In this document: one piece after another, positions 1 through 64,000 of the stretch
Numbering within the stretch: position 1 is the stretch's first letter
How the letters are laid out: each line of letters opens with the position of its first letter
Source: Candidatus Rubrimentiphilum sp.
GTDB lineage: Bacteria; Vulcanimicrobiota; Vulcanimicrobiia; Vulcanimicrobiales; Vulcanimicrobiaceae
Reading direction: 5' to 3'
Length of the DNA: 64,000 bases
NCBI GenBank assembly: GCA_035710515.1
Contig: DASTDE010000003.1
Location: 124,001-188,000, forward strand
Program-made: the position numbers and the translations under genes
Notes under the pieces: model-generated
Database searches by the model: none
What the model was told of the DNA's origin: nothing
Seen by the model: the letters and a program-made list of their open reading frames with translations, nothing else

Positions 1-666
1 GATTATCTTGCAGATTGCGTCGACGACTTGCTCGGCGGTCAGGTCGCTTGAGTCGACGACGTGTGCGTCAGGTGCTTGGCGCAGCGGCGAGATCTTTCGC
101 GTTTGGTCCAAGCGGTCGCGTTCTTCAATCTCTTGCGCGAGTTCGTGGACGCTCACGTCCACGCCCGAGGCTTCTAACTGCGCGCGCCGCCGCGCGACAC
201 GCGCTGCGACAGACGCGGTCAGAAATATCTTGCACGGAGCGTCCGGCAACACGACGGTGCCGATATCGCGGCCCGCCATGACGACCGAGCCTTGCGCCGC
301 GATGCGCCGCTGCTCGCGCACCATCGCCTCGCGCACACGCGGATGCGCCGCGACGATCGAAACGACTGCCGTGACAACCGGCGAATCGAGCGCGTCCACA
401 GAAAGCTCGCTGTCCTTCCAAAAAACGCGAAAGCCGAGCTGCGCTTCCCGGTCGAGGCTGACGCGGATCTGCTGATCGAAGAGACGGACCAGCGCGTTCT
501 CGTTGTCGATATCGGTCTGGGTTTGCAGAGCGGCAAAAGCGAGCGCTCGATACATGGACCCCGTATCGACGTAGACAACGCCCAGCCGCAACGCGAGCAG
601 ACGCGCAACCGTCGTCTTTCCCGAAGCCGCGGGGCCGTCTATGGCAATCTGCAAATCAGGCGGCAC
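1..666 (-). CDS. cmk: Cytidylate kinase, C-terminus cut by window edge
   Basis: Transfers phosphate from ATP to CMP/dCMP in cytoplasmic pyrimidine nucleotide supply. Reading the minus strand from a GTG at 666 gives 222 codons without a stop. The N-terminus shows the P-loop IDGPAASGKTT at about residues 8-18, then VDTGSMYRA, the CMP-binding signature, and AGRDIGTVVLPDA further on. The usual family length is 220-230 residues, so only the last few codons are missing beyond the window start. The start is chosen because the P-loop follows within ten residues and AGAGGG lies just upstream. The gene diverges from radA across 53 bases, so the two promoters must sit close together or inside the neighbour. 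Confidence 0.9.
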   Translation of the reverse strand, partial: MPPDLQIAIDGPAASGKTTVARLLALRLGVVYVDTGSMYRALAFAALQTQTDIDNENALVRLFDQQIRVSLDREAQLGFRVFWKDSELSVDALDSPVVTAVVSIVAAHPRVREAMVREQRRIAAQGSVVMAGRDIGTVVLPDAPCKIFLTASVAARVARRRAQLEASGVDVSVHELAQEIEERDRLDQTRKISPLRQAPDAHVVDSSDLTAEQVVDAICKII

Positions 667-719
667 GCCACCCTCTTTTGCGCGAGGCTGCGGCGCGCCT
701 CGCGGCTAACTGCGCAAGC

Positions 720-2057
720 GTGGCAAAGGCGCGTTCGGTCTACTTCTGCTCGGGATGCGGTTTCGAATCGCCACGCTGGCTCGGGCGCTGCCCGCAATGC
801 GATGCTTGGAACTCGTTCGACGAGCGGCCAATGCGTGTGACTGCAGTCAAAGCGCGGGCGAATTCGCGGACGAACGCGCGCGGCGGCCCGGTTCCGCTGA
901 GCGAGGTCGATCGCAGCGGCACCGCGCGCGGCTCAACGGGCTTGCCTGAATTCGACGCAGTGCTCGGGGGCGGAATCGTTCCGGGAAGCGTCACGCTCAT
1001 CGGCGGCCCGCCGGGCGCGGGCAAGTCAACGCTGCTGCTGCAGATTGCAGCCAATCTCGCACGCGAGCGCGGACCGGTTATCTACGTTTGCGGCGAAGAG
1101 TCGGCCGCCCAGGTCAAGCTTCGCGCCGAACGCTTGGGCCCTTCGATACCTCAGGATGACAAGTCCGATATTTTGGTTTTTCCGGAGACGAATCTGCGCG
1201 AAGTCTTGGATCAAGCCGAGAGCCTCGGGCCGCGCACGTTGATCCTTGACTCGATCCAAACCGTGTGGCTGCCGGAATCGGAATCGTATGCGGGCAGCGT
1301 TACCCAGATTCGGGATTGCGCGCAGGCCGCGATGGAGTTCGCCAAACGTACGGACTGCGCGATCTTCATCGTCGGACACGTCACCAAAGACGGCGCAATT
1401 GCCGGACCGCGCCTGCTCGAGCACTTGGTCGACACGGTGCTCTACTTCGAAGGCGACCTCAGCGGCGACCACCGGATCGTCCGCGCGTATAAGAACCGTT
1501 TCGGCAGCATCGACGAGATCTGCGTCTTCACCATGCAAGCCGATGGATTGCATGAAGTCGGCAATCCGTCGGAACTCTTTCTTTCGGGGCGGCACGGGCG
1601 CCCGAGCGGGTCGTGTGTAGTCGCCGGCATCGTCGGCTCGCGCCCCGTGCTCATCGAAGTGCAGGCGCTCGTCGGAGAGACGAGTTACGGCACCCCGCGC
1701 CGCTTGGCGAACAACGTAGATCAGGCGCGCCTCGCGATGATCATCGCGGTGCTCGAGCGGCGCGTTGGCCTGCAGCTCGGCACGCACGACGTCTATGCAT
1801 CGGTCGCGGGCGGTTTACGCGTGAACGAACCTGCCGCAGATTTGGGGATCGCGCTGGCGATCGCATCATCGTTTCGCAATCGTCCGCTGCCGGCCGACGC
1901 GGTTGCGTTTGGCGAGCTCGGCCTGTCGGGCGAGATTCGCTCCGTCACCGCATCCGCGCGCCGTATAGCCGAGGCAAACAAACTCGGCTATCGCACCCTG
2001 TTCACCCCGCAGAACTGCCGCGATGTGGCGCAGGCGATTGAAGCGGCGCTTGCGTGA
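720..2057 (+). CDS. radA: DNA repair protein RadA (Sms)
   Basis: RecA-related ATPase that helps process recombination intermediates. From the GTG at 720 the protein has 445 residues and opens VAKARSVYFC. It has a four-cysteine zinc motif (C10, C13, C24, C27), a Walker A GGPPGAGKST at about 95-104, the RadA-specific KNRFG motif, and a C-terminal Lon-like domain ending near FGELGLSGEIRSV. An ATG-like start 14 codons upstream is possible, but family members begin at the MAKA-type start. Residues 141-148 (PSIPQDDK) are encoded by a copy of the dispersed repeat and lengthen the loop between RLG and the conserved ET by about six residues compared with remembered B. subtilis RadA. The stop overlaps the next start (GTGA). 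Confidence 0.95.
   Translation: MAKARSVYFCSGCGFESPRWLGRCPQCDAWNSFDERPMRVTAVKARANSRTNARGGPVPLSEVDRSGTARGSTGLPEFDAVLGGGIVPGSVTLIGGPPGAGKSTLLLQIAANLARERGPVIYVCGEESAAQVKLRAERLGPSIPQDDKSDILVFPETNLREVLDQAESLGPRTLILDSIQTVWLPESESYAGSVTQIRDCAQAAMEFAKRTDCAIFIVGHVTKDGAIAGPRLLEHLVDTVLYFEGDLSGDHRIVRAYKNRFGSIDEICVFTMQADGLHEVGNPSELFLSGRHGRPSGSCVVAGIVGSRPVLIEVQALVGETSYGTPRRLANNVDQARLAMIIAVLERRVGLQLGTHDVYASVAGGLRVNEPAADLGIALAIASSFRNRPLPADAVAFGELGLSGEIRSVTASARRIAEANKLGYRTLFTPQNCRDVAQAIEAALA
1140..1163 (+). repeat. Dispersed repeat copy R1, in frame inside radA
   Basis: The 24 bases are identical to 38976-38999. The core reads CCTTCGATACCTCAGG then ATGACAAG. It is read through in frame as PSIPQDDK in RadA. Confidence 0.8.
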
Positions 2058-2914
2058 AGTATCTCGAGTGCGTCCCGAATATCTCTGAAGGCCGGGATCC
2101 GGCAACCGTCGCCGCCTGCATAGCTGCCGTCGAAGCCGCCGGCGCGCGCGTGATCGACCAGACCAGCGATCCGGTCCACAACCGCAGCGTTCTGACGCTG
2201 GTCGGATCGTACGAAAGCCTTCGCGATGCGGCTCCGGCGTTGGCCGCCGTGACGGTCGAACGTATCGATCTGCGGACGCATCGCGGCGTGCATCCGCGAA
2301 TCGGCGCGCTCGACGTCCTCCCCTTCATTCCCCTGCGTGGAGCCACGATGGACGACGCGGTCGCGCTGGCGCGGGAAACGGCCGCCGCGATCTGGGAACG
2401 CCTGCGCGTTCCTTCCTTCTTATATGGCGAAGCCGCAGCTACGCCGTTACGGCGAAATCTGACGAAGGTGCGTGAGGGAGAGTTCGAGGGTTTGGACGCC
2501 CGTTTCGAGCTTCCCGACTGGCGGCCCGACTTCGGCGAGATCGCCAAGCACCAGAGCGCAGGCGCGATAGCGGTCGGCGCGCGCGAGGTGCTGATAGCAT
2601 TCAACGTCGAGTTGGCGACCGGCGATCTCGCCCTCGCCAAGCGCATCGCGCGTCACTTGCGCGAGCGCGACGGCGGCCTGCGCTCGCTTAAGGTCCTGGG
2701 GTTACCCCTGCGCGACGGGGTCGTGCAGATTTCGCTCAACGTCACGAACTACCGCGCAACGCCGCTCTACCGTATCGTCGAAACGATCCGCGCACTGGCA
2801 AGACAAGCGGGCGTCGAGGTGCTGCGCTCGGAACTTATCGGGTGTCTTCCGTACGCCGCCGTCGAAGACAGCGCACGCTATTATTTGGAAGCTTCCGGAG
2901 GAGAACGCCTGTGA
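2054..2914 (+). CDS. ftcD: Glutamate formimidoyltransferase (FtcD type, transferase only)
   Basis: Transfers the formimino group from N-formimino-L-glutamate to tetrahydrofolate, the last step of one histidine-degradation route. The 286-residue product opens MKYLECVPNISEG, the hallmark N-terminus, followed by VHNRSVLTLVG and RTHRGVHPRIGALDVLPFIP. It covers the two transferase subdomains but lacks the cyclodeaminase domain of the 540-residue bifunctional enzyme. It starts with GTG inside the radA stop (GTGA), so the two are translationally coupled. The genes that would make its substrate, hutH-hutU-hutI, lie about 24 kb away on the other strand. A hut-type pathway through formiminoglutamate is therefore inferred, since I see no hutG or hutF. 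Confidence 0.9.
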   Translation: MKYLECVPNISEGRDPATVAACIAAVEAAGARVIDQTSDPVHNRSVLTLVGSYESLRDAAPALAAVTVERIDLRTHRGVHPRIGALDVLPFIPLRGATMDDAVALARETAAAIWERLRVPSFLYGEAAATPLRRNLTKVREGEFEGLDARFELPDWRPDFGEIAKHQSAGAIAVGAREVLIAFNVELATGDLALAKRIARHLRERDGGLRSLKVLGLPLRDGVVQISLNVTNYRATPLYRIVETIRALARQAGVEVLRSELIGCLPYAAVEDSARYYLEASGGERL

Positions 2915-3387
2915 ACGACACGCATCCTCACCACACGCCGCTGACCAGCGCCCAAGTAGAGAATCACCCGCTCGTCGACGACGTCAATGCAATGCACCAC
3001 GAACGGCTCTCGCCGATCGAACGCACGTGCAAGAAAATTGCCGACGCCACCGGGGCGCCGCTGGCTTTAATGCTCGCGATCGTCATCCAAGTCGTTTGGG
3101 TGACGGTCGGGATAGCGACGCGCTGGGATCCGTTCCCCTTCGTCTTTCTGCTGACTGTCTCGAACGTGATCCAATTGATCCTGATCTTCGTCATCTCAGT
3201 CGCACAAAAGCAGCAAAGTCAGCACGACGAGATTCGCGCCGAAGCAGACCACGATTCGATCTCACGGTTGCTCTACCACCAGCAATTTCAGGACCAAATT
3301 CTTTTGCGCTTGGCGGAGCGCACGGGCTGCGACGTCAGCGACCTGCAGGCGACCGTCAAAACGCTCCTCGCACCGGCCACAGCCTAA
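2911..3387 (+). CDS. DUF1003 family membrane protein
   Basis: A 158-residue protein. The start is GTG at 2911, four bases before the end of ftcD, with GGAGGAG about eight bases upstream. After a histidine-rich hydrophilic N-terminus come two hydrophobic segments, ALMLAIVIQVVWVTVGIA and FVFLLTVSNVIQLILIFVIS, then a charged C-terminal tail that may form a helix. This two-helix layout with the FxxL-TVSN-type loop fits DUF1003, whose function I do not know. Its TAA overlaps the following ATG. Confidence 0.75.
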   Translation: MNDTHPHHTPLTSAQVENHPLVDDVNAMHHERLSPIERTCKKIADATGAPLALMLAIVIQVVWVTVGIATRWDPFPFVFLLTVSNVIQLILIFVISVAQKQQSQHDEIRAEADHDSISRLLYHQQFQDQILLRLAERTGCDVSDLQATVKTLLAPATA

Positions 3388-6077
3388 TGAAGTTTTCAGC
3401 CGCTTTCGCGTTAGCCGTTGCGCTGGTCACGCCCGTTATTTCGCACGCGCAGGGCACGCGCGCCGGTATCGGCGACAGCGGCATCTTTCAAACCAAACTC
3501 GCCAACGGTCTCAAAGTGATTGTGGTTGAGGATCACGCCGCACCGGTCGTGCACACGGCGGTCTGGTACAGATTCGGTTCGCTCGACGAGACGCCCGGGA
3601 AGACGGGCCTCGCGCACGCGCTCGAACACATGATGTTTCGCGGAACGAATGCGATGTCGTCCGGCGGCCTCGACGACGTCGTTGCGCGCCTGGGCGCGCA
3701 GATGAACGGCCAGACCGATTACGATTACACGCAGTTCGTCTTCGACATGCCGGCCGACCGCGTTGCCGTAGCCTTACAGATCGAAGCCGATCGCATGCAG
3801 CATGCCTCGCTCGCACCCGATGAATGGTCAATCGAACGTCGCGCGGTGCTGAATGAAATCGACGGAGACGACAGCTCGCCGTTCTATAATTTGCTTTCCC
3901 GCGTTCGGGCCGCCGCTTACCCCGATTCGCCCGCCGGCCGCACACCGGCCGGCGTTCGCGCCGATGTGGCAAAGGCGAGCGCCGCCGACATTCGCCGGTA
4001 CTACGAGGAGTGGTACGCGCCGGGAAATGCCGCGCTCGTCGTCGCCGGCGACGTCAATCACAACACGATTTTTGCGATGGCGCGCAAATATTTCGGCGCG
4101 ATTCCGGCGCATGCGGTGCCGGTACGCGCCGCGGTTCACCCGCAAGCCGCACAAGGGCAATCCGTCGAGGCCGAGTTCCCGTTTCCGTTTGAAGTTGTCG
4201 ATCTCGCCTATGCGGTTCCGGGGGACACCGAGCCGGGCGAACCGGCGGTCAGCACGTTGGCGTCGCTGATTCCCAACGAACGCGGGCCTTTCTACCAGGC
4301 GCTGGTGGAATCGAATATTGCGCTCGAGCTTAACGCCAGCGCCGACACGCAACTGCGCGGCGGACTGATGCATGTCTACATCGTCATGAACGGCGGACAC
4401 AGCGGCGCCGAGGCCGTCCAAGTGTTCCAAAGCGTGATGGACGGCATCTTAAAAAACGGATTCAGTGCCGACCTCGTTACCGCGGCCAAACGCGCGACGA
4501 TCGCCGAACGTACCTTCAGCGCCGATTCGATCGGCGGCTACGGTGATTTGGCAGGCTACACCTACGGAATCGTCGGCGAGCGCGATCGCGACGAAGATAT
4601 GCGGCTGGCCGCGCTCACGCCGGCCGATTTGCTGAACATTGCAAAGAAATATTTGGCAAAGCCGACCGTCATCGGTCATCTGACGCCCAACGAGAAACCT
4701 ACGTCCCGATCGTCGCAAAAAAGTGATGCGGCCAACTCCGATGACTTCAGCGGGCGCACGCCCAGCGGCCCGATCGTCGAGCCCGAGGCGATTCGCGCAC
4801 AGCTGCGTCAGCCCAGTACGGCTCGCAGCAAGCTCGCGCCCGTGCGGTTTACGCTGGCAAACGGGTTGACGGTGATCGTTCAGGAAAAACACGATCGCCC
4901 CACGATTTACATTCGCGGCGAAATCGATTCGTCGCCGGCCTTCGCGCCCGCGGGCCAAGAAGGGATCGCTCGGCTCGCATCGATCGTCGCGCCGTTCGGC
5001 AGCGAGCATTACGACTTCACTCAGCTGCGCAAGATTACCGATGACATTGGCGCCTCGATCGATCTTGGAGAAACGTTCACCGCGCAAGGCTACTCCCAGG
5101 ACTTCGAAACGCTGCTCGGCTTGCTTGCCGACGGCGAAGAGCACCCGGCCTTTCCGGAACGCTGGCTCTCGCTGGAGCGCAGCCAACTTGCAAATACCGT
5201 GCAGATGGAAGGAAGTATCTCCGGCCGTTTGGTCACACAGACATACTTGCAGAATCTGCTCGCGCCCGACGATCCATCGCTGCGTCTTGCCTCGCCGCTC
5301 ACGGTGGCCGCAATTACCCGCGGCGATCTTCTTTCGTACACGCAGCGGTACTGGCGTCCGGATCTTACGACGATCGCCATTGTGGGCGACGTTACGCCGG
5401 CGCGTGCCCGCAGCGCGGTGGAAGCGGCCTTCGGCTCGTGGACAAACTCCGGAGCCAAACCGTCGGTCGCGTTGCCGCCGCTCCCGGCCGCGCACGCCGG
5501 ACACGCGTACATCGGCACCGATGCCAATCAAGTCTTCATCCAGCTCGGACAGCCGGCCGTAGCGCGCACAAGCCCGGATTATCACGCCTTTACGCTGCTC
5601 ACCGAGATTATCGCGGGCGGCGGCTACTTCGAATCGCGCCTATGGCAAGAGTTGCGCCAGAAGCGCGGGCTCGTCTATAACGTGTCGAGCGAAATCAAGA
5701 GCGACAAGGATCGCGGCGACTTCGAGATAGACATGAGCGTTTTGCCCGGCAACGTCTCCTCCGCTATCGCGATCGTTCGGGAACAACTGAACCGCTTGCG
5801 TTCGCAACCGGTTTCCGTGAGCGAACTCGACGATGCGAAAACGCGCCTGGTTTCCTCGGCCCTTCTTTCAGAAGCTTCGGCGCGGGGCCAACTGAACGAA
5901 ATACTCGATTTGGCGCAAAACGATCTCCCCGACGATTACTTCGCCACGCTGCAAGCTCGCTACGCAAACATCACGCCGGCCGACATTCAGCGCGTCGCCC
6001 AAAAATATTTGCGGCCGGACCAACTGATCCAGATATTCGCAGGGCCCGCGGGGCCTTGGGGAGACCATGCCATCTGA
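3387..6077 (+). CDS. Secreted two-domain M16 family zinc peptidase
   Basis: An 896-residue protein with an N-terminal signal peptide (cleavage likely after SHAQ near residue 22), so probably periplasmic. The first M16 lobe holds the inverted zinc motif HALEH at 77-81, with the distal glutamate probably in the RRAVLNEIDGD stretch. The second lobe (from about residue 485, LANGLTVIVQEKHDRPT) lacks HxxEH and should be the non-catalytic partner lobe. This active-plus-inactive lobe pairing in one chain is typical of pitrilysin/PqqL-type enzymes. The ATG at 3387 is chosen because the signal peptide begins there and it overlaps the DUF1003 stop (TAATG). Substrate unknown; peptide turnover in the periplasm is the inference. 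Confidence 0.9.
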   Translation: MKFSAAFALAVALVTPVISHAQGTRAGIGDSGIFQTKLANGLKVIVVEDHAAPVVHTAVWYRFGSLDETPGKTGLAHALEHMMFRGTNAMSSGGLDDVVARLGAQMNGQTDYDYTQFVFDMPADRVAVALQIEADRMQHASLAPDEWSIERRAVLNEIDGDDSSPFYNLLSRVRAAAYPDSPAGRTPAGVRADVAKASAADIRRYYEEWYAPGNAALVVAGDVNHNTIFAMARKYFGAIPAHAVPVRAAVHPQAAQGQSVEAEFPFPFEVVDLAYAVPGDTEPGEPAVSTLASLIPNERGPFYQALVESNIALELNASADTQLRGGLMHVYIVMNGGHSGAEAVQVFQSVMDGILKNGFSADLVTAAKRATIAERTFSADSIGGYGDLAGYTYGIVGERDRDEDMRLAALTPADLLNIAKKYLAKPTVIGHLTPNEKPTSRSSQKSDAANSDDFSGRTPSGPIVEPEAIRAQLRQPSTARSKLAPVRFTLANGLTVIVQEKHDRPTIYIRGEIDSSPAFAPAGQEGIARLASIVAPFGSEHYDFTQLRKITDDIGASIDLGETFTAQGYSQDFETLLGLLADGEEHPAFPERWLSLERSQLANTVQMEGSISGRLVTQTYLQNLLAPDDPSLRLASPLTVAAITRGDLLSYTQRYWRPDLTTIAIVGDVTPARARSAVEAAFGSWTNSGAKPSVALPPLPAAHAGHAYIGTDANQVFIQLGQPAVARTSPDYHAFTLLTEIIAGGGYFESRLWQELRQKRGLVYNVSSEIKSDKDRGDFEIDMSVLPGNVSSAIAIVREQLNRLRSQPVSVSELDDAKTRLVSSALLSEASARGQLNEILDLAQNDLPDDYFATLQARYANITPADIQRVAQKYLRPDQLIQIFAGPAGPWGDHAI

Positions 6078-7479
6078 GATTCTGACGGTCGATCCCTCGA
6101 CGGGAAAGACGTTGGAACGATTTGCCTACATGCCGCCCGCCGAGATCGACGCTCACTTGGATGCGGCCATCGCAGCTTATCGGACATGGCGCCACCAGTC
6201 CACCGCGCAGCGCGGCCGGCTGCTCAACGCCGTCGCGCGGGTTTTGCGCTCACAACGCCACACGCTCGCAGAGACGGCCGTTCGCGAGATGGGCAAGCCG
6301 ATCGCGCAAGCGCTCGCCGAAGTTGACAAGTGCGCGTGGTGCTGCGAGTTTTTTGCCGGGCACGCGGGCGAGTTGCTCGCCGACCGCGTCGTAGAAAGCA
6401 ACGCGACGCAAAGCGTTGTTGCGTTTCGGCCGCTCGGAGTGATCTTCGCGATCATGCCTTGGAACTTTCCGTACTGGCAAGTCTTTCGCGCGGCTGCTCC
6501 CGCGTTAATGGCGGGTAACGCGATTGCGCTCAAACATGCAGACAGCACCACGCGGTGTGCGCTCGAAATGCAGCGCGTGTTCGCCGAGGCGGAGGCGCCC
6601 GACGGCTTGTTCCGCACGTTGCTCATTTCGAACGAAGACGCGGATGCGCGCATCGCCGACGAACGCATCGCCGGGGTTACGCTCACGGGAAGCGAGCGCG
6701 CCGGCGTCGCGGTCGCTTCGGCAGCCGGAAACGCGCTCAAGAAGTGCGTGCTTGAGCTGGGCGGATCCGATCCGTTCATCGTTCTGGAGGATGCAGACGT
6801 AGACTTGGCGGTCGAATTTGCGGTGAAAGCCCGCTTTCAAAATAATGGACAGAGTTGCATCGCGGCCAAGCGGTTCATCGTCGAGGATCGCATCTACGAT
6901 CGATTCGTTCGATCGTTCGCTGATGCGGCAGCGCTGCAGCGCATCGGCGATCCCATGGATCCACAGACGCAGCTGGGACCTTGTGCACGCGAAGATCTGC
7001 GCGATACGCTCGAACGGCAAGTAACAGATACGGTGGTCGGAGGCGGACGCATCGTCACGGGCGGCAAACGGATCGATCGGCCCGGCTTCTTTTTCGAGCC
7101 GACGATCGTCGCGGACGTTGAGGCAGGCATGCCGATGTTCGATCAAGAGACGTTTGGCCCAGCCGCCGCGGTAACGCGAGCGCGCGACGACGAACATGCT
7201 GTCGAATTGGCCAACGACTCCACGTTTGGGTTGGGCGCGAACATCTGGACTCGCGACATCGATCACGCAACGCGTATGGCTGCCGAGATAGAATCGGGCC
7301 TGGTCTTCATCAACGGAATGGTCGCCAGCGATCCGCGCTTACCGTTCGGCGGCGTCAAACGCAGCGGCTACGGGCGCGAACTCTCCGAGTTCGGCATCCA
7401 CGAATTCGTCAATATTCAAACGGTGTGGATTGGTCCCGAACGCAAAGACGGCGGCGTGGGTGAAAATCCAGCGGAATAG
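6067..7479 (+). CDS. NAD(P)-dependent aldehyde dehydrogenase, succinate-semialdehyde type
   Basis: 470 residues, cytoplasmic. Catalytic residues are in place: N133 in the PWNFPYW loop, E230 in ELGGSDPF and C264 in NNGQSCIAAKRF. The tyrosine-tryptophan after PWNFP and the QSCIAAKRF block resemble the Sad/YneI-like succinate-semialdehyde dehydrogenase subfamily, so oxidation of succinate semialdehyde to succinate is likely, but other small aldehydes cannot be excluded. The start lies 11 bases inside the M16 gene, indicating coupling. Together with ftcD upstream it suggests an amino-acid degradation context. Confidence 0.88.
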   Translation: MPSEILTVDPSTGKTLERFAYMPPAEIDAHLDAAIAAYRTWRHQSTAQRGRLLNAVARVLRSQRHTLAETAVREMGKPIAQALAEVDKCAWCCEFFAGHAGELLADRVVESNATQSVVAFRPLGVIFAIMPWNFPYWQVFRAAAPALMAGNAIALKHADSTTRCALEMQRVFAEAEAPDGLFRTLLISNEDADARIADERIAGVTLTGSERAGVAVASAAGNALKKCVLELGGSDPFIVLEDADVDLAVEFAVKARFQNNGQSCIAAKRFIVEDRIYDRFVRSFADAAALQRIGDPMDPQTQLGPCAREDLRDTLERQVTDTVVGGGRIVTGGKRIDRPGFFFEPTIVADVEAGMPMFDQETFGPAAAVTRARDDEHAVELANDSTFGLGANIWTRDIDHATRMAAEIESGLVFINGMVASDPRLPFGGVKRSGYGRELSEFGIHEFVNIQTVWIGPERKDGGVGENPAE

Positions 7480-8830
7480 GCTCTTCGCCGCTTGCATCGC
7501 GATCGCGACGATTGGTCTTGCAGTTATTTGGCTTACCAAAGCGGCTTCTGACAAGACGCTTGCACCGGAGCCGGTGACATTCGGCTCGGCACAACAGGAC
7601 ACCGAGCTATTGCGACGCGCATCGAATGCGCGCGCAGATTTCGGCTACCGCCGATCGCCAAACGGCTTCTATCTTCAGATTCTAAAGTATTTTGATGCCG
7701 CACCCATTACCATCAATCTTAGCCGCATCCATCTGAAACTTGTACCCATGGCTGCCAAACAGCGCGAAAATTTTCCGGGCGGCAACCGCATCGTATTTGA
7801 GGGCGTAAGGCCAACCTCTCCGCCTGGGGCCACCCTCGTCGATTTTCACGTCAATGCGGCTGGCTTGCCGTCGGGAATGTATTCGGTGGCGGCATCTTTC
7901 GACACGATGGCCGTGGTCGATCAGCGAGGGCGCGCAGTACACATCGATGCGCAGGGGCCGCGAGCGGCGTTTTGGGTAACGGAGCCGATAACGCTCCTCT
8001 CAAAGGGCCGTCTCGGGGACGAATATTATCTGAATCAATCCCCGCAGGCGCCGATGCCCGATCCCGCGCTTGTAAAACTCACCGGCTTGCGCCGGGACGG
8101 GCAGAACATATCCTACGATTTTGAGTTTGAAATCGGACCAACTCCACGGGTCGCGGCTTTCGAGGTATCTTCTGACGAATTGCAGCGTGCGCACATTTAT
8201 CCGCTCGGAAACGACCCCGGTTTGCAAGCGGCCCGCGGCCGCTTCGAGGGACGTGACGTCTGGTCGTACGGCAGTTTGGAATATAACTGCGGCGGGCTCA
8301 GCACGGAGGAATTCCGTACGCGTGCGCCCGTGCACATCAATCGTATCGTACGAGCTCTTTCCCCCTCAGACCGCCTCGTAGTAGGCGATCAAAGCGTCGG
8401 ATACATCGACGGTATCGGGCTCCAGTTCACTACCGCGGCGCCGCTCGTTGTTTTCCTAGATGCCACAAACGATCTCGAGCGGTTTGTGCGCGACAAACAC
8501 TATGCAGTGAAGCCGGGCGGCTGCGTTATGTGGCGTATGTTCGCCGATCCGTGGCAAATGGATTTGACTTACAGCGCCGTGCCGCTGACAAGGGCGCACC
8601 CCGAGTGGAGCGCCCGCCTAGTAGACGAGATACTGGCCGGACATGTCAAGCCCGGAATGACTCGGAAAATGATAATATGGGCTCTCGGCTTTCCAAATGA
8701 ATACGGAATGCGGCAGGACCTACTGAAGCTTGATCGCTGGTTTTATGATGCCTCTGCCCCGTTTTCGTCCGCCGTGTACTTCAAGAACGGGCGCGTCGTC
8801 CGCTACGACCCGCCCGGACAGTTGCCCTAA
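7460..8830 (+). CDS. Membrane-anchored protein of unknown function with BamE-like tail
   Basis: 456 residues from GTG 7460 (an in-frame ATG at 7430 would overlap the dehydrogenase gene by 50 bases). A single hydrophobic segment near residues 7-25 (LFAACIAIATIGLAVIWL) acts as signal anchor. The large exported part contains no motif I recognise except near the end. There HVKPGMTRKMIIWALGFPNEYG, followed by a WFYD turn and VYFKNGRVVRY, resembles the short SmpA/BamE (OmlA) fold, where GMTxxxVxxLLGxP precedes a beta hairpin. Export is supported; the fold match is a weak inference and the role is unknown. Confidence 0.6.
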   Translation: MKIQRNRLFAACIAIATIGLAVIWLTKAASDKTLAPEPVTFGSAQQDTELLRRASNARADFGYRRSPNGFYLQILKYFDAAPITINLSRIHLKLVPMAAKQRENFPGGNRIVFEGVRPTSPPGATLVDFHVNAAGLPSGMYSVAASFDTMAVVDQRGRAVHIDAQGPRAAFWVTEPITLLSKGRLGDEYYLNQSPQAPMPDPALVKLTGLRRDGQNISYDFEFEIGPTPRVAAFEVSSDELQRAHIYPLGNDPGLQAARGRFEGRDVWSYGSLEYNCGGLSTEEFRTRAPVHINRIVRALSPSDRLVVGDQSVGYIDGIGLQFTTAAPLVVFLDATNDLERFVRDKHYAVKPGGCVMWRMFADPWQMDLTYSAVPLTRAHPEWSARLVDEILAGHVKPGMTRKMIIWALGFPNEYGMRQDLLKLDRWFYDASAPFSSAVYFKNGRVVRYDPPGQLP

Positions 8831-8868
8831 GTCCGTTCGAGGTAACGCGACTCTTCGGCGCGGCAACC

Positions 8869-8966
8869 AAAGCGGTGTAAAGAAACCGCTAGATTCGACC
8901 CGCGCACAGGAGCACACCGCCGGAAACGCAACCGTCCCTCCTCAAGGCTTGCAGAGCCTAGGAAGA
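8869..8966 (+). promoter_or_regulatory. Structured leader of the Vgb-like gene with mutually exclusive hairpins
   Basis: AGCGGT at 8871-8876 can pair with ACCGCT at 8885-8890, or the overlapping GCGGTGT at 8872-8878 can pair with ACACCGC at 8914-8920. A third hairpin, AGGCT-TGCAG-AGCCT, sits just before the ribosome site AGGAAG. This could switch access to the start at 8974. No known riboswitch consensus recognised. Confidence 0.3.
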
Positions 8967-8973
8967 ATACGGT

Positions 8974-9984
8974 ATGAACAGAGTCAGCTTCCCGAAGATC
9001 ATCTTCTTTTCCATTGCACTGGCCGCGCTCGCGGCATGCAATGGCACGACCAATAACACGCCGACGATAGGACCCGCGCCTCCTAAAGGCACGGTCACCG
9101 AGTTCAGCGGTTTGTCCGGATCGGGGCCGCTGGGCGCTTTCTGGGTGACCCTTGGGCCCGATAGCGCGATGTGGGTCACGAACATCAACGCGAATAAGGT
9201 CGCCCGCGTCAACCCGGCCACGGGCGCCATCACAGAATTTGGCGTGCCAACCGCGGGTCAGCTCTTCGGAATCGCGACAGGGCTAGACGGCAACCTTTGG
9301 ATCGTCGAGCGCAGCGCCAACAAGATTGCGCGCATGACGACCGCCGGCGTGGTAACGGAATTCAATGTACCGACGGCAAGTGCCGATGTGATTTTCATCA
9401 CTCTCGGTCCCGACGGCAACCTTTGGTTCGCCGAGCAAAACGCCAACAAGATCGGCAAGGTAACCCCGGCCGGAGCCTTCACCGAATTCACGGTCCCAAC
9501 CGCAGCTTCGTCACCGCAAGGCATCAGTGCCGGGCCGGACGGAGCCGTATGGTTCACCGAGGCCAACGGCAACAAGATCGGCCGGGTAACCACGACCGGC
9601 GTCTTCAGCGAGTTCGCAGTTCCCACTGCCGCTTCAGGCCCGCTCGGCATCACACAGGGGTTGGACGGCGCGCTCTGGTTTACGGAGAGCGCAACCAACA
9701 AAATCGGACGAATTACAACGGCCGGAGCCATCACGGAATTCTCGGCGGGCATTACCACGGGTGCCGGTCTGGACGGCATTGCACCTGGGCCGGATGGTGC
9801 GCTGTGGTTCACGGAAGCGACTGTCAGCAAGGTGGCGCGCATTACGACCGGCGGCGCGGTTACCGAGTTCAGCACCGGCATTACCGCAAGCTCCTCGCCA
9901 ACCGGGATAGCGGCCGGTCCCGACTGCGCTATGTGGTTCGCGGAGACCGGCGCTAATAAGGTCGGCCGAATCGCAGCCTGCTGA
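8974..9984 (+). CDS. Vgb-like beta-propeller lipoprotein
   Basis: 336 residues. The signal peptide ends in a lipobox (LAAC, C22), so the mature protein is probably a lipoprotein. It then carries about seven repeats of roughly 42 residues with the pattern GPDGxLWFTE-xxxNKIGRxTTxGxxTEF, each a four-strand blade. This is the repeat of the virginiamycin B lyase/SMP-30-like propeller family. Secreted family members in uncultured soil bacteria are numerous and mostly uncharacterised; nothing here proves streptogramin lyase activity. It is preceded by a structured leader, with AGGAAG about nine bases before the ATG, and followed by a strong terminator, so it is probably a single-gene unit. Confidence 0.85.
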   Translation: MNRVSFPKIIFFSIALAALAACNGTTNNTPTIGPAPPKGTVTEFSGLSGSGPLGAFWVTLGPDSAMWVTNINANKVARVNPATGAITEFGVPTAGQLFGIATGLDGNLWIVERSANKIARMTTAGVVTEFNVPTASADVIFITLGPDGNLWFAEQNANKIGKVTPAGAFTEFTVPTAASSPQGISAGPDGAVWFTEANGNKIGRVTTTGVFSEFAVPTAASGPLGITQGLDGALWFTESATNKIGRITTAGAITEFSAGITTGAGLDGIAPGPDGALWFTEATVSKVARITTGGAVTEFSTGITASSSPTGIAAGPDCAMWFAETGANKVGRIAAC

Positions 9985-10001
9985 CAAGTCCATAAAGAAA
10001 G

Positions 10002-10036
10002 GGCCGCTGCGCTTCGGGTAGGCGCAGCGGCCTATC
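10002..10036 (+). terminator. Terminator hairpin after the Vgb-like gene
   Basis: GGCCGCTGCGC at 10002-10012 pairs perfectly with GCGCAGCGGCC at 10022-10032, an 11 bp stem with a 9-base loop, followed by TATCATTT. The T-run is weak, so termination could be partial. Confidence 0.65.
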
Positions 10037-10053
10037 ATTTGAAAGAAGAGCCA

Positions 10054-10299
10054 ATGCTCATTCAACCTATCGTTGCGCTCGTATCGCCGGACGCTCTCAG
10101 CTTCCTTTTCGTTCTTTTTGCGATCGCATTTCTTGTGATGTTCGTTCCCTATTGGGTCATCGTCACAAAAGCGGGTTTTTCGGGGTGGTGGTGCCTCTTG
10201 CTGCTCGTCCCGATAGCAAACGTCGTTGCTCCTTGGATATTCGCGTTTTCGGAATGGCCGGCTCTCGAACGGCATGCTCCCATAAGACCCGAAATCTAG
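10054..10299 (+). CDS. Small two-helix membrane protein
   Basis: 81 residues with ATG at 10054 preceded by AAAGAAGAG. It has two hydrophobic stretches: FLFVLFAIAFLVMFVPYWVI and, after KAGFSGWW, CLLLLVPIANVVAPWIFAF. The KAGxSGWW-LLL-PI-N-FAFSxWP pattern recurs in many short integral membrane proteins of unknown role. Nearby genes give no functional clue. The hairpin at 10002-10032 lies directly upstream and could also affect its expression. Confidence 0.65.
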   Translation: MLIQPIVALVSPDALSFLFVLFAIAFLVMFVPYWVIVTKAGFSGWWCLLLLVPIANVVAPWIFAFSEWPALERHAPIRPEI

Positions 10300-10308
10300 C
10301 GCGCGAAG

Positions 10309-10953
10309 CTATTTTCGCAACATCTTGAGCGCGTGATCCCAGGAGCCCGTGCGAATGCCGTAGTGCACCCATACGATGCACATCGGCTCAAGGTAGCGTG
10401 ACTCCTCGATTCCACCGAGATCGGCAACGGCGCCCTGCCAGCCGAGCGGCTCAATCAGCTGCGTGACGGTCTTTTTTGCGTGGTCGTCGTTCCCGGCGAT
10501 AAACATGGTCGGCGGCCCGCCCGGAAACTTCGGATCGACCATAAACTGATTTCCGATGATATTGAACGCCTTGACGACTTTCGCGTCCGGAAGCCAGCGC
10601 TGAACCTCTTCGCCTGCCGAATTGTCGAACCCAAGTGAGAGCTGCGGCGGTTTGCCTTCGGGAAAACTCAGGGGATTCGTGCAGTCTATCACAGTCTTGC
10701 CCGAAAGATTCGCCGGACCGGCCATGTCGAGCGCATGCTTCGTGCCGGAGAAAAGCGTGGCGATCACAACGACCTCGCCGAACTTTGCCGCGTCCTCAAA
10801 CGAGCCGGCTCGCACGCGACCATTTTGCTCCGTGATGAATTCGTTGAGTTTTTCCGGTTCGCGCGAACTGATCATTACCTCGTGCCCGCGCGATGCGAAG
10901 CCTCGTGCCAGCGCTTTTCCGACGTCGCCGCTACCTAGAATGCCGATCTTCAT
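10309..10953 (-). CDS. F420-dependent NADP oxidoreductase-like (NADPH-dependent F420 reductase family) protein
   Basis: 214 residues, cytoplasmic. The N-terminus MKIGILGSGDVGKALARG is a dinucleotide-binding Rossmann motif, followed by ISSREPEKL, which fits NADP(H) recognition. Later blocks VVVIATLF, DCTNPL and VVKAFNIIGN match the F420H2:NADP oxidoreductase family. Many family members act on other substrates, so F420 use is not assured. The start is the ATG at 10953. An apparent in-frame extension upstream (VLSEAKG) is translated from the adjacent repeat copy and is probably not real. It lies downstream of dapD on the same strand, separated by the repeat. Confidence 0.78.
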   Translation of the reverse strand: MKIGILGSGDVGKALARGFASRGHEVMISSREPEKLNEFITEQNGRVRAGSFEDAAKFGEVVVIATLFSGTKHALDMAGPANLSGKTVIDCTNPLSFPEGKPPQLSLGFDNSAGEEVQRWLPDAKVVKAFNIIGNQFMVDPKFPGGPPTMFIAGNDDHAKKTVTQLIEPLGWQGAVADLGGIEESRYLEPMCIVWVHYGIRTGSWDHALKMLRK

Positions 10954-10960
10954 AATCAAT

Positions 10961-11000
10961 CCCTTCGCTTCGCTCAGGACTCGATACCTCACGATGACGG
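10961..11000 (+). repeat. Dispersed repeat copy R2 between dapD and the oxidoreductase gene
   Basis: Reads CCCTTCGCTTCGCTCAGGAC then TCGATACCTCACGATGACGG, two linked cores of the same family. It fills nearly the whole 50-base gap between the two genes. Confidence 0.7.
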
Positions 11001-11003
11001 GGG

Positions 11004-11819
11004 CTAGACCGCGACTTCGTAATCGCGAAGCGCCGACTCGAGCGACGTCTTACGATCGGTAGAATCGTTGCGTGTGCCGATAATGAGTGCGCACGGCGCC
11101 CCGAAAGTTCCGGCGGGAAAGTCCTTCGGAATCGAACCCGGAATAACAACCGCGCGTGAAGGCACGCGGCCCTTGATCGTAACGGATTGGCTGCCGCGCA
11201 CATCGATAATCGGCGTGCTCGCCGTAATAACAACGCCGGCACCAAGCACAGCTTCGCGTTCGACGATAACGCTTTCCACCACGATGCAGCGCGATCCGAT
11301 GAAGGCGCCGTCTTCGACGATTACCGGCTGAGCTTGCGGCGGCTCGAGCACGCCGCCGATACCAACGCCGCCGGAAAGATGAACGTTCTTACCGATCTGA
11401 GCGCACGAACCGACGGTCGCCCAGGTATCGACCATTGTCCCTTCGTCCACGTACGCCCCGATGTTGACGAAACTCGGCATCAGAATAACGTCGCGGCCCA
11501 GGAAGCTTCCGTAGCGCGCCACGGCCGGCGGCACACAGCGCACGCCGAGCTTCTTGTAGTTGGCCTTCGCGGGAATCTTATCGTAGAAACTCGGACCGAA
11601 TCCGATCCACTCGGATTTCCGCCTACGAAAATACAACAGGATGGCCGTCTTTATCCAGGCGTGCGTTACCCATTCCCCGGCTGCCGGTTCACAGACACGC
11701 AGCTTGCCCTGATCGAGCGCCTTGATCACCGCGTCGATCGGCTTGCCCGGCCGCCCTTTGACGCGATCCGGTTCGGCGGCCAGCGCTTCGATTTCGCCCT
11801 GGAGTTCGGCTGCATCCAT
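11004..11819 (-). CDS. dapD: 2,3,4,5-tetrahydropyridine-2,6-dicarboxylate N-succinyltransferase
   Basis: Succinylates tetrahydrodipicolinate in the succinylase branch of lysine and diaminopimelate synthesis, feeding peptidoglycan. The 271-residue product has an N-terminal helical domain ([14 protein letters not shown]) and a left-handed beta-helix with hexapeptide repeats. The diagnostic block [20 protein letters not shown] is followed by [20 protein letters not shown]. Length and motifs match the enterobacterial enzyme closely. The start chosen is ATG 11819; a longer ORF upstream lacks family similarity. It diverges from tkt, 74 bases apart. Confidence 0.93.
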
Positions 11820-11893
11820 CGCGCCTCGCTTACGTCGCCCGCTCTGCCCGCTCCCGCGAAGGTGGGGGGCCGGAGGGGTACAAAGGGAGCGAA

Positions 11894-13894
11894 ATGCCCA
11901 ACTCACGCGAGGACGAGCAGCGTATTAACGCGATCCGTTTTCTGTCGGTGGACGCCGTTCAGAAAGCCAACTCCGGCCACCCCGGCATGCCGCTGGGCGC
12001 CGCTGCCACCGCCTATACGCTGTGGACCAAACACCTGCGGTTCAATCCCAAGGATCCGTCGTGGCTGAACCGCGACCGCTTCATCCTAAGTGCCGGGCAC
12101 GGCTCGATGCTGCTGTACTCGTTGCTGTACCTCACCGGTTACGATCTCTCGTTGGATCAAATTAAGCGCTTCCGGCAGCTGGGCAGCAAGACGCCGGGCC
12201 ATCCCGAGGCGCATCACGCTCCCGGCATCGAGGTAACGACCGGGCCGCTGGGCCAAGGTTTTGGGAACTCTGTTGGCTTTGCGATCGCCGAAGCGCACAT
12301 GGGAGCCGTCTACAATCGCGACCAGCACATCATCGATCACTATACGTATGTGATGTGCAGCGACGGCGACATGATGGAAGGCGTCGCTTCGGAAGCCGCG
12401 TCGATGGGCGGGCATTTGCAGCTTGGAAAACTCATCGCGCTTTACGACGACAACAAAGTCTCGCTGGCCGCCGCGACGGATGTCTGTTTCACCGAAGACG
12501 TCGCCGCCCGCTTCGACGCCTACGGCTGGCATACGCAATACATCGATCTGGAATACGGAAACGACGTCGCAACCATCGATGAGGCAATCGCCAACGCAAA
12601 GAGCATTACGGACAAGCCTTCGATGATCGTCGTACGCACCCACATCGGTTATGGATCGCCCAAACAAGATTCGTTCAAATCACACGGCGAGCCGCTGGGC
12701 CCCGACGATGTCAAGCGCACGAAAGAAAACTTGGGCTGGCCGGTTGAGCCCGACTTTTACGTTCCCGACGACGTTCTGAAATTCTACCGCGATCTCGGCG
12801 CGCGCGGCGCCGACTTGCAAGCGCAATGGCAGCGCACCTTCGACGAGTGGAAATCGGACAATCCCGATCTGGCGGCGCAGCTCGGCCGCACGCTGCACAA
12901 TCAGCCGCCGCAGCAGATTCCGTGGCCCACTATCGACAAACAAAACGGCGACAATGTCGCGACACGCGACACCGGCGGCCTGGTCATGAACGCCATCGCG
13001 CAGGCCGTGCCGGAGCTCGTGGGCGGCTCCGCGGATTTGGATCCGTCCACCAAGACGTACCTGAAAGACTGCGGCGATTTTCAACCCGACCAATACGCCG
13101 GGCGAAACATTCACTACGGCGTGCGCGAACACGCGATGGGCGCGATCAACAACGGAATCGCTCTGCATGGCGGGCTGCTGCCCTTCGGCGCCACTTTCTT
13201 GAACTTCTTGGATTATATGAAGGGCGCGGTCAGGCTTGCCGCGCTCAACTCGATTCGTTGTTACTACGTCTTCACGCACGACTCGGTGTTCTTGGGCGAG
13301 GATGGCCCGACGCACCAACCGATCGAGCATCTCGCGCATATGCGTGCCGTGCCGAATCTCAAGGTTATCCGCCCGGCCGACTCGCTCGAGACGCTGGCGG
13401 CATGGAAGGTAATGATCGCCGCCGGCGACGGACCGTGGGCCCTCATTCTGACCCGACAAAAACTTCCGTACTTAGGGGATCGCAATGCCGAGGTCGCGCG
13501 CGGCGCCTACATTCTTAGCGATACGGAAGCGACCCCGGATCTGATTTTGATCGCGACCGGCTCCGAGGTCTCACTGGCTGCGGCGGCTGCCAAGCTCCTG
13601 AACGATCGCGGAATGCGCACGCGGGTGGTCTCGATGCCCTGCTGGGAACTATTTGAAGCGCAGCCGCAGTCGTACCGGGATGAGATTCTTCCGCCGGATG
13701 TCGCGGCGCGCATGTCGATCGAGGCCGCCGCCACATTCGGCTGGGAGCGATGGACCGGTTCGCGCGGATTCACGTTTGGGATCGACCACTTCGGCACGTC
13801 CGCCCCGGCGGCCGACATCGCCAAGGAGTACGGATTTACCCCGGAACACATCGCAGACGTAGCGGCGCAACACTTTGCCACGGTACGAGGTTAG
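11894..13894 (+). CDS. tkt: Transketolase
   Basis: Thiamine-diphosphate enzyme exchanging two-carbon units among pentose, erythrose and hexose phosphates. It has 666 residues, the normal length. Visible motifs are [11 protein letters not shown] and the GHGSMLLY block, the cofactor-binding [14 protein letters not shown], and in the C-terminal half [18 protein letters not shown] and [20 protein letters not shown]. It is the first gene of a pentose-phosphate operon, with the tal-pgi fusion nine bases behind it. Confidence 0.96.
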
Positions 13895-13902
13895 GAATTT
13901 CG

Positions 13903-16743
13903 ATGAGCAACCAACTTGACCAATTGCTGGCGGCCGGACAAAGCGTCTGGCTCGACAACCTGCGCCGCGGCATGTTCGCCTCAGGCGAACTGCAAGGGCT
14001 GATCGACAAAGGCTTGCGCGGGATGACCTCCAACCCGACGATTTTTGAAAAAGCGATCGGCAGCGGCAACGATTACGACGAGCAGCTCCGTTCGCTCATC
14101 GGCAAGCAGCACGATGCCAGCGCGCTGTTTTGGGATCTGGCTGTCGCCGATATCTGCAGCGCCTGCGATCTCTTCCGCCCGGTGTACGACAGTTCAAATG
14201 GCGGCGACGGCTTCGTCAGTATTGAGGTCTCGCCCCTGATCGCCCACGACACCAAGGCCACCGTCGCGATGGCCAAGGACTTATGGAAGCGGATCGACCG
14301 GCCGAATCTGATGGTGAAAATTCCCGCTACGAACGAGGGCATTCCGGCGATCGAAGAGTGCGTGGCGGAAGGCATCAACATCAACGTCACGCTGGTCTTT
14401 GCAATCGAAATGTACGAAAAGGCCGCGCGCGCCTACGTGCGCGGACTACAGCGGCGCATCAAGAAAGGTCAGCCGATCGATCACCAAACGTCGGTGAACA
14501 GCGTCTTCGTCAGCCGCATCGACACGCTCATCGACAAGCTGTTACAAGCGCGCATCGATAAGGGCGAGACGCAGCTCGAGAGCCTCTTGGGCAAGAGCGG
14601 CGTCGCAAACCTCAAGCTCACCTATCAGAAGTATCTGGAGATCTTTCAATCCGAAGAGTGGGCGCCCATTAAAGCCAAGGGCGGATCGGAACAGCGGCCG
14701 TTGTGGGCGTCAACGTCAACCAAGAATCCGAAGTATCCGGATCTGATGTACGTCGAGCCGGTGGTCGCGCGCAACACGATCAACACCATGCCGCCGCAGA
14801 CGCTCGATGCGCTGCTCGATCACGGCAAGGTTGTGCCGGACACGATCCTGCAAGACGTCGACAACGCGCGCGAGACGCTGAAGCGGCTGGCTGACAACGG
14901 CATCTCCCTCTTCGACGTCACCTATCAGCTGCAAGTCGAAGGCGTAAGCGCCTTCAGCGACTCGTTCGCCGCGCTGCTCGGAGCGATCGTCTATAAACAA
15001 AAACAGTTGAGTTCGGGCGCCGAACGCGTGGCCTTGTCGCTCGGCGGCGGCCAAGGCGCGTTCGACAGCGCGTTACAGACGCTCTCCGACCGCCATTTTC
15101 TGAAGAAACTCTGGGCTAAGGATCCGAGTCTGTGGTCGAACGATCCGGAGCACGCGGAGATCATCAAACACGCCTTGGGCTGGCTGGACGTCCCCGAACA
15201 CATGATCGAAAGCGTCTCCAACCTTCAGAGTTTCGCTAAAGAGATTGCAGCCGAATTCACCGACGTCGTCGTGCTCGGCATGGGCGGCAGCTCGCTCGCG
15301 CCGGACATCATGCGCGAAACGTTCGGCAAGGTCGAAGGCTACCCGGCGCTGCACGTGCTCGACTCGACCGACCCGCAGCAGATCCGCGAGCTCGAGGCCG
15401 CGATCACGATCGATTCAACGCTCTTTATCGTCGCCAGCAAGAGCGGCACAACTACCGAACCCGACGCCTTCTACCGGTACTTCTGCGAGCGCGTGACCAA
15501 ACACGTCGGTTCCGGGAAATGCGGGCGGCGTTTCGTCGCGATTACCGACGAAGGTACGCAACTGGAAGCCGAGGCGAAGGCTCAAGGCTTCCGCGCGTGT
15601 TTCCTCAACGATGCGAACATTGGCGGCCGGTATTCCGCGCTCTCCTTCTTCGGCATGCTTCCCGCCGCGCTCGCGGGATACGACATCAACATGCTGCTCG
15701 ACCGCAGCCTGGGCGCCGTACACGCCAACGACAAATCAGTTGCCTCAAAGGACGCGCCGGGCGCGCGCTTCGGCGCCGCGATCGGGGGCTTAGCAACTGC
15801 GGGCCGCAATAAGCTCACCATCGTTGCGCATCCATCGGTGCGCGCATTCGGCGCGTGGGCCGAGCAACTTATCGCCGAATCAACCGGCAAGATGGGCAAA
15901 GGCATTCTGCCGGTTGAGGGAGAGCCGCTCGGATCGCCGCAGGATTACGGAAACGATCGCGTCTTCGTGTACGTCGGCGCGAGTTTGCCCGACCAGCCCG
16001 CCGAGATCGAAAACAAACTGCGGGCGCTAGAAAGCGCGGGTCATCCGGTTATCCGCCTTGCGATGAACGACACCTACGATGTCGGCGAACAGTTCTACTT
16101 GTGGGAGATTGCAACGGCGGCCGCCGGTTCGATACTGCAGATCGACGCGTTCGATCAGCCCAACGTGCAAGAGTCCAAAGATAACACCAAGGCGCTCCTC
16201 AAACAGTTTGCAGCTTCAGGCAAATTCGACGAGCCAACTCCGGCAGTTTCAACCGAAACGATGGATATCTCGTTCCTCTCCGGCAGCGAGAGTATTCACG
16301 CGCACGATCCCGCGGCTGCACTGGCGGGAGTCTTCGGCCAAGTCGGAGCCGGCGACTACGTCGCGTTCTGCGCTTATATCGCGCGCGATGCGAAACATGC
16401 GCAGCTGCTCGAAGAGATGCGTCTCAAAGTCCGCGACGCGCGCAAGTGCGCGACCACCGTCGGCTTTGGACCGCGCTTTCTCCATTCGACGGGCCAGGAG
16501 CACAAAGGCGGTCCGCCGACCGGCGTCTTCGTGCAGATTACCGCCGACTCGCCCGACGACATGCCGATTCCCGGCATGGGCGTGAGCTTCCGGACGCTTA
16601 TCGCCGCGCAAGCACTCGGCGACCTGCAGTCGCTCGACAAACGTAACCGCCGAGGCGCTCGCATTCATCTAAAAGGCGACGTGGACAAAGGCCTCGAGAC
16701 ACTCAACGGCCTCATTGATGATGCACTGACGGCCAAGACTTGA
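13903..16743 (+). CDS. tal-pgi: Bifunctional transaldolase/glucose-6-phosphate isomerase
   Basis: 946 residues joining two enzymes. Residues 1 to about 370 are an actinobacterial/cyanobacterial-type transaldolase (SNPTIFEKAI at 43-52, Schiff-base lysine K139 in LMVKIPAT). From about 400 to the end is phosphoglucose isomerase (LGMGGSSLAPDIM, the sugar-phosphate loop SKSGTTTEPDAF, and the late GQEHKGGPPTG block). The fusion would hand fructose 6-phosphate made by transaldolase to the isomerase and back to zwf's substrate, closing an oxidative pentose cycle. ATG 13903 is chosen over a longer in-frame ORF that overlaps tkt. Fusions of this kind are known in several phyla; here it sits between tkt and gnd. 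Confidence 0.95.
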   Translation: MSNQLDQLLAAGQSVWLDNLRRGMFASGELQGLIDKGLRGMTSNPTIFEKAIGSGNDYDEQLRSLIGKQHDASALFWDLAVADICSACDLFRPVYDSSNGGDGFVSIEVSPLIAHDTKATVAMAKDLWKRIDRPNLMVKIPATNEGIPAIEECVAEGININVTLVFAIEMYEKAARAYVRGLQRRIKKGQPIDHQTSVNSVFVSRIDTLIDKLLQARIDKGETQLESLLGKSGVANLKLTYQKYLEIFQSEEWAPIKAKGGSEQRPLWASTSTKNPKYPDLMYVEPVVARNTINTMPPQTLDALLDHGKVVPDTILQDVDNARETLKRLADNGISLFDVTYQLQVEGVSAFSDSFAALLGAIVYKQKQLSSGAERVALSLGGGQGAFDSALQTLSDRHFLKKLWAKDPSLWSNDPEHAEIIKHALGWLDVPEHMIESVSNLQSFAKEIAAEFTDVVVLGMGGSSLAPDIMRETFGKVEGYPALHVLDSTDPQQIRELEAAITIDSTLFIVASKSGTTTEPDAFYRYFCERVTKHVGSGKCGRRFVAITDEGTQLEAEAKAQGFRACFLNDANIGGRYSALSFFGMLPAALAGYDINMLLDRSLGAVHANDKSVASKDAPGARFGAAIGGLATAGRNKLTIVAHPSVRAFGAWAEQLIAESTGKMGKGILPVEGEPLGSPQDYGNDRVFVYVGASLPDQPAEIENKLRALESAGHPVIRLAMNDTYDVGEQFYLWEIATAAAGSILQIDAFDQPNVQESKDNTKALLKQFAASGKFDEPTPAVSTETMDISFLSGSESIHAHDPAAALAGVFGQVGAGDYVAFCAYIARDAKHAQLLEEMRLKVRDARKCATTVGFGPRFLHSTGQEHKGGPPTGVFVQITADSPDDMPIPGMGVSFRTLIAAQALGDLQSLDKRNRRGARIHLKGDVDKGLETLNGLIDDALTAKT

Positions 16744-16746
16744 CGT

Positions 16747-16770
16747 CCTTCGACAGGTTCAGGATGACAC
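16747..16770 (+). repeat. Dispersed repeat copy R3 between tal-pgi and gnd
   Basis: Reads CCTTCGACAGGTTCAGG then ATGACAC. Its AGGA (16761-16764) lies ten bases before the gnd start and may serve as the ribosome-binding site. Confidence 0.75.
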
Positions 16771-16774
16771 ACAT

Positions 16775-17680
16775 ATGCAGCTAGCGATGGTCGGGCTTGG
16801 GCGCATGGGCGCGAATATGACGACGCGCCTCATCGAGGGCGGGCATTCGGTTATCGCGTACGATCGCAGCCCGGATGCCGTCAAGCAAAGCGTAAGCGGC
16901 GGCGCGACCGGCGCGAGCTCGCTGGCAGACCTCGCTACGAAGTTTTCGCAAACGCCGCGAGTCGTGTGGCTCATGGTGCCGTCCGGAAAACCCACGGACG
17001 ACACGATCGACGAGCTCTTGGGGCTGTTGACATCCGGCGACGTAATCATCGACGGCGGAAACACGAACTACAAAGATGGCTTGGACGCGTACGAACGCTG
17101 CAAGGCCAAAGGCATCTCGCTGGTCGACGCGGGAACGAGCGGCGGCGTCTGGGGATTGAAGGAAGGCTACTGCTTAATGGTCGGCGGCGATTCGGCCGCC
17201 GTCACGTACTGCAAGCCGATCTTTCTAACGCTTGCGCCGAAAGGCGGATATGCGCACGTCGGCCCTCCCGGCGCCGGACACTTTTCGAAGATGGTGCACA
17301 ACGGCATCGAGTACGGCTTGCTGCAAGCGTACGGTGAAGGTTTTGAAATCCTCAAGAAATCGCAATTTCCGTTTGACTTGCTGCAGCTCGCCGAAATCTG
17401 GCGGTACGGCAGCGTGGTTCGCTCGTGGCTGCTTGACCTGGCCGTGCTTGCGTTCAAAGAGGACCCGGGGCTCGAAAAGATCCGCGGCTGGGTGGACGAC
17501 ACCGGCGAAGGACGCTGGACGGTGCAAGCCGCGCTCGACGAGAACGTTCCGGCGCCCGTTATCACGCTCTCACTGTTGGCGCGGTTTTATTCGCGCGAAG
17601 ACGAGTCGTACAGCGCCAAAGTGATCGCCGCGTTACGCAACCAGTTCGGTGGTCACGCGGTCAAGTCCGAGAAACCCTGA
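16775..17680 (+). CDS. gnd: 6-phosphogluconate dehydrogenase, decarboxylating, short type
   Basis: Oxidises 6-phosphogluconate to ribulose 5-phosphate and CO2. At 301 residues it belongs to the short, often NAD-preferring class rather than the 470-residue NADP class. N-terminal Rossmann motif MVGLGRMGANM, then the substrate block DAGTSGGVWGL and the catalytic lysine-asparagine segment HFSKMVHNGIEYGL. After the Rossmann fold the acidic YDRS supports NAD preference by inference. The only ribosome-site candidate is the AGGA of repeat copy R3. Confidence 0.94.
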   Translation: MQLAMVGLGRMGANMTTRLIEGGHSVIAYDRSPDAVKQSVSGGATGASSLADLATKFSQTPRVVWLMVPSGKPTDDTIDELLGLLTSGDVIIDGGNTNYKDGLDAYERCKAKGISLVDAGTSGGVWGLKEGYCLMVGGDSAAVTYCKPIFLTLAPKGGYAHVGPPGAGHFSKMVHNGIEYGLLQAYGEGFEILKKSQFPFDLLQLAEIWRYGSVVRSWLLDLAVLAFKEDPGLEKIRGWVDDTGEGRWTVQAALDENVPAPVITLSLLARFYSREDESYSAKVIAALRNQFGGHAVKSEKP

Positions 17681-17681
17681 C

Positions 17682-19244
17682 GTGGTGAGCGCCATTTCGC
17701 CGCCTAAGACCGATGGCGCCGCTCATGTAGCGCTCAATCCGTTGCGCGAAGGTATCGAAAGCAATCGAATAGCCGACCCGTGTACGATCGTCTTCTTCGG
17801 CGCCAGCGGCGACTTGTTCAAGCGGATGCTGATGCCCGCCGTCTACAGCCTGAAGCTGAAGGACATCTTGCCCATGAACTTCGGTTTGATCGGCTTTGCG
17901 CGAACGCCGTACAAGGACGAACAATTTCGCGAGTACTGCAAGCAGGCCGTGGTGGATTCGCTACAGCCGGACGACGCGATCAAAGATTCGCTTTGGAACG
18001 ACCTGGCGCAGCACATCGGCTACATCACGGCTGATTTCAATAATACGAAACACTTCACCGACCTCAAGAAGCGTTTGGGAAAGGAAGAAAAAGGGTTCGG
18101 AGCCAGCAACCGGCTTTTTTACCTTGCGACTCCGCCGTCCGTCTTTCCGAACATCATCGAGCAGCTGCAGCGAGCCGGTTTAGACCCCGCAAGCAATTCA
18201 TCCGGTTGGACACGCATCATCGTCGAGAAACCGTTCGGCACGGACCTGGCCTCGGCGCGCGCCCTGCAAACCGAAGTCGAAAAAGTGTTCAACGAAAAAC
18301 AGGTCTACCGGATCGACCACTATCTGGGCAAGGAAACCGTCCAGGATATTATGGCGCTGCGCTTCGCGAACACGATCTTCGAGCCGATTTGGAGCCGCAA
18401 TTACGTGCAGTCGGTTCAAATAACCGCTGCCGAGACCCTCGGTGTGGAAAAACGGGGCGCGTATTACGACAATGCCGGCGCGCTGCGCGACATGATTCAG
18501 AATCACGTCCTCAACCTGCTGGCGCTCGTCGCGATGGAGCCGCCCGCCAGCTCGGATGCAGACGCCATCCGCAACGAAAAATACAAGGTCTTCTCCGCCA
18601 TAGAACCGCCCGCGCCGGGTGACGTGGACGCGATGTCCGTGCGCGGGCAGTATGGAGCCGGAACGATCGCGGGCGAGCAAGTCGCGGCGTACCGCTCCGA
18701 GCCCGACGTCAGTCCGGATTCGAATACGGAGACGTACGCTGCGTTACGGCTGTACATCAACAGCTGGCGCTGGGCGGGCGTGCCGTTCTTCTTACGCAGC
18801 GGCAAGCGCCTCGCGCGCAAGGTCTCGGAGATTGCGATCATCTTCAACCCGATTCCGCACCGGCTGTTCGGCGAAAAGAGCGATACCATCGAGCAAAACG
18901 TGCTCGTGATCAAGATCCAACCCGACGAAGGCGTCTCGATCCGCTTCAACGCGAAGGTGCCCGGACAGAAAAATCACATCCGTAGCGTCACAATGGATTT
19001 CAACTATGGGACAGGTTTCGGCGTAAAATCGGCGCCCGCGTACGAGCGGCTGCTGGCCGACGCGATGCGCGGCGACGCAACGCTCTTCACGCGCTGGGAC
19101 GCGGTCCAGCGCGCCTGGGAGATCGTCATGCCGATTCTGGACGATTGGCAGACGACTAAGGATTCCAATTTCCCGAACTATCCCGCCGGCAGCGACGGCC
19201 CCGACGCCGCGCGCACGCTTAACCCGGGATGGCGCACGCTGTGA
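17682..19244 (+). CDS. zwf: Glucose-6-phosphate 1-dehydrogenase
   Basis: First step of the oxidative pentose-phosphate route, reducing NAD(P)+. From GTG 17682, one base after the gnd stop, the product has 520 residues; GTG 17685 is equally possible. The dinucleotide motif FFGASGDLFKRM lies about residues 38-49 and the active-site block RIDHYLGKETVQ in the first half, followed by NVLVIKIQPDEG in the C-terminal domain. The extended N-terminus before TIVFFGASG is slightly longer than in model enzymes. The stop overlaps the next gene, coupling it to opcA. Confidence 0.94.
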   Translation: MVSAISPPKTDGAAHVALNPLREGIESNRIADPCTIVFFGASGDLFKRMLMPAVYSLKLKDILPMNFGLIGFARTPYKDEQFREYCKQAVVDSLQPDDAIKDSLWNDLAQHIGYITADFNNTKHFTDLKKRLGKEEKGFGASNRLFYLATPPSVFPNIIEQLQRAGLDPASNSSGWTRIIVEKPFGTDLASARALQTEVEKVFNEKQVYRIDHYLGKETVQDIMALRFANTIFEPIWSRNYVQSVQITAAETLGVEKRGAYYDNAGALRDMIQNHVLNLLALVAMEPPASSDADAIRNEKYKVFSAIEPPAPGDVDAMSVRGQYGAGTIAGEQVAAYRSEPDVSPDSNTETYAALRLYINSWRWAGVPFFLRSGKRLARKVSEIAIIFNPIPHRLFGEKSDTIEQNVLVIKIQPDEGVSIRFNAKVPGQKNHIRSVTMDFNYGTGFGVKSAPAYERLLADAMRGDATLFTRWDAVQRAWEIVMPILDDWQTTKDSNFPNYPAGSDGPDAARTLNPGWRTL

Positions 19245-20233
19245 GCGCCATAAATACGGCCGAACTGCTCGATTCGCTGACCGAACAGCGCCGCGATCGT
19301 CCAGGCGTTTCGACGACGACACTCAACCTGATTGCGTTCGTGGACGACGCTGCAGCGCCGGCGCGCCTGCTGGACCGGGTGCGCACGTTTGCGCACAAAC
19401 ATCCGTGCCGGGCGATCGTGCTGGACGGGACGCGGAGCGGCGAGCGCCGCGTCAACGCAACGAGCACCGAAGACGGCGATACCGTCATCACGCAGTCCGA
19501 GGAGATCATGCTCGGCGTCGCTGCGCTCGAAGCAGACGAACTGCACTCCATCGTACACGACTTGCTCATACCCGACGTGGAGTGCGCGCTCTTGTGGGCG
19601 GGGCGCAAGCTGCGTGATCCGCGCTTCGATGCTCTGGCATCGCTGGGACGCACGATCGTCGTTGACAGCTCGCGCACCACCGACGCGCGCGAAGCACTGC
19701 ATGGCGTCGCGCAGCTCGGCGAGTCCACCGATCGGCGCTTTCGCGATCTCGCGTATCTGCGTCTGTTGCCCTGGCAAGACATGATTGCGCAATTCTTCGA
19801 CGATGCGGACCTGGCGCAGGAGCTACCGGCAATTACGCGCGTCGAAATCGACAGCGGCTCGGAACCGGAGGCGTACTACTTCGCAGGCTGGCTCGCGAGC
19901 CGTCTTGGGTGGAAGCCGTGCGGGCGCAACGAGTTGTGCAATGCCGCAGGCGAAACGATTACGGTCGGCATCGAGAAACGCGGCGATCCGCGGCGCGTGC
20001 TGCGGGTTGCGCTAAGCAGTAAACACAGCGTCTTCTGCGCCGAACTCGATCCCGACGCGCCGGATTTAGTTTGCCTGACCGTGACCGGCAAGCCGGGGCG
20101 CGACCGGCGCTGCGCGCCGCTCCACGACGTCGATTCGGTTTCGCTGATGGAGCAGGCTGTACTCGTTCCGAGCGTCGATCCGGTTTTTGCCGAAGCGCTC
20201 GGCATGGCTCGCGCGATCCTCGACAGCGTGTGA
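19229..20233 (+). CDS. opcA: Glucose-6-phosphate dehydrogenase assembly protein OpcA
   Basis: 334 residues from ATG 19229, or 330 from GTG 19241, which gives a GTGA overlap with zwf and better ribosome-site spacing. Family features: an N-terminal RTLNL-like start (TTTLNLIAFVDD), CRAIVLDG, a central LLIPDVECALLWAG and a LRLLPWQDMIAQFFDD block. In cyanobacteria OpcA activates or assembles G6PDH and responds to thioredoxin. Position directly after zwf supports that role here. Cysteines are few and not obviously paired, so redox control is untested. Confidence 0.85.
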   Translation: MAHAVSAINTAELLDSLTEQRRDRPGVSTTTLNLIAFVDDAAAPARLLDRVRTFAHKHPCRAIVLDGTRSGERRVNATSTEDGDTVITQSEEIMLGVAALEADELHSIVHDLLIPDVECALLWAGRKLRDPRFDALASLGRTIVVDSSRTTDAREALHGVAQLGESTDRRFRDLAYLRLLPWQDMIAQFFDDADLAQELPAITRVEIDSGSEPEAYYFAGWLASRLGWKPCGRNELCNAAGETITVGIEKRGDPRRVLRVALSSKHSVFCAELDPDAPDLVCLTVTGKPGRDRRCAPLHDVDSVSLMEQAVLVPSVDPVFAEALGMARAILDSV

Positions 20234-20976
20234 GCGAGCGTAACTGCGGCGAGCTCCGCATTTACGAAACACCCGGCGACCTGGAAAAGGCGCTGGCCGA
20301 TCTGGTTGTCACTGATGCGAAAGAGGCGATCCGCGAGCGCGGAGCGTTCTACGTTGCGCTTGCGGGCGGACGGACTCCGCAAGCCGCTTATGCGTTGTTG
20401 GCCGCAAACGGCCGCCGCGACGCGATCGACTGGCAACACGTCTTCATCTATTTCGGCGACGAGCGCTGCGTGCCGCCGGAGAGCGACGATTCCAATTACA
20501 AAATGGCATCCGACGCGTTGCTCTCAATGGTTCCGGTTCCACCGCAAAACGTCCACCGCATGCATGGCGAGGACGATCCTGCGCGCGCCGCGCGAGCGTA
20601 CGCGCAGGCGCTCGTCGAGACGATGGGCGAATCGCCGCGGTTCGATCTCATACTCCTGGGCATGGGCGCGGACGGCCACACGGCTTCGCTTTTTCCGCAA
20701 GCCGATCCGGGCACCGATGACGACCAGCTCGTCCGAGCGGTGTACGTAGAAAAGCTTGGCGGCTACCGGCTGACGCTAACGCCGCGCGTCATCAATAACG
20801 CGCGTCACGTCGCGATCGCGTTGGTGGGTTCGGAGAAAGCGCCGATACTTCGCGTGGTGCGCGAGGGGCCATACGATCCGGTGAATTACCCGGTGCAGAT
20901 CGTCTCGCCGGTCGACGGCACACTTACATGGCTGGTCGACAGATCCGCTGCCGCCCCTTTGACAGGTTCAGGGTGA
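20230..20976 (+). CDS. pgl: 6-phosphogluconolactonase
   Basis: Hydrolyses 6-phosphogluconolactone between zwf and gnd. From GTG 20230 (GTGTGA overlap with opcA) the product has 248 residues. Motifs: FYVALAGGRTPQAAY, the FIYFGDERCVPPESDDSNY block and ILLGMGADGHTASLFP, all typical of the NagB-like DevB lactonase family. Its last codons and TGA fall inside dispersed repeat R4, which also contains the stop of the convergent TolC-like gene. Confidence 0.93.
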   Translation: MSERNCGELRIYETPGDLEKALADLVVTDAKEAIRERGAFYVALAGGRTPQAAYALLAANGRRDAIDWQHVFIYFGDERCVPPESDDSNYKMASDALLSMVPVPPQNVHRMHGEDDPARAARAYAQALVETMGESPRFDLILLGMGADGHTASLFPQADPGTDDDQLVRAVYVEKLGGYRLTLTPRVINNARHVAIALVGSEKAPILRVVREGPYDPVNYPVQIVSPVDGTLTWLVDRSAAAPLTGSG

Positions 20977-20977
20977 C
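20956..20977 (+). repeat. Dispersed repeat copy R4 supplying two convergent stop codons
   Basis: Reads CCTTTGACAGG then TTCAGGGTGAC. The TGA at 20974-20976 ends pgl and the TCA at 20968-20970 (TGA on minus) ends the TolC-like gene. Confidence 0.75.
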
Positions 20978-22701
20978 GGCGGTCGGGCAGTACCTGACGT
21001 GAGTAGCGTTCCGGTGGCACGCTGAATTTCGACAACTGCTTTGTTTAAATCCGTTTGCGCTTGCAGCTCCAGGCCGCGGTCGTTGGCGACCTCGATCTCC
21101 CGCTGAAGCACTAGGAACGTGGTTGAAGCGCCGGCACGGAAGCGGCGCTGCTCGCTGGCGAGCACGGCTTCGGCCGCTTGACGCGCGGCGCTCGCCGCGC
21201 TGAGGCGCGCAAGTGCGCTTTGGTAGGCTTGCAAAGCATTCCGCACCTCAACCGTGATCTTTTGAATCGTGGAAGCCTCTTGGACTTGCGCGATGTTCTC
21301 TTGCTCTTGCGCGATCGCGAGATTCGCTTTGGCGGTGTGGTTGCCAACAGGGAACGAAACGAGTACTCCGGCGGAATAGACCGGAAACCGGTTGTTCAGA
21401 AGATTGCGAATGGATTGATTGAGCCCGCCGGACAGATAAGACGGAACCGGCGTATTGGAGCTCGGCAGCGGCTGAATCTGCTGCGACGGCGGCAGCGTCG
21501 GATTCACGGCTGCGATCAGGGCGTTGATCGCCAGCAGTTGCTGTGCGGAGCTCGCAAAGAACGGACTGCTCGCCGGATTGGTCGGCGTGCCGGCAAATCC
21601 GTTGCTCGTGTAGCCGAGCTGCAGATCGACCTGTGGCTTCGTCTGATTCTGAGCGTAGCGTAAATTGACGTCGGCGGCCGCGCGCTGTTCGCGGAACTCG
21701 CTAACTTCCGGCCGGTTGCGCAGTGCGGTCAGGACCAGGTCCGCCAGCGGCGGTTCTTGTGGCAGCTGAAGGACGGGCGCGGTCGGAACCAGATTCGCAT
21801 TCCAAATCGGATCGTTCGGATTCGTGCTCAGAAGAGATTTGAGCTGATTCTGCAACGCTCCCACACGTTGGAGCGCAGAAAATACGTTCTCTTGAAAGAC
21901 GGCTATCTGCGTGTTCGACTGAACGACGTCGATCGGCGCCGCAACGCCCTGGTTGGCGAGGCGAATATTGCTGTGCTGCTGCGTGATCGTACTACGCAGT
22001 GCATCTTCTTGAATCGCGGCGTTGCGCCAGGCCGCGACCAAGTCCCAGTAGACGTCCTCGACCTGCGCGATCGTATTCTCAGTGACGCCGAGCGCGTGTC
22101 CGGCCGCGGAACGGTCGTTGATCTGGGCCAGCAACAGATTGCGCGACGCATCGGTGATACCGCTATTCTTGCCGAGCGGCTGTGAAAAATTGACGGAAAA
22201 GACCGTGGGATACGTTGGGTTGAACGCGTTGATCGTGGTGTTGTCGTACGTTTGGCGGCCGGCGACGCTGACGCCGTACTGTTGTCCCGCAGGCGTTACG
22301 CCTTGCGCACCGGCCGTTACCGATGCGCTCCGTTGCACGATCGGACCGAAATTCGGTCCGGCAAAAAATGCGTTCTGCGGCGCTTCGGTTACGTACTGAT
22401 ACTGTGGCTGCACCGACAGACGAATATCGAACGCGCCTTGGGCGGCTTCGATCTGATAGTGCGCGATCCGCCGGTTGGCTTGCACGACGGCAAGGTCCGG
22501 ATCGTTGGACAGCGCCATGCCGACCGCATTGTCGAGCGTAATACCGACGAACTCTTGCTGCGTAACGCCGATCACGTGAGGCGACGCCGCCGGAACGGCA
22601 GGCGCGGCGTAGCCCGGCGCGACCGCCGGTATCTTCGGCAGCACGGGCGCCGGAGCAGGCGTCGGTGCCGTAACGACTGCGAGAATGAGCGCTGCGAACA
22701 C
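20968..22701 (-). CDS. TolC-like outer membrane efflux channel protein
   Basis: 577 residues, GTG start one base into the stop of the adaptor gene. The signal peptide is followed by a Pro/Ala-rich linker, then two related halves of the OEP fold: ITLDNAVGMALSNDPDLAVVQANRRIAHYQIEAAQGAFD opens the first, and RNRPEVSEFREQRAAADVNLRYAQNQTKPQVDLQLGY the second. Long heptad-like helices (VEVRNALQAYQSALARLSAASAARQAAEAVL) build the periplasmic tunnel. It should form a trimeric channel for the adjacent adaptor. The last residues are encoded by repeat R4. Confidence 0.88.
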   Translation of the reverse strand: MFAALILAVVTAPTPAPAPVLPKIPAVAPGYAAPAVPAASPHVIGVTQQEFVGITLDNAVGMALSNDPDLAVVQANRRIAHYQIEAAQGAFDIRLSVQPQYQYVTEAPQNAFFAGPNFGPIVQRSASVTAGAQGVTPAGQQYGVSVAGRQTYDNTTINAFNPTYPTVFSVNFSQPLGKNSGITDASRNLLLAQINDRSAAGHALGVTENTIAQVEDVYWDLVAAWRNAAIQEDALRSTITQQHSNIRLANQGVAAPIDVVQSNTQIAVFQENVFSALQRVGALQNQLKSLLSTNPNDPIWNANLVPTAPVLQLPQEPPLADLVLTALRNRPEVSEFREQRAAADVNLRYAQNQTKPQVDLQLGYTSNGFAGTPTNPASSPFFASSAQQLLAINALIAAVNPTLPPSQQIQPLPSSNTPVPSYLSGGLNQSIRNLLNNRFPVYSAGVLVSFPVGNHTAKANLAIAQEQENIAQVQEASTIQKITVEVRNALQAYQSALARLSAASAARQAAEAVLASEQRRFRAGASTTFLVLQREIEVANDRGLELQAQTDLNKAVVEIQRATGTLLTSGTARPPSP

Positions 22702-23936
22702 TACCGGACCAAAACTGAGGCTTCGACCGACATGCCAGGACGCATCGGGTATTTGTGCGTATCGGCGTCGTCGATTGAGATCCGCACCGGAATGCGCTGC
22801 GTCACTTTCACGAAGTTGCCCGTGGAGTTTTGCGTGGGAATCAGCGCATAGGTGTTCTGCGAGGCCGGGTTGATTGCGATGACGCGGCCGTGAAACGCCA
22901 CGCCCTTATAGGCGTCGACGCTAATGTCGACCGGCTGCCCGGCGTGCATGCTGCCGACTTGCGTTTCCTTGAAGTTCGCCGTTATAAAGACTCGATTCGG
23001 AATCAGCGTCAACAGCGGCAGCCCGGCGCTTACCGTTTGTCCCACGTCAACTTGCTTTTCCCCGACGTAGCCCTCGATGGGCGAAACGATCCGGGTGTTC
23101 GCGAGATTCTGGCGCGCGAGTGCGACCGCGGCTTGCGCAACGGCGACTGTCGCCGGCCCTTGTGCCTGGCTGAGTTTACCCTGCGCGGATTGCACGCCGC
23201 CTTGCGCCGCGCTCACGCCCGCCTGAGCCGCGCCGATTCGTTGTTCGGCGGCATTGAGATTCGCAATCGCGACGTTCACATTGTCTTGCGCCGCACGGTA
23301 TTGCGATTGCGCTAACGCATAAGCGGCGCGTATCGCGTCGAGTTGTTGCCGCGGCAAGTCCCCGCTCCGTACAAGCGACAGCGTACGTTCGTAATCGGCT
23401 CGCGCGCGCGTCAGCGCCTGCGCAGCGCCCGGCAAGGCGGCTTGCGCAGCTTGCACTTGCGCTTGCGCGGCCGATGCGCCGGCCTGCGCGACCGGAACCT
23501 GCGCGGCTGCTCCTTGAACCTCGCCCTGCGCCTGCGCAACAGCTCCCGAGCCCTGTTGGATCCCGGCTTGCTGATTTTGCATCGCGAGTTGCAAGTTTGC
23601 CTGGGCCTGGTCCAGCGCCGCACGCTCGGAAGCGTTGTCCAAGACGATCAGCACCTGGCCCTTGTGCACCGGTTTATCCGTATCGGTCAGAATCCGATCG
23701 ACCCGCTCATTGATCTTGCTCGTTATCGCGACGGTGTTTGCATCGATGCGCGCGTCGTCGGTGGATTGATGGACGCGAGCGTACGCATACCAGCGAATCA
23801 GCCAAATCGAAAGGAGAATCGCAACGACGACGCCCGCTGCGATGAGGAGCGGGCGGAAGTTCCGGTTCGGCCCCGTTTCAACCACGCCGGCCGGGACGTC
23901 GCCGCGGGTCACGTTTGTCTGCTCGAGTGTGTCCAC
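22701..23936 (-). CDS. EmrA/HlyD-type membrane fusion protein
   Basis: 411 residues. A cytoplasmic N-terminus is followed by one transmembrane helix (PLLIAAGVVVAILLSIWLI, about 29-47). Next come a lipoyl half-motif (DARIDANTVAITSKINERVDRILTD) and a long Ala/Gln-rich coiled-coil hairpin. The second lipoyl half (RIVSPIEGYVGEKQVDVGQTVSAG) is followed by the beta-barrel with RVFITANFKETQVGSMHAGQPV. This is the EmrA pattern that links an inner-membrane pump to TolC. It starts with GTG in a TAGTG overlap with the regulator. No EmrB-like MFS pump or ABC exporter is found in the window. Confidence 0.9.
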   Translation of the reverse strand: MDTLEQTNVTRGDVPAGVVETGPNRNFRPLLIAAGVVVAILLSIWLIRWYAYARVHQSTDDARIDANTVAITSKINERVDRILTDTDKPVHKGQVLIVLDNASERAALDQAQANLQLAMQNQQAGIQQGSGAVAQAQGEVQGAAAQVPVAQAGASAAQAQVQAAQAALPGAAQALTRARADYERTLSLVRSGDLPRQQLDAIRAAYALAQSQYRAAQDNVNVAIANLNAAEQRIGAAQAGVSAAQGGVQSAQGKLSQAQGPATVAVAQAAVALARQNLANTRIVSPIEGYVGEKQVDVGQTVSAGLPLLTLIPNRVFITANFKETQVGSMHAGQPVDISVDAYKGVAFHGRVIAINPASQNTYALIPTQNSTGNFVKVTQRIPVRISIDDADTHKYPMRPGMSVEASVLVR

Positions 23937-24541
23937 TATTGCTTCCTTGCCCCATTCAGAAACATTCCTACCTGAAATTCCGCAACGTGCTTTGGCTCGG
24001 CCGCGTACTCTTCGGGAAAGCGCTTGCGCCCCATCACGTACGAGAACACCATGCCCATGAAGAAACGCGCCAGGAACAACGGGTTGCCCGAGAGCTCCCC
24101 GTTTGCGACGCGCTTGCCCATATAGTCAGCGATGATCTTCTTGATGGCGGTCGGTGCCCGCCAGGCGGCATCACCTACCGAACCCTGGGCCTCTTCTTCG
24201 GCCAGCGACATGACGATCAGGTCCCGCACGCTCTCCATGCGCTGCATCAGGGCCATCGCGATGCGGCGCAGATCGAGTTCCAGGTCGCCGTCCAGGCTGG
24301 CCAGCAACTCTTGGAGTTCGACGGTGCTGCAATAATGTTCGACGCACGCCTCGATGAGCGCGTCCTTGTTGCCGAAATGCCGGAAGAGCGTCGCTTCGTT
24401 GACCGCGGCCAAATCGGCGATTTCGCGGGTCGTGGTTCCGCGCCGGCCCTTTTGCGCAAGCAACGTGCGCGTAGCCGTCAGAATTCGCAGGCGGGTCTCG
24501 CCGGGCGAACGGGTTGCGGTTTGAATCTGTTGCAGCGCCAT
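23936..24541 (-). CDS. TetR/AcrR family transcriptional regulator
   Basis: 201 residues. The N-terminal helix-turn-helix (RLRILTATRTLLAQKGRRGTTTREIADLAAVNEATLFRHFGNKDALIEACVEHY, about 17-70) is the standard TetR DNA-binding domain. The C-terminal helical domain would bind a ligand. The gene lies between the LolA-like gene and the adaptor gene, with TAGATG and TAGTG junctions, so it is probably co-transcribed and autoregulates the operon through the palindrome at 25224-25241. Confidence 0.9.
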   Translation of the reverse strand: MALQQIQTATRSPGETRLRILTATRTLLAQKGRRGTTTREIADLAAVNEATLFRHFGNKDALIEACVEHYCSTVELQELLASLDGDLELDLRRIAMALMQRMESVRDLIVMSLAEEEAQGSVGDAAWRAPTAIKKIIADYMGKRVANGELSGNPLFLARFFMGMVFSYVMGRKRFPEEYAAEPKHVAEFQVGMFLNGARKQ

Positions 24542-25201
24542 CTAGTTCTTGTTCGTGAAGACTGAGTCCGCAACCGGGACGTTCGTCTTATACGGGTCGA
24601 ACGACGAATCAGCGACGGCGCGCACGCGGTATTGAACGTCGACGTGCTGCGAGGCGATAAGGCTATATCCGCCTTCGCTCCGGTACGCTTGAGTCATCGT
24701 GATGGTGCCCTTGAAGTAATGCCATTCCATGCGCGCGATCGCGTATGTGTTCGGATCCACAAAGGCCACGGTTTCCTTGATTTGATCGCTGTAGATCTTC
24801 TTGGTCATGTTCAAAATCAAGTACTGCCGGCCGCCGACGGTGCGCATTCCGGTGTAAACGATCTTGGAGTCTTTCTCCCAGCCGAGCGGATCGTCGACAT
24901 CCGCAAAGAGCTTGTCGAAGCCCTTCATATACGAAGGCGCGTGATCGAAGACGACTTCGTAGTTGGCGGGACGCTTGTAATACGCCGTGCCGTCCAGATG
25001 CGGCGAGAGCCACGGAAAGCTCAACATGCGAACTTGGACGTGCATGCGGGCCTGAAACGAATTCAGCGAAGCGTTGCGCGCTTTGATGCGCGCTATCACC
25101 TCGGCTGCATTGCGGGGCGCCGGATTCGACGTCGGAGCGGCCGCAAGTAAAACGGCTGCGAACGAAATAGCGGCTATGCGCTTGATTGTCTGGGCGGTCA
25201 T
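24542..25201 (-). CDS. Secreted LolA-like outer membrane lipoprotein-sorting fold protein
   Basis: 219 residues with a cleavable signal peptide (ending near AAAPTSNP). The mature part starts AAEVIARIKARNASLNSFQARMHVQVR, the usual opening of LolA/LolB-fold proteins in which a hydrophobic half-barrel binds lipid. Later YLILNMTKKIYSDQ and IARMEWHYFKGTITMTQAYRSEGGY continue the beta-sheet pattern. It is the first gene of the efflux operon, so a role in passing a lipid or hydrophobic compound to or from the adaptor/TolC pair is plausible but inferred. AGGAAAG precedes the ATG. Confidence 0.7.
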   Translation of the reverse strand: MTAQTIKRIAAISFAAVLLAAAPTSNPAPRNAAEVIARIKARNASLNSFQARMHVQVRMLSFPWLSPHLDGTAYYKRPANYEVVFDHAPSYMKGFDKLFADVDDPLGWEKDSKIVYTGMRTVGGRQYLILNMTKKIYSDQIKETVAFVDPNTYAIARMEWHYFKGTITMTQAYRSEGGYSLIASQHVDVQYRVRAVADSSFDPYKTNVPVADSVFTNKN

Positions 25202-25223
25202 CGATCTTTCCTAAGGATTTCAG

Positions 25224-25241
25224 TGCAAGTACTTACTTGCA
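25224..25241. promoter_or_regulatory. Palindromic operator, probable TetR site
   Basis: TGCAAGT-ACTT-ACTTGCA is a perfect 7 bp inverted repeat around a 4-base centre, 23 bases upstream of the LolA-like start. Size and position suit a TetR-type dimer blocking the promoter of the operon that encodes the regulator. It could also influence the plus-strand gene at 25308. Confidence 0.65.
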
Positions 25242-25307
25242 TAACGCATCCTAGCACCAGAGGGTTTCCAGGGCAAGCCCCTCGAGGAGTGCGGACCCAG
25301 CCGCGGC

Positions 25308-26108
25308 GTGAAAAGCGCCCTGATGCTCACCGAAGGCCTCTTGAAGCAGGCGGCAGCCAAGGCTGGACTGGCGCCGGCCTCGCTGGTCGTCACGCGCCTG
25401 GACCGGCCGGGACCCCGGCTGGCAATCGAGCCGGATCGCCCGTTCTATCCCGCGAGCATGATCAAAACACCGCTGGCCCTGGCTGCCTACGCCTTGGTCC
25501 AAAGCGGCGAGCTGAACCCGGATGAAAGCTACCAGGTGACGCAAGCCAACATGACGGCCAATGACAAAGAGTCGCCGCTTGTCCCCGGCTTTGCAGCACC
25601 TCTCCATCAGCTGATCGAGCTCATGCTGACGATCTCGGACAACGTGGCTACGAATATGCTCTTCGACGTAGTGGGACGTGAACGCGCGACGGAGACCGTC
25701 CAGAACCAATTCGGGCTTACAAAGACCGCGTTCTACCGGAAACTTTCAGGCAGCGAGCCGTTGATTGCCGATCCGGATTGGGACGGCGTCCATCGCAATT
25801 CGCATCCGGCGGGTGATGCGGCGCGGCTGTTCGAGATGATCGCGCGTGATGACGTGCCGTTCGCCGGCGAATTGCGAAGCATCCTAGGCCGCCAGCAATG
25901 GAACAATAAATTATCGGCCGGCCTCTCTCCCGGCGATCGTTTCGCGCATAAGACGGGCGACACCGACGAAGTGACGCACGATGGCGGCATCCTGCATACG
26001 GAGCAAAGCGCGTCTTACGCGATCGTCGTCTACACGGGTTTGGTTTCCAACGACGCCAACAACGCGAAGTTCGGCCCGTTCATGAGCGCGATTCGCGCCG
26101 AGTTGTAA
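25308..26108 (+). CDS. Class A beta-lactamase-fold serine hydrolase without clear signal peptide
   Basis: 266 residues from GTG 25308 (ATG 25323 is an alternative). Active-site motifs are intact: S50-M-I-K53 (SxxK), S110-D-N112 (SDN) and K215-T-G217 (KTG). The omega-loop glutamate aligns with E150 in SEPLI, at exactly the TEM spacing to the TP-like HPAGDAARL. The neighbouring asparagine of ELN is alanine here, so deacylation may be weak. No hydrophobic export signal is visible at either start, unusual for a lactamase. A peptidase, esterase or mis-annotated start remains possible. It diverges from the efflux operon across the palindrome. Confidence 0.75.
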   Translation: MKSALMLTEGLLKQAAAKAGLAPASLVVTRLDRPGPRLAIEPDRPFYPASMIKTPLALAAYALVQSGELNPDESYQVTQANMTANDKESPLVPGFAAPLHQLIELMLTISDNVATNMLFDVVGRERATETVQNQFGLTKTAFYRKLSGSEPLIADPDWDGVHRNSHPAGDAARLFEMIARDDVPFAGELRSILGRQQWNNKLSAGLSPGDRFAHKTGDTDEVTHDGGILHTEQSASYAIVVYTGLVSNDANNAKFGPFMSAIRAEL

Positions 26109-26115
26109 GCCGCAG

Positions 26116-26679
26116 CTAAGGCCGAATCGGGGTGTGGAGCTTGTGGCGCTGCACAAACGCCTCGACCAACTTGCCCTTAGTGAAACGGTACGTCGTGACT
26201 ATCCACGTGTCGCCCTGGCTGTGGACATCGGCAAATAAGAACGTCGGCGTAAAACGAACGTGAAACCAATTGATCGGATCCGGGCAGCCGTCGTAGAGCG
26301 ACGCCAACTTTCCACCCAATTGCACAGCCTTTGAATCGTTGACGAGATACGCGCGCGCTTCATTGTAGCAGCCTTTTGGCGGGGCGCACTGAAAGACGAC
26401 CACGGCCAACCTTGCGCCGCCGACTTGGCCCTGCGAGACTTGCTGAATGCTCGCGTCAATGTCCGTCCCCTCAGTCGCGACGAGCGCAGGATACGTGTAC
26501 TTGCCGTCGCGCATTTTTGCCGGCGACTTCTCGCACGGCGTATTCGCATAGGTCATGTTTCCAAAGTCCACGCCCCACGCGACGTTTGCGGATGTTGCGG
26601 CCGTCGCCGCTGAACTCAGGTTTATGATGATGGCAGCTGCGAGTAAAGCAGCGTACGAAACCCTCCATCTCACGAGCAT
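26116..26679 (-). CDS. Secreted protein of unknown function at the end of the hut operon
   Basis: 187 residues with a signal peptide (LLAAAIIINLSSAATAA). The mature part contains four cysteines in pairs (TPCEKS, FQCAPPKGC, DGCPDP), suggesting disulphides in an oxidising compartment, and ends with TWIVTTYRFTKGKLVEAFVQRHKL. I recognise no family. The ATG follows the hutI stop by nine bases with TAGGAGAAAAAC between, so the hutI stop codon is part of the ribosome site and the gene is probably translated with the hut operon. Confidence 0.6.
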   Translation of the reverse strand: MLVRWRVSYAALLAAAIIINLSSAATAATSANVAWGVDFGNMTYANTPCEKSPAKMRDGKYTYPALVATEGTDIDASIQQVSQGQVGGARLAVVVFQCAPPKGCYNEARAYLVNDSKAVQLGGKLASLYDGCPDPINWFHVRFTPTFLFADVHSQGDTWIVTTYRFTKGKLVEAFVQRHKLHTPIRP

Positions 26680-26688
26680 GTTTTTCTC

Positions 26689-27927
26689 CTAAATAACGCG
26701 CGCACCGCCGCGATACACCGCGGCCGCAAGATTGCCTCCAAATTGCCAGCCAAATTCTTCAGGCGCGCCGATCTGAAGTGCCACGAAATCGGCCGGATCG
26801 CCCGCGCGCAGGCGGCCGGCGGGTAAGCGCAAGGATTTCGCCGATGCAACCGTCACTCCATACAGCGCTTCTGCCGCGCTCAGCCCGTAGAGCCTGCGCG
26901 CATAGTTCGCAACAGTTTGGAGGTTGAAGCAAGGCGATGTTCCCGGGTTGTAATCGCTCGCGAGAGCAACGGTCCCGCCGCGTTCGAGGATCCGCCGGAC
27001 CGGCGCTCGCTCGGGAAGATCGAGATATGCGGTAGTGGCGGGGCACGCAACCGTCACGATCTCACGCTCGACAATCGCGGCGACGTCCTCTTCACGGATG
27101 TAGTTGCAATGATCGACCGTATCCACGCCGGCCTGCGCAGCCGTCGCCACCGCCCCGCTGTACGACATCTCATCGCAATGCGCGCGCAGGCGCAGGCCTT
27201 GCGAACGCGACGCGTTCAAGTAGCGCAGCGTTTGCGCCGGCGAGAAAAACCCCGGTTCGCAAAATATATCCGCGTTTACAGCCCCATGCGCGCGGGCCTC
27301 GGGCAACACATCCGCGATCAGGTAATCCACATACGCGTCCGCATCATCAAATTCGCTCGGCACCGCATGCGCGCCCAGAAACGTCGCCACCAGCCGCGGC
27401 AGCCCAGGCTCATCGTTGTGTGCGTCGATCAGGTCGAGCATCGCCAACTCGCCGGCTTTCGTCAACGCGTAGCCGGTTTTTACTTCGGCTGTCGTCGTGC
27501 CGTGCGCCAGCATCAGCTTCAAGCGCGCTTCAACTGTCTGCCAAAATGCCTCCGGGTTTTTCAGCGCTTCCCGGGTCTTCTCTACGGTATCCAGCATCGT
27601 TTTGCCGGGTGCGCGCATGCCCGCAAAAAGCGGGTGCGTGTGCGCGTCGACAAAGCCGGGCACGATCACGCAGTCGCGCAGGTCGACGATTTCGATGTGC
27701 GTCCCTTCGACTTCGCTCAGGGGTGGTTCGACAGGCTCACCATGACACTGAGGCGCCCGCTCACCATGACACAGGGAAGCGTCGCCGCCCACGGCGCTAA
27801 TAACGCCGTCGTCGATCAGAATCGCGCCGTCTTTGATCAGGCCGAGCTCTTCAAACGTGATGCCGTTCTGCGGAGCGTCGGTGTCGCAGGTGACGATCGC
27901 TCCGGCGCGGACGAGCGTGCTAGCCAA
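26689..27927 (-). CDS. hutI: Imidazolonepropionase, carrying an in-frame repeat insertion
   Basis: Hydrolyses imidazolonepropionate to formiminoglutamate, third step of histidine degradation. 412 residues, TTG start directly after the hutU stop. Amidohydrolase metal ligands H96 and H98 sit in GFVDAHTHPLFAG, followed by TVEKTREA, HGTTTAEVKTGYAL, and ALASDYNPGTSP near the end. Residues 51-75 (starting SLCHGERAPQ, ending SEVEG) are not part of the family. They are encoded by dispersed repeat R5 in the N-terminal beta-sandwich, just before EIVDLRDCVIVPGF. The reading frame stays open, so the enzyme may still work with a surface loop. Confidence 0.92.
   Translation of the reverse strand: MASTLVRAGAIVTCDTDAPQNGITFEELGLIKDGAILIDDGVISAVGGDASLCHGERAPQCHGEPVEPPLSEVEGTHIEIVDLRDCVIVPGFVDAHTHPLFAGMRAPGKTMLDTVEKTREALKNPEAFWQTVEARLKLMLAHGTTTAEVKTGYALTKAGELAMLDLIDAHNDEPGLPRLVATFLGAHAVPSEFDDADAYVDYLIADVLPEARAHGAVNADIFCEPGFFSPAQTLRYLNASRSQGLRLRAHCDEMSYSGAVATAAQAGVDTVDHCNYIREEDVAAIVEREIVTVACPATTAYLDLPERAPVRRILERGGTVALASDYNPGTSPCFNLQTVANYARRLYGLSAAEALYGVTVASAKSLRLPAGRLRAGDPADFVALQIGAPEEFGWQFGGNLAAAVYRGGARVI
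27704..27773 (+). repeat. Dispersed repeat copy R5, in frame inside hutI
   Basis: Composite copy: CCTTCGACTTCGCTCAGGGG, then GGTTCGACAGGCTCACCATG, then a second GCTCACCATGACAC half-unit. Antisense to hutI it reads CHGERAPQCHGEPVEP. Confidence 0.85.
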
Positions 27928-29586
27928 CTACAAGCGCCAATCGATGCCTTTGGAGTCGGCCGTCTCGATCGCCGTTTCGTAGCCGGCGTCGGCGTGCCTC
28001 ACCACGCCCAATCCGGGATCGGTTGTCAGCACGCACTCGAGCCGGTCGCGCGCGTCGTCCGTGCCGTCAGCCACAACCACCATACCCGCGTGCAAGCTGT
28101 ACCCGATGCCGACGCCGCCGCCATGGTGGAACGATACCCAGTGTGCGCCCGCCGCGGTATTCAAAAGAGCGTTGAGAACCGGCCAATCCGCAATTGCGTC
28201 GCTGCCGTCGCGCATCGCTTCTGTTTCGCGATAGGGTGAGGCAACGCTGCCGGTGTCGAGGTGATCGCGGCCGATAACGATCGGCGCGCGCAGCTCGCCG
28301 GTGCGCACCAATTCGTTGAATCGCAAACCGGCCTTCGCTCGATCGCCGTATGCCAGCCAGCAGATCCGCGCCGGTAAACCTTGAAACGCAACTCGTTCGC
28401 GGGCCAGTGTGATCCAGCGGCGCAGCGACGCGTCATCGGGAAACAGGCGCAACAGTTCCTCATCGCAGCGCGCGATGTCGTCCGGCTCGCCCGAGAGCGC
28501 CGCAAAGCGAAACGGTCCACTGCCGCGACAGAACAGCGGCCGGATGAAGGCTGGAACGAAGCCCGGAAAATCGAACGCGCGCTCGACGCCTGCGCGCTGC
28601 GCCATCGCCCGAATGTTGTTTCCGTAATCGAAGACGACAGCGCCCGCTTGCTGAAACTGCAGCATCGCGCGCACATGCTCGGCGACGGTTGCAAATGCGC
28701 GCCGCTCGTATTCCTGCGGATCGCGCGAGCGCAACTCCGCGGCTTCCTCCACCGAAAGGCCGGCCGGAACATAAGCGCCGATCATATCGTGCGCCGGCGT
28801 CTGGTCGGTGACGACGTCGGGTCGTAATCCTTCAGCCACCAGCGCAGGGAACTCCGTGCCCGCGTTCCCCCGATAGCCAATCGAGATTGCATTCCCGGCC
28901 GCGCGCGCGGTTTCGACCTCGCGCAACGCTTCTTCACGCGAGGCAACAACGCGGTCCAAGTATTTCAGCTCGCGGCGGCGTTCGAGCCGCGAAGGATCGA
29001 CGTCGACGATCAGCGCGATCCCTTCGTTCATCGTAATCGCCAACGGCTGCGCGCCGCCCATGCCGCCCGCGCCGGCCGTTAGCGTCACGCGCCCGCGCAG
29101 CGCGCCGCCGAAATGCTGGCGCGCGAGTTCCGCAAACGTCTCGTACGTGCCCTGAACGATGCCTTGCGATCCGATGTAAATCCACGAGCCCGCGGTCATC
29201 TGCCCGTACATCGTCAAACCTTGCGCTTCGAGTTCGCGGAAAGTCTTGAGATCGGCCCACTTGGGGACGACATTTGCGTTGGCGATCAGGACGCGCGGCG
29301 CGCGCGTGTGTGTTTTAAAGACCGCCACCGGCTTGCCGCTCTGCACCAGCAGCGTCTCGTCGCTTTTTAGGCGCTTAAGCGTGCGGACGATCGCCTCAAA
29401 CGCCTGCCACGAACGCGCCGCGCGTCCGTTTCCGCCATAGACGATCAAATCGTCCGGGCGTTCGGCGACGTCGGGATCGAGATTGTTCATCAGCATGCGC
29501 AGCGCGGCTTCTTGCGGCCACGCTTGGCACGAGAGCTCCGTCCCGCGCGGCGCGCGCACGGTCCGAGCCGCCGGCGGCGCCTTCAC
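27928..29586 (-). CDS. hutU: Urocanate hydratase
   Basis: Second step of histidine degradation, adding water across urocanate with a tightly bound NAD+. 552 residues. Family blocks: [66 protein letters not shown], then the NAD-binding [15 protein letters not shown] and later [16 protein letters not shown]. The C-terminal [20 protein letters not shown] is also conserved. It overlaps hutH by four bases and is followed immediately by hutI, so all three are co-translated. Confidence 0.96.
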
Positions 29587-31139
29587 AGCAGCGCCCTCCC
29601 GATAGCCTTCTCGGCCGCGGCGACCAGCTTTCCGCTTCGGATCAGCTCGCGCGCGGACTCGATGTCGGGCGCCGGCGCCCGATCGTCGCTCCAGGGTGCA
29701 ATTCGCTCGCGCGCGGCTTCATGCGCCGCCTGCGTCCCGTCGCCGGAACGCAACGGCCGCCGAAAATCGGTTGCGCACATCGCGCCGAGCAGTTCGCAGG
29801 CCAGCGAACCTTCGACATTGTCCAAGACGCGATCCAGATTTAGCGCTGCCGTCATCCCCATGCTGACGTGATCTTCCTGACCGGCGGAGGTCGGAATGGA
29901 ATCCACACTGTTCGGCCACGCCAAGCCTTTGTTCTCCGAAACGAGCGCGGCCGACGTGTACTGCACGATCATCAGTCCCGATTGCAAGCCCGAGCGTCCA
30001 CTCAAGAATAGCGGCAGCCCGCGCTCCTCGCCATTCAACAAGAGGTACAAACGGCGCTCGCTGATGCCTGCCAACTCCGCCAGCGCGATCTTCAGCAGGT
30101 CGCTCGCCAGTGCGACGGGTTGTCCGTGGAAGTTGCCGCCGGTCAAGAATACGCCGTCGTCGGGGAAGACGAGCGGATTGTCCGTCACCGAAATCGCTTC
30201 GGTCTCGATCACGCGGCGCGCGTGGGCAGTGGCATCCCGCACCGTCCCATGAACGACGGGGATACACCGGTACGAATAGGGATCTTGCACGCGCCCGCAC
30301 TCGCGGTGCGATTCGATAATCTGCGAACCGCGCAGCAGCGCGCGCAAGCCATCCGCCACGGCGGCTTGGCCCGGATGCGGACGCAAGGCGTTGATGCGGC
30401 GATCGAAGACCCGGTCCGTTCCCAGAAACGCCTCGAGCGACATCGCGCCAATCACATCGGCGGCTGCGATCAGCGATTCCGCGCGCAACAAGCACAGGGC
30501 GGCTATGCCGGTCATCACTTCCGTGCCGTTGACCAGCGAGAGCCCTTCTTTGGCGGCAAGCGTGATCGGCTTGAGGCCGGCGAGCTCCAGCGCTCGCGCG
30601 CTGCTCATGCGCTCGCCGCGAAAAAATGCCTCCCCCTCGCCGATGAGGGTCAGCGTCATGTGCGCCAGTGGCGCCAGATCGCCGCTCGCACCGACCGAAC
30701 CTCGCGAAGGGACTAAGGGCGTCACGCCGCGATTCAGCAACGCCGCCAACAGATCGAGCGTCTCTTCGCGGATGCCTGAATGGCCGGCGGCCAGCGAGCT
30801 CACGCGCAAGACGCCTGCAGCGCGCACGAACGGTTCCGATAGCGGCTCGCCGGTGCCGGCGGCGTGACTGCGAACGAGATTCAATTGCAGTTGGTTGGCG
30901 TCCGCGGGCGCGATCGTCACGTTTGCCAGCCGCCCAAAGCCCGTCGTCACGCCGTAGATGGGTTCGCCCTGCGCGAATTTTTCTTCGACCAAACGTCTGG
31001 CGGCGGCTACGCGTTTGCGTGCGCCGCCCTCTATGCGAACCTCTGCGCCTTGTTCGGCGACGGCCCGAATCGCTTCGAGTGTCAGCCGCCTTCCGTCGAT
31101 TTCAACGGCGGCGGCGCCGGTAGCTACAGAGACCCCCAA
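29583..31139 (-). CDS. hutH: Histidine ammonia-lyase
   Basis: Removes ammonia from histidine to give urocanate. 518 residues from a TTG start at 31139, 16 bases inside the preceding secreted-protein gene. The prosthetic MIO group forms from A151-S152-G153 in [14 protein letters not shown]. Other blocks: [13 protein letters not shown] and [13 protein letters not shown] near the N-terminus, and [27 protein letters not shown] is the only plausible start near the expected N-terminus, which may keep expression low. It is the first enzyme gene of the hut operon. Confidence 0.95.
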
Positions 31140-31639
31140 TTCGGTTTAGACCCCGACGCAAACGGCGGTCCCGCCGAAATGACGACAGCTTCATGGTTGC
31201 GCAGCGGAATGAGCTTCGGATCGCGCGTCCATACATGACCGTTAACAGTGAAGCGCAGGGCGCCGCCGCGCGGCGCTCTTAATCTGCCGGCTTGGGTGCG
31301 GCTTAACGGCACCGCCCAAATATCGAAGAACTGTCCCAACGTGAAGAGTTGATTCACCGGAGATTCGATGTGGATCATCCCGTTGTTCGAATGCGTGTGC
31401 AGCCAGTACAGACAGCCGACGCCGAGCGGAATTCCGATGTTGCCGGGAACCGTTACCTGACGCCCGCGGTCGAACATTTGCAGATTCGCGTGAATGTGCA
31501 GGGCCGCGCCCTCGCCATAGTCACAGCGAATACCGTCAATCGGCAACCCGCCGAGCATGTTCTGCGCGCGCGCCGGTGTAGCCGGCAACGCGATGATTGC
31601 AGCCAGTGCGATGAAGACAAGAGTGGAACATCTGTGCAT
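31124..31639 (-). CDS. Secreted histidine-rich protein heading the hut operon
   Basis: 171 residues from ATG 31639, chosen because a clean signal peptide (LVFIALAAIIALPATPARAQ) begins there; an ORF extends 28 codons further up. The mature part has a spaced histidine pattern: LHIHANLQMF, then CLYWLHTHSNNGMIHIES, suggesting metal binding, perhaps in a small beta-rich fold. I know similar uncharacterised secreted proteins but no function. Overlap with hutH suggests co-expression. A periplasmic role in metal or histidine handling is speculation. No good ribosome site is visible before the ATG. Confidence 0.65.
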   Translation of the reverse strand: MHRCSTLVFIALAAIIALPATPARAQNMLGGLPIDGIRCDYGEGAALHIHANLQMFDRGRQVTVPGNIGIPLGVGCLYWLHTHSNNGMIHIESPVNQLFTLGQFFDIWAVPLSRTQAGRLRAPRGGALRFTVNGHVWTRDPKLIPLRNHEAVVISAGPPFASGSKPNWGSL

Positions 31640-31685
31640 AACTAAAGTTTTTTGTGGAAACGTTGTGAGTATGCCAACCGCCCCC

Positions 31686-31715
31686 TTGCATACGACTTTT
31701 AAGCCGTGATACCAT
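31686..31715 (+). promoter_or_regulatory. Candidate promoter for the structured RNA
   Basis: TTGCAT at 31686-31691 and TACCAT at 31710-31715, separated by 18 bases, resemble -35 and -10 boxes. Transcription would start near 31722, just before the first hairpin of the candidate RNA. Similarity to consensus is modest. Confidence 0.3.
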
Positions 31716-31730
31716 CCATTCACTTCGATA

Positions 31731-31912
31731 AAACGAAGGGCGATGAACGTATCGGTCGCGACTGGAACATGTTGACGAAGGCCGGGATGACCGGCAATCT
31801 GAGTGAGTCAGTCAAACCGCCGGGTACGGCGTCAGTGGGGCTCCTTCACGGGAGTCAAACAGGCGAAGACCGGTGAGTGAATACGTCGGGGCCCCGGAGA
31901 AATCTGGGGCTT
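31731..31912 (+). ncRNA. Candidate structured RNA, closed multi-hairpin fold, class unknown
   Basis: Within a gene-free stretch of 275 bases the plus strand shows a small hairpin CTTCG-ATAAAA-CGAAG. A long-range helix then pairs ACGTATCGGTC (31747-31757) with GACCG (31868-31872) and ATACGT (31881-31886), leaving an 8-base bulge. Four hairpins sit inside it: GCCGG/CCGGC (31781-31795), CTGA/TCAG (31799-31811), CGCC/GGCG (31818-31831) and GGCTCC/GGAGTC (31839-31856). A last hairpin, GCCCCGGA-GAAA-TCTGGGGC (31891-31910), has a GAAA loop, which favours the plus strand. No U-run follows. It matches no riboswitch, SRP, 6S, tmRNA or RNase P consensus I remember. On the minus strand it would be a leader of the hut operon. 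Confidence 0.5.
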
Positions 31913-31914
31913 CG

Positions 31915-32901
31915 TCATTTCTCCCGGTAGTTCGATGCAATCTCCGCCAGCAGGCTCCGGAGCCGTTCCCGCGCTTGCGGCGGCGCTAAGATTTCGGCTT
32001 GCGCTCCCCAGCCTAGAATCCAGCGGACCAATTCGTCCACGTCGGCGACACGGTAGGTGATCTCGACGGAGCCGTCCTCGCCCCGGTCGACCGACCTGTC
32101 GGCCACAACGCGCGCCGCGGTCGCGGCCTTGGCTACGCGCTGAGCGAAACGCACGCGAACCTCCGTCGTCTCGCCGCCGTGCAAAACGCCGCTGATCGAG
32201 CCCGCGGCAAAATCCTCGACGTTAAAAGCGGCCGGCTTAACAAAGGTTTGCGTCGTGACCGTCAGCTTGGAAATGCTGTCCACCGCGAAGACGCGCATGT
32301 CGCGGCGGCCGTGATCGTAGGCCACGCAGTAGACGCGTCCCGAGTTCACAACGAAGCCGTACGGGTCGGCGCGCCGCTTGGACTTGACGCCCTCCTTGTC
32401 TTCATAGGTGAAGGTCACGCTGCGCGAACTCCGTTCGGCCGAGCTGAGGAGGCCGAAAGCCTTTTCGCCTTCTTTGTCCAGGCGGATCTCGCTGAGCCGG
32501 AACGCGACCGAGGACGGAGTCTGCAGGCGCTCTTTCACGCCGCTGCCTGTCGAGCCGACGACCTTGGCGGTAACCTCGTCCACATAAGCCCCGATGGTGC
32601 CACCCAGCGTCGCGCCGATGGAGCGCAAGGCGACGAGTCCAAAGAGCTCGCTGCTGCTTAGCTCAAGCCGTTTTAGGCTATAGCCGTCTGCAAAACGATA
32701 GAGGTTGGCCGAGCGGTCGAAATACCACGGGAAGCCCGCGTCGGCCAGCACGGCCAGGTAGCGCCGCAAACTGCGCGTGCTGGGACGGCGATCGCCCTCG
32801 GCGATGCGATCCTTTAGGTCCTCGAAAGAAAACCGGCCCTCGTCGATAGCGTTGAGCAACCGGACGAGCAGAACGATCTTCGGCTCACTCGGCCGCTCCA
32901 C
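31915..32901 (-). CDS. WYL-domain transcriptional regulator
   Basis: 328 residues. The N-terminal winged helix-turn-helix (LLNAIDEGRFSFEDLKDRI then RPSTRSLRRYLAVLADAGFPWYFDR) is followed by a helical linker. The WYL-type sensor lies at about 150-240 (SRSVTFTYEDKEGVKSKRRADPYGFVVNSGRVYCVAYDHGRRDMRVFAVD), where the signature WYL is replaced by VYC. The C-terminal WCX-like extension ends VRWILGWGAQAEILAPP. WYL proteins sense nucleotides or other ligands in DNA-damage or defence settings. Its end abuts the candidate RNA and it lies upstream of the hut operon on the same strand, but a regulatory link is unproven. Confidence 0.85.
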   Translation of the reverse strand: MERPSEPKIVLLVRLLNAIDEGRFSFEDLKDRIAEGDRRPSTRSLRRYLAVLADAGFPWYFDRSANLYRFADGYSLKRLELSSSELFGLVALRSIGATLGGTIGAYVDEVTAKVVGSTGSGVKERLQTPSSVAFRLSEIRLDKEGEKAFGLLSSAERSSRSVTFTYEDKEGVKSKRRADPYGFVVNSGRVYCVAYDHGRRDMRVFAVDSISKLTVTTQTFVKPAAFNVEDFAAGSISGVLHGGETTEVRVRFAQRVAKAATAARVVADRSVDRGEDGSVEITYRVADVDELVRWILGWGAQAEILAPPQARERLRSLLAEIASNYREK

Positions 32902-32932
32902 GGATTCATTGTGCCATTTAATTGGCGCAATG

Positions 32933-34585
32933 TCAGCGGCCGGTTGGTTCAGGCGCCGGTGTCGGACTGGCGGGCGACGGCGAGGACTGCGTCTTTGGGA
33001 AGCACCCGTCGGGCGCCGTGATCGGAGGCGCTGACGGAATGGGCGGCGTTACGGTCAGCCCGACCTCGAGCGGATAGTTGGAGCCGCCGTCGGTCATCGT
33101 CTGGAGCTGAATGTTCGATTGGCCCGGCTGCACGGTCAGCGGTTGGCCGATCTGGTAGCGCTGCGAAAGCCGGACACAGCCGACGTCGATCGGCGGCAGC
33201 GCGCCGTTGATGACGAAGCTGCTGCGGAGCGGCCCACCCATGGGCGATTCATACAGATAGATCGTGGCCGGTTGTCCTGTGGCATTGTTCACGGTGAAAT
33301 CGATGGTGCGCCAGACGCCGTACTCGCCGAAGTCGCGCCCTTCGGGCGGCTCGACCACCGGCGGACTCTGCAGGCCGTAGTTCAGCGACGCGTCTTCACC
33401 ACCGACGGTGTACGATAGCGCTTCATGTGCGTAACCGGCAACGTTGAAGACGCCGGTGCGATGGTGTCCGTCGCCTGGAAGTTTGGCTTGGGCCAGCAGC
33501 GAGGGAATGGACGCGTCAGGCGTTTCCGGCGCGACCGAAAGCACTGTGACGTCAACCGGGCCGCCGGAAACAACGCGAACGTCGACAGTACCGGCCGCGC
33601 CTGCCAGGCTCGTCAGCGGGAATCGCTCGGCAACATAGGGTGATTGAGGGTCAACCGTTACGATGATGCCTTGATTCGCGGGTTTTTGAACCAGGAAGTC
33701 GCGCGTAACGAAGTGACCCACCGTCATGACGTCGATATTGGGACCGCGGGAGACGTCGATGAGCTGAACCGTCGCGGAACCGGCGGGCGCCGAAAAGGCG
33801 ACGACGAGATCGTGCGGCTGATTGTTGTTATCGTGATAGTAGTAGAGGCGGGCCGGCTGACCCGGTGAGACGCGGCCGCGATAGAGCACGCCTTCGGTGG
33901 TGATATGTTCGGGATCGTCGTCGTACAGCAGCAGCGACGGCGCGAACGACTCGGTTGGAACGTTCTGAAGGTTGACGTTGACAACGCTGTTCACCGGATA
34001 GTATTGATCGCCGCCGGTAATCTGAACTTGCGCATCGAACGCGCCAATGCTTCCGGGCGCCAGGGCGGACGGTAAAGCAAAACTCGTTTGCGGGTTTGCT
34101 CCCGGCGCAGACTGCACGTTTTGAAGAAGCGCTTTTTGGACCGTCTTCTGAAGCCACGCTTGGTCGACGGGATTGCCGGTATATCGCAAGCTTAACGATT
34201 GCGCGGCGATCGTGCCCGCATCCAAACCGACGCGCACCGGCACCGTTATGCTTTGATTGGTCGCGTCCGTTACTGTCAGCGTTGCGCGCCCGAGGGTTTG
34301 GCCGGCCGTTAACGTCAGGACGTGCGCCGCTTGATCGACAGACCATGTTGCAATCGGGTTGTCGATCGCTGCGGTTACTGCTCCGTTTGCGCCGGCGATT
34401 GTGATGCGCAGGACGTTCCCGGGATAAAGATGATCTGCCGCGGCCGGCTGCGCGCTAAGCGCCGGCGCGACAGTCGGCGACGCGATGGGTGACGGGGAAG
34501 GCGCGGGAGACGCGCCGGACGGCGCCGGCGGCGTTCCTTGCAAGAGTGCCGCCAACAGAGCGGCCGCTAACTGCATGTATCCCAT
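32933..34585 (-). CDS. Large secreted beta-rich protein with Pro/Ser/Thr linkers, function unknown
   Basis: 550 residues. Short signal peptide (MQLAAALLAALLQG) then a Pro/Ala/Ser-rich linker to about residue 50. The next part (LYPGNVLRITIAGANGAVTAAIDNP and TLTAGQTLGRATLTVTD) looks like an immunoglobulin or cadherin-like beta sandwich. The remainder is also strand-rich: LYYYHDNNNQPHDLVVAFSAPAG, then PATIYLYESPMGGPLRSSFVINGA. It ends in a second Pro/Ser-rich tail. I do not recognise a named family. Probably a surface or periplasmic structural protein, transcribed alone. Confidence 0.65.
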   Translation of the reverse strand: MGYMQLAAALLAALLQGTPPAPSGASPAPSPSPIASPTVAPALSAQPAAADHLYPGNVLRITIAGANGAVTAAIDNPIATWSVDQAAHVLTLTAGQTLGRATLTVTDATNQSITVPVRVGLDAGTIAAQSLSLRYTGNPVDQAWLQKTVQKALLQNVQSAPGANPQTSFALPSALAPGSIGAFDAQVQITGGDQYYPVNSVVNVNLQNVPTESFAPSLLLYDDDPEHITTEGVLYRGRVSPGQPARLYYYHDNNNQPHDLVVAFSAPAGSATVQLIDVSRGPNIDVMTVGHFVTRDFLVQKPANQGIIVTVDPQSPYVAERFPLTSLAGAAGTVDVRVVSGGPVDVTVLSVAPETPDASIPSLLAQAKLPGDGHHRTGVFNVAGYAHEALSYTVGGEDASLNYGLQSPPVVEPPEGRDFGEYGVWRTIDFTVNNATGQPATIYLYESPMGGPLRSSFVINGALPPIDVGCVRLSQRYQIGQPLTVQPGQSNIQLQTMTDGGSNYPLEVGLTVTPPIPSAPPITAPDGCFPKTQSSPSPASPTPAPEPTGR

Positions 34586-34641
34586 GACGTACTAACGTCA
34601 CGGCCGTTCTTCACGATAGCACGTGGTCCCGCGTGCTTGCT

Positions 34642-34869
34642 TTAGCAGCAACCCATTCCGGCAAGTATCAGCGTGAACAGAGATACCAACCCTATTACAC
34701 CTGCGCCAACATAGATCGCAACGTGGAGAGTCAGATTCTTCTTTTCGCTTGAAGCCCTGCGAAATATGACTAGGTTGGCGATAGAAAGGCCGATCGCAAA
34801 GACTAGCGCTAGCGTCACTGGCCACAAAATAATCGGGACTCTGAGCCAATAGACCAAATCACTAATCAT
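34642..34869 (-). CDS. Small two-helix membrane protein
   Basis: 75 residues from ATG 34869. Two hydrophobic segments: VPIILWPVTLALVFAIGLSIANLVIF and LHVAIYVGAGVIGLVSLFTLILAG, joined by a short basic loop RRASSEKK, ending in CC. The open frame continues upstream through repeat R6 (CHGERRSRCERPVEP), giving a 107-residue version, but that part is repeat-derived and the later start is preferred. No clear ribosome site. Function unknown. Confidence 0.5.
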   Translation of the reverse strand: MISDLVYWLRVPIILWPVTLALVFAIGLSIANLVIFRRASSEKKNLTLHVAIYVGAGVIGLVSLFTLILAGMGCC

Positions 34870-34897
34870 CAGGTCCACTAGGCGAACATCACCGCGG

Positions 34898-34964
34898 CCC
34901 TCGACTACGCTCGGGCGTGGTTCGACCGGGCGTTCGCAACGCGAACGCCGCTCACCATGACACA
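34898..34964 (+). repeat. Dispersed repeat copy R6 with internal hairpin
   Basis: Arms CCCTCGACTACGCTCGGGCG and GCTCACCATGACAC flank a perfect hairpin GGCGTTCGC-AAC-GCGAACGCC (34929-34949). Lies between the small membrane protein gene and clpC. Confidence 0.8.
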
Positions 34965-35002
34965 AAAGGGCGTCGCCCGTCGCACACAGATGTTGTGGCG
35001 AG

Positions 35003-37501
35003 CTACGTTGTGGCGTGCTCCGGTTCGCGGGGCGGCGGCGGCTCGATGCCGGGAATCTTGCTGAAGCGCAGCTTCTCTGGGTTGGCCGGATCGACTTCGC
35101 CCAAGATCCGGTCGCCGTTGCCGAAGCGTCCGCGCAGCATCTCTTCTGCGAGTTCGTCCTCGACTTCGCGCTGAATTGCGCGACGCAGCGGACGCGCGCC
35201 GAACTGCGGATCCCAGCCTTTTTTCGCCAGCAACGATTTGGCTTCCTCAGTCACTTCGAGGTGCATGCCTTGTGCCCGCACCTCACGCATGACTTTCTCG
35301 AGTTCCAGCCCGACGATCTCTTCGATCTGCGGACGCGTGAGCTGATGGAAGACCACGGTTTCGTCGAGCCGGTTGAGGAACTCCGGACGGAACGTGTGTT
35401 TGACTTCCTCGAGCACTTTGTTCTTCATGCGCTCGTACGCGCGTTGCTCGTCTTCTTCCGAATTCTTTTGCGTGCGGAAGCCGATGTCGCTCGTCGTTTG
35501 CATGCCCATCGCGCCGATGTTTGACGTCAAAACGATCACGGTGTTTTTGAAGTCCACCTGACGGCCTTGGGAATCGGTCAAGCGGCCATCGTCCAAAACT
35601 TGCAATAGCAGGTTGAAGACGTCGGGATGGGCTTTCTCGATCTCGTCGAGCAGCACGACGGCGTATGGACGGCGCCGCACGGCCTCGGTGAGCTGGCCGC
35701 CTTCTTCGTAACCCACATATCCGGGCGGTGCGCCAACCAGGCGCGAGACCGCATATTTCTCCATGTACTCGGACATGTCGATGCGGATCATCGATTCCTG
35801 ATCGTCGAATAGGAATTCCGCGACGCTGCGCGCCACTTCCGTCTTGCCGACGCCAGTCGGGCCGAGGAACAGGAAGCAGCCGATGGGGCGGCTCGGGTTC
35901 TTCAGGCCGGCGCGTGAACGGCGGATGGCGCGCGTGATGACTTCGATCGATTCTTCTTGACCGACGACGCGCTTGTGCAGCGACTCCTTCATGTTGAGGA
36001 GTTTCTCGGTCTCGGCTTGCGCTAGCCGGCTAACCGGAATCTTCGTCCATGACGAGACGATGTGCGCGATGTCTTCGTCGGTAACTTTGAGGACCTTGTC
36101 GCTCTGCGCGCGGCGCTCTTGCCACTCGGTTTCGAGGCGCGCTTTTTCGAGCCGCAGTTTTTCCTCGCGGTCGCGCATTTCGGCGGCTTTGTCGAACTCT
36201 TGCGCTTTGACGACCGCTTCTTTCTCCGCGACCATCTTGCGCAGCTGCGCATCGACGTCGCGGATCTCTTGCGGCGCCAAGCCGGCTTGCAGACGCACGC
36301 GCGAGGCGGCTTCGTCGATCAGATCGACGGCCTTGTCCGGCAAGAAGCGATCGGTGATGTAGCGATCGCCGAGACGCGCGGCCGCAGCCAGCGCTTCGTC
36401 GGTAATCTGCACTTTGTGGTGCGCTTCATAACGGTCGCGCAGGCCTTTGAGGATCTCGATCGTCTCCTCGACGCTCGGCTCGCCGACCATGACCGGCTGA
36501 AAGCGCCGTTCGAGGGCTGAGTCTTTTTCGATGTGCTTGCGGAATTCGTTGAGCGTCGTCGCGCCGATGCATTGCAGTTCGCCGCGCGCCAGCGCCGGCT
36601 TGATGATGTTGCTCGCGTCGATCGCGCCTTCGGCTGCGCCCGCACCGACCAGCGTGTGCAGCTCGTCGATGAACAGAATGATCTCGCCCGAAGCGCCGCG
36701 GATTTCGTCCATCACGCGCTTCATGCGCTCTTCGAATTCACCGCGATACTTGGTTCCGGCGACCAGCCCCGCGAGATCGAGAGTGATCACGCGCTTGTCG
36801 AGCAGCGGCTCGGGAATGTCGCCCTTGATGACGCGCTGCGCCAAACCTTCGGCGATCGCGGTCTTGCCGACGCCGGGTTCGCCAATCAGCGCCGGATTGT
36901 TTTTCGTGCGGCGCGAGAGAATTTGAATGACGCGTTCGATCTCGGTCGCGCGGCCGATGACCGGGTCGAGTTTGTTCTCGCGCGCGAGCTGTGTGAGATC
37001 GCGGCCGTACGCATCGAGCGTCGGCGTCTTGCTTTTGCCTTTGGGCGGTGAGGGCTGACCTTCGGCTCCCAGCAGCGAGGTCGTCTGCACGCGCACCTTC
37101 GCCGGGTCGACGCCGAGGTTAGTCAGCACGCGCGCGGCGACGCCTTCGCCTTCGCGGATCAACCCTAAAAGCAGATGCTCGGTGCCGATATAATTGTGGT
37201 TGAGCTGCCGCGCTTCTTCAAACGCAAGTTCGATCACGCGTTTGGCACGCGGCGTGAAGACCATCTCTTGCTGCACCGTCTGGCCGCCGCGGCCGACGAT
37301 CGCTTCGACTTCTTGACGGACTTTGGCCAGATTGACGCCCAGGGTCTCAAGAACTTTGGCCGCCAGGCTTTCGCCCTCGGAGATGATGCCGAGCAGAATG
37401 TGCTCGGTGCCGATGTAGTTGTTACCGAGCCGCTGAGCCTCTTCCTGAGCCAGCACAATGCTGCGCCGGGCTCGCTCGGTAAATGGTTCCCACATTGACA
37501 T
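35003..37501 (-). CDS. clpC: ATP-dependent Clp protease ATP-binding subunit ClpC
   Basis: 832 residues, Hsp100 unfoldase that feeds proteins to ClpP. Two N-terminal Clp repeats ([29 protein letters not shown] and [29 protein letters not shown]). First AAA domain with [15 protein letters not shown] and [18 protein letters not shown]. The UVR coiled-coil linker ([24 protein letters not shown]) identifies ClpC rather than ClpB. Second AAA domain with [17 protein letters not shown]. The adaptor and repressor genes often linked to it (ctsR, mcsA, mcsB) are absent here. AGGAGAG precedes the ATG. A TATAGG box about 25 bases before the ATG with TTCAAC upstream is a possible promoter. Confidence 0.96.
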
Positions 37502-37593
37502 GTTCGATCTCTCCTACTGCCCTATACCCGCTCGGGTCTCTGAAGGTTGAACTATTAACACCGCTCCAACGTTACGGGCTGCGCTCGCTTTGG

Positions 37594-38043
37594 TCAGAAG
37601 CTGAACCGCACGCCCAGGAAACCGGCCGTGGCTCCGGCGTCCTTGGTCTGCCGGTAGAGCCGTATTTCGAGCGAGGTGAACGGGGCGAACGACTTGCCCG
37701 CGAAGATCGTCAGGACCGGCCCGGTGCTGTGGTCGCTGGAGAGGTTGGACACGCCGGCGCCGGCGCCAATGTAGGCGCCCCCGAAACCGCCCCCCGTGAA
37801 GCCTCGAATCTCCCCGGTCGCCGCGTACCCGCCCCCGGCGCCTATGGGGGTGAGCAACGATGCCTGCACTTCCAGCGGCACGGCCGGAATGGAGGCGCCG
37901 GTGCTGACGATAACCGCACCGCCGCTGGAGGTCGGCGCGTTCCGGGTGAATCCGCCCGCCGCTATCGAAATCGATGCCGAGGCGGTCGCAGGCAACGCTA
38001 CCAGCGCCGCGAGGGTTGCAACGATTAACAGTGTAGGACGCAT
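37594..38043 (-). CDS. Small secreted Gly-rich protein, probable outer-membrane beta-barrel
   Basis: 149 residues with signal peptide (LLIVATLAALVALPATASA). The mature part alternates small and hydrophobic residues in about eight short strands: GAVIVSTGASIPAVPLEVQASLLT, GGYAATGEIRGFTG, TGPVLTIFAGKSF, SLEIRLYRQ. It ends with GFLGVRFSF, a terminal aromatic as in outer-membrane barrels. A small porin-like or YfaZ-like barrel is the best guess; no family recognised. It sits 92 bases upstream of clpC on the same strand. Confidence 0.6.
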   Translation of the reverse strand: MRPTLLIVATLAALVALPATASASISIAAGGFTRNAPTSSGGAVIVSTGASIPAVPLEVQASLLTPIGAGGGYAATGEIRGFTGGGFGGAYIGAGAGVSNLSSDHSTGPVLTIFAGKSFAPFTSLEIRLYRQTKDAGATAGFLGVRFSF

Positions 38044-38104
38044 GGACTAGAGGCTTTGCCGTTCATAAATGCGAGGCCTCGCTGAAACCGCAAGAAGGGA
38101 CACA

Positions 38105-38416
38105 ATGCCAACCGTCGATCAGGTCCGCGAAGCGCTCGCCGAAGTCAAGGATCCGGAACTCCAGCTCGGCATTTTGGAGCTCGGCCTCGTCTACGACGTC
38201 GCCGTGCAAGGCGATAACGGCGAACACGTCGTCGTGACGATGACGTTAACGTCGCCGATGTGTCCGGTGGGGCCGATGTTCAAGCAATCGGTTGAAGATC
38301 GCGTCAAGGCGGTCGAGGGCGTTAAAGACGTCGTCGTCGACATCACATTTACGCCGCCGTGGGATCCAAAAGAAATGGCAAGCGACGACGTGAAGGCGCT
38401 GCTTGGAATCTGGTAG
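38105..38416 (+). CDS. DUF59/MIP18 family protein, SufT-like
   Basis: 103 residues from ATG 38105, with AAGAAGGGA upstream. VREALAEVKDPELQLGILELGLVYDV is the DUF59 (MIP18/PaaD) opening and MTLTSPMCPVGPMFKQSVEDRV carries the conserved cysteine. ITFTPPWDPKEM closes the domain. Members help mature iron-sulphur clusters (SufT) or belong to phenylacetate oxygenase (PaaD). With no suf or paa genes nearby, general Fe-S maturation is more likely. It ends exactly where the convergent gene ends, without spacing. Confidence 0.88.
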   Translation: MPTVDQVREALAEVKDPELQLGILELGLVYDVAVQGDNGEHVVVTMTLTSPMCPVGPMFKQSVEDRVKAVEGVKDVVVDITFTPPWDPKEMASDDVKALLGIW

Positions 38417-38917
38417 CTAGCGCATCATTCTCGGCGCACTGCCGAATGTAAGTCCGGGCACCATCCACAACAGCTGAAACGCCGAATTAAACGGGTTTAC
38501 ATAATAGTGGCTCCAAGGTGGTATGTAAACGTCCGCGGTCTCGTACGGATTAACGAGCGGCGGCCAATCGCGCACCATGACTATGGTTCTGAGTGGCTTC
38601 GACATCGCGATCGCTACAACAGTGGCTCCAACGTCTCCGACTACGTCAACACCGATTGACGTTCTGTCATAGCCCTTCTTCGAAACCGTAAGTACGTATC
38701 TGCCAAAAACTAAGTTGATGAAGGCGAATCTGCCTGCTTGGTCGGTCTTGACGCTTTGGTCCCCTTGAAGCGACGCCACCGTTACGAACGCGTCGGCGAT
38801 TGGCTCATTTGTTGCCGAGTCGCGAACAGTCCCACATAAAACGCCTGAGCCCGACGCAAGAACGTTTCCCGTGGCAAGCAACGCGATCACCAGGACCAGC
38901 ACACTTCCTGCTCGCAT
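38417..38917 (-). CDS. Secreted protein with carboxypeptidase regulatory-like domain
   Basis: 166 residues. Signal peptide (VLVLVIALLATGNVLASG), then one CarboxypepD-reg-like beta sandwich (GVLCGTVRDSATNEPIADAFVTVASLQGDQSVKTDQAGRFAFINLVFGRYVLTVSKKGYDR). A hydrophobic/aromatic tail follows (PPWSHYYVNPFNSAFQLLWMVPGLTFG). Such domains occur alone or at the N-terminus of TonB-dependent receptors. This protein has no barrel, so it may be a stand-alone binding or surface protein. Function unknown. Confidence 0.65.
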   Translation of the reverse strand: MRAGSVLVLVIALLATGNVLASGSGVLCGTVRDSATNEPIADAFVTVASLQGDQSVKTDQAGRFAFINLVFGRYVLTVSKKGYDRTSIGVDVVGDVGATVVAIAMSKPLRTIVMVRDWPPLVNPYETADVYIPPWSHYYVNPFNSAFQLLWMVPGLTFGSAPRMMR

Positions 38918-38957
38918 GGCCGCTTCAACGCTTCGTCGTCACGCGGCGTGACGCTAC

Positions 38958-38999
38958 CCTTCGTTACCTCAGGGTCCTTCGATACCTCAGGATGACAAG
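38958..38999 (+). repeat. Dispersed repeat copy R7, tandem half-units
   Basis: CCTTCGTTACCTCAGGGT followed directly by a 24-base stretch (38976-38999) identical to the copy inside radA. Intergenic, between two small secreted-protein genes. Confidence 0.8.
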
Positions 39000-39005
39000 C
39001 CGGCG

Positions 39006-39365
39006 CTAAGAGCGCGGGAAAATTTCGCCGGCCTCGATACCGTTGCGCAATGTCATCCGGCCGATATGCCGCAGGGTCAAGAACTTCCCCCGAACCGAGA
39101 CGCGGTCGCCTTCGCGGATGGGCGTGTGCTCGCGCATGAAAACCTGCACGCAGGTTCCATCGCACAGCAAGAACGTTTCGGCCGGCGTTCCCATCGAAAT
39201 GCCGAGAAATTGCCGCATGGCGTGGACTCTCCCCGTCACGGCCACGGAATGCCCGGAATAGTATGCTGGATTGCGCATTATCTCCGATGCCGTCGCCGGA
39301 TAATCGATGAACGGCCCGCAGCCCGCGAAGAGCGGAAACAATAAGCACGTGAAAGCATGAATCAT
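39006..39365 (-). CDS. Small OB-fold lipoprotein
   Basis: 119 residues from ATG 39365, overlapping the diguanylate cyclase stop by four bases. The N-terminus FTCLLFPLFAGCG ends in a lipobox-like FAGC (C16), so lipid anchoring is likely. The mature part (ASEIMRNPAYYSGHSVAVTGRV, FLLCDGTCVQVFM, IREGDRVSVRGKFLTLRHIG) has the strand pattern of an OB-like fold seen in small secreted nucleic-acid- or metal-binding proteins. Being coupled to a diguanylate cyclase gene, it could take part in the same envelope response. Function unknown. Confidence 0.6.
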   Translation of the reverse strand: MIHAFTCLLFPLFAGCGPFIDYPATASEIMRNPAYYSGHSVAVTGRVHAMRQFLGISMGTPAETFLLCDGTCVQVFMREHTPIREGDRVSVRGKFLTLRHIGRMTLRNGIEAGEIFPRS

Positions 39366-40549
39366 CGCGGGAACCTCACGGCGCTTCCCATCAGCCGTTT
39401 CTGCGCGTAGAGCTGCGCGTCGGCCTGACGCAGCGACCCGTCCACGTCGAGTGGATTGAACGGCGCGATTCCCCACGATACCGTCAACGGTACCGGTTCG
39501 TGCGCCTCCATCACCTCGAGCGGCTGCGGCGGCTTCATGCGCGTGACCCGATCGCGTGCTTGCTCAGCCGACAAGCCCACGAGCAGGAGAACGAACTCGT
39601 CGCCACCCCAGCGGAAGACGTAATCCTGCGCTCGCGCCACCTCGCGCAAACGCTGAGCGACGCTGAGCAGCGCGCGGTCGCCATTATGATGGCCGAACGT
39701 ATCGTTGATGCGCTTCAAATTATTCAGGTCGAGAATGACGATGTGCGCCTGATCCGCTCGGCTGCGAAATCCGTCGGTCAGCGTGTAAAATGCGTAGCGG
39801 TTATTCAAACCGGTCAATGCATCCACTTTCGCCGCTACTTCCAAACTCGTGAGTGCCCGGCTCAGCGCAGCGTTCCCGTCCTCGACTTCGACGCGCAATT
39901 CATCCAGCAAAGCAATGATCTGCCCCATAGCGAGCATCGTCGCCAAAATTCCGCCGCCGACGAGTTCGGCCGACCAGTAAAGCGCGTTCAGTTCGGCATG
40001 CTGCAACCCGAGATACGCGGAGCTGATCAATGTCCGCGCCATCAAGAGCGAAAGCAGTAGCGCCGATATGAAGATCGGCCTGACTCCGCTGAAACGGCTC
40101 TCGTGCATGAATGGACATATTGCGACGGCTATAAGCATTGCAGCAACGAAGAGCGTGATTTCCGGGCCGATCAAAGCTCCAGTCAGATCCGTGCGCGATG
40201 TAAAGAACAGCGCCACGATTGCGCCGGCCACCACCAGCGCATTCGCCCATGCCGGCACGCCTTTCGTCTTTGCGAACTCGTAGCAGCCGGCGACGGCACT
40301 GTACCCGGACGCAACGCACAAAAGGGTCCCGACATAGGCCATGGCCGTTTCGAGGCCACCGCTGTGCTGTCCGATCGCTTCGGCGGCCAGCGCGAAAGCG
40401 AACAAGGTCCATGCCCGGAACCACCAGCGCCCGCGCTCGTCGTTGGTCGCGCGCATCAACAGCAAGAAGAAACCCGCGATGATCGCCATCGCGACGCTTT
40501 CGATGGTCAGGATGAGCTGCAGGAGGCTCTGTGCGCCGAGCTCGATCAC
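39362..40549 (-). CDS. Membrane diguanylate cyclase (GGDEF)
   Basis: 395 residues. About seven hydrophobic helices in residues 8-215 form an N-terminal membrane sensor; after a short coiled stretch (LLDELRVEVEDGNAALSRALTSLE) comes the catalytic domain. DALTGLNNRYAFYTL opens it and RWGGDEFVLLL is the intact active site. A product-inhibition site RAQD lies five residues before GGDEF, so the enzyme should make cyclic di-GMP and be feedback-inhibited. The signal sensed is unknown. It diverges from the carboxylase operon across 54 bases. Confidence 0.92.
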   Translation of the reverse strand: MIELGAQSLLQLILTIESVAMAIIAGFFLLLMRATNDERGRWWFRAWTLFAFALAAEAIGQHSGGLETAMAYVGTLLCVASGYSAVAGCYEFAKTKGVPAWANALVVAGAIVALFFTSRTDLTGALIGPEITLFVAAMLIAVAICPFMHESRFSGVRPIFISALLLSLLMARTLISSAYLGLQHAELNALYWSAELVGGGILATMLAMGQIIALLDELRVEVEDGNAALSRALTSLEVAAKVDALTGLNNRYAFYTLTDGFRSRADQAHIVILDLNNLKRINDTFGHHNGDRALLSVAQRLREVARAQDYVFRWGGDEFVLLLVGLSAEQARDRVTRMKPPQPLEVMEAHEPVPLTVSWGIAPFNPLDVDGSLRQADAQLYAQKRLMGSAVRFPR

Positions 40550-40603
40550 TCGCGGACCGCTCTCTTATAGGAGAAAACGCTCATCCGTTCAAGCCCAGAA
40601 GCG

Positions 40604-42157
40604 GTGAAGAGCAACCAGGCAAAATACGCGGAGCTGAAGCGCAAGCGCGAGCTGGCGGCTGCGCCGGCCGGGGCCGAGGCGATAGAAAAGCAGCACCATC
40701 GCGGAAAGCGCACGGCCCGCGAGCGTATAGACATCCTGGTCGATGCAAACTCATTTATCGAACTCGATCAGTTCGCCGTACACCGCACGACGGCGTTTGG
40801 GCTTGGCGAACGCGAATTCTTGGGTGACGGCGTCATCACGGGGCGCGCCACTATCGACGGTCGTCAGGTATTTCTCTTTTCGCAGGATTTTACGGTCCTC
40901 GGCGGTTCCCTGGGTGAAGTCTTCGCGGAGAAGATTTGTAAAGTAATGGACCTGGCGCTTCGCACCGGGTCCCCCATGATCGGCATCAACGACTCCGGCG
41001 GCGCCCGCATCCAAGAGGGCGTCGTCAGTTTAGGCGGCTACGCTGAAATCTTTTGGCGTAACGTCCAGGCAAGCGGCGTGATACCGCAGATCAGTTTGAT
41101 CGCCGGACCCTGCGCCGGCGGCGCCGTCTACTCCCCGGCCATAACGGATTTCATCATCATGACCGAGAGCATCGGACAGATGTTTATAACCGGACCGGAG
41201 ATAATCAAAACCGTCACTGGCGAAACAGTCACCTTCGACGAGCTCGGCGGGGCGACGACGCACGCCACCAAGAGCGGCGTCGCGCACCTGGTTGCGGCCG
41301 ACGAAGACGAGATGACGGAGCTCACCAAGACGCTGCTCTCGTACTTGCCGCCGAACAACCTGGACGACCCGCCCCGCTATTCCAGCGACGACGACCCCCA
41401 ACGGCTCGTCACCGAACTCGACGGCGTGGTGCCGGACTCTCCGAATAAACCCTACGACATGCACGATGTCATCGGCCCGGTGCTGGACGACGGCGATTTT
41501 TTCGAAATACAGCCGCTCTACGCGCAAAACATCATCGTCGGCTTCGGGCGCGTAAACGGTCAAAGCGTCGGCATCGTCGCCAATCAGCCCAACGTCTTGG
41601 CAGGCGTCCTGGACATCAAGAGTTCGATCAAGGCGGCGCGGTTCGTACGGTTTTGCGACGCGTTCAATATTCCACTCGTAACGTTCGTCGACGTCCCGGG
41701 TTTCTTGCCGGGAACCGATCAGGAGTACGGCGGCATCATCACGCACGGCGCCAAACTGCTCTATGCTTTCGCCGAAGCGACAGTGCCGAAGATTACGATC
41801 ATCACGCGCAAAGCGTATGGCGGCGCGTATGACGTGATGGCGAGCAAGCACATTCGGGCGGACGTCAACGTCGCATGGCCAACCGCCGAGATTGCCGTCA
41901 TGGGCGCCGAGAGTGCGGTCAAGACGATCTTCAAGCGCGAACTGGCGGCGGCCAAAGATCAAGACGCCAAGATGCAAGAACTCGTCGAAAACTACCGCGA
42001 ACGCTTCGACAATCCGTTCATTGCGGCGGAGCGCGGCTACGTGGACGACGTCGTCGAGGCGCACATGACGCGGCGGGTTATCGCCAAGTCGCTCGACATG
42101 CTCGCCAACAAGCGTGTCGACCGGCCGAAACGCAAACACGGCAACATTCCGCTGTAG
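40604..42157 (+). CDS. pccB: Acyl-CoA carboxylase carboxyltransferase (propionyl-CoA carboxylase beta type)
   Basis: 517 residues, GTG start. Transfers carboxyl from carboxybiotin to propionyl-CoA (or acetyl-CoA). Both halves of the carboxyltransferase are present: [22 protein letters not shown], then [20 protein letters not shown] and [16 protein letters not shown]. The C-terminal half has [47 protein letters not shown]. The neighbouring mutase and epimerase genes point to propionyl-CoA as substrate. TAGGAG upstream lies rather far from the GTG. Its biotin-carrying partner is encoded about 1.6 kb downstream. Confidence 0.93.
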
Positions 42158-42169
42158 CAAGGAGAACGC

Positions 42170-42820
42170 TTGAGCACACGCAGAGACTTCATCGCCGCTT
42201 CTACTTCAATCGCATTGCTGCCGGCGGCGGTCGCGAGCCCGGCGCCGGCCTCCGCCGCGACCGGCGACTTGCCGTTTACCTTCGACCGGACGCGCTTCGA
42301 TGCAATCCTGCGCAAGCCGGCGCGGCACAAGCAGTGTTTCGCTGCCACAAAGATTGCGGGCGGCGAAGTGCTATCGCTCATGCAGAACTCGATGAACGCC
42401 TATGACGACTTCTTAAAAGAAGGCCCGGACGCGCTGCAAGCTGTCGCAGTGCTCTATCATGGAAATGCGATCGGAATCGCATTAAACGATACCGCATGGA
42501 ACGAACTGCTGATACCCTTCTTGCAGAAGACGCCGGTCATGGCAAAAGACATCCCGGAGGCCAAGCCTGGTAAGGGCAACCCGTATCTCACACATCAAGT
42601 GCCGGACCTCGTAGCGCGCGGCGCATCCTTCTTCGTCTGTCACAACGCGATCGCGGGTGTGACGTACGCGCTGAGCGAGGGACTCGGTCAGCCGCCCGAG
42701 CAGATTCATTCCGCGCTGATGGCCGCCGTCGTTCCAGGTGCACTCGTCGTTCCCGCAGGGGTAATGGCAATTAATGCCTGCCAAGAAGCACACTTCACTT
42801 ATCTCCAGACATCGGTGTAA
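42170..42820 (+). CDS. Tat-exported DsrE/DsrF-like protein
   Basis: 216 residues, TTG start with AAGGAGAACGC immediately upstream, 12 bases after pccB. The N-terminus STRRDFIAASTSIALLPAAVASPAPASA is a twin-arginine signal. The mature part (RHKQCFAATKIAGGEVLSLMQNSMNAYDDFLKEGPDALQAVAVLYHGNAIGIALND) has the alpha/beta pattern of DsrE/F-like proteins. Later GASFFVCHNAIAG holds the single cysteine typical of this fold. Related periplasmic proteins are uncharacterised. Why it sits between carboxylase and fatty-acid genes is unclear. Confidence 0.7.
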   Translation: MSTRRDFIAASTSIALLPAAVASPAPASAATGDLPFTFDRTRFDAILRKPARHKQCFAATKIAGGEVLSLMQNSMNAYDDFLKEGPDALQAVAVLYHGNAIGIALNDTAWNELLIPFLQKTPVMAKDIPEAKPGKGNPYLTHQVPDLVARGASFFVCHNAIAGVTYALSEGLGQPPEQIHSALMAAVVPGALVVPAGVMAINACQEAHFTYLQTSV

Positions 42821-42823
42821 TAC

Positions 42824-43603
42824 ATGAGCTTATTAAAAGGAAAGCGCGCGCTGGTCACGGGTGTGGCCAATCAATGGTCTATCGCCACCGGGATAGCGCG
42901 GCAGATGCACGAGCACGGCGCCCAGATCGCCTTCACCTATCAGGGCGAGCGCGTCAAAGAGCAAGTCGAGAAGATCGCGGCCGAGCTGGGCGGCGGCCCG
43001 GTCATTGAGTGCGACGTCTCCAGCGACGAGTCGCTGGCGCGGCTGGCGCCCGCACTTGCCGGTTTCGGAAAACTCGACGTGGTCGTACATTCGATCGCAT
43101 TCGCGAATAAGGACGACCTAGCGGGAAAGGTCTACGACACGTCGCGCGCGGGCTTCAGCCTTTCGCTCGACGTCTCCGCATATTCGCTTATCGCGCTCGT
43201 GCAGGCGCTGCGCGAGCAGATCGCGGACGGCGGCTCGATCATGGCGCTCACGTATTTGGGCGCGACGGCCATCGTTCCGAACTACAATCTCATGGGCATC
43301 GCAAAAGCGGCGCTCGAAGCGTCGGTGCGTTACTTGGCTTTCGATTTGGGTGACCGCGGCATTCGCGTCAACGCAATCTCGGCCGGCCCAATTAAAACCG
43401 CGAGCGCGCGGCAAGTCGCCGGGCTTTCGAAGATGCTCGAAGTCTGCGCGGCGACGGCGCCGCTAAAGCGCAACGTCACCACGGACGACATCGGCAAAGC
43501 AGCGGTCTTTCTCGCCTCGGATCTTTCGGCAGCGGTCACCGCGGACGTGCACTTTGTGGACGGCGGCTTTCACGCGATGGGGATGTACCCGCCGCCGCAA
43601 TGA
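42824..43603 (+). CDS. fabI: Enoyl-[acyl-carrier-protein] reductase
   Basis: Last reduction step of fatty-acid chain elongation, NADH-dependent. 259 residues. GVANQWSIATGIARQ is the FabI variant of the Rossmann glycine motif; the catalytic pair Y-x6-K appears as YNLMGIAKAALEASVRYLA. AISAGPIKTASARQVAGL and FVDGGFHAMGM close the fold. Within the module it could supply reduced acyl chains, but the link with propionyl-CoA genes is probably operon convenience. ATGA overlap with the next small gene. Confidence 0.94.
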   Translation: MSLLKGKRALVTGVANQWSIATGIARQMHEHGAQIAFTYQGERVKEQVEKIAAELGGGPVIECDVSSDESLARLAPALAGFGKLDVVVHSIAFANKDDLAGKVYDTSRAGFSLSLDVSAYSLIALVQALREQIADGGSIMALTYLGATAIVPNYNLMGIAKAALEASVRYLAFDLGDRGIRVNAISAGPIKTASARQVAGLSKMLEVCAATAPLKRNVTTDDIGKAAVFLASDLSAAVTADVHFVDGGFHAMGMYPPPQ

Positions 43604-43782
43604 GCGACGACGACATTCTGGCGATCGTCGCCGCGCTGGAGTTCGTAGCGTCGCGTGACGAGGCGGCTCCTCCAAAATCACGTTGGAAGTTAATGTGTCA
43701 TGGTGAGCTTGTCGAACCACGCTCGAGCGATGCGCGGTACGCGCAGCAGACGAGAGAGCGCACTACGTGGAAAAACTCTTAG
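43600..43782 (+). CDS. Small acyl-CoA carboxylase-associated (epsilon-like) protein with repeat-derived tail
   Basis: 60 residues. The first 31 (MSDDDILAIVAALEFVASRD to SRWKL) resemble the short AccE/epsilon-like subunits encoded beside carboxylase genes, with the ILAIVAALE helix and a terminal SRWK. From residue 32 on, CHGELVEPRSSDAR is encoded by repeat R8 and the rest by unrelated sequence, so the natural C-terminus was probably replaced. It starts in an ATGA overlap with fabI and overlaps the biotin carboxylase gene by 16 bases. Function by context only. Confidence 0.55.
   Translation: MSDDDILAIVAALEFVASRDEAAPPKSRWKLMCHGELVEPRSSDARYAQQTRERTTWKNS
43696..43727 (-). repeat. Dispersed repeat copy R8 at the 3' half of the epsilon-like gene
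   Basis: Minus orientation. Plus strand reads TGTCATGGTGAGCTTGTCGA followed by ACCACGCTCGAG. It encodes CHGELVEPRSS in frame. Confidence 0.8.
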
Positions 43783-45533
43783 TCGCCAACCGCGGCGAGA
43801 TCGCGGTGCGCGTGATTCGTACGGCGCGCGAGATGGGCTTGCAAACGGTCGCGGTGTACTCGGAGATCGATCGCGATGCGACGCACGTTCGCTTAGCCGA
43901 CGAAGCGTATTTGCTGGGACCGGCGAGTCCGACGCTCAGTTATTTGAACGTCGAACGCATTCTGGACATCGCGCGACGCTCCGGTGCGCAAGCCATTCAT
44001 CCTGGCTACGGTTTTTTGGCAGAAAATGCCGCATTTGCGCGGTCGGTAAACGAGGCAGGCTTGACGTGGATCGGACCGCACCCCGATGCCATCGACGCGA
44101 TGGGTGACAAGATGCGCGCGCGGCAAGCAATGATCGCGGCCGGCGTTCCGGTCGTCCCGGGCGGTACTGAAGTTATCGCAGATGTGGCCGCGGCGCGAAA
44201 GGCAGCCGAAAAATATGGCCTGCCGCTCGCGCTCAAAGCGTCGGGCGGCGGCGGAGGCAAAGGATTGAAAGTCGCCTATACGGTCGATGAACTCGCATCC
44301 GCGCTTTCGACCGCGCAGCGCGAAGCCGAGGCGTATTTCAAGAATGGCGCGATCTACGCCGAACGCTACTTGGCGAATCCCAAGCATATCGAGCTGCAGA
44401 TTGTGGCGGACAAGCATGGCAACGTGCTGCACGCCGGCGAGCGCGATTGTTCGCTGCAGCGGAGGCATCAAAAGCTCTGGGAAGAGGCGCCCTCAGGCGT
44501 GGCGCAACGCGTGCGCGAGGGAATTCGCGAAGCCGGCGTCCTGGCCGCAAAAGCCATCGCGTACGACAGCGTCGGGACGATCGAGTGGCTGGTCAGCGGC
44601 GACGAGTTTTATTTCCTTGAGATGAACACGCGCATTCAAGTCGAGCACACGGTGACGGAAATGATCACCGGCCTCGACCTGATCCGCGAACAGATCCGCG
44701 CCGCCTCCGGTGAGCCGTTGGAATATGCGCAAGACGCCATCAGCTTTCGCGGCCATTCAATCGAAGGTCGCGTCAACGCCGAAGATCCATCGCACGATTT
44801 TCGCCCGGCGCCCGGCACAATTTCCGCTTACCGCGAACCAGGCGGTTTGGGCGTCCGCATCGACTCCGCAGCGTTTCCCGGCTTTACCATCGGGGCAGAC
44901 TACGACTCGCTGATCGCTAAACTCGTAGTATGGGCGCCGACTCGTGACGAAGCGCTCGCGCGCTTCCGCCGCGCGCTCGACGAGTATCACATCGAGGGCG
45001 TGCCGACGACGTTACCGCTGTTGCGCGATCTCTGCGACCATCCGCCGGTTATGGACGGCACATACACGACCTCTACCCTCGAAACATTCGCAGCCAAGCG
45101 TTATGCTACCGATCGGACGGATTTCACCAGTGTCATGGTGAGCTCGTCGAACCACCCCGAGCAGGGCGCCGTAGGCGCCCGTGACGAGGGGCGCTCCGAA
45201 AACATCACCGTTGAAGTCAACGACAAGCTCTATCACGTCCGGTTATTTAATCGGCCGTCGGCAAACGCGGCTCGGAAAGCGCCGCGCGCTGGGCGCAACA
45301 ATCGAAAGGTCACCGCAAGCGGTGACGACGTCGTCTCACCGATGCACGGAGTCGTCGTGGAAATGCCTGTTAGCGAAGGCGATAGCGTTACGGCCGGCCA
45401 GGTAGTCGCAGTAGTCGAAGCGATGAAGATGATGAACGAGATCCGCGCGCACAAAGCCGGTACGGTAGCGAGGGTACTCGTCAAACCAGGCGAAACAGTG
45501 GAATCACATTCAGCTCTTGCAACGATCCAATAA
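43767..45533 (+). CDS. pccA: Acetyl/propionyl-CoA carboxylase alpha subunit (biotin carboxylase plus biotin carrier)
   Basis: 588 residues, GTG start. Biotin carboxylase domain to about residue 445: KLLVANRGEIAVRVIR, the ATP-grasp glycine loop KASGGGGGKGLKV, and FLEMNTRIQVEHTVTE. C-terminal biotinyl domain with the biotin lysine K554 in VEAMKMMNE. Between them residues 455-475 (starting SVMVSSSNHP) are encoded by dispersed repeat R9, extending the linker. Together with pccB it would carboxylate propionyl-CoA. The stop is directly followed by the mutase gene. Confidence 0.94.
   Translation: MEKLLVANRGEIAVRVIRTAREMGLQTVAVYSEIDRDATHVRLADEAYLLGPASPTLSYLNVERILDIARRSGAQAIHPGYGFLAENAAFARSVNEAGLTWIGPHPDAIDAMGDKMRARQAMIAAGVPVVPGGTEVIADVAAARKAAEKYGLPLALKASGGGGGKGLKVAYTVDELASALSTAQREAEAYFKNGAIYAERYLANPKHIELQIVADKHGNVLHAGERDCSLQRRHQKLWEEAPSGVAQRVREGIREAGVLAAKAIAYDSVGTIEWLVSGDEFYFLEMNTRIQVEHTVTEMITGLDLIREQIRAASGEPLEYAQDAISFRGHSIEGRVNAEDPSHDFRPAPGTISAYREPGGLGVRIDSAAFPGFTIGADYDSLIAKLVVWAPTRDEALARFRRALDEYHIEGVPTTLPLLRDLCDHPPVMDGTYTTSTLETFAAKRYATDRTDFTSVMVSSSNHPEQGAVGARDEGRSENITVEVNDKLYHVRLFNRPSANAARKAPRAGRNNRKVTASGDDVVSPMHGVVVEMPVSEGDSVTAGQVVAVVEAMKMMNEIRAHKAGTVARVLVKPGETVESHSALATIQ
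45131..45190 (-). repeat. Dispersed repeat copy R9, in frame inside pccA
   Basis: TGTCATGGTGAGCTCGTCGA, then ACCACCCCGAGCAG, then a perfect hairpin GGGCGCC-GTA-GGCGCCC (45164-45180). Lies in the linker between the carboxylase and biotin-carrier domains. Confidence 0.85.
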
Positions 45534-47110
<1,577 letters not shown>

Positions 47111-47111
<1 letters not shown>

Positions 47112-47512
47112 TGGAGATCGACCACATCGCCATCGTCGTCAAGGATATGGCGAAAACTTTAGATCTTTATACGAACACGCTCGGCTTTAAGGAGATCTAC
47201 CGCGAGACGATCGCCGACCAAGGCGTTGAAGCCGTCGGATTGCAAGCCGGAAACTCGGTTATCGAACTTCTGCGGCCGCTCGACGAGAGTTCATCGATCG
47301 CCCGTTACCGCGGCGATGCAGAAACGAAGCTGCACCACACGGCCTATCGCGTGGCTGACCTTCGCGCAGAGCTAGCTCGGCTCAAAGCGGACGGCGTTCG
47401 GCTCATTGACGAACAGCCGCGCAAGGGCGCGCACGGAAATATGATTGCGTTCTTGCATCCCTCAAGCACGGCCGGCGTGCTGATCGAGCTCTGCCAAAAA
47501 ACTCACTCGTAG
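47111..47512 (+). CDS. mce: Methylmalonyl-CoA epimerase
   Basis: 133 residues from a GTG overlapping the mutase stop (TAGTG). Converts the S to the R form of methylmalonyl-CoA. Glyoxalase-fold blocks IDHIAIVVKDMAKTLDLYTNTLGF and LHHTAYRVADLRAELARLKADG, with GAHGNMIAFLHPSSTAGVLIELCQ carrying the last metal ligand. It completes the route propionyl-CoA to succinyl-CoA. The 3' end overlaps the convergent flavin reductase gene by ten bases. Confidence 0.92.
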
Positions 47513-48084
47513 GGCGGGCCTTTGGCGCGCTGCGCTTTCAGGGCTTCCATGTACCAAACGAATTCTTTGAAGAACTCCTCGTTGCGATGGTGGAATTTCG
47601 GATCTGTGGGCGTGCCGTCATCGGTAAACGCGTCGCCCACTCGCGGAATCGGCAGAATCGAGGAGATCGACGGCATCCCTAGTTCGCCGAGGACCGACCG
47701 CAACTGCACCGCTGCGCGCACGCCACCGAAGTATCCGCCGGAGTAGCAAATAATGGCGGACGGCCGCCAATAATAGTGCTCCAGAAAATAGTCCAGCAAG
47801 TTTTTTAGACCCGGTTGCATGCCGTGGTTATATTCGCCCGCCACGATCGCAAAACCGTCGGCCGATTCGTACAGCTTCGCGAGTTCTTCCAACTTGGGCG
47901 GCGCCGTACCGGGATCGAATTCCTTGTACATCTTGTCGAGGATCGGCAGGTCGCACTCCTTGGCATCGACCAAGACCGGATCGCATCCGTAGTTCTTCAG
48001 CTCGTTTACAACGTAGCGAGCAGCCTTGATGCCACGGCGGTGCGTCCGCACCGAGCCAAACAATACCGGAACTTTTAGCGCCAT
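47503..48084 (-). CDS. NADPH-dependent FMN reductase family protein
   Basis: 193 residues from ATG 48084; an upstream in-frame extension lacks family similarity. MALKVPVLFGSVRTHRRGIKAARYV is the flavodoxin-like phosphate loop, and IVAGEYNHGMQPGLKNLLDYF the flavin-contacting segment, followed by CYSGGYFGGVRAAVQLRSVL. Family members reduce quinones, azo dyes, chromate or FMN. The substrate is unknown and the gene stands alone. Confidence 0.87.
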   Translation of the reverse strand: MALKVPVLFGSVRTHRRGIKAARYVVNELKNYGCDPVLVDAKECDLPILDKMYKEFDPGTAPPKLEELAKLYESADGFAIVAGEYNHGMQPGLKNLLDYFLEHYYWRPSAIICYSGGYFGGVRAAVQLRSVLGELGMPSISSILPIPRVGDAFTDDGTPTDPKFHHRNEEFFKEFVWYMEALKAQRAKGPPYE

Positions 48085-48114
48085 GCGTTGAGGTATCCGA
48101 CATGCGATTGAAGA

Positions 48115-49005
48115 ATGCCCGCCGCAATGGCGCGCCGGCTGCTCTTCCTTTTGATCGCATTTTTGCTGGCGGCGTTTGTTTCGTGGGCGCTCTTCGGCCA
48201 GATGTACAGTATGCCGCGCAGACCGGTGCGAATAGCGGAGCCGCCGCAGGCTTCTCCCCACACTCCGCTAGCAACCGAGCAGCCCTCGCCTGCGCCGCTC
48301 GCGTCAGTGTCGCCGCTTGCCAGTTCGGTTCCCAATGCCACACCCGGCGCATTCACCGTCGCGATCATCATCGACGACGCCGGCCAATGGCCTACCACCG
48401 AACGCGGGTATTTGGCGCTTCCCATTCCGCTCACGCTCTCGGTGCTGCCGCACGTGCGTTACACTTCGCAGATTGCCAAAGAAGCTGCAGATGCCGGGAA
48501 AGGCGTTATGCTGCATCTTCCCATGGAACCGCTGGGACGCGACACCGCCGGCCCCGGAGAGATCACGACGGCGATGAGCGATGCGCAGATCGCTGCGCAG
48601 GCCGAGGATGACATCGCCCAAGTGCCGCTGGCAAAAGGCTTAAATAACCACGAAGGCAGCAAGGCCAGCGCCGACCCGCGCGTTATGCGCGACGTAATGG
48701 CCGTCGTGAAAACGCACGATCTCTTCTTCATCGATTCGCGCACGAACATGCAATCGGTCGGGGAGCGGGTTGCGCAAGATGCCGGCGTCCCGGCGGCTGC
48801 GCGCAGCGTCTTCCTGGATAATAAAGCGGACGTCGCCTACACGGAAAAAATGTTGGAGGAGACGGTGGCGGTTGCTAAACGGAACGGATCGGCAATCGCG
48901 ATCGGTCATCCCCGGCCGACGACGCTAGCCGCGCTGCAAGCGATGTATCCTAAAATGCAGGCCGAGGGCGTGCAGTTCGTGCTCGCCTCGGAGTTAGTGC
49001 ACTAG
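48115..49005 (+). CDS. Divergent polysaccharide deacetylase family protein
   Basis: 296 residues from ATG 48115 (ATG 48127 possible). One N-terminal transmembrane helix (LLFLLIAFLLAAFVSWALFG), a Pro/Ser linker to about residue 78, then a catalytic-like domain starting FTVAIIIDDAGQWPT. MLHLPMEPLG, GLNNHEGSKASADPRVM, FFIDSRTN and AIAIGHPRPTT follow. This is the divergent polysaccharide deacetylase (YibQ-like) fold, periplasmic and probably acting on envelope glycans; activity of YibQ proteins is unproven. Confidence 0.85.
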   Translation: MPAAMARRLLFLLIAFLLAAFVSWALFGQMYSMPRRPVRIAEPPQASPHTPLATEQPSPAPLASVSPLASSVPNATPGAFTVAIIIDDAGQWPTTERGYLALPIPLTLSVLPHVRYTSQIAKEAADAGKGVMLHLPMEPLGRDTAGPGEITTAMSDAQIAAQAEDDIAQVPLAKGLNNHEGSKASADPRVMRDVMAVVKTHDLFFIDSRTNMQSVGERVAQDAGVPAAARSVFLDNKADVAYTEKMLEETVAVAKRNGSAIAIGHPRPTTLAALQAMYPKMQAEGVQFVLASELVH

Positions 49006-49012
49006 CTAGCTG

Positions 49013-49723
49013 TTACGCGCTCGACCCGGCTATCCGTACCATCGTAAACGTGCAATCGTCGGCGCCGAGATGATGCACTTTACCGGCGATCTTCGACCCG
49101 CTCAGGTCGCCCGTTAATTCCAGGTTCGAAGCCCAGTCGGATGGCCGCAGCGTCAAAGTCATCGTGGTTCCGGTGAATTGTCCGCCGACAACTGCGGGCG
49201 TTAACGGATCGTTACGCACGGATCCGCTCAGCGCCCCATTGGCCGCCTGATTGAGATCGAGTGTGCTCTGCCATCCGCTGCCGACGAACGCGCAGTTGGA
49301 ACTCAGTTGCCAGCTTCCGCCCGCTCCGGTTGCAGTCGCGCCGCCGCCCGCGCCCACATTCGCGCCCCAGAACGCGGTGCTGATCGCATTCCCGACGCTG
49401 AGCGCGCTTTTCGTGCCGTCATCGCTCATCACGACCATGATCGCGTAGAACCCCTTCGGCTGCGCGACGCAGAACATCGTCACCGAAATGAGACCGGTCG
49501 ATGCGTCGATGTACGCCGGATTCGTCCCGGAGACGTGCGGCGAGAAACCTTGCGACGTCAAAGCCTCCGGCGCGCGCTTCACGCACTCGCTCGCAGGTAA
49601 CGGCTTTGCGTCCCCGGCCGTAGACCAGAACCACCGGCCGTAGTCGACTGCTAGTGCGGGGGCGCAAGCGAAGAGGGCGAGCGCGGCCGACGTGATGATT
49701 GTGCGACGAAGAAATACGAACAT
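49013..49723 (-). CDS. Secreted protein of unknown function
   Basis: 236 residues with signal peptide (LRRTIITSAALALFACAPALA). After an Ala/Pro-rich start, two cysteines (ASECVKRA, MFCVAQPKG) precede a Gly/Ala-rich middle (GANVGAGGGATATGAGG). A C-terminal beta-rich part (TFTMVRIAGSSA) includes GSVRNDPLTPAVVGGQFTGTTMTLTLRPSD. It resembles lipid-binding beta-sandwich folds only loosely; no family recognised. Seven bases separate its end from the convergent deacetylase gene. Confidence 0.6.
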   Translation of the reverse strand: MFVFLRRTIITSAALALFACAPALAVDYGRWFWSTAGDAKPLPASECVKRAPEALTSQGFSPHVSGTNPAYIDASTGLISVTMFCVAQPKGFYAIMVVMSDDGTKSALSVGNAISTAFWGANVGAGGGATATGAGGSWQLSSNCAFVGSGWQSTLDLNQAANGALSGSVRNDPLTPAVVGGQFTGTTMTLTLRPSDWASNLELTGDLSGSKIAGKVHHLGADDCTFTMVRIAGSSA

Positions 49724-49784
49724 CGGAATCTCCTAACGGATGAACCGGCCCCACGGATTTGGCGCAGAAGGCGTTGCGTTCCCT

Positions 49785-51302
49785 TCAAAGGTTCGGCGCG
49801 AGCGCGATCTCTATCCCGGTCTCGAACGTGCGGTTCCAGGGCAGGGTGATTTGAACCGCAGCGATGTGGTAGCCGGGATAGAGCTGCTTGAGGATCGCGT
49901 CCGCCCGGTTCCACAGCTCGGTGGTGTTGAGTTGGGCTATCGGAGCTGCCTGTTCGGCTAACAGGAAGGTATGATCCGTAATCCCTTGCGCGTTCAGCGC
50001 GGCGTTGATCTGCGGGCGAACGAAGTCGTGAAAAGCATAGTCGTCAACGATCCGGTCGAAGGTAAACTCGGCGTGCGCGACCGGATCGTACGTCCCGGCG
50101 CGCCGGCCCGCGCCGGCCGCGACGGATTCAGCAACTGCCGTGCCGACGGTGTTCGCATTCGTATTCCAAGACGCGTACGCCTCGAGCTTGCTTGCAATGC
50201 CGCTATCGAGTAGGCGCTGTGCGAAACCCGCTTGCGATGTAAACGTCTTCTCCAAAAATGTCAGGTCGGCCAGCGCCACGCGGCGCCCGGCCGATTCATC
50301 ATCTTTCAGACTCGACAGCAGGGCGTCGTCGTGTGCGGCGTCCGTATTCGGAACGCGCACGTACAGAATGATATCCGGCGACGCATCGTCCTGCACCGCG
50401 CCGCAGAGCCGGATCAATCCGCCGATGGCGGTTTGGATCGGCGCATATTCGAGCGGATCGGCAACGTTGGCGCCATCCGGCATCGAGTAGCGCACGGCCA
50501 CGCGCGGAGTCCAGCCGATGCTGCGCGCGATCGCGCGAGAGACCATCGCCATCCCGAGTTCATCGGCGCCGGGCTCAATCGCGACGCGATCCTCGACGCG
50601 TGCCATCGTCACCGCGTCTTGCAGCGCGCGTACTTCCTTGACGTGCAGGCCCACGGGTCCTGCATCGTCCTGTCCGAGCACGAGCGTATCGATTGCGCCG
50701 CTCGCGGTGAGCTGAATTAACAGGTTGTCGACGGCGTAGTCTCGATAACGCGTGTCGAGATACGCTTGCAGCACCGGCTCGCCGATGAGCGTGCGCAGCT
50801 GCGCGGCGCGCGCTTCTTCTTTGGGCAGCGGCGGGTCGTGCAGACCGGCGTACTCCTGCAGATACGTCCAGATCGGATACGGCGCGAAAAACGTTTGCGC
50901 GCGTCCGACCGGCGGAATGCCGGTGGGCGCCAGCCGCATGATCGTCCCGAATGCGCCGATCCATCCGCCGGCGTGTCGAGACCGTAGCCGCTGCAGATTG
51001 CGTAAACGAAAATACGCGTCGGCATACGATGCGCCCGGAACGCGCGAGGCGATAAGACCGCCGTACGCCAGCATGTCGGTGCTCACGACAAACGAGTTGG
51101 CGCGCGTGGCTTCCGGCCCGTTCAGCCATGCCATGATCGCGTCGGGTTTGCCGGCGTCAAGATAGTTGCCCAGAAGCTCTTTCGGCGGTTCGAGAACAGG
51201 CACGCCCGCGATTCGGCCCAAGAGTTGCGGAAGTTGGCGAGTTACGGGCCGGTCGTCCAGCGGCACGAACGCGATGCTTGCAAGCAGCAGCGCACCGATC
51301 AT
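49785..51302 (-). CDS. DUF4127 family protein, last gene of the cell-wall recycling operon
   Basis: 505 residues, overlapping murQ by four bases. FVPLDDRPVTRQLPQLLGRIAGVPVLEPP is the characteristic DUF4127 opening. STDMLAYGGLIASR, the LGQDDAGPVGLHVKE block and DELGMAMVSRAIAR are also conserved. The N-terminus (IGALLLASIAF) is hydrophobic but short, so it could be a signal peptide or part of the fold. The function of DUF4127 is not established to my knowledge; conserved Asp, His and Glu residues hint at a hydrolase or phosphotransferase. Its place in a fully coupled murein-recycling operon suggests action on an amino sugar or muropeptide. That is inference. Confidence 0.78.
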   Translation of the reverse strand: MIGALLLASIAFVPLDDRPVTRQLPQLLGRIAGVPVLEPPKELLGNYLDAGKPDAIMAWLNGPEATRANSFVVSTDMLAYGGLIASRVPGASYADAYFRLRNLQRLRSRHAGGWIGAFGTIMRLAPTGIPPVGRAQTFFAPYPIWTYLQEYAGLHDPPLPKEEARAAQLRTLIGEPVLQAYLDTRYRDYAVDNLLIQLTASGAIDTLVLGQDDAGPVGLHVKEVRALQDAVTMARVEDRVAIEPGADELGMAMVSRAIARSIGWTPRVAVRYSMPDGANVADPLEYAPIQTAIGGLIRLCGAVQDDASPDIILYVRVPNTDAAHDDALLSSLKDDESAGRRVALADLTFLEKTFTSQAGFAQRLLDSGIASKLEAYASWNTNANTVGTAVAESVAAGAGRRAGTYDPVAHAEFTFDRIVDDYAFHDFVRPQINAALNAQGITDHTFLLAEQAAPIAQLNTTELWNRADAILKQLYPGYHIAAVQITLPWNRTFETGIEIALAPNL

Positions 51303-52186
51303 TGCGCGACTGCGCGGCGGAGCGAGCCGCCGTGCGATTCCAAAACAGTCCCTGCTTCCTCGGCGGTCAGGCCCTTACGGCCCATGACAACCGCAACCTT
51401 GACAAGGCCTTGCGCGGCGTCCAGCAATTTGGCGGCTTCCGCTTCGTCCGCCGGAACGAGTTCCATCACCAAGCGCAACGCGCGCTTACGAAGTTTGATG
51501 TTCGACGTGACGACGTCCACCATGAGATTGTCGTAGACTTTCTCCAAGCGCACCATTGTCGCGGTGGAGAGCGTATTCAAGAGGATCTTCTGCGAGGTGC
51601 CGGCCTTCAAACGCGTCGATCCCGTGAGCGGTTCCGGCCCCGTCTGCAGAACGATCGCGAGATCCGCAGCTTCTCCAAGCGGCGATCCGGGATTGTTGGC
51701 AACGCCCAACGTCCAGGCGCCGATCTCGCGAGCAGTCTCCACCGCTCTTACGACAAACGGCGCGCCGCCGCTCGCGCTGATGCCGACCACCGCGTCGCCG
51801 GACTTCACGTGGCCGCGCATCTCGCGCTCGCCCGCGTCGCCGTCATCTTCGGCGCCTTCGATCGCGTGCGTGAGCGCTTCGCGGCCGCCGGCGATATGAG
51901 CGCACACCAGCGACGGGTCCGTTCCGAATGTCGGCGGCATCTCCGAGGCGTCGAGAAAGCCGAGCCGCCCGCTGCTCCCCGCACCGACGTAGTGCAGTCT
52001 CGCGCCGGAACTCAGACGCATAGAAATCTCGTCGACCGCGGTGGCAAGTTGATCTGTAACGGCTACAACGGCAGCAACCGAGTCGCTTTGCTCGCGCGCG
52101 AGCACCTCGACCAGTTCGACCGTGCGCATCTCGTCGAGCGAGGCGGTTTTCGGGTTGCGCGCCTCGGTCTGCGGCAGATCGTTCAC
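51299..52186 (-). CDS. murQ: N-acetylmuramic acid 6-phosphate etherase
   Basis: Cleaves the lactyl ether of MurNAc 6-phosphate to GlcNAc 6-phosphate and lactate. 295 residues. GAGSSGRLGFLDASEMPPTFG is the sugar-phosphate (SIS) loop; the catalytic glutamate lies in IEGAEDDGDAGE; GISASGGAPFVVRA and AGTSQKILLNTLSTATMVRL complete the fold. It follows the GlcNAc-kinase-like gene with a 4-base overlap and follows anmK in the pathway order AnmK then MurQ. Confidence 0.95.
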   Translation of the reverse strand: MNDLPQTEARNPKTASLDEMRTVELVEVLAREQSDSVAAVVAVTDQLATAVDEISMRLSSGARLHYVGAGSSGRLGFLDASEMPPTFGTDPSLVCAHIAGGREALTHAIEGAEDDGDAGEREMRGHVKSGDAVVGISASGGAPFVVRAVETAREIGAWTLGVANNPGSPLGEAADLAIVLQTGPEPLTGSTRLKAGTSQKILLNTLSTATMVRLEKVYDNLMVDVVTSNIKLRKRALRLVMELVPADEAEAAKLLDAAQGLVKVAVVMGRKGLTAEEAGTVLESHGGSLRRAVAQ

Positions 52187-53082
52187 AGTAAACGTTCCGC
52201 GGCGCCGAGCGCACCGGCGTACGCTTCGGGAGTATCTTTGAGCATCGGCATATTCGGAAAATCGTTGAGCAGGCGCGTCTCGATCAAGTATGTCAGCAGA
52301 CTGCTCGACCGGAGCAGACCGCCGGCAAACGCGATCGGCGCGCTCGAGCCGGCCAGACCCGCCGATTTTATCGCAGTCTTCACCAGCTCCGTCAACTCGG
52401 CCGCGGCCGGTTGCACGATCTTGCTCGCGCTGCGATCGCCGCGCGAGGCGAGATCGAGGACGACCGGCGCAACAGCCGCGACGGCGCCAACGGGCGCTTC
52501 GGCGCCGTAAAACTTCTGCAGTGTTTCATGAAGCGAGCGAACTTCGAGCGCTGCTTCGAGCTCTTCGACGAAGGCATCGCGCGGCTTGCGTCCGTCATAA
52601 GCGGATAGCAGCCATGAGATCGCGGCAGCGCCGATGCCGAAACCGGATCCGGCGTCGCCCAGCAGATAGCCGTATCCGCCCGCCCGAAATCCGCGCTCGC
52701 CTTTCTCCGCGTACGCGATCGCGCCGGTGCCCGCAAGCAGTACGGCGCCGTCACCGGTGGGAACGGCCGCGCGCAGCGCGATGTAGGCGTCGTCGCGCAC
52801 CTCAATGCGCGCGCCCGCAAAACGCGAACCGAGCAAATCGCGCAGCAATTCGGCAACGCGGTCGCGTCCGGCGCCCGCGGCGCCGACGAAGATTGCGTTG
52901 GGCAGAGCGCCATCCAAGGCCAGCTCGATGGTTTCGGCAATCGCGGCTGCCGCGCGTTCGGGTCCGCGTACCGTGGCGTTGGCCGCATCACCGTACCAAA
53001 CGCCCTTGCACTGACGATCCAGCGAATACGCGACGGCGGTCTTCGAACCGCCGGCATCCACGCCGACCGCTATACTCGGCAT
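52183..53082 (-). CDS. BadF/BadG/BcrA/BcrD-type N-acetylglucosamine kinase-like protein
   Basis: 299 residues, ASKHA-fold kinase. GVDAGGSKTAVAYSLD is the phosphate-1 loop, FVGAAGAGRDRV follows, GAVLLAGTGAIAYAEKG is phosphate-2, and GYGYLLGDAGSGFGIG a family hallmark. PIAFAGGLLRSS is the adenosine loop. In a recycling operon it most likely phosphorylates GlcNAc (released by NagZ) or free MurNAc, as NagK/MurK-type enzymes do. Overlaps: 13 bases with anmK and 4 with murQ. Confidence 0.85.
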   Translation of the reverse strand: MPSIAVGVDAGGSKTAVAYSLDRQCKGVWYGDAANATVRGPERAAAAIAETIELALDGALPNAIFVGAAGAGRDRVAELLRDLLGSRFAGARIEVRDDAYIALRAAVPTGDGAVLLAGTGAIAYAEKGERGFRAGGYGYLLGDAGSGFGIGAAAISWLLSAYDGRKPRDAFVEELEAALEVRSLHETLQKFYGAEAPVGAVAAVAPVVLDLASRGDRSASKIVQPAAAELTELVKTAIKSAGLAGSSAPIAFAGGLLRSSSLLTYLIETRLLNDFPNMPMLKDTPEAYAGALGAAERLL

Positions 53083-54218
53083 TCGAGCCGCACTTTTTCT
53101 ATCAATTCAAAGAGATCGTGCGGCGCGATCGCGCCCAGCACGACCGGCCCTTTCGCGCCGGTAACCCGCGCGACGTTCGCCGCGCGCGCGCGCAACGTCT
53201 CGTATCCGAGAATCGCGAAGGCCACAGCCTCTTTTGAGTTCGCGGGAACGTTCATCGAATCCGAGAGTTCGACGCGGTGCTGCGGCAGACGCTGCTGGAG
53301 CTCGCGCAGGATCGCCGGATTCTTCGCTCCCCCGCCGCTGATCAAGACGCGCGCGCGCTCCGGCGCGCTCGATTTTATCGCATCCGCTAACGCGGCGGCG
53401 CTCAACGCCGTGAGCGTCGCAACGCCGTCTTCAAGCGAGAGAGCGTCGAGGTGATCGGCGTGCTTGCGCAAGAATTGCGCGCCGAACCGTTCGCGTCCGG
53501 TTGACTTCGGCGGAGCCAGCGCGAAATACGGATTCGTCAGCATGGCCTCCAGCGCGGCGGTGTCAACTTTTCCGGCCATGGCAAGCTCTCCGTCGCGATC
53601 GAACGGTGCGTCGCCGTTGGTACGGCTTTGCACGAACGCATCGATCAGCATGTTTCCCGGACCGCTGTCGAACGCGACGACGTCAGCGGGAACCGCCCTG
53701 CGCGGAATGACGGTGAGATTCGCAATCCCTCCGATGTTGACCGCGACCCGATCTTCCGAATCGCTGGTCAGCAGCAACGCGTCCACGTACGGCACCAAGG
53801 GAGCGCCTTGACCACCGGCCGCGCAATCCGCGCTGCGGAAATCGTAGCAGACGGTTCGCTTCAACGCTTCGCGGATGCGAAACGGGTCGCCGATCTGCAG
53901 GGTCGTGTGCGCGTTGCCGTCGTGATAAACCGTTTGCCCGTGCGACGCGACGAAATCTACTTCCGTCTCGCCGGCCACCCGCAACGCGGCTCGCGCGAAC
54001 GCATCGCCCAGCGAGGCATGCAGCTCGGCGACCGCGCGGGTCGATCCGCTGTTGGGCGGCAGCACGTTGTGCAGCGCCTGGCGATCCGAATCCTCGAACT
54101 TGGTCGTTTGAAAGTTCAGCAGGTCCACTTCATAGGACCGGCCGCGCGGGACGAGCCTCACCAACGCCGCATCGATCCCGTCGAGCGACGTGCCGCTCAT
54201 CAAACCAACGACGATCAT
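53070..54218 (-). CDS. anmK: Anhydro-N-acetylmuramic acid kinase
   Basis: 382 residues. Opens and phosphorylates 1,6-anhydroMurNAc to MurNAc 6-phosphate. GLMSGTSLDGIDAALVR is the diagnostic N-terminus, VDFVASHGQTVYHD and TLQIGDPFRIREALKRTVCYDFRSADCAAGGQGAPLVPY the central blocks. VAVNIGGIANLTVIP and FDSGPGNMLID are further markers. Together with MurQ it indicates anhydromuropeptide recycling of the Gram-negative kind. A lytic transglycosylase and importer must be encoded elsewhere. Confidence 0.95.
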   Translation of the reverse strand: MIVVGLMSGTSLDGIDAALVRLVPRGRSYEVDLLNFQTTKFEDSDRQALHNVLPPNSGSTRAVAELHASLGDAFARAALRVAGETEVDFVASHGQTVYHDGNAHTTLQIGDPFRIREALKRTVCYDFRSADCAAGGQGAPLVPYVDALLLTSDSEDRVAVNIGGIANLTVIPRRAVPADVVAFDSGPGNMLIDAFVQSRTNGDAPFDRDGELAMAGKVDTAALEAMLTNPYFALAPPKSTGRERFGAQFLRKHADHLDALSLEDGVATLTALSAAALADAIKSSAPERARVLISGGGAKNPAILRELQQRLPQHRVELSDSMNVPANSKEAVAFAILGYETLRARAANVARVTGAKGPVVLGAIAPHDLFELIEKVRLECRV

Positions 54219-55243
54219 TGCATCCCCAAATCTTCAATCATGGCTTCGTAAAATGCCGCGCGCAGATCGCGCGAGTCGTTACGTCCAAAATAGACCGCAT
54301 TCGTAAGCAGGACGCCGCTGCAGTCGCGCTCCGGGTCCGCCCACACTGAACTGCCGACAAATCCCGTATGCCCGAACGTCGCGGCCGATACCCGGGTGCC
54401 GCACGAATTCTCGTCGCTGGTCTTCAGGGCCCACCCCAATCCCCGGCGCAGCACCGGATCGTAAGCTTGTTCGGAGATCGCTTCGCGCGCAAGTTCGTCC
54501 GGAAGGGTTCCCTTACTTCGTCCGTGCACGGCAGCCAAATACTGTTCGGCGAGCCACGCAACATCGTACGCGCTTCCGAAAAGTCCGGCGTGCCCGGCGG
54601 TACCGCCCATCAGATAGGCCTTCTCATCGTGCACGACGCCCTGCACGCGGCCGCGCCAGCCGTCATCCTCCGTCGCCGGAATCAGCTCGCGCATGCGCGC
54701 CGGCGGCGCAAAAAGCGCCGGCCTCGACTGAGCGCGCAGACTGCAGTGCTCGAGCCGCTCCAAGAACTCGCCTACCGCGATAAACCCGAGATCGCTGTAG
54801 ATCACGCGCTCGCCGGGAGCGGCGACAAGTTCGCGTTCCAGCGCAAAGCGCACGACGTTGTGATCGAGCAGCTCGCGGTAATCCGCCCCCGAGTTCATGC
54901 CCGAATCGTGGGCCAACAGCATTCGCAACGTGATCCCGGCGTGCGGCTTGTCACGCCACTCGGGAAAGATCTCCGTGAGTGTTGCATCTAAATCCAGACG
55001 GCCCGCCGCAACCGCGCGCAGCGCCAGCGTGGAAACGAACGGCTTGGTAATCGAAGCGAGATCGAACAGCGTGTCCACGGAAACCGGGCGCGCGAGCGCG
55101 TCGTCGCGCGTCGCTCCGTACGCGCGTTCGAAACGCGCGACGCCGCCCTGTTCGATGCGCGCCACGGCGCCGGTGAACTGCTTGCCGCACGCTTCTTGCA
55201 AGATCGCATCCACGCGCGCAAAGGCTGGATCAGCTGCCGGCAA
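54215..55243 (-). CDS. Class C beta-lactamase-fold serine hydrolase
   Basis: 342 residues from a TTG at 55243, chosen because GGAG stands six bases upstream and the conserved fold starts there; a longer ORF runs upstream inside nagZ and is not homologous. Active-site motifs: S64-I-T-K67 (SxxK), Y149-S-D151 in the place of YxN, and HTG in FGHTGFVG. No signal peptide is visible, so it is likely cytoplasmic. Within the recycling operon it may be a peptidase or amidase acting on muropeptide fragments rather than an antibiotic resistance enzyme. It overlaps nagZ by 14 bases and anmK by 4. Confidence 0.82.
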   Translation of the reverse strand: MPAADPAFARVDAILQEACGKQFTGAVARIEQGGVARFERAYGATRDDALARPVSVDTLFDLASITKPFVSTLALRAVAAGRLDLDATLTEIFPEWRDKPHAGITLRMLLAHDSGMNSGADYRELLDHNVVRFALERELVAAPGERVIYSDLGFIAVGEFLERLEHCSLRAQSRPALFAPPARMRELIPATEDDGWRGRVQGVVHDEKAYLMGGTAGHAGLFGSAYDVAWLAEQYLAAVHGRSKGTLPDELAREAISEQAYDPVLRRGLGWALKTSDENSCGTRVSAATFGHTGFVGSSVWADPERDCSGVLLTNAVYFGRNDSRDLRAAFYEAMIEDLGMQ

Positions 55244-56738
55244 CCGGCACTCCGTGCAGCGGGAATACTCCTTGCGCCGGCGCGCCGTCGAACAGCACCG
55301 CGGCCAAACCCGCAAGGCTCGGCCGGTCGTCGCCGTACGTGCACAGCACCGTACTCGCCTGCGGAAAATCGAACGCGTCGAACGGCTCGCGCAGCGAAAC
55401 CAGCATGGCGTCCCGATGCGCATCGAGTATCCGCTCCACGGCAAGTCTTTGCTTCGGGTACACGTGCGCGCGCCGCATCAGCACGATCGGCCGCTTCCCG
55501 CGCGTGCGCTCGAGAACGCTTTCCACGGACGGCGTTTCGGGCTCGAGCGGCAGCCGGATCTCTTCTATCGCAACGAATTCCGCCAGCGCCGCGTGGTGCT
55601 CGTGTTTGCCCTGCACGCCTTCAACCGTCGGACTCTCGAAGCTCACGACCACGCACGCAGACGCATCGGCATGCGCTTCGCCGCGCAGCAACGTCACGGC
55701 GCGACGCCCAATCGTTTCGCCGATTCCTGCGAACGGCGCGGCCGCATCGAGCGGAAGCGGCGAGCGAAGCTGCGAGCGCAGGCGCGACACCCGTCCGTGC
55801 GCTTCTTCCAGCCGCTCGCGCGAGAGTTGTCCGGTTTCGACGGCGCGCGCGATCGCCAGAGCAACGCGCTTCGTCAACTCGAGGTCGCGGCTGATTAACA
55901 CGCAATCCGCACCTGCAGCCAGCGCCTCGACCGCAGCGCGCTCGCTGCCGACGCCCTTGGCGATCGCATCCATTTGCAGGCAATCGGTGAAACAGACGCC
56001 GGCAAAGTGCAGCTCGTCACGCAGCAGCTCCGTCAGGATCCGGTACGAGATCGTTGCCGGACGGTCGCGGTCGAATGCCCGCGCGACGATATGCGCCGTC
56101 ATGACGGCGGGCGCGTTGGGTAGAAGTTTTGCAAACGGAATAAGGTCGCGCGCGCGCAGAGTTGCTTCGTCGAGATCGATGGCAGGCAGGTCCAGATGGG
56201 AATCCACCGCCGTCGAGCCGTGCCCGGGGAAATGTTTCAAGGTCGGCACGACGCCGCCGGCTTCGAGTCCGCGGGCGAAAGCGCCGGCAAGCTCGGCGAC
56301 GCGCTCGGGGTCGTCTCCGAATGCACGCGTTCCGATAACCGTATTCAGGCGGAACAGCGTTAAGTCGAGCACCGGCGCGAAATCGAGATTGACGCCGGCG
56401 CGGCGCAGGTCGAACGCCACTTGCGTTCCGGCCGCTTCCGCCAATTCCGGATCGTTCGCCGCGCCGATCGCAAGCATGGACGGAATCTCCTCGACGCCGG
56501 CGCGAATCCGCGCCACACGGCCGCCTTCCTGATCGATAGCGATGATCAGCTCCGGATCGATGCCGCGCAGCGCGCCGGTGAGCTCGCGCGTCTGCGCTAC
56601 CGATTCAATGTTGCCGCCGAATAGGATGGCGCCGGCCGGCGGCAAGTCGCGCAGCAGCGCCTCGAGATCGCCGCCGACGCGCACGCCGTCGAAACCCGCG
56701 CACATGACGCCCGCCGCTAAGCGGCGCAGATCGCTCAC
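55230..56738 (-). CDS. nagZ: Beta-N-acetylglucosaminidase, glycoside hydrolase family 3, two-domain
   Basis: 502 residues. Removes GlcNAc from GlcNAc-anhydroMurNAc peptides. AIDQEGGRVARIR, the catalytic His-containing loop KHFPGHGSTAVDSHLDLP, and FTDCLQMDAIAKG, whose first Asp is the nucleophile, are all present. After residue 340 there is a second alpha/beta domain (VVVSFESPTVEG, LMRRAHVYPKQR) as in Gram-positive NagZ. No signal peptide, so it acts in the cytoplasm on imported muropeptides. It overlaps the ABC ATPase gene by four bases. Confidence 0.93.
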   Translation of the reverse strand: MSDLRRLAAGVMCAGFDGVRVGGDLEALLRDLPPAGAILFGGNIESVAQTRELTGALRGIDPELIIAIDQEGGRVARIRAGVEEIPSMLAIGAANDPELAEAAGTQVAFDLRRAGVNLDFAPVLDLTLFRLNTVIGTRAFGDDPERVAELAGAFARGLEAGGVVPTLKHFPGHGSTAVDSHLDLPAIDLDEATLRARDLIPFAKLLPNAPAVMTAHIVARAFDRDRPATISYRILTELLRDELHFAGVCFTDCLQMDAIAKGVGSERAAVEALAAGADCVLISRDLELTKRVALAIARAVETGQLSRERLEEAHGRVSRLRSQLRSPLPLDAAAPFAGIGETIGRRAVTLLRGEAHADASACVVVSFESPTVEGVQGKHEHHAALAEFVAIEEIRLPLEPETPSVESVLERTRGKRPIVLMRRAHVYPKQRLAVERILDAHRDAMLVSLREPFDAFDFPQASTVLCTYGDDRPSLAGLAAVLFDGAPAQGVFPLHGVPVAGS

Positions 56739-57724
56739 TGGTGCAACACTCCCGCTTGCCCGTCGAACCGGCGAACGTGCGCTTCGGGAAGGCTCACCGC
56801 CACGTCGTCGCCGACGCGCGGCGCAGCCGAGGCAGCGACGCGAGCCAGTAGTTCGCCCATCGATGTCGCCACGCTCACGAAAGTGTCCGCTCCCGTTGAT
56901 TCCACCGTGCGAACGCGCCCGGCCAACGTCCCGCCGTTATTCAAGGCAACGTGCTCCGGGCGGATGCCGATGGTCTCCGCGCCGTTCTCGAGCAGATTCA
57001 TCGGCGGCGAGCCGAAGAATTTAGCTACTGCGGTCGTCGCCGGATAATCGTACACGCGCTGTGGTTTGTCGCACTGGACGATTTTGCCCTCGATCAGAAT
57101 TGCCAGCCGGTCGCCCGCACTCAAGGCGTCGGTGTGATCGTGCGTCACATGAATTGCCGCGCCGCCAAACGCTTTCGAGAACTCGGCGAAGCTGCGCCGC
57201 ACCTGTGCGCGCAAAGCCGGCTCCAAATGCGCTAACGGTTCGTCGAGGAGCAGCACGCGCGGATCGCTCAGCACGGCGCGTGCCAGCGACGCGCGCTGGC
57301 GTTCTCCGGCTGACAATGCGGCGGGCTTTTTCTTCAAGTGCGCGGTAATCCCCAGACCGTGCGCCGTTTGCGCCACGCGTTCCGCGATCGCGTTCTTCTC
57401 CCGGCGTTGCAGATGCATGGCAAAGGCTAGATTCTCGGCGACGCTGAGGTGCGGAAAGAGCGCGTCTTGATCGAAGACGATCGCAACGGCGCGGCGTTCG
57501 GCCGGAAGATTCGTCGCATCGCGATCGTCGATGACGATCGACCCGGCGTCGGCGCTCTCCAAACCGGCGATCACCCGCAAGAGCGTCGTTTTGCCGGCGC
57601 CGCTGGGACCTAGTATAACGAGCGTTTCGCCGTCGGCGACAGATAAAGAAACGCCGTCGAGCGCAGCCCGGCGGCTTCCCTTCAGCGAATAACTTTTTTT
57701 GAGGTCGCGCGCGGCGATTGCCAC
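56735..57724 (-). CDS. ABC importer ATP-binding protein, MalK/UgpC-like, first gene of the recycling operon
   Basis: 329 residues. Walker A GPSGAGKTTLLRVIAG, signature SAGERQRASLARAVL (LSAGERQ instead of LSGGQ), Walker B VLLLDEPLAHLE, and the switch histidine in IHVTHDHTDALSAGD. The C-terminal regulatory OB fold (TIGIRPEHVALNN, VSVATSMGELLARVA) is typical of carbohydrate importer ATPases. No permease or binding protein lies in the window, so it must serve distant permeases. In this operon the substrate could be a murein fragment or amino sugar. Fused by overlap to nagZ, which is odd for a lone ATPase. Confidence 0.88.
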   Translation of the reverse strand: MAIAARDLKKSYSLKGSRRAALDGVSLSVADGETLVILGPSGAGKTTLLRVIAGLESADAGSIVIDDRDATNLPAERRAVAIVFDQDALFPHLSVAENLAFAMHLQRREKNAIAERVAQTAHGLGITAHLKKKPAALSAGERQRASLARAVLSDPRVLLLDEPLAHLEPALRAQVRRSFAEFSKAFGGAAIHVTHDHTDALSAGDRLAILIEGKIVQCDKPQRVYDYPATTAVAKFFGSPPMNLLENGAETIGIRPEHVALNNGGTLAGRVRTVESTGADTFVSVATSMGELLARVAASAAPRVGDDVAVSLPEAHVRRFDGQAGVLHQ

Positions 57725-57740
57725 GGCGCGCTAACGTTCC

Positions 57741-58097
57741 CTAGCGGATGCGGATGATCTGCGCGACGAGCCGGCCGTCGATCTCGCTGACGTCAACGTC
57801 CACGTGCGAGCCGCGCCCGAGCTCCGTGAACGAAGCGAAACTCGTGCCGCGGAAAATGCTGGTGCTCGGTGTGACCGAGATCGGCACGCGCCCGTTCGAC
57901 GTTTCAACCAAAATACTGTTCGTTGCAAAGTCCACGCCGACAACGCGCCCCGAAACCGTCGCGTGCGAACGAGCGGATCCGCCGACGAGCGGCAAGACGT
58001 GCGCCCACGGCGGCGGATCGGCAACAGCAATGCTCGTGCCGGCAGCTCCGAGAGCCGCGGCCAATGTCGCCGATGCAAAAATTCGCAGCCAAACCAT
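57741..58097 (-). CDS. Small secreted OB-like protein (DUF5666-like)
   Basis: 118 residues with signal peptide (LRIFASATLAAALGAAGTSIAVA). The mature part, TVSGRVVGVDFATNSILVETSNGRVPISVTPSTSIFRG and then GSHVDVDVSEIDGRLVAQIIRIR, has the GxVxxVD-STNSILVxT pattern of DUF5666-like beta domains. The function of that family is not known. The gene lies 16 bases upstream of the ABC ATPase gene on the same strand, so it may lead the operon. Confidence 0.6.
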   Translation of the reverse strand: MVWLRIFASATLAAALGAAGTSIAVADPPPWAHVLPLVGGSARSHATVSGRVVGVDFATNSILVETSNGRVPISVTPSTSIFRGTSFASFTELGRGSHVDVDVSEIDGRLVAQIIRIR

Positions 58098-58189
58098 GTC
58101 GTTAAGTCAACGGATGAGCCCAAGTCCGCGTTCCCTTCGACGCTCCGCTTTTGCCAGCATCCCGTCGAGAGGTCGCCTGCCCTGCAAGT

Positions 58190-58489
58190 TCAGCTCAGTT
58201 CCTTCTTATAGGAAGCAATCGCGCCGGAGGCATCCGGCCCGTCCTTTCGCGCCTGCTCGACGATCGCGCGAAAGCGTTTGACGGAGGCATCGTCCGCCTT
58301 TTTGCCGGCCAGCACCAGGCGCAGCGCCATCAGGGAGAGATCCGGCGTCCGGGCCCCGAGAATCTTCATCCCCTCGTAAAACGGATCGGCGCCTGGGGCC
58401 TGCGGCCGCTCAGCCAGGAGCGCCGCGACGACCTCGTCCTTGGATGGCTTGGATTCGAGAAGGTAGCGGTCGAGCAGGGGGAAGTCCAC
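58190..58489 (-). CDS. Short helical protein of unknown function
   Basis: 99 residues from GTG 58489. Charged, helix-prone sequence (DRYLLESKPSKDEVVAALLAERPQ, MALRLVLAGKKADDASVKRFRAIVEQARKDG) without signal or membrane segment. The open frame continues upstream antisense to the protease gene, so the start is uncertain. The two starts are divergent and only three bases apart, so each promoter would lie inside the other gene. No family recognised. Confidence 0.45.
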   Translation of the reverse strand: MDFPLLDRYLLESKPSKDEVVAALLAERPQAPGADPFYEGMKILGARTPDLSLMALRLVLAGKKADDASVKRFRAIVEQARKDGPDASGAIASYKKELS

Positions 58490-58492
58490 AGC

Positions 58493-59896
58493 ATGAAGTT
58501 CGCCGCGGCGCTCGCGCTCTTCTCCGTCCTTGCGCATATGCGTCAAGCGAACGGCGACGTCTATGCCGCGCACATCGCAAGCACGGCCGCCGTCACGATC
58601 GACGGGCAGGCCGCGACGCAGCAAACCGACACGCAAGGCCTGCGCTTTCTGCTGCGCCAGTGCAGCGGAGCCGTCTGTCCGGGAACCTATTTCGATGGAG
58701 AACGCCTGTATGGCGTGACGATCAACAGCACGGCCTTGCCGCGCAGCGCGCCGATAGACGCATACATGCGCGCCTTGCGCATCGTCGGAGCGTTGAACTT
58801 TCTCGCTCCCGATTTCGCGCAGAAAGGCGGACGCGTGCTGGACGGCGGCACGATCGTGCTCCCGGAGTGCACGTGTGTGCGCCTGATCGTCTCCGATCCC
58901 ACCGCCGTGCCGATGGACGTGTACGTCGATCAGCGGACCTGGCGCGTAACCGGCGCGCGCAGCACCGGCGGCGGACCGGCCTACAGAATGCGTGACTACC
59001 GCCGTGTCGGAACGTACTGGCTGCCGTTTCGCATCGATCGCGACGGTGCGCCCATCGAAGAGTACACGACGCGCAACGTCGTCGCTACGCCGCTGCAGCC
59101 GCCGCAAGGTTTGAGCGTGCAGCTCGGCGGGGCGCCCGCGTCCGTTTCACTGGATCCGGCGAGCACGACGCCGGATGCGACGTGTTCGCTCGGCGGCGTC
59201 AGCGTGCGCTGTTTGTTCGACACCGGCAACTCCGGCTTGGCGATGAGCTTGGAATTAGCCGAGCAACTCAACCTCAATCCCGTCGGGGTCTTTAGCGTTC
59301 GCGGGTTGGGATTTTACGCTACCGAAGTCGTCCGGACCGGACCGCTGCAGATCGGAAACGTACGATTCGGCGACGCGGAGTACGTCGTGCTGAGCGACAT
59401 CCATCGCTACGGTTACGATCTCGTCCTAGGCGCGGATGTCTTTGCGGCTGCGCCGCTGACGATCGACTACGGGCGTCACTCGATCGCATTCGGCAACAAC
59501 GATTCGCAGAACGGTTCCGCGGTCGACCTCACATTCGAGAATTTTGTTCCGGTGGTTGACGTGTCGCTGGCCGGACAAATGGCGCGTTTGGCGGTCGACA
59601 CCGGCGACCAATCAACCGTCAATCTCGCCGACGACTTTTACACCGGGCATCCGACGCTCTTCACGCCGACGCGCACCGAGAGCGTCGGCGGCATCGGCGG
59701 CAGCAGCGTGGAGCTGATGGGCACGATTCCCTCGCTCCAGATCGGGACGATAACGACCGGCCCGCAGACGATCGGAACGACGCGCACCCTCAAAGGCACC
59801 GCCAACGGACACCTGGGAGCCGGCTTTCTCTCGAGTTTCGTAGTCGTGCTCGACTACGCGCGCCAGCGTATGGTACTGCTTCCCAAGCACACGTGA
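58493..59896 (+). CDS. Secreted two-lobe retropepsin-like aspartic protease
   Basis: 467 residues from ATG 58493, with GGGGGA upstream and a signal peptide (MKFAAALALFSVLAHMRQANG). The first 230 residues form an outer-membrane-lipoprotein-like beta domain (YVDQRTWRVTGARS, YRRVGTYWLPFRID). Then come two retropepsin-like lobes, each with an aspartyl motif: CLFDTGNSGLAMS and RLAVDTGDQSTVNLAD, each followed by flap and hydrophobic strands (LVLGADVF, LGAGFLSSFVVVLDY). Carrying two catalytic Asp motifs in one chain resembles pepsin in layout, while the DTGN/DTGD signatures are of the retropepsin/clan AA type. Substrate unknown. Confidence 0.8.
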   Translation: MKFAAALALFSVLAHMRQANGDVYAAHIASTAAVTIDGQAATQQTDTQGLRFLLRQCSGAVCPGTYFDGERLYGVTINSTALPRSAPIDAYMRALRIVGALNFLAPDFAQKGGRVLDGGTIVLPECTCVRLIVSDPTAVPMDVYVDQRTWRVTGARSTGGGPAYRMRDYRRVGTYWLPFRIDRDGAPIEEYTTRNVVATPLQPPQGLSVQLGGAPASVSLDPASTTPDATCSLGGVSVRCLFDTGNSGLAMSLELAEQLNLNPVGVFSVRGLGFYATEVVRTGPLQIGNVRFGDAEYVVLSDIHRYGYDLVLGADVFAAAPLTIDYGRHSIAFGNNDSQNGSAVDLTFENFVPVVDVSLAGQMARLAVDTGDQSTVNLADDFYTGHPTLFTPTRTESVGGIGGSSVELMGTIPSLQIGTITTGPQTIGTTRTLKGTANGHLGAGFLSSFVVVLDYARQRMVLLPKHT

Positions 59897-59908
59897 GCGA
59901 GGAGGACG

Positions 59909-60415
59909 ATGCCGAAAGTTAACCTGCAGAGAGCCTTGAACGTCCCGGCCGTGCCGGCGCGCGTGGCGGCCTCGGAGATTCTGCAAAAGATGGCTGCCGG
60001 CGATCGCCAATCGGCCCGTCTTTCTCCGCATTTAGGTTTGGGGGACGTCGGCTTGCCGGACGTCGGATATATCGTCATCCCGGTCCGCATCGCCATTGCG
60101 AGCGAAGAACTCGAGCCGCGCCATCAAATTCGTTTTACGATGCGCGCGAAGCGCGGCCCCGAAGGTTTTCCGGTTTTTGACGGCGCGCTAGGGGTGGACA
60201 GTTCGGGCCCATCGAGTTCCGAGATTTGGCTGGGCGGAACGTACGAGGTGCCGATGCGCACGCTGGGCGCATTCTTCGACAAACTCATTGCGCGCAACGT
60301 CGCCGAAAAATCACTCGAGAACTTGCTTAGCGATCTCGCCGAAGCGATCGCGGCTCGAGTGGAGCACCGTGAGATTAGTTTGGCCCGTGACCGGCTCTTC
60401 GACACCGGGGACTAG
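59909..60415 (+). CDS. Conserved-looking protein of unknown function
   Basis: 168 residues. GCGAGGAGGACG precedes the ATG, a good ribosome site. No signal peptide. IPVRIAIASEELEPRHQIRFTMRAKRGPEGFPVFDGALGVD looks like a beta-sheet core and the end (FFDKLIARNVAEKSLENLLSDLAEAIAARVEHREI) is helical, a plan seen in SRPBCC-type lipid-binding folds. That reading is a guess. It is 12 bases after the protease gene and four bases before the dehydratase gene, so it is likely in the same transcript. Confidence 0.55.
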   Translation: MPKVNLQRALNVPAVPARVAASEILQKMAAGDRQSARLSPHLGLGDVGLPDVGYIVIPVRIAIASEELEPRHQIRFTMRAKRGPEGFPVFDGALGVDSSGPSSSEIWLGGTYEVPMRTLGAFFDKLIARNVAEKSLENLLSDLAEAIAARVEHREISLARDRLFDTGD

Positions 60416-60418
60416 CCC

Positions 60419-60757
60419 ATGATCGAACTTGCGCGGCGCTCGTGCGTTCCGTGCCGGGGCGGCGTCCCGCCGATGGAACGCGCCGAGGCTGAGAAGCTTC
60501 TCTCGCAGTTAGGCGGCGGCTGGGAGTTGGCGGAGGTTTCGCCGGGCGTCACCGGATTGCGCAAAACGTACCGTTTCAAGGATTTTCGCGAAGCGCTCGA
60601 CTTCGTGGACCGCATCGGCGCAATTGCCGAGGAGCAAGGGCATCACCCCGACATTGCGCTGTCCTGGGGGCGCGTGGCCGTCGAGATCTGGACGCACAAG
60701 ATCAAGGGGCTCACCGAGAGCGACTTCATCTTCGCAGCCAAATGCGAGAACGCCTGA
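60419..60757 (+). CDS. 4a-hydroxytetrahydrobiopterin dehydratase (PCD/DCoH) family protein
   Basis: 112 residues, or 94 from the internal ATG at 60473 (MERAEAEKLL). The signature EEQGHHPDIALSWGRVAVEIWTHKIKGLTESDFIFAAKCE contains the catalytic His-His-Pro and the later WTHxxxGLT. It recycles pterin cofactors, usually for phenylalanine hydroxylase, which is not in this window. Family members can also help molybdopterin or folate handling. Confidence 0.9.
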   Translation: MIELARRSCVPCRGGVPPMERAEAEKLLSQLGGGWELAEVSPGVTGLRKTYRFKDFREALDFVDRIGAIAEEQGHHPDIALSWGRVAVEIWTHKIKGLTESDFIFAAKCENA

Positions 60758-60808
60758 AGCCGCGAACAGAGCGGGAACCATACTTCAAAAGGATGACGTT
60801 GCAGTAGC

Positions 60809-63595
60809 GTGCGCCTGATTACCACGGTCGCCTTGCTATCCGGCCTTGCCCTGGCGCTCCCAATCCCGTCCCGGGCCGCCGCAAACGGTTCAATCTCCGG
60901 CTCGGTTCGGGACATCGACGGTCGGCCGTTGGCCGCGGCGCGCGTCGTCCTCAGCGGTCCCCAGCGCGCGGCCACGCAGAGCGACTCCGCCGGTGCCTTC
61001 CGCTTCGGCGGTCTGGCACCGGGGACGTACATGGTCAACGCAAACAAGGGCGGCTTTCGCGCGGCCGGCGTCGACGGCATCGCCGTCAACGAGAACGCGC
61101 AGCGCGTCGACCTTGTACTTGAAGCCGCCACGTTCTCAACGCTCAAGCAGATCGCCGAAGTTCGCAGCGTCGCCGGACGGTTCAACGACAGCCCTTCCGC
61201 GATTAGCGTCCTGACGCAGCAGCGCTTCGCCGACACTGGCCTCTTGCAGATCGCGCACGTGCTCGATCAAACGCCGGGCGTCGTTTCGGCGCGGCCCGCG
61301 AGCGCAGACGCGGCCGTTCCCGGTTCGATCACATCGCCGAATCTGCGCGGCGCGCTGGACTATGAAAAAGCCACGCTGCTCGACGGCCGGCCGCTGATCA
61401 ATGGAAGAAACGGCGATTACCCGACGATGCTCGTGAACTCGCTGCTCTTCGACAGCATCGAGGTCGTGGAAGGCCCGACGGCTTACGCGCCGCAGATCAA
61501 CTATGGAATCGGCGGCACGCTGAATTTTCGCACCGGCAATCCGACGCTGCACCGGACCGGACAGGTGATCTACGGACTCGACAACATGTCCGGCTCGTTC
61601 GGGCAGCTCCGCCTTTCGGATACGGTCGCAAACGGACGTCTGGGATATCTTTTCACGATTGCCAGCTACGGCTCGCAGGGACCGCTCAATAATTATCCGA
61701 GTCTCTTTTCGCTGCCGGCCGGCACACGCATTAACGGCGCAGCGGTTTCAGGTTCTACTACGAGCGGAAACCCGATCAACGGCCAGCAAGGCCCGTATCC
61801 GATCGCCGGCGCACTTGGCAATCCGCCGAATGCATACGTTACGCTCGTCGGCTGCTGCCAAGCCGTGAACTCGAGCTTTCTCAATCATGGCGAGTTGGCT
61901 AAACTGCAGTACCGTTTTTCAAGTGCGACGCAACTCACGGTAGCGTATGTGGGCATTCAATCGCAGTACGACGGGCCGGCTGCGGGCTTCACGCAGATTG
62001 GATCGATCTTCGCGCCAACATCGGCGTACTCGGGAACGACCTACGCGCCCGGCCAAACAGTTTTGCTGAACAACCGCACGACGCTTCCGGACCAGCGCCT
62101 CTACGACAACGAGCCGATGTTCGAGGCGGAGCTGCGCACGACGTTACACCAGGATACCGTGCTGGCGCGCTTTTACAGCGCGATTCTCGCGCGCCAAACG
62201 ACGTCCGATTTGAGCGCGCCCTCGGCCAACTACGTAACCGGACCGATCGCGCTTTACGGGACGGCGACCGTCGGCGGTGCCGTAACGGCGTTCAATGGAA
62301 CACCGGCGAACCTGACGATTCCGACGCCATACTCGAACACGGTCGAGCATGACGCACTGCGCGGCATCTCATTCGAGTACGACCATCCGGCCGGACCGAA
62401 CGTCTACACGTTCGCCTTCGATCGCAACTCCTCGCTGACCAACGCCTACTCCGTGACGGGCAGCGCAACGAATCCGCAAGGGAACCTGTCCACCACGATT
62501 GCCGCCGGTACACGCCAGGACTTTACAACCTATCTCCTGCGCGCGCAATTCGCCCTGAACGACAAGACGCAGTTGACGCTGGCGAACTATTTCAACACGT
62601 ACCGCAACACGTACACGCCGCAACTTTCGGGCGGAGACTTCGTCTTTGTGACCAGCACGACGACCCACGACGACCCGCGCCTTGGGTTAACCTACCGCGC
62701 CAATCCGGATCTTTCGGTGCGACTCTCCATGGGATCCGCCATCGCTCCTCCGTATCCCGCGCTTATCGATAACTTGACGCAGACGCCTGCCCAAGTCTAC
62801 ACGACCGGCGCGCAGACGGTAACAATAGGAAACAACTCCGGCGGGCTGCGGCCCGAAACGTCGTTCGGTTACGATCTGGGCGCCGACTGGCGCACACCTT
62901 CGGGCGACATCCTTTCGGTCGACGCGTACCTCACGAATCTACGCAATCAGTTTGTGGCCGTCGTCTATCCGAGCGGCACGACGTACAATCCGCCCGGAAC
63001 AACGGCGCAAGTTCCGGTCTACGTCAGCACGAACCAAAACCTCGCGCAGAGCCGTTTCGAAGGAATCGACGCGACCTGGCGCCGCGATCCGGCGCGCGGG
63101 ATCGGCTACACGTTCTCGATCGCGTTGCAGCGCGCATACGCGTACAATTTGCCCGCGTCGTTTTATTCCAGCGCCGCCGGTCCATACACGACGAACTTGG
63201 GCGTCGTCAACGGAACGAACTTTTATGCGTTCAACGCGCCGTTCTTCAACGGCATATCGAACAAGAGCGAGGCCTACTCGCAAGGGTACGCCGGCATTCA
63301 TGCGCGCGGCGGAAACGGACAGTACGGGGAGTTCGGGTTCACGTTTTACGGCTCGAACAACACGTACAACATTCCCGCATTCATGATTGCGAGCGCTTCC
63401 TACCGTCAGCCGATCTTCGGGCCGGCGCTGGCACTGCAAGTCTCCGCGGACAACATCTTCAACACCGACTCGGGCTCGTATGTCTCGTACGGGGCCGGCA
63501 TCGGCGCGCCGCTGGCAAATGGACAGTTCGGAGTTCGCAGCGCCGTCCCGTACGGGCCGGCGTCGCTGCGCGTGATGCTGGTGCGGAGTCTTTAA
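60809..63595 (+). CDS. TonB-dependent receptor with N-terminal carboxypeptidase regulatory-like domain
   Basis: 928 residues, GTG start, signal peptide (ITTVALLSGLALALPIPSRA). Residues 30-105 are a CarboxypepD-reg-like domain (GSISGSVRDIDGRPLAAARVVLSGPQ). The plug follows: SAISVLTQQRFADTGLLQIAHVLDQTPGV, ATLLDGRPLINGR, SIEVVEGPTAYAPQINYGIGGTLNFRTG. The rest is a barrel of alternating strands with Asn/Ser/Thr-rich loops. It would import a large or scarce nutrient with energy from TonB, whose genes are not in the window. The substrate is unknown; no siderophore or B12 genes are adjacent. Confidence 0.85.
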   Translation: MRLITTVALLSGLALALPIPSRAAANGSISGSVRDIDGRPLAAARVVLSGPQRAATQSDSAGAFRFGGLAPGTYMVNANKGGFRAAGVDGIAVNENAQRVDLVLEAATFSTLKQIAEVRSVAGRFNDSPSAISVLTQQRFADTGLLQIAHVLDQTPGVVSARPASADAAVPGSITSPNLRGALDYEKATLLDGRPLINGRNGDYPTMLVNSLLFDSIEVVEGPTAYAPQINYGIGGTLNFRTGNPTLHRTGQVIYGLDNMSGSFGQLRLSDTVANGRLGYLFTIASYGSQGPLNNYPSLFSLPAGTRINGAAVSGSTTSGNPINGQQGPYPIAGALGNPPNAYVTLVGCCQAVNSSFLNHGELAKLQYRFSSATQLTVAYVGIQSQYDGPAAGFTQIGSIFAPTSAYSGTTYAPGQTVLLNNRTTLPDQRLYDNEPMFEAELRTTLHQDTVLARFYSAILARQTTSDLSAPSANYVTGPIALYGTATVGGAVTAFNGTPANLTIPTPYSNTVEHDALRGISFEYDHPAGPNVYTFAFDRNSSLTNAYSVTGSATNPQGNLSTTIAAGTRQDFTTYLLRAQFALNDKTQLTLANYFNTYRNTYTPQLSGGDFVFVTSTTTHDDPRLGLTYRANPDLSVRLSMGSAIAPPYPALIDNLTQTPAQVYTTGAQTVTIGNNSGGLRPETSFGYDLGADWRTPSGDILSVDAYLTNLRNQFVAVVYPSGTTYNPPGTTAQVPVYVSTNQNLAQSRFEGIDATWRRDPARGIGYTFSIALQRAYAYNLPASFYSSAAGPYTTNLGVVNGTNFYAFNAPFFNGISNKSEAYSQGYAGIHARGGNGQYGEFGFTFYGSNNTYNIPAFMIASASYRQPIFGPALALQVSADNIFNTDSGSYVSYGAGIGAPLANGQFGVRSAVPYGPASLRVMLVRSL

Positions 63596-63598
63596 GCC

Positions 63599-63919
63599 CT
63601 AGCCTTCGTCTCTCGTCTGGCCTTCCAACTTTTCGTAGGCGTCCTGCATCGTGCGCATAATCTGCGAGAAAGTCGTGGCCATCGCGATGGAACCGCGCGC
63701 GAATTGCGCGACGGACTCGCGCAACTTGCCGCCAAGCTCCTCCGAAAGTTGGACGTCGGCTAATCCCACCAGCTCCTGATAGCGGCTGCTGGCCGTGGAG
63801 GCCGCTTCGGTGACCCGTTCGACGGTTGCCAAATACGCGATAATTGCCGAACCGAGATCGGCCACCGCGGTCCGGCCATCCAAAATGCGCAGCCGGATGT
63901 CGCCGTTTTGATCGGACAT
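63599..63919 (-). CDS. Short helical protein of unknown function
   Basis: 106 residues from ATG 63919. Hydrophilic and helix-rich (LGSAIIAYLATVERVTEAASTASSRYQELVGLADVQLSEELGGKLRESVAQFARGS), consistent with a coiled coil or a helical bundle. No signal peptide or family recognised. It ends three bases from the convergent TonB-receptor gene. In this clade similar proteins may occur with gas-vesicle- or phasin-like folds, but that is only a guess. Confidence 0.5.
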   Translation of the reverse strand: MSDQNGDIRLRILDGRTAVADLGSAIIAYLATVERVTEAASTASSRYQELVGLADVQLSEELGGKLRESVAQFARGSIAMATTFSQIMRTMQDAYEKLEGQTRDEG

Positions 63920-63982
63920 GGCCCCGGCGTTCGCTCCGCCGCAAGGTTAGCCTGCGTCCGGATCGGGGAACGCTTCATTTCG

Positions 63983-64000
63983 AAAAGGAGCATCATTTGA
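63983..64000 (+). other. Possible start of a gene leaving the window
   Basis: AAAAGGAG is followed seven bases later by TTG at 63997-63999, a good ribosome site before a permitted start codon. The gene itself would lie beyond the window. Only the spacing supports this. Confidence 0.25.

Follow-up and report, generated by a model that had tools for sequence, protein, structure and literature searches.

Several described bacterial systems bear on the locus reported here. Small RNAs of the RsmY/RsmZ/CsrB type are paralogous and structured, have a conserved upstream activating sequence, and act by protein sequestration. 6S RNA (RF00013), which binds RNA polymerase, is a standalone transcript of ~190 nt with its own promoter, and sometimes occurs as two paralogues, 6S-1 and 6S-2. 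Attenuating leaders and riboswitches combine a compact pseudoknotted fold with an intrinsic terminator directly after it, while promoters regulated by DnaA carry the DnaA box TTATNCACA. The RNA gene considered here resembles the RsmY/RsmZ/CsrB type in its paralogous structured copies and its upstream element, and it too may sequester a protein. However, its boxes are TGTG repeats and not a GacA palindrome, it contains a pseudoknot, and no conserved GGA-loop repeats, the mark of a CsrA sponge, were noticed in it by eye. Sequence comparison establishes its homology among relatives, its structure and strand, the conservation of its promoter and terminator, and a promoter element held in common with minC.

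The gene occupies positions 31722 to ~31922 on the plus strand of the window, i.e., the whole 64-kb stretch of DNA that was analysed. It is wedged between two minus-strand ORFs, at 31124–31639 (or to 31723 from a GTG) and 31915–32901, and in this sense the stretch is gene-free, as the sequence-only reading had it. The first ORF, which is divergent, encodes a small secreted protein bearing HxH motifs (HIHANLQMFDRGR...CLYWLHTHSNNG); in the own genus, its likely ATG and box 1 of the upstream element overlap. This protein has no match in Pfam or NCBIfam, is encoded next to the RNA across the family, and possibly belongs to a metal-binding family. Past it, leftward on the minus strand, lie hutH (29583–31139; histidine ammonia-lyase, Pfam Lyase_aromatic 3e-191), which is the first gene of the hut cluster, and hutU. 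The second, convergent ORF encodes a WYL/WCX transcriptional regulator (Pfam WYL 1.3e-17, WCX 1.4e-17). It is adjoined by the gene for a 550-aa secreted protein of no recognised family (32933–34585, minus strand), which is kept near copy 1 of the RNA in other genera.

No family of Rfam 15 matched anywhere in the 64 kb at the gathering threshold. With E values up to 10 allowed, the best match at 31600–32000 was BjrC68, with 16.5 bits against the 39 needed and lying mostly on the terminator, which agrees with the earlier failure to assign the stretch to a known class. A tRNA/tmRNA scan of the window returned none. Identity with tmRNA, SRP RNA or RNase P RNA was rejected, as the own genome encodes all three elsewhere. 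The literature search returned neither a described ncRNA of the Eremiobacterota nor a report that joins a DnaA box, an sRNA and minC.

Transcription unit, fold and strand

The promoter comprises a −35 element TTGCAT (31686–31691, plus strand; consensus TTGnnn) and, 18 nt further on, a −10 element TACCAT (31710–31715, plus strand) with TGA in front of it (extended −10, TGnTAcnAT). Both are kept among homologues, ~50 of which show TTGnnn, a spacing of 17–18 nt, and TGnTACNAT. A promoter-like pair on this strand had been proposed from the sequence, and its conservation bears this out, though a consensus scan overlooked it. Transcription would start at 31722, 7 nt past the −10 element and at a conserved ACTTCG; this corrects the start first given, 31731. 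It would end at ~31922, in the T-rich tail of an intrinsic terminator (31887–31922, plus strand), for a predicted transcript of ~200 nt. The terminator hairpin (31887–31914) is the one whose GAAA loop had attracted attention. Its sequence, the loop included, varies freely among genomes, but its place directly 3' of the pseudoknot strand is retained.

The proposed helices were examined in alignment A5, which holds 51 distinct sequences aligned with covariance model R1. In it, 33 of the 42 pairs are changed on both sides, with 198 such cells against a shuffled mean of 52, and 92.7% of the paired cells can pair, against 26–42% in slid registers; no shuffle attains any of the five measures. The use of R1 for the alignment biases A5 toward P0–P6. 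In the MAFFT alignment A3, which was not fitted to a model, 14 pairs are changed on both sides, a value that none of 500 shuffles reached. Kinship inflates shuffle tests of this kind; better control comes from the slid registers and from the changes seen in the pseudoknot of distant genera.

The fold, all on the plus strand, opens with the 5' hairpin P0 (CUUCG/CGAAG, 31723–31727 with 31734–31738), in which 99.6% of cells are paired and 2 pairs are changed on both sides. It is followed by the hairpin P1 (31740–31744 with 31755–31759; 3 of 5 pairs changed on both sides) and by P2 (31760–31764 with 31809–31813; 4 of 5), which is capped by the hairpin P3 (31781–31785 with 31791–31795; 5 of 5). A further arm (31818–31875) consists of P4 (31818–31821/31872–31875), P5 (31830–31833/31862–31865 and 31835–31836/31859–31860, with conserved symmetric internal loops), and P6 (31839–31844/31851–31856); changes on both sides affect 4 of 4, 7 of 8 and 4 of 4 pairs in helices 6, 7 and 8, respectively. 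For P4, the long-range pairing of CGCCG (31818–31822) with CGGUG (31871–31875) holds in 87% of cells, and a local hairpin, CGCCG/CGGCG, was rejected as weaker (74%).

The loop of P1 also supplies the 5' strand, ACGUAU (31747–31752), of a helix whose 3' strand, AUACGU (31881–31886), lies immediately 5' of the terminator; since P1 is itself a conserved hairpin, this helix is a pseudoknot. Scored on an alignment whose model (R1) lacked that helix, it shows changes on both sides in 4 of 6 pairs and 90.5% pairing, and none of 500 shuffles matches its covariation score. Where homologues have diverged, new sequences in loop and 3' segment are still complementary (ACGTTCG/CGAACGT, CGAGAA/TTCTCG, ATGTGA/TCACAT), with the proviso that the loops were chosen by hand and that in 3 of the 12 cases the run is no longer than 4. 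Of the long-range helix envisaged in the sequence-only reading, this is the part that is conserved and covaries, whereas its extension, GGUC (31754–31757) with GACC (31868–31871), is confined to the own genus.

The plus strand folds at −84.3 kcal/mol (z −2.95; 2 of 200 dinucleotide shuffles were as good), while the minus strand is unremarkable by the same comparison (z −1.24). Moreover, G–U cells outnumber A–C cells by 225 to 52, and pairing on the minus strand amounts to 84.5% as against 92.7% on the plus strand. The excess of G–U indicates an RNA read from the plus strand. The hut genes do lie leftward on the minus strand, and a leader on that strand controlling histidine degradation had been offered as an option, but we now hold it to be exceedingly improbable: the strand signal is for plus, the promoter and terminator read in the same direction, and another gene separates the element from hutH. 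The synteny is likewise against it, as the RNA occurs in g4 with a neighbour other than hutH, and hutH occurs in g25 without the RNA. The other option of that reading, an independent small RNA, is supported by the covariation, by a promoter and terminator that are independent of the neighbours, by the occurrence of one or two copies at unrelated loci and by the lack of an Rfam match. Taken as predictions, these features describe a standalone structured small-RNA gene.

A divergent RNA of the 6S type would have a similar length, its own promoter and, in some genomes, two paralogues, and RF00013 has no gathering-score match in the window and no match in the own genome. Nevertheless, we consider this identity very improbable. 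The new RNA has P0, a pseudoknotted P1 and two arms in place of one long rod with a central bubble, RF00013 gives no match at 31600–32000 even at E 10, and sister families hold clear 6S RNAs. Furthermore, 6S-like RNAs below the Rfam cut-off are found elsewhere in genomes that carry the new RNA (G018, G008, G112, G113, G114, G086 and G118). Such sub-threshold matches, among them G018:C6:946177, G008:C77:5534 and G112:C69:37413, suggest that the Rfam model under-detects 6S RNA in this family.

Distribution, copies and gene neighbourhood

In a BLAST search of 60 related genomes, each of five sister species had one copy with 96–99% identity, and diverged matches of 68–88% identity came from eight further genera of that family; the weakest, in G029, comprises 34 bases and is a candidate only. 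Among 149 genomes of the phylum, covariance model R1 found the RNA in 58 and the broader R2 in 66, the E values of such custom models being rough. Weak R2 matches in g25, G016 and G125, and the second match in G018, fell within coding sequence, lacked both promoter and boxes, and were excluded. About 61 genomes remain after the removal of weak matches, all within a single family, which we take to be the Baltobacteraceae. When 84,980 species were scanned for an exact pattern, 14 records matched, of which 10 were labelled Eremiobacterota or Eremiobacteria and 3 were bacterial MAGs with RNAs near-identical to those of family members; the remaining one, archaeal and without the 5' hairpin, was dismissed as a chance match. 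The viral contigs searched gave no match.

In most genera, copy 1 is flanked on one side by the secreted-protein gene and is followed on the other by the WYL gene. This context is retained in G009 and G130, though transporter-like genes replace hutH there. The g25 genomes have the order hutH–secreted protein–WYL–ClpC intact, without the RNA and without any three-box element (L127, L131).

Many genomes of the family carry two copies, at unrelated loci, the second one diverged. The second copy of the own genome (C1:902500–902660) is located between the gene of a peptide-type solute-binding protein and yqeY, and has promoter, upstream boxes and terminator in common with copy 1. In g47 and G112, copy 2 directly precedes an OPT oligopeptide transporter gene (L074, L075, L080, L083, L108, L128, L133), with only a few tens of nt from the terminator to the OPT start codon and little space for a further promoter. 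Read-through or attenuation into OPT is possible at these loci, and the peptide-transport neighbours of copy 2 constitute a lead, not evidence of function. A tandem pair of copies, ~190 nt apart, was seen in G007 (L087 5299–5824). The OPT arrangement, in which read-through could feed the transporter gene, together with the compact pseudoknotted fold and the terminator directly behind it, is what recommends a cis-acting attenuator or riboswitch-like leader. With that exception, a regulated gene immediately downstream was not found. No plus-strand gene follows copy 1, the one in the window included, and throughout the family it converges with WYL; the genes downstream of copy 2 differ elsewhere, YqeY in the own genome being 311 nt from the covariance-model match. 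As most copies lack a downstream gene in cis, we judge a leader function quite unlikely.

The three-box element and minC

Upstream of the promoter, the plus strand contains box 1 (TGTGCATAAC, 31633–31642), box 2 (TTGTGGA, 31652–31658), and box 3 (TGTGAG, 31664–31669). In ~50 homologues the boxes read TGTGNRTAA, YTGTGGA and TGTG, with spacings of 20–21 bp between the first two and 11 bp between the last two, i.e., in helical phase, and box 1 stands at a fixed distance in nearly all aligned homologues. The end of the element is 54–56 nt from +1 in 73 of 73 RNA-linked sites; box 2 is 69–71 nt from +1, the few rows at 58–59 being registered on box 3.

A pattern made from the element, with up to 2 mismatches allowed, occurs at 129 places in 99 genomes of the family, against ~5 for the reversed-pattern control; the boxes had been defined on this same family and the mismatch classes are our own. 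These sites include 73 before RNAs confirmed by covariance model and 28 before minC-like ORFs. With 0–1 mismatch there are 99 sites, which divide into 70 confirmed RNA copies, 18 minC genes, 7 further RNA-type loci and 4 others; the last are near-identical to the minC sites of sister species and are probably minC sites as well. At 0–1 mismatch, the element appears to be restricted, throughout the 99 genomes, to the upstream regions of this RNA or of minC. When up to 2 mismatches are allowed, three sites match in the own genome, namely those of both RNA copies and one ~40 nt upstream of an ORF called MinC by Pfam and NCBIfam (G000:C4:393893–393926; L113, L200); the ORFs of five sites match Pfam MinC_C with 5e-28 or better. 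minC is a septum-site gene whose product inhibits the FtsZ ring. The element stands before minC in about 30 relatives also. Between the boxes and the start codon, the own minC leader contains a GC-rich inverted repeat, which may provide further control.

The element also flagged RNAs that the phylum-wide covariance-model search had overlooked (G020, G022, G021, G108 and G036). At the predicted start, R2 scored all five of these, which belong to the 7 further RNA-type loci: strongly in G020 and G022, weakly in G021 and G108, and in G036 on an RNA cut off by the contig end. The other two of the 7, in G014 and G129 (g9), gave no covariance-model score at the expected position, nor did the loci of the related G127 and G121, yet all four possess the boxes, hairpins corresponding in place to P0 and P1, loop–tail complementarity, and a terminator. 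These very diverged g9 candidates (L172, L177–L179) are likely, though not proven, homologues. In the genome presumed to be that of the cultured Vulcanimicrobium alpinum WC8-2, the element precedes minC and a candidate for a diverged copy of the RNA. This organism grows as rods or filaments of 1–92 um (PMC9758169), which makes division control there a question in itself.

As at DnaA-regulated promoters, the reverse complement of box 1 fits the DnaA-box consensus, and the second target, minC, is a division gene. For these reasons DnaA is the first choice as the regulator, an assignment in which our confidence is about half. The fit of box 1 (TGTGNATAA) extends to most sites, whereas boxes 2 and 3 are degenerate and fit only partly and poorly; in addition, the target here is an RNA, and binding is a prediction only. 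At dnaA itself, a search for the three-box pattern gave no match. The 11-bp direct TGTG repeats would also fit the site of an OmpR/PhoB-type regulator. The neighbouring WYL protein is another possible regulator, against which it counts that g25 genomes retain WYL and have neither RNA nor element; this natural absence of both could help to pin down the regulator.

The resemblance of the upstream sites to DnaA boxes might alternatively mean that the locus is a conserved DNA element, either a replication origin or a DnaA-titration site, and no RNA gene, a view to which we attach next to no weight. The compensatory pairs, the terminator and the promoter argue for an RNA rather than a mere DNA element. 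Moreover, dnaA is on another contig, by rpmH/rnpA-type genes and with its own TTATCCACA boxes; this standard-looking neighbourhood indicates that the 31722–31922 locus is not the origin. The 64-kb window shows no clear switch in GC skew.

A possible role in the cell cycle

The reading that we favour, on which our judgement is evenly poised, is that of a trans-acting structured RNA, co-expressed with minC under a cell-cycle regulator, likeliest DnaA, and probably binding a protein. Some regulator would bind the three in-phase TGTG boxes, located ahead of a promoter of the ordinary sigma-70 type, and would set the transcription of the small RNA and of minC jointly. RNA polymerase would yield the ~200-nt transcript, stopping at the RNA's own terminator, and the transcript would fold into P0, P1, the P2–P3 arm and the P4–P6 arm, a fold locked by the pseudoknot that the P1 loop forms with the final unpaired segment. 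The RNA would then most likely act in trans by binding a protein, either as a sponge or as an RNP scaffold tied to the state of replication or division, and not through an antisense seed. The element common to the RNA and minC suggests a cell-cycle role, and we infer both this role and a protein target, bearing in mind that co-regulation with minC is no proof of a common function.

Many multi-copy bacterial sRNAs under one regulator act antisense. The same small RNA might accordingly regulate mRNAs by base pairing, with or without a chaperone and with a loop or junction as the seed, which we regard as possible but clearly less probable than protein binding. The unpaired AAC between P2 and P4 (31815–31817) is nearly invariant, as such a mechanism would have it. 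However, positions that are at least 90% conserved make up 37 of 84 paired but only 6 of 84 unpaired positions, there is no long conserved single-stranded seed, and pairing of the RNA with the minC leader does not go beyond chance (z +0.5 to −2.0, 12 genomes). Because conservation sits in the helices and the symmetric internal loops, protein binding is suggested rather than a seed.

The structured RNA family described here is well supported; Rfam 15 lacks it, and the literature searched contained no description of it. It covers one family of globally distributed soil bacteria (Ca. Eremiobacterota), often as paralogues. The only detectable link that its promoter element provides is the one with minC; for an orphan RNA, so direct a hint of what it does is rare. 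In the most far-reaching version, which we think rather unlikely, the RNA and minC would form a regulon of two genes driven by DnaA at the three phased boxes, with a division or replication protein as the RNA's binding partner. If this were true, a structured RNA would couple chromosome replication with Z-ring inhibition across the Baltobacteraceae.

Follow-up and report, generated by a model that had tools for sequence, protein, structure and literature searches.

A REP-like palindromic element in the linker of a biotin-dependent carboxylase of a Candidatus Eremiobacterota bacterium

Results

Host gene and linker

Positions 45129-45194 of the analysed window (a stretch of 64,000 nucleotides) are, by our estimate with a probability of about 0.85, a copy of a non-autonomous mobile palindrome of the REP/RPE-like kind, nearly neutral in a tolerant protein linker and with a hairpin kept by the mobility of the element itself. 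The window is part of the 2.54-Mb assembly of a soil bacterium of the Candidatus Eremiobacterota. The sequence of the element, SVMVSSSNHPEQGAVGARDEGR (plus strand), encodes residues 455-476 of a biotin-dependent carboxylase, whose reading frame stays open throughout. The initial annotation had noticed a repeat at 45131-45190, and the repeat is real: positions 45130-45155 are 96% identical to 43695-43720, and the 24-nt core GTCATGGTGAGCYTGTCGAACCAC occurs in 30 copies in the assembly at up to 3 mismatches, versus none for the reversed control. Only its bounds needed correction, the alignment with the 29 other genomic copies making the element slightly longer.

The host gene, pccA (43767-45533, plus strand, GTG start, 588 amino acids), codes for a biotin carboxylase (BC) joined to a biotin carrier protein, as follows from the ORF, from Pfam (Biotin_carb_N, CPSase_L_D2, Biotin_carb_C up to residue 439 and Biotin_lipoyl at 521-587) and from a full-length relative in the PDB (5mlk). 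We label it as AccA3/PccA type because the PDB entries that match it over the full length (5mlk and the 30hu/9yx group) are chains of the AccA3 type; with the longer PccA chains the match is confined to the BC part. Its closest named relatives, among the matches listed, come mostly from Candidatus Eremiobacterota MAGs. A carboxyltransferase gene (40604-42157) is located upstream, with two ORFs in between, and a methylmalonyl-CoA mutase gene (45534-47111) directly downstream; the neighbouring genes suggest propionyl-CoA as the substrate.

In an AlphaFold2 model (30 sequences) pLDDT is below 50 at residues 451-481 and 492-517, on both sides of a beta-hairpin (479-492), and residues 455-476 belong to a stretch predicted as disordered. 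The element is thus placed before the predicted beta-hairpin, which in turn precedes the carrier domain. It had been described as lying exactly between the two domains of the enzyme; between Biotin_carb_C (end at 439) and Biotin_lipoyl (start at 521) it does lie, but not exactly, as the beta-hairpin also intervenes. In four other PccA sequences (L084, L086, L096 and L100) no VEVN..VR beta-hairpin is recognisable between the linker and the carrier domain.

The comparison of linker lengths in orthologues, proposed by the initial annotation, was based on an alignment of PccA from 60 relatives (30 loci fetched) and from 48 of 80 named loci, the remaining 32 being nearly all more distant carboxylases. 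Two of 71 sequences (L110 and L111) had no anchor and were dropped from the module scans, and at least five of the 69 kept are second records of one gene (zero-length pairs in the tree); five more were dropped from the length test, having no beta-strand anchor. In the 64 sequences that stayed, the length proved variable: 24-43 amino acids in the 55 sequences without a strict module (stem of 3 + Y-R), four of which have weaker hits, versus 29-53 in the nine with it (p = 3e-4). The ranges overlap, and the host linker (40 amino acids) is within the range of those without the module. The suggestion that extra length is harmless here fits the variability of the linker, the predicted disorder, and the different repeats found in other species.

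Structure of the element

The element consists of AGTGTCAT, two hairpin modules and a terminal CGC. Module 1 (45136-45154), TGGTGAGCTCGTCGAACCA, is a stem with TGAG/CGAA tandem G-A boxes. Module 2 (45155-45191), CCCCGAGCA-inner hairpin-GTGACGAGGGG, has a stem CCC-C/G-GGG round CGAG/CGAG, and its first C is common to the end of the core. Both modules were delimited by module scans, the second one also by the covariation of its stem in the 30 copies. The consensus of the unit is TGTCAT, followed by module 1 (GGTGAGC-YTG-TCGAACC) and module 2 (NNN-YGAGC-middle-CGAR-N'N'N'), often with CGC after them. Both modules follow one general form, with a short loop or a variable inner hairpin between the boxes, and both keep the YGAG/CGAR boxes, i.e., a tandem G-A mismatch inside the stem, a motif named PyGAPu and stable in DNA.

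The perfect hairpin GGGCGCC-GTA-GGCGCCC, which had been reported initially, was confirmed at 45164-45180, where it forms the inner hairpin of module 2. Its pattern has no other exact match in the window and is found at one further place with 1 mismatch, 0.09 being expected at that tolerance. A bare 7-bp hairpin is nevertheless unremarkable, since perfect stems of 7 bp or more, closed by loops of 3-5 nt, number 45 in the window (some of them nested, and counted with no shuffle control); significance comes from membership in the family. The folding of 70 nt is no better than that of shuffles for RNA (z = -0.73) and only mildly better for DNA (z = -1.63). A known RNA family was rejected, as no Rfam covariance model matched 43500-45700 up to an E-value of 1.

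All 30 copies open with TGTCAT. The middle of module 2 is 5-6 nt long in 16 copies and 14-24 nt in the other 14, only 10 of which have an inner stem of at least 5 bp; the summed inner-stem length of these 14 long middles is 76, versus a mean of 46 and a maximum of 57 after shuffling. In the outer stem of module 2 the sequence changes across copies while the pairing is kept: pairing is full in 27 of the 30 copies, with 12 different 5' stems, versus 6.0 on average and at most 15 in 20,000 rounds of reassigning the 3' arms at random (the 3' box had been picked beforehand for best pairing, which biases the test somewhat toward pairing). The inner arm is variable between copies, and a copy at C1:901878 has the same arms as that in pccA with another loop (GGGCGCC-GCT-GGCGCCC), so that the GC hairpin is a variable part of the element and not an invention of pccA.

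Copies in the window and near start codons

The window contains 11 structured matches (some overlapping) versus 0.06 expected. The second copy (43695-43761, plus strand), whose outer stem is only 2/3 paired, lies just upstream of the start codon of pccA (43767). A further copy (27706-27747, minus strand), preceded by a partial one (the two together span 27706-27771), is situated in frame in an amidohydrolase gene (26689-27927), and a relative of the element (TGTCATGGTGAGC-hairpin-GTCGAA; 34921-34962, minus strand) is at the 5' end of a 107-aa ORF. Two CC-type relatives, TGTCATCCTGAGGTATCGAAGG, on the minus strand at 1136-1163 and 38972-38999, are 96% identical over 28 nt at a distance of 37.8 kb.

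A truncated TGTCAT..TGAGC piece is found 5' of 12 of the 30 copies, versus a mean of 0.57 and a maximum of 5 in shuffled flanks and 1 in the downstream control.

As to the position relative to genes, seven of the 30 copies end at most 15 nt from the start codon of an ORF that looks coding and lies on their own strand, a count made without a control. The copy 43695-43761 is one of them, occupying this position before pccA itself (43695-43766), and another example of a 3' module ending just before a start codon is CGAGGGCCGCATG in L024. Since the 3' module often abuts the start codon, its GAGG could act as a ribosome-binding site.

Copies inside conserved genes and turnover at the same sites

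According to codon statistics and reading frames, seven of the 30 copies are in frame within conserved genes, in either of two forward frames or in reverse. The hosts are PccA, NAD-dependent DNA ligase, a short-chain fatty acid transporter, an amidohydrolase, a class I tRNA synthetase, an AIR-synthase-related protein and a ZnuA-type protein; the amidohydrolase was read as HutI-like, the synthetase as IleRS and the AIR-synthase-related protein as PurL, Pfam giving the wider family in each case. The forward frames yield the peptides VMVS(L/P/S)SNH or CHGEPVEP, and the copy in the ZnuA-type protein, which is in reverse orientation, reads VVRQAHHD. L012, which has the element at residue 15 of a 444-aa ORF, was left out of this count, the start of that ORF being unsure.

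A repeat-coded linker was found in all six genus genomes with a full-length pccA, i.e., the host and five congeners, G004 having two copies of the gene; in G002, alone among the seven genus genomes, no full-length pccA was found. The linkers of the host, of G001 and G005 (at one site) and of G004 contain GG-type two-module elements, those of G003 and G006 CC-type double modules, and that of the second G004 copy a single module. In the latter three the first module is of the CC or TC type and is read in a different frame. Outside the genus, modules are present in the linkers of G007, G033, G015, L083 and L085, mostly in reverse orientation. The closest PccA relatives of the host are 78-84% identical to it, and there was no near-identical strain with an empty site among them; no target-site duplication was established, the flanks being too diverged.

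The strict scan of PccA genes, which replaced an earlier looser one with high background (15 hits in linkers, 34 elsewhere), found 20 modules in 17,142 nt of linker regions versus 5 in 101,511 nt elsewhere, with 3 and 1 hits, respectively, for the decoy. Limited to a stem of 3 + Y-R, it gave 14 hits in linkers and 4 elsewhere, and none in either for the decoy. Linker modules occur in 13 of the 69 sequences, those of L055 and L098 looking like GC-rich chance. In the PccA tree (66 rows) these two were left unlabelled and 12 rows were labelled, including L046, L083 and L085 from the scan and L075 by eye, as the scan ignores the T-G pair in its stem. The presence of a module requires five changes on this tree, at least three of them forced by well-supported branches, and five to six over the bootstrap trees; the sequence tree thus indicates that the modules in PccA of other genera were gained separately from those of the genus, whose seven rows form one clade.

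Different repeats are found at one site by species in three other genes as well. In LigA (six of the seven genus genomes) a single codon position carries full, doubled, tandem-partial and almost empty versions. At the IleRS site (six genomes, the partial gene of G003 being left out) the elements are of the CC or GG type, with matching changes in the two arms, or the element is truncated. At the PurL site (five of the seven genomes) the orientation differs, some genomes having forward elements and others reverse ones. For each of the four genes compared in the genus, a given loop or linker thus holds repeats that differ from one species to another, apparently without harm.

Distribution in the phylum and in viruses

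Of 149 genomes from the phylum, 18 contain the GG-type core (at most 1 mismatch); each of the seven genus genomes has 13-28 copies of it, and G104 has 43. A broader pattern, TGTCATNNYGAGC..CGAR, gave 144 matches in the host genome and was found in 106 of the 149 genomes, with 0-576 matches each (overlapping matches are counted more than once), versus 0-2 per strand in the reversed controls. Counts are very high in G104 (576) and in G144 (512), the latter from a distant family of the phylum, the other seven members of which have 0-1 matches.

Among the 30 genomes with a fetched PccA locus, the median of this broad count is 115 in the nine genomes with a linker module and 2 in the 21 without (p = 1.3e-5); six of the nine belong to one genus, and with a single genome for the genus p is 0.0014. 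G025 (60 matches) and G035 (55) are rich in repeats and have no linker module. The initial annotation regarded a uniform presence of this linker in phyla lacking the repeat as an argument against its proposal. A linker of at least 24 amino acids is indeed present in 64 of the 64 relatives measured, yet the repeat-coded linkers track the repeat-rich genomes.

The exact core was also found in six IMG/VR viral contigs (L171-L176) with a GC content of 0.39-0.49, which shows that the motif reaches beyond this phylum. Four of them share one virus-like flank, and CACACTGAG..CGAAGTGTG stands beside one copy; in L171 the ATG of a 657-aa ORF is supplied by a copy or adjoins it. The two contigs with inverted motifs 4,269 nt apart represent one virus (a single match of 10,115 nt at 100%). 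These inverted motifs were rejected as an autonomous transposon, being single modules between or at genes in low-GC DNA.

Discussion

Maintenance of the hairpin

We suppose that the element lands widely in the genome and becomes visible within genes only where it leaves the reading frame open and the protein can accommodate it. Like REPs, it would be recognised as a hairpin in a single strand, and its copies would spread, or be renewed, in the form of structured single strands of DNA or RNA; the hairpin would persist for this reason and not because pccA needs it. In the PccA linker the element probably survives because it does little harm, there being no stop codon in frame and the linker being disordered according to the model and tolerant of length. 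The data show the family, the variation that keeps its structure, the position in frame, the variable linker and the species-specific repeats at one site; neutrality, mobility as the cause and recognition in a single strand are inferred, and the fact that each of the six pccA-bearing genus genomes has a repeat in this gene could also point to retention for use.

As for the mobilising enzyme, a profile search for the Y1_Tnp transposase gave no hits in any of the seven genus genomes (one of them, G003, has a completeness of only 56%), and a resident Y1 enzyme as the mobiliser is therefore unsupported. The same search gave hits in 15 of 60 relatives, including G026 (32 broad-pattern matches) and G055 (15), and detected the transposase in 5 of 14 known genomes used as a control. 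An RVT_1 reverse transcriptase is likewise unsupported in the genus, none being found in its seven genomes; two of 41 genomes, G015 and G023, both outside the genus, have one.

The simplest alternative, chance hairpin and chance similarity, might appeal to the abundance of perfect stems in the window, but the 30 copies against an empty reversed control, the excess of structured matches in the window and the covariation of the stem leave it a practically negligible probability, and we reject it. The hairpin might instead be kept in pccA because it slows ribosomes, an effect proposed in the initial annotation, and so gives the BC domain time to fold ahead of carrier-domain synthesis. The hairpin is perfect, and the host linker is the second most stable 40-nt window of the 288 in the gene; rank 4 is reached in G006 and G033. 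However, the ranks are 24, 12, 16 and 13 in the other congeners, 43 in G007, 125 in G015 and 7-50 in six relatives lacking the module, so that there is no conserved strong structure and the proposal does not hold as a conserved role. The same type of hairpin is, moreover, found in intergenic copies and inside unrelated genes, and we consider this explanation improbable. The splitting of translation into two domains, suggested along with it, found no support either: residues 476-500 contain no in-frame ATG, GTG or TTG codon, and no start codon follows GAGGGG up to residue 500. The element does carry an in-frame ATG GTG (residues 457-458), and the 24 nt before it contain no GGAGG-like sequence; an internal start for the carrier half is thus unsupported by the sequence, if still conceivable. 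Hardly more probable is that the insert tunes the enzyme by altering the reach of the carrier domain. Linkers with the strict module are longer in the test given above, but the two ranges overlap and the inserted peptides vary by species; the linkers of G001 and G005 are only 30 and 29 amino acids long, respectively, and consist mostly of the repeat, which thus replaces linker sequence and does not lengthen it.

A more serious alternative, to which we nevertheless give well under even odds, is that the genus acquired the element once, in its ancestor, and that this insertion has since drifted, with compensatory changes in place, and was never replaced. The elements of G001 and G005 share site and frame and differ by a C-G to T-A change that keeps the inner stem (GCGCGC/GCGCGC versus GCGTGC/GCACGC); the genus sequences are alike downstream of the repeat up to SVEVN, and their seven PccA rows form one clade. 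On the other hand, the differing first module and frame in G003, G006 and the second G004 copy, the opposite orientations at the one PurL site and the separate gains in other genera are difficult to reconcile with it. We therefore prefer a mobile palindrome that is nearly neutral in its linker, and from this reading a bolder picture may tentatively be drawn, which we regard as doubtful: loops and linkers of housekeeping enzymes would be standing landing sites, where a non-Y1 machinery recognising YGAG/CGAR hairpins keeps swapping elements at the same codon, so that these linkers would evolve largely by exchange and not by point mutation, the TGTCAT..TGAGC half-copies being left 5' of new arrivals.

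Relation to known repeats

The closest parallel is the CGTC-tagged REP super-family (Di Nocera et al., 2013; PMC3733652), described with a CGTC, TGTC or CCTC tag, TGTC being a stated variant of CGTC, a stem of 8-9 bp starting with A and T, a loop of 4-5 nt and a 3-nt tail, mostly CCA. According to the same description, REPs occupy about the same site in recB of X. campestris and X. oryzae, and their hosts include DNA ligase and tRNA synthetases. The present family resembles these REPs in the TGTC tag of all 30 copies, the A/T stem start (in the copy 45129-45194 the first stem A faces C), the number of copies (tens) and the units inside genes, reported there for several species. The CGTC REPs are described as having no dedicated transposase; here the lack of a hit in 7 of 7 genus genomes covers the Y1_Tnp family only. 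In contrast to CGTC REPs as described, the stem is broken by a GA/GA box and is followed by a second module with a variable inner hairpin, and the host phylum is not among the five named there for CGTC repeats. A CCA tail is less clear: ACCAC or ACCAT comes after CGA, with CCA within the presumed stem.

Rickettsia palindromic elements, according to the accounts available (PMC2229807, PMC3733652), are single long stem-loops of 105-146 bp located in frame in conserved genes, and a gmk product with such an insert was reported to be active with a changed substrate affinity (PMC2229807). The in-frame insertion in conserved genes is common to both, whereas the present element is about 66 nt long, consists of two short modules and belongs to an unrelated phylum. 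With the GTAG REPs/REPINs and their RAYT transposases, as outlined in PMC3733652 (see also PMC3116915 and PMC3686654), it shares short imperfect hairpins, a fixed tag, dispersal and presumed mobility, but its tag is TGTC and not GTAG, and the Y1_Tnp search found no such gene in the genus. Enterobacterial RU repeats carrying ORFs (Delihas, 2007; PMC2759123) are also small repeats in frame in genes; in that account, however, they measure 103-168 bp and are described for enterobacteria. We therefore file the element as a new variant of REP-like palindromes, outside both CGTC REPs and RPE. A literature search in open-licence papers, extended to Eremiobacterota repeats and Caulobacter-type intragenic palindromes, gave no report of this element among the top-ranking matches; a full-text search for the motif strings gave no match either, which is no proof, since short DNA strings may be poorly indexed.

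Palindromic repeats in frame have been described before in Rickettsia and in certain REP-rich bacteria (PMC2229807, PMC3733652). What is new here is the two-hairpin design with tandem G-A boxes, combined with the lack of Y1 transposase hits in the genus and with turnover at the same sites. For genome annotation the family carries a warning: what looks like a conserved motif, such as VMVSLSNHPEQ, CHGEPVEP or VRQAHHD, can be a translated repeat. The family also poses a clear search problem for the mobiliser and marks sites where insertions are tolerated in LigA, IleRS, PurL and an acyl-CoA carboxylase. With seven genomes of one genus carrying a related family, and orthologous loops that resemble recurrent landing sites, it offers a natural experiment on how protein linkers change.
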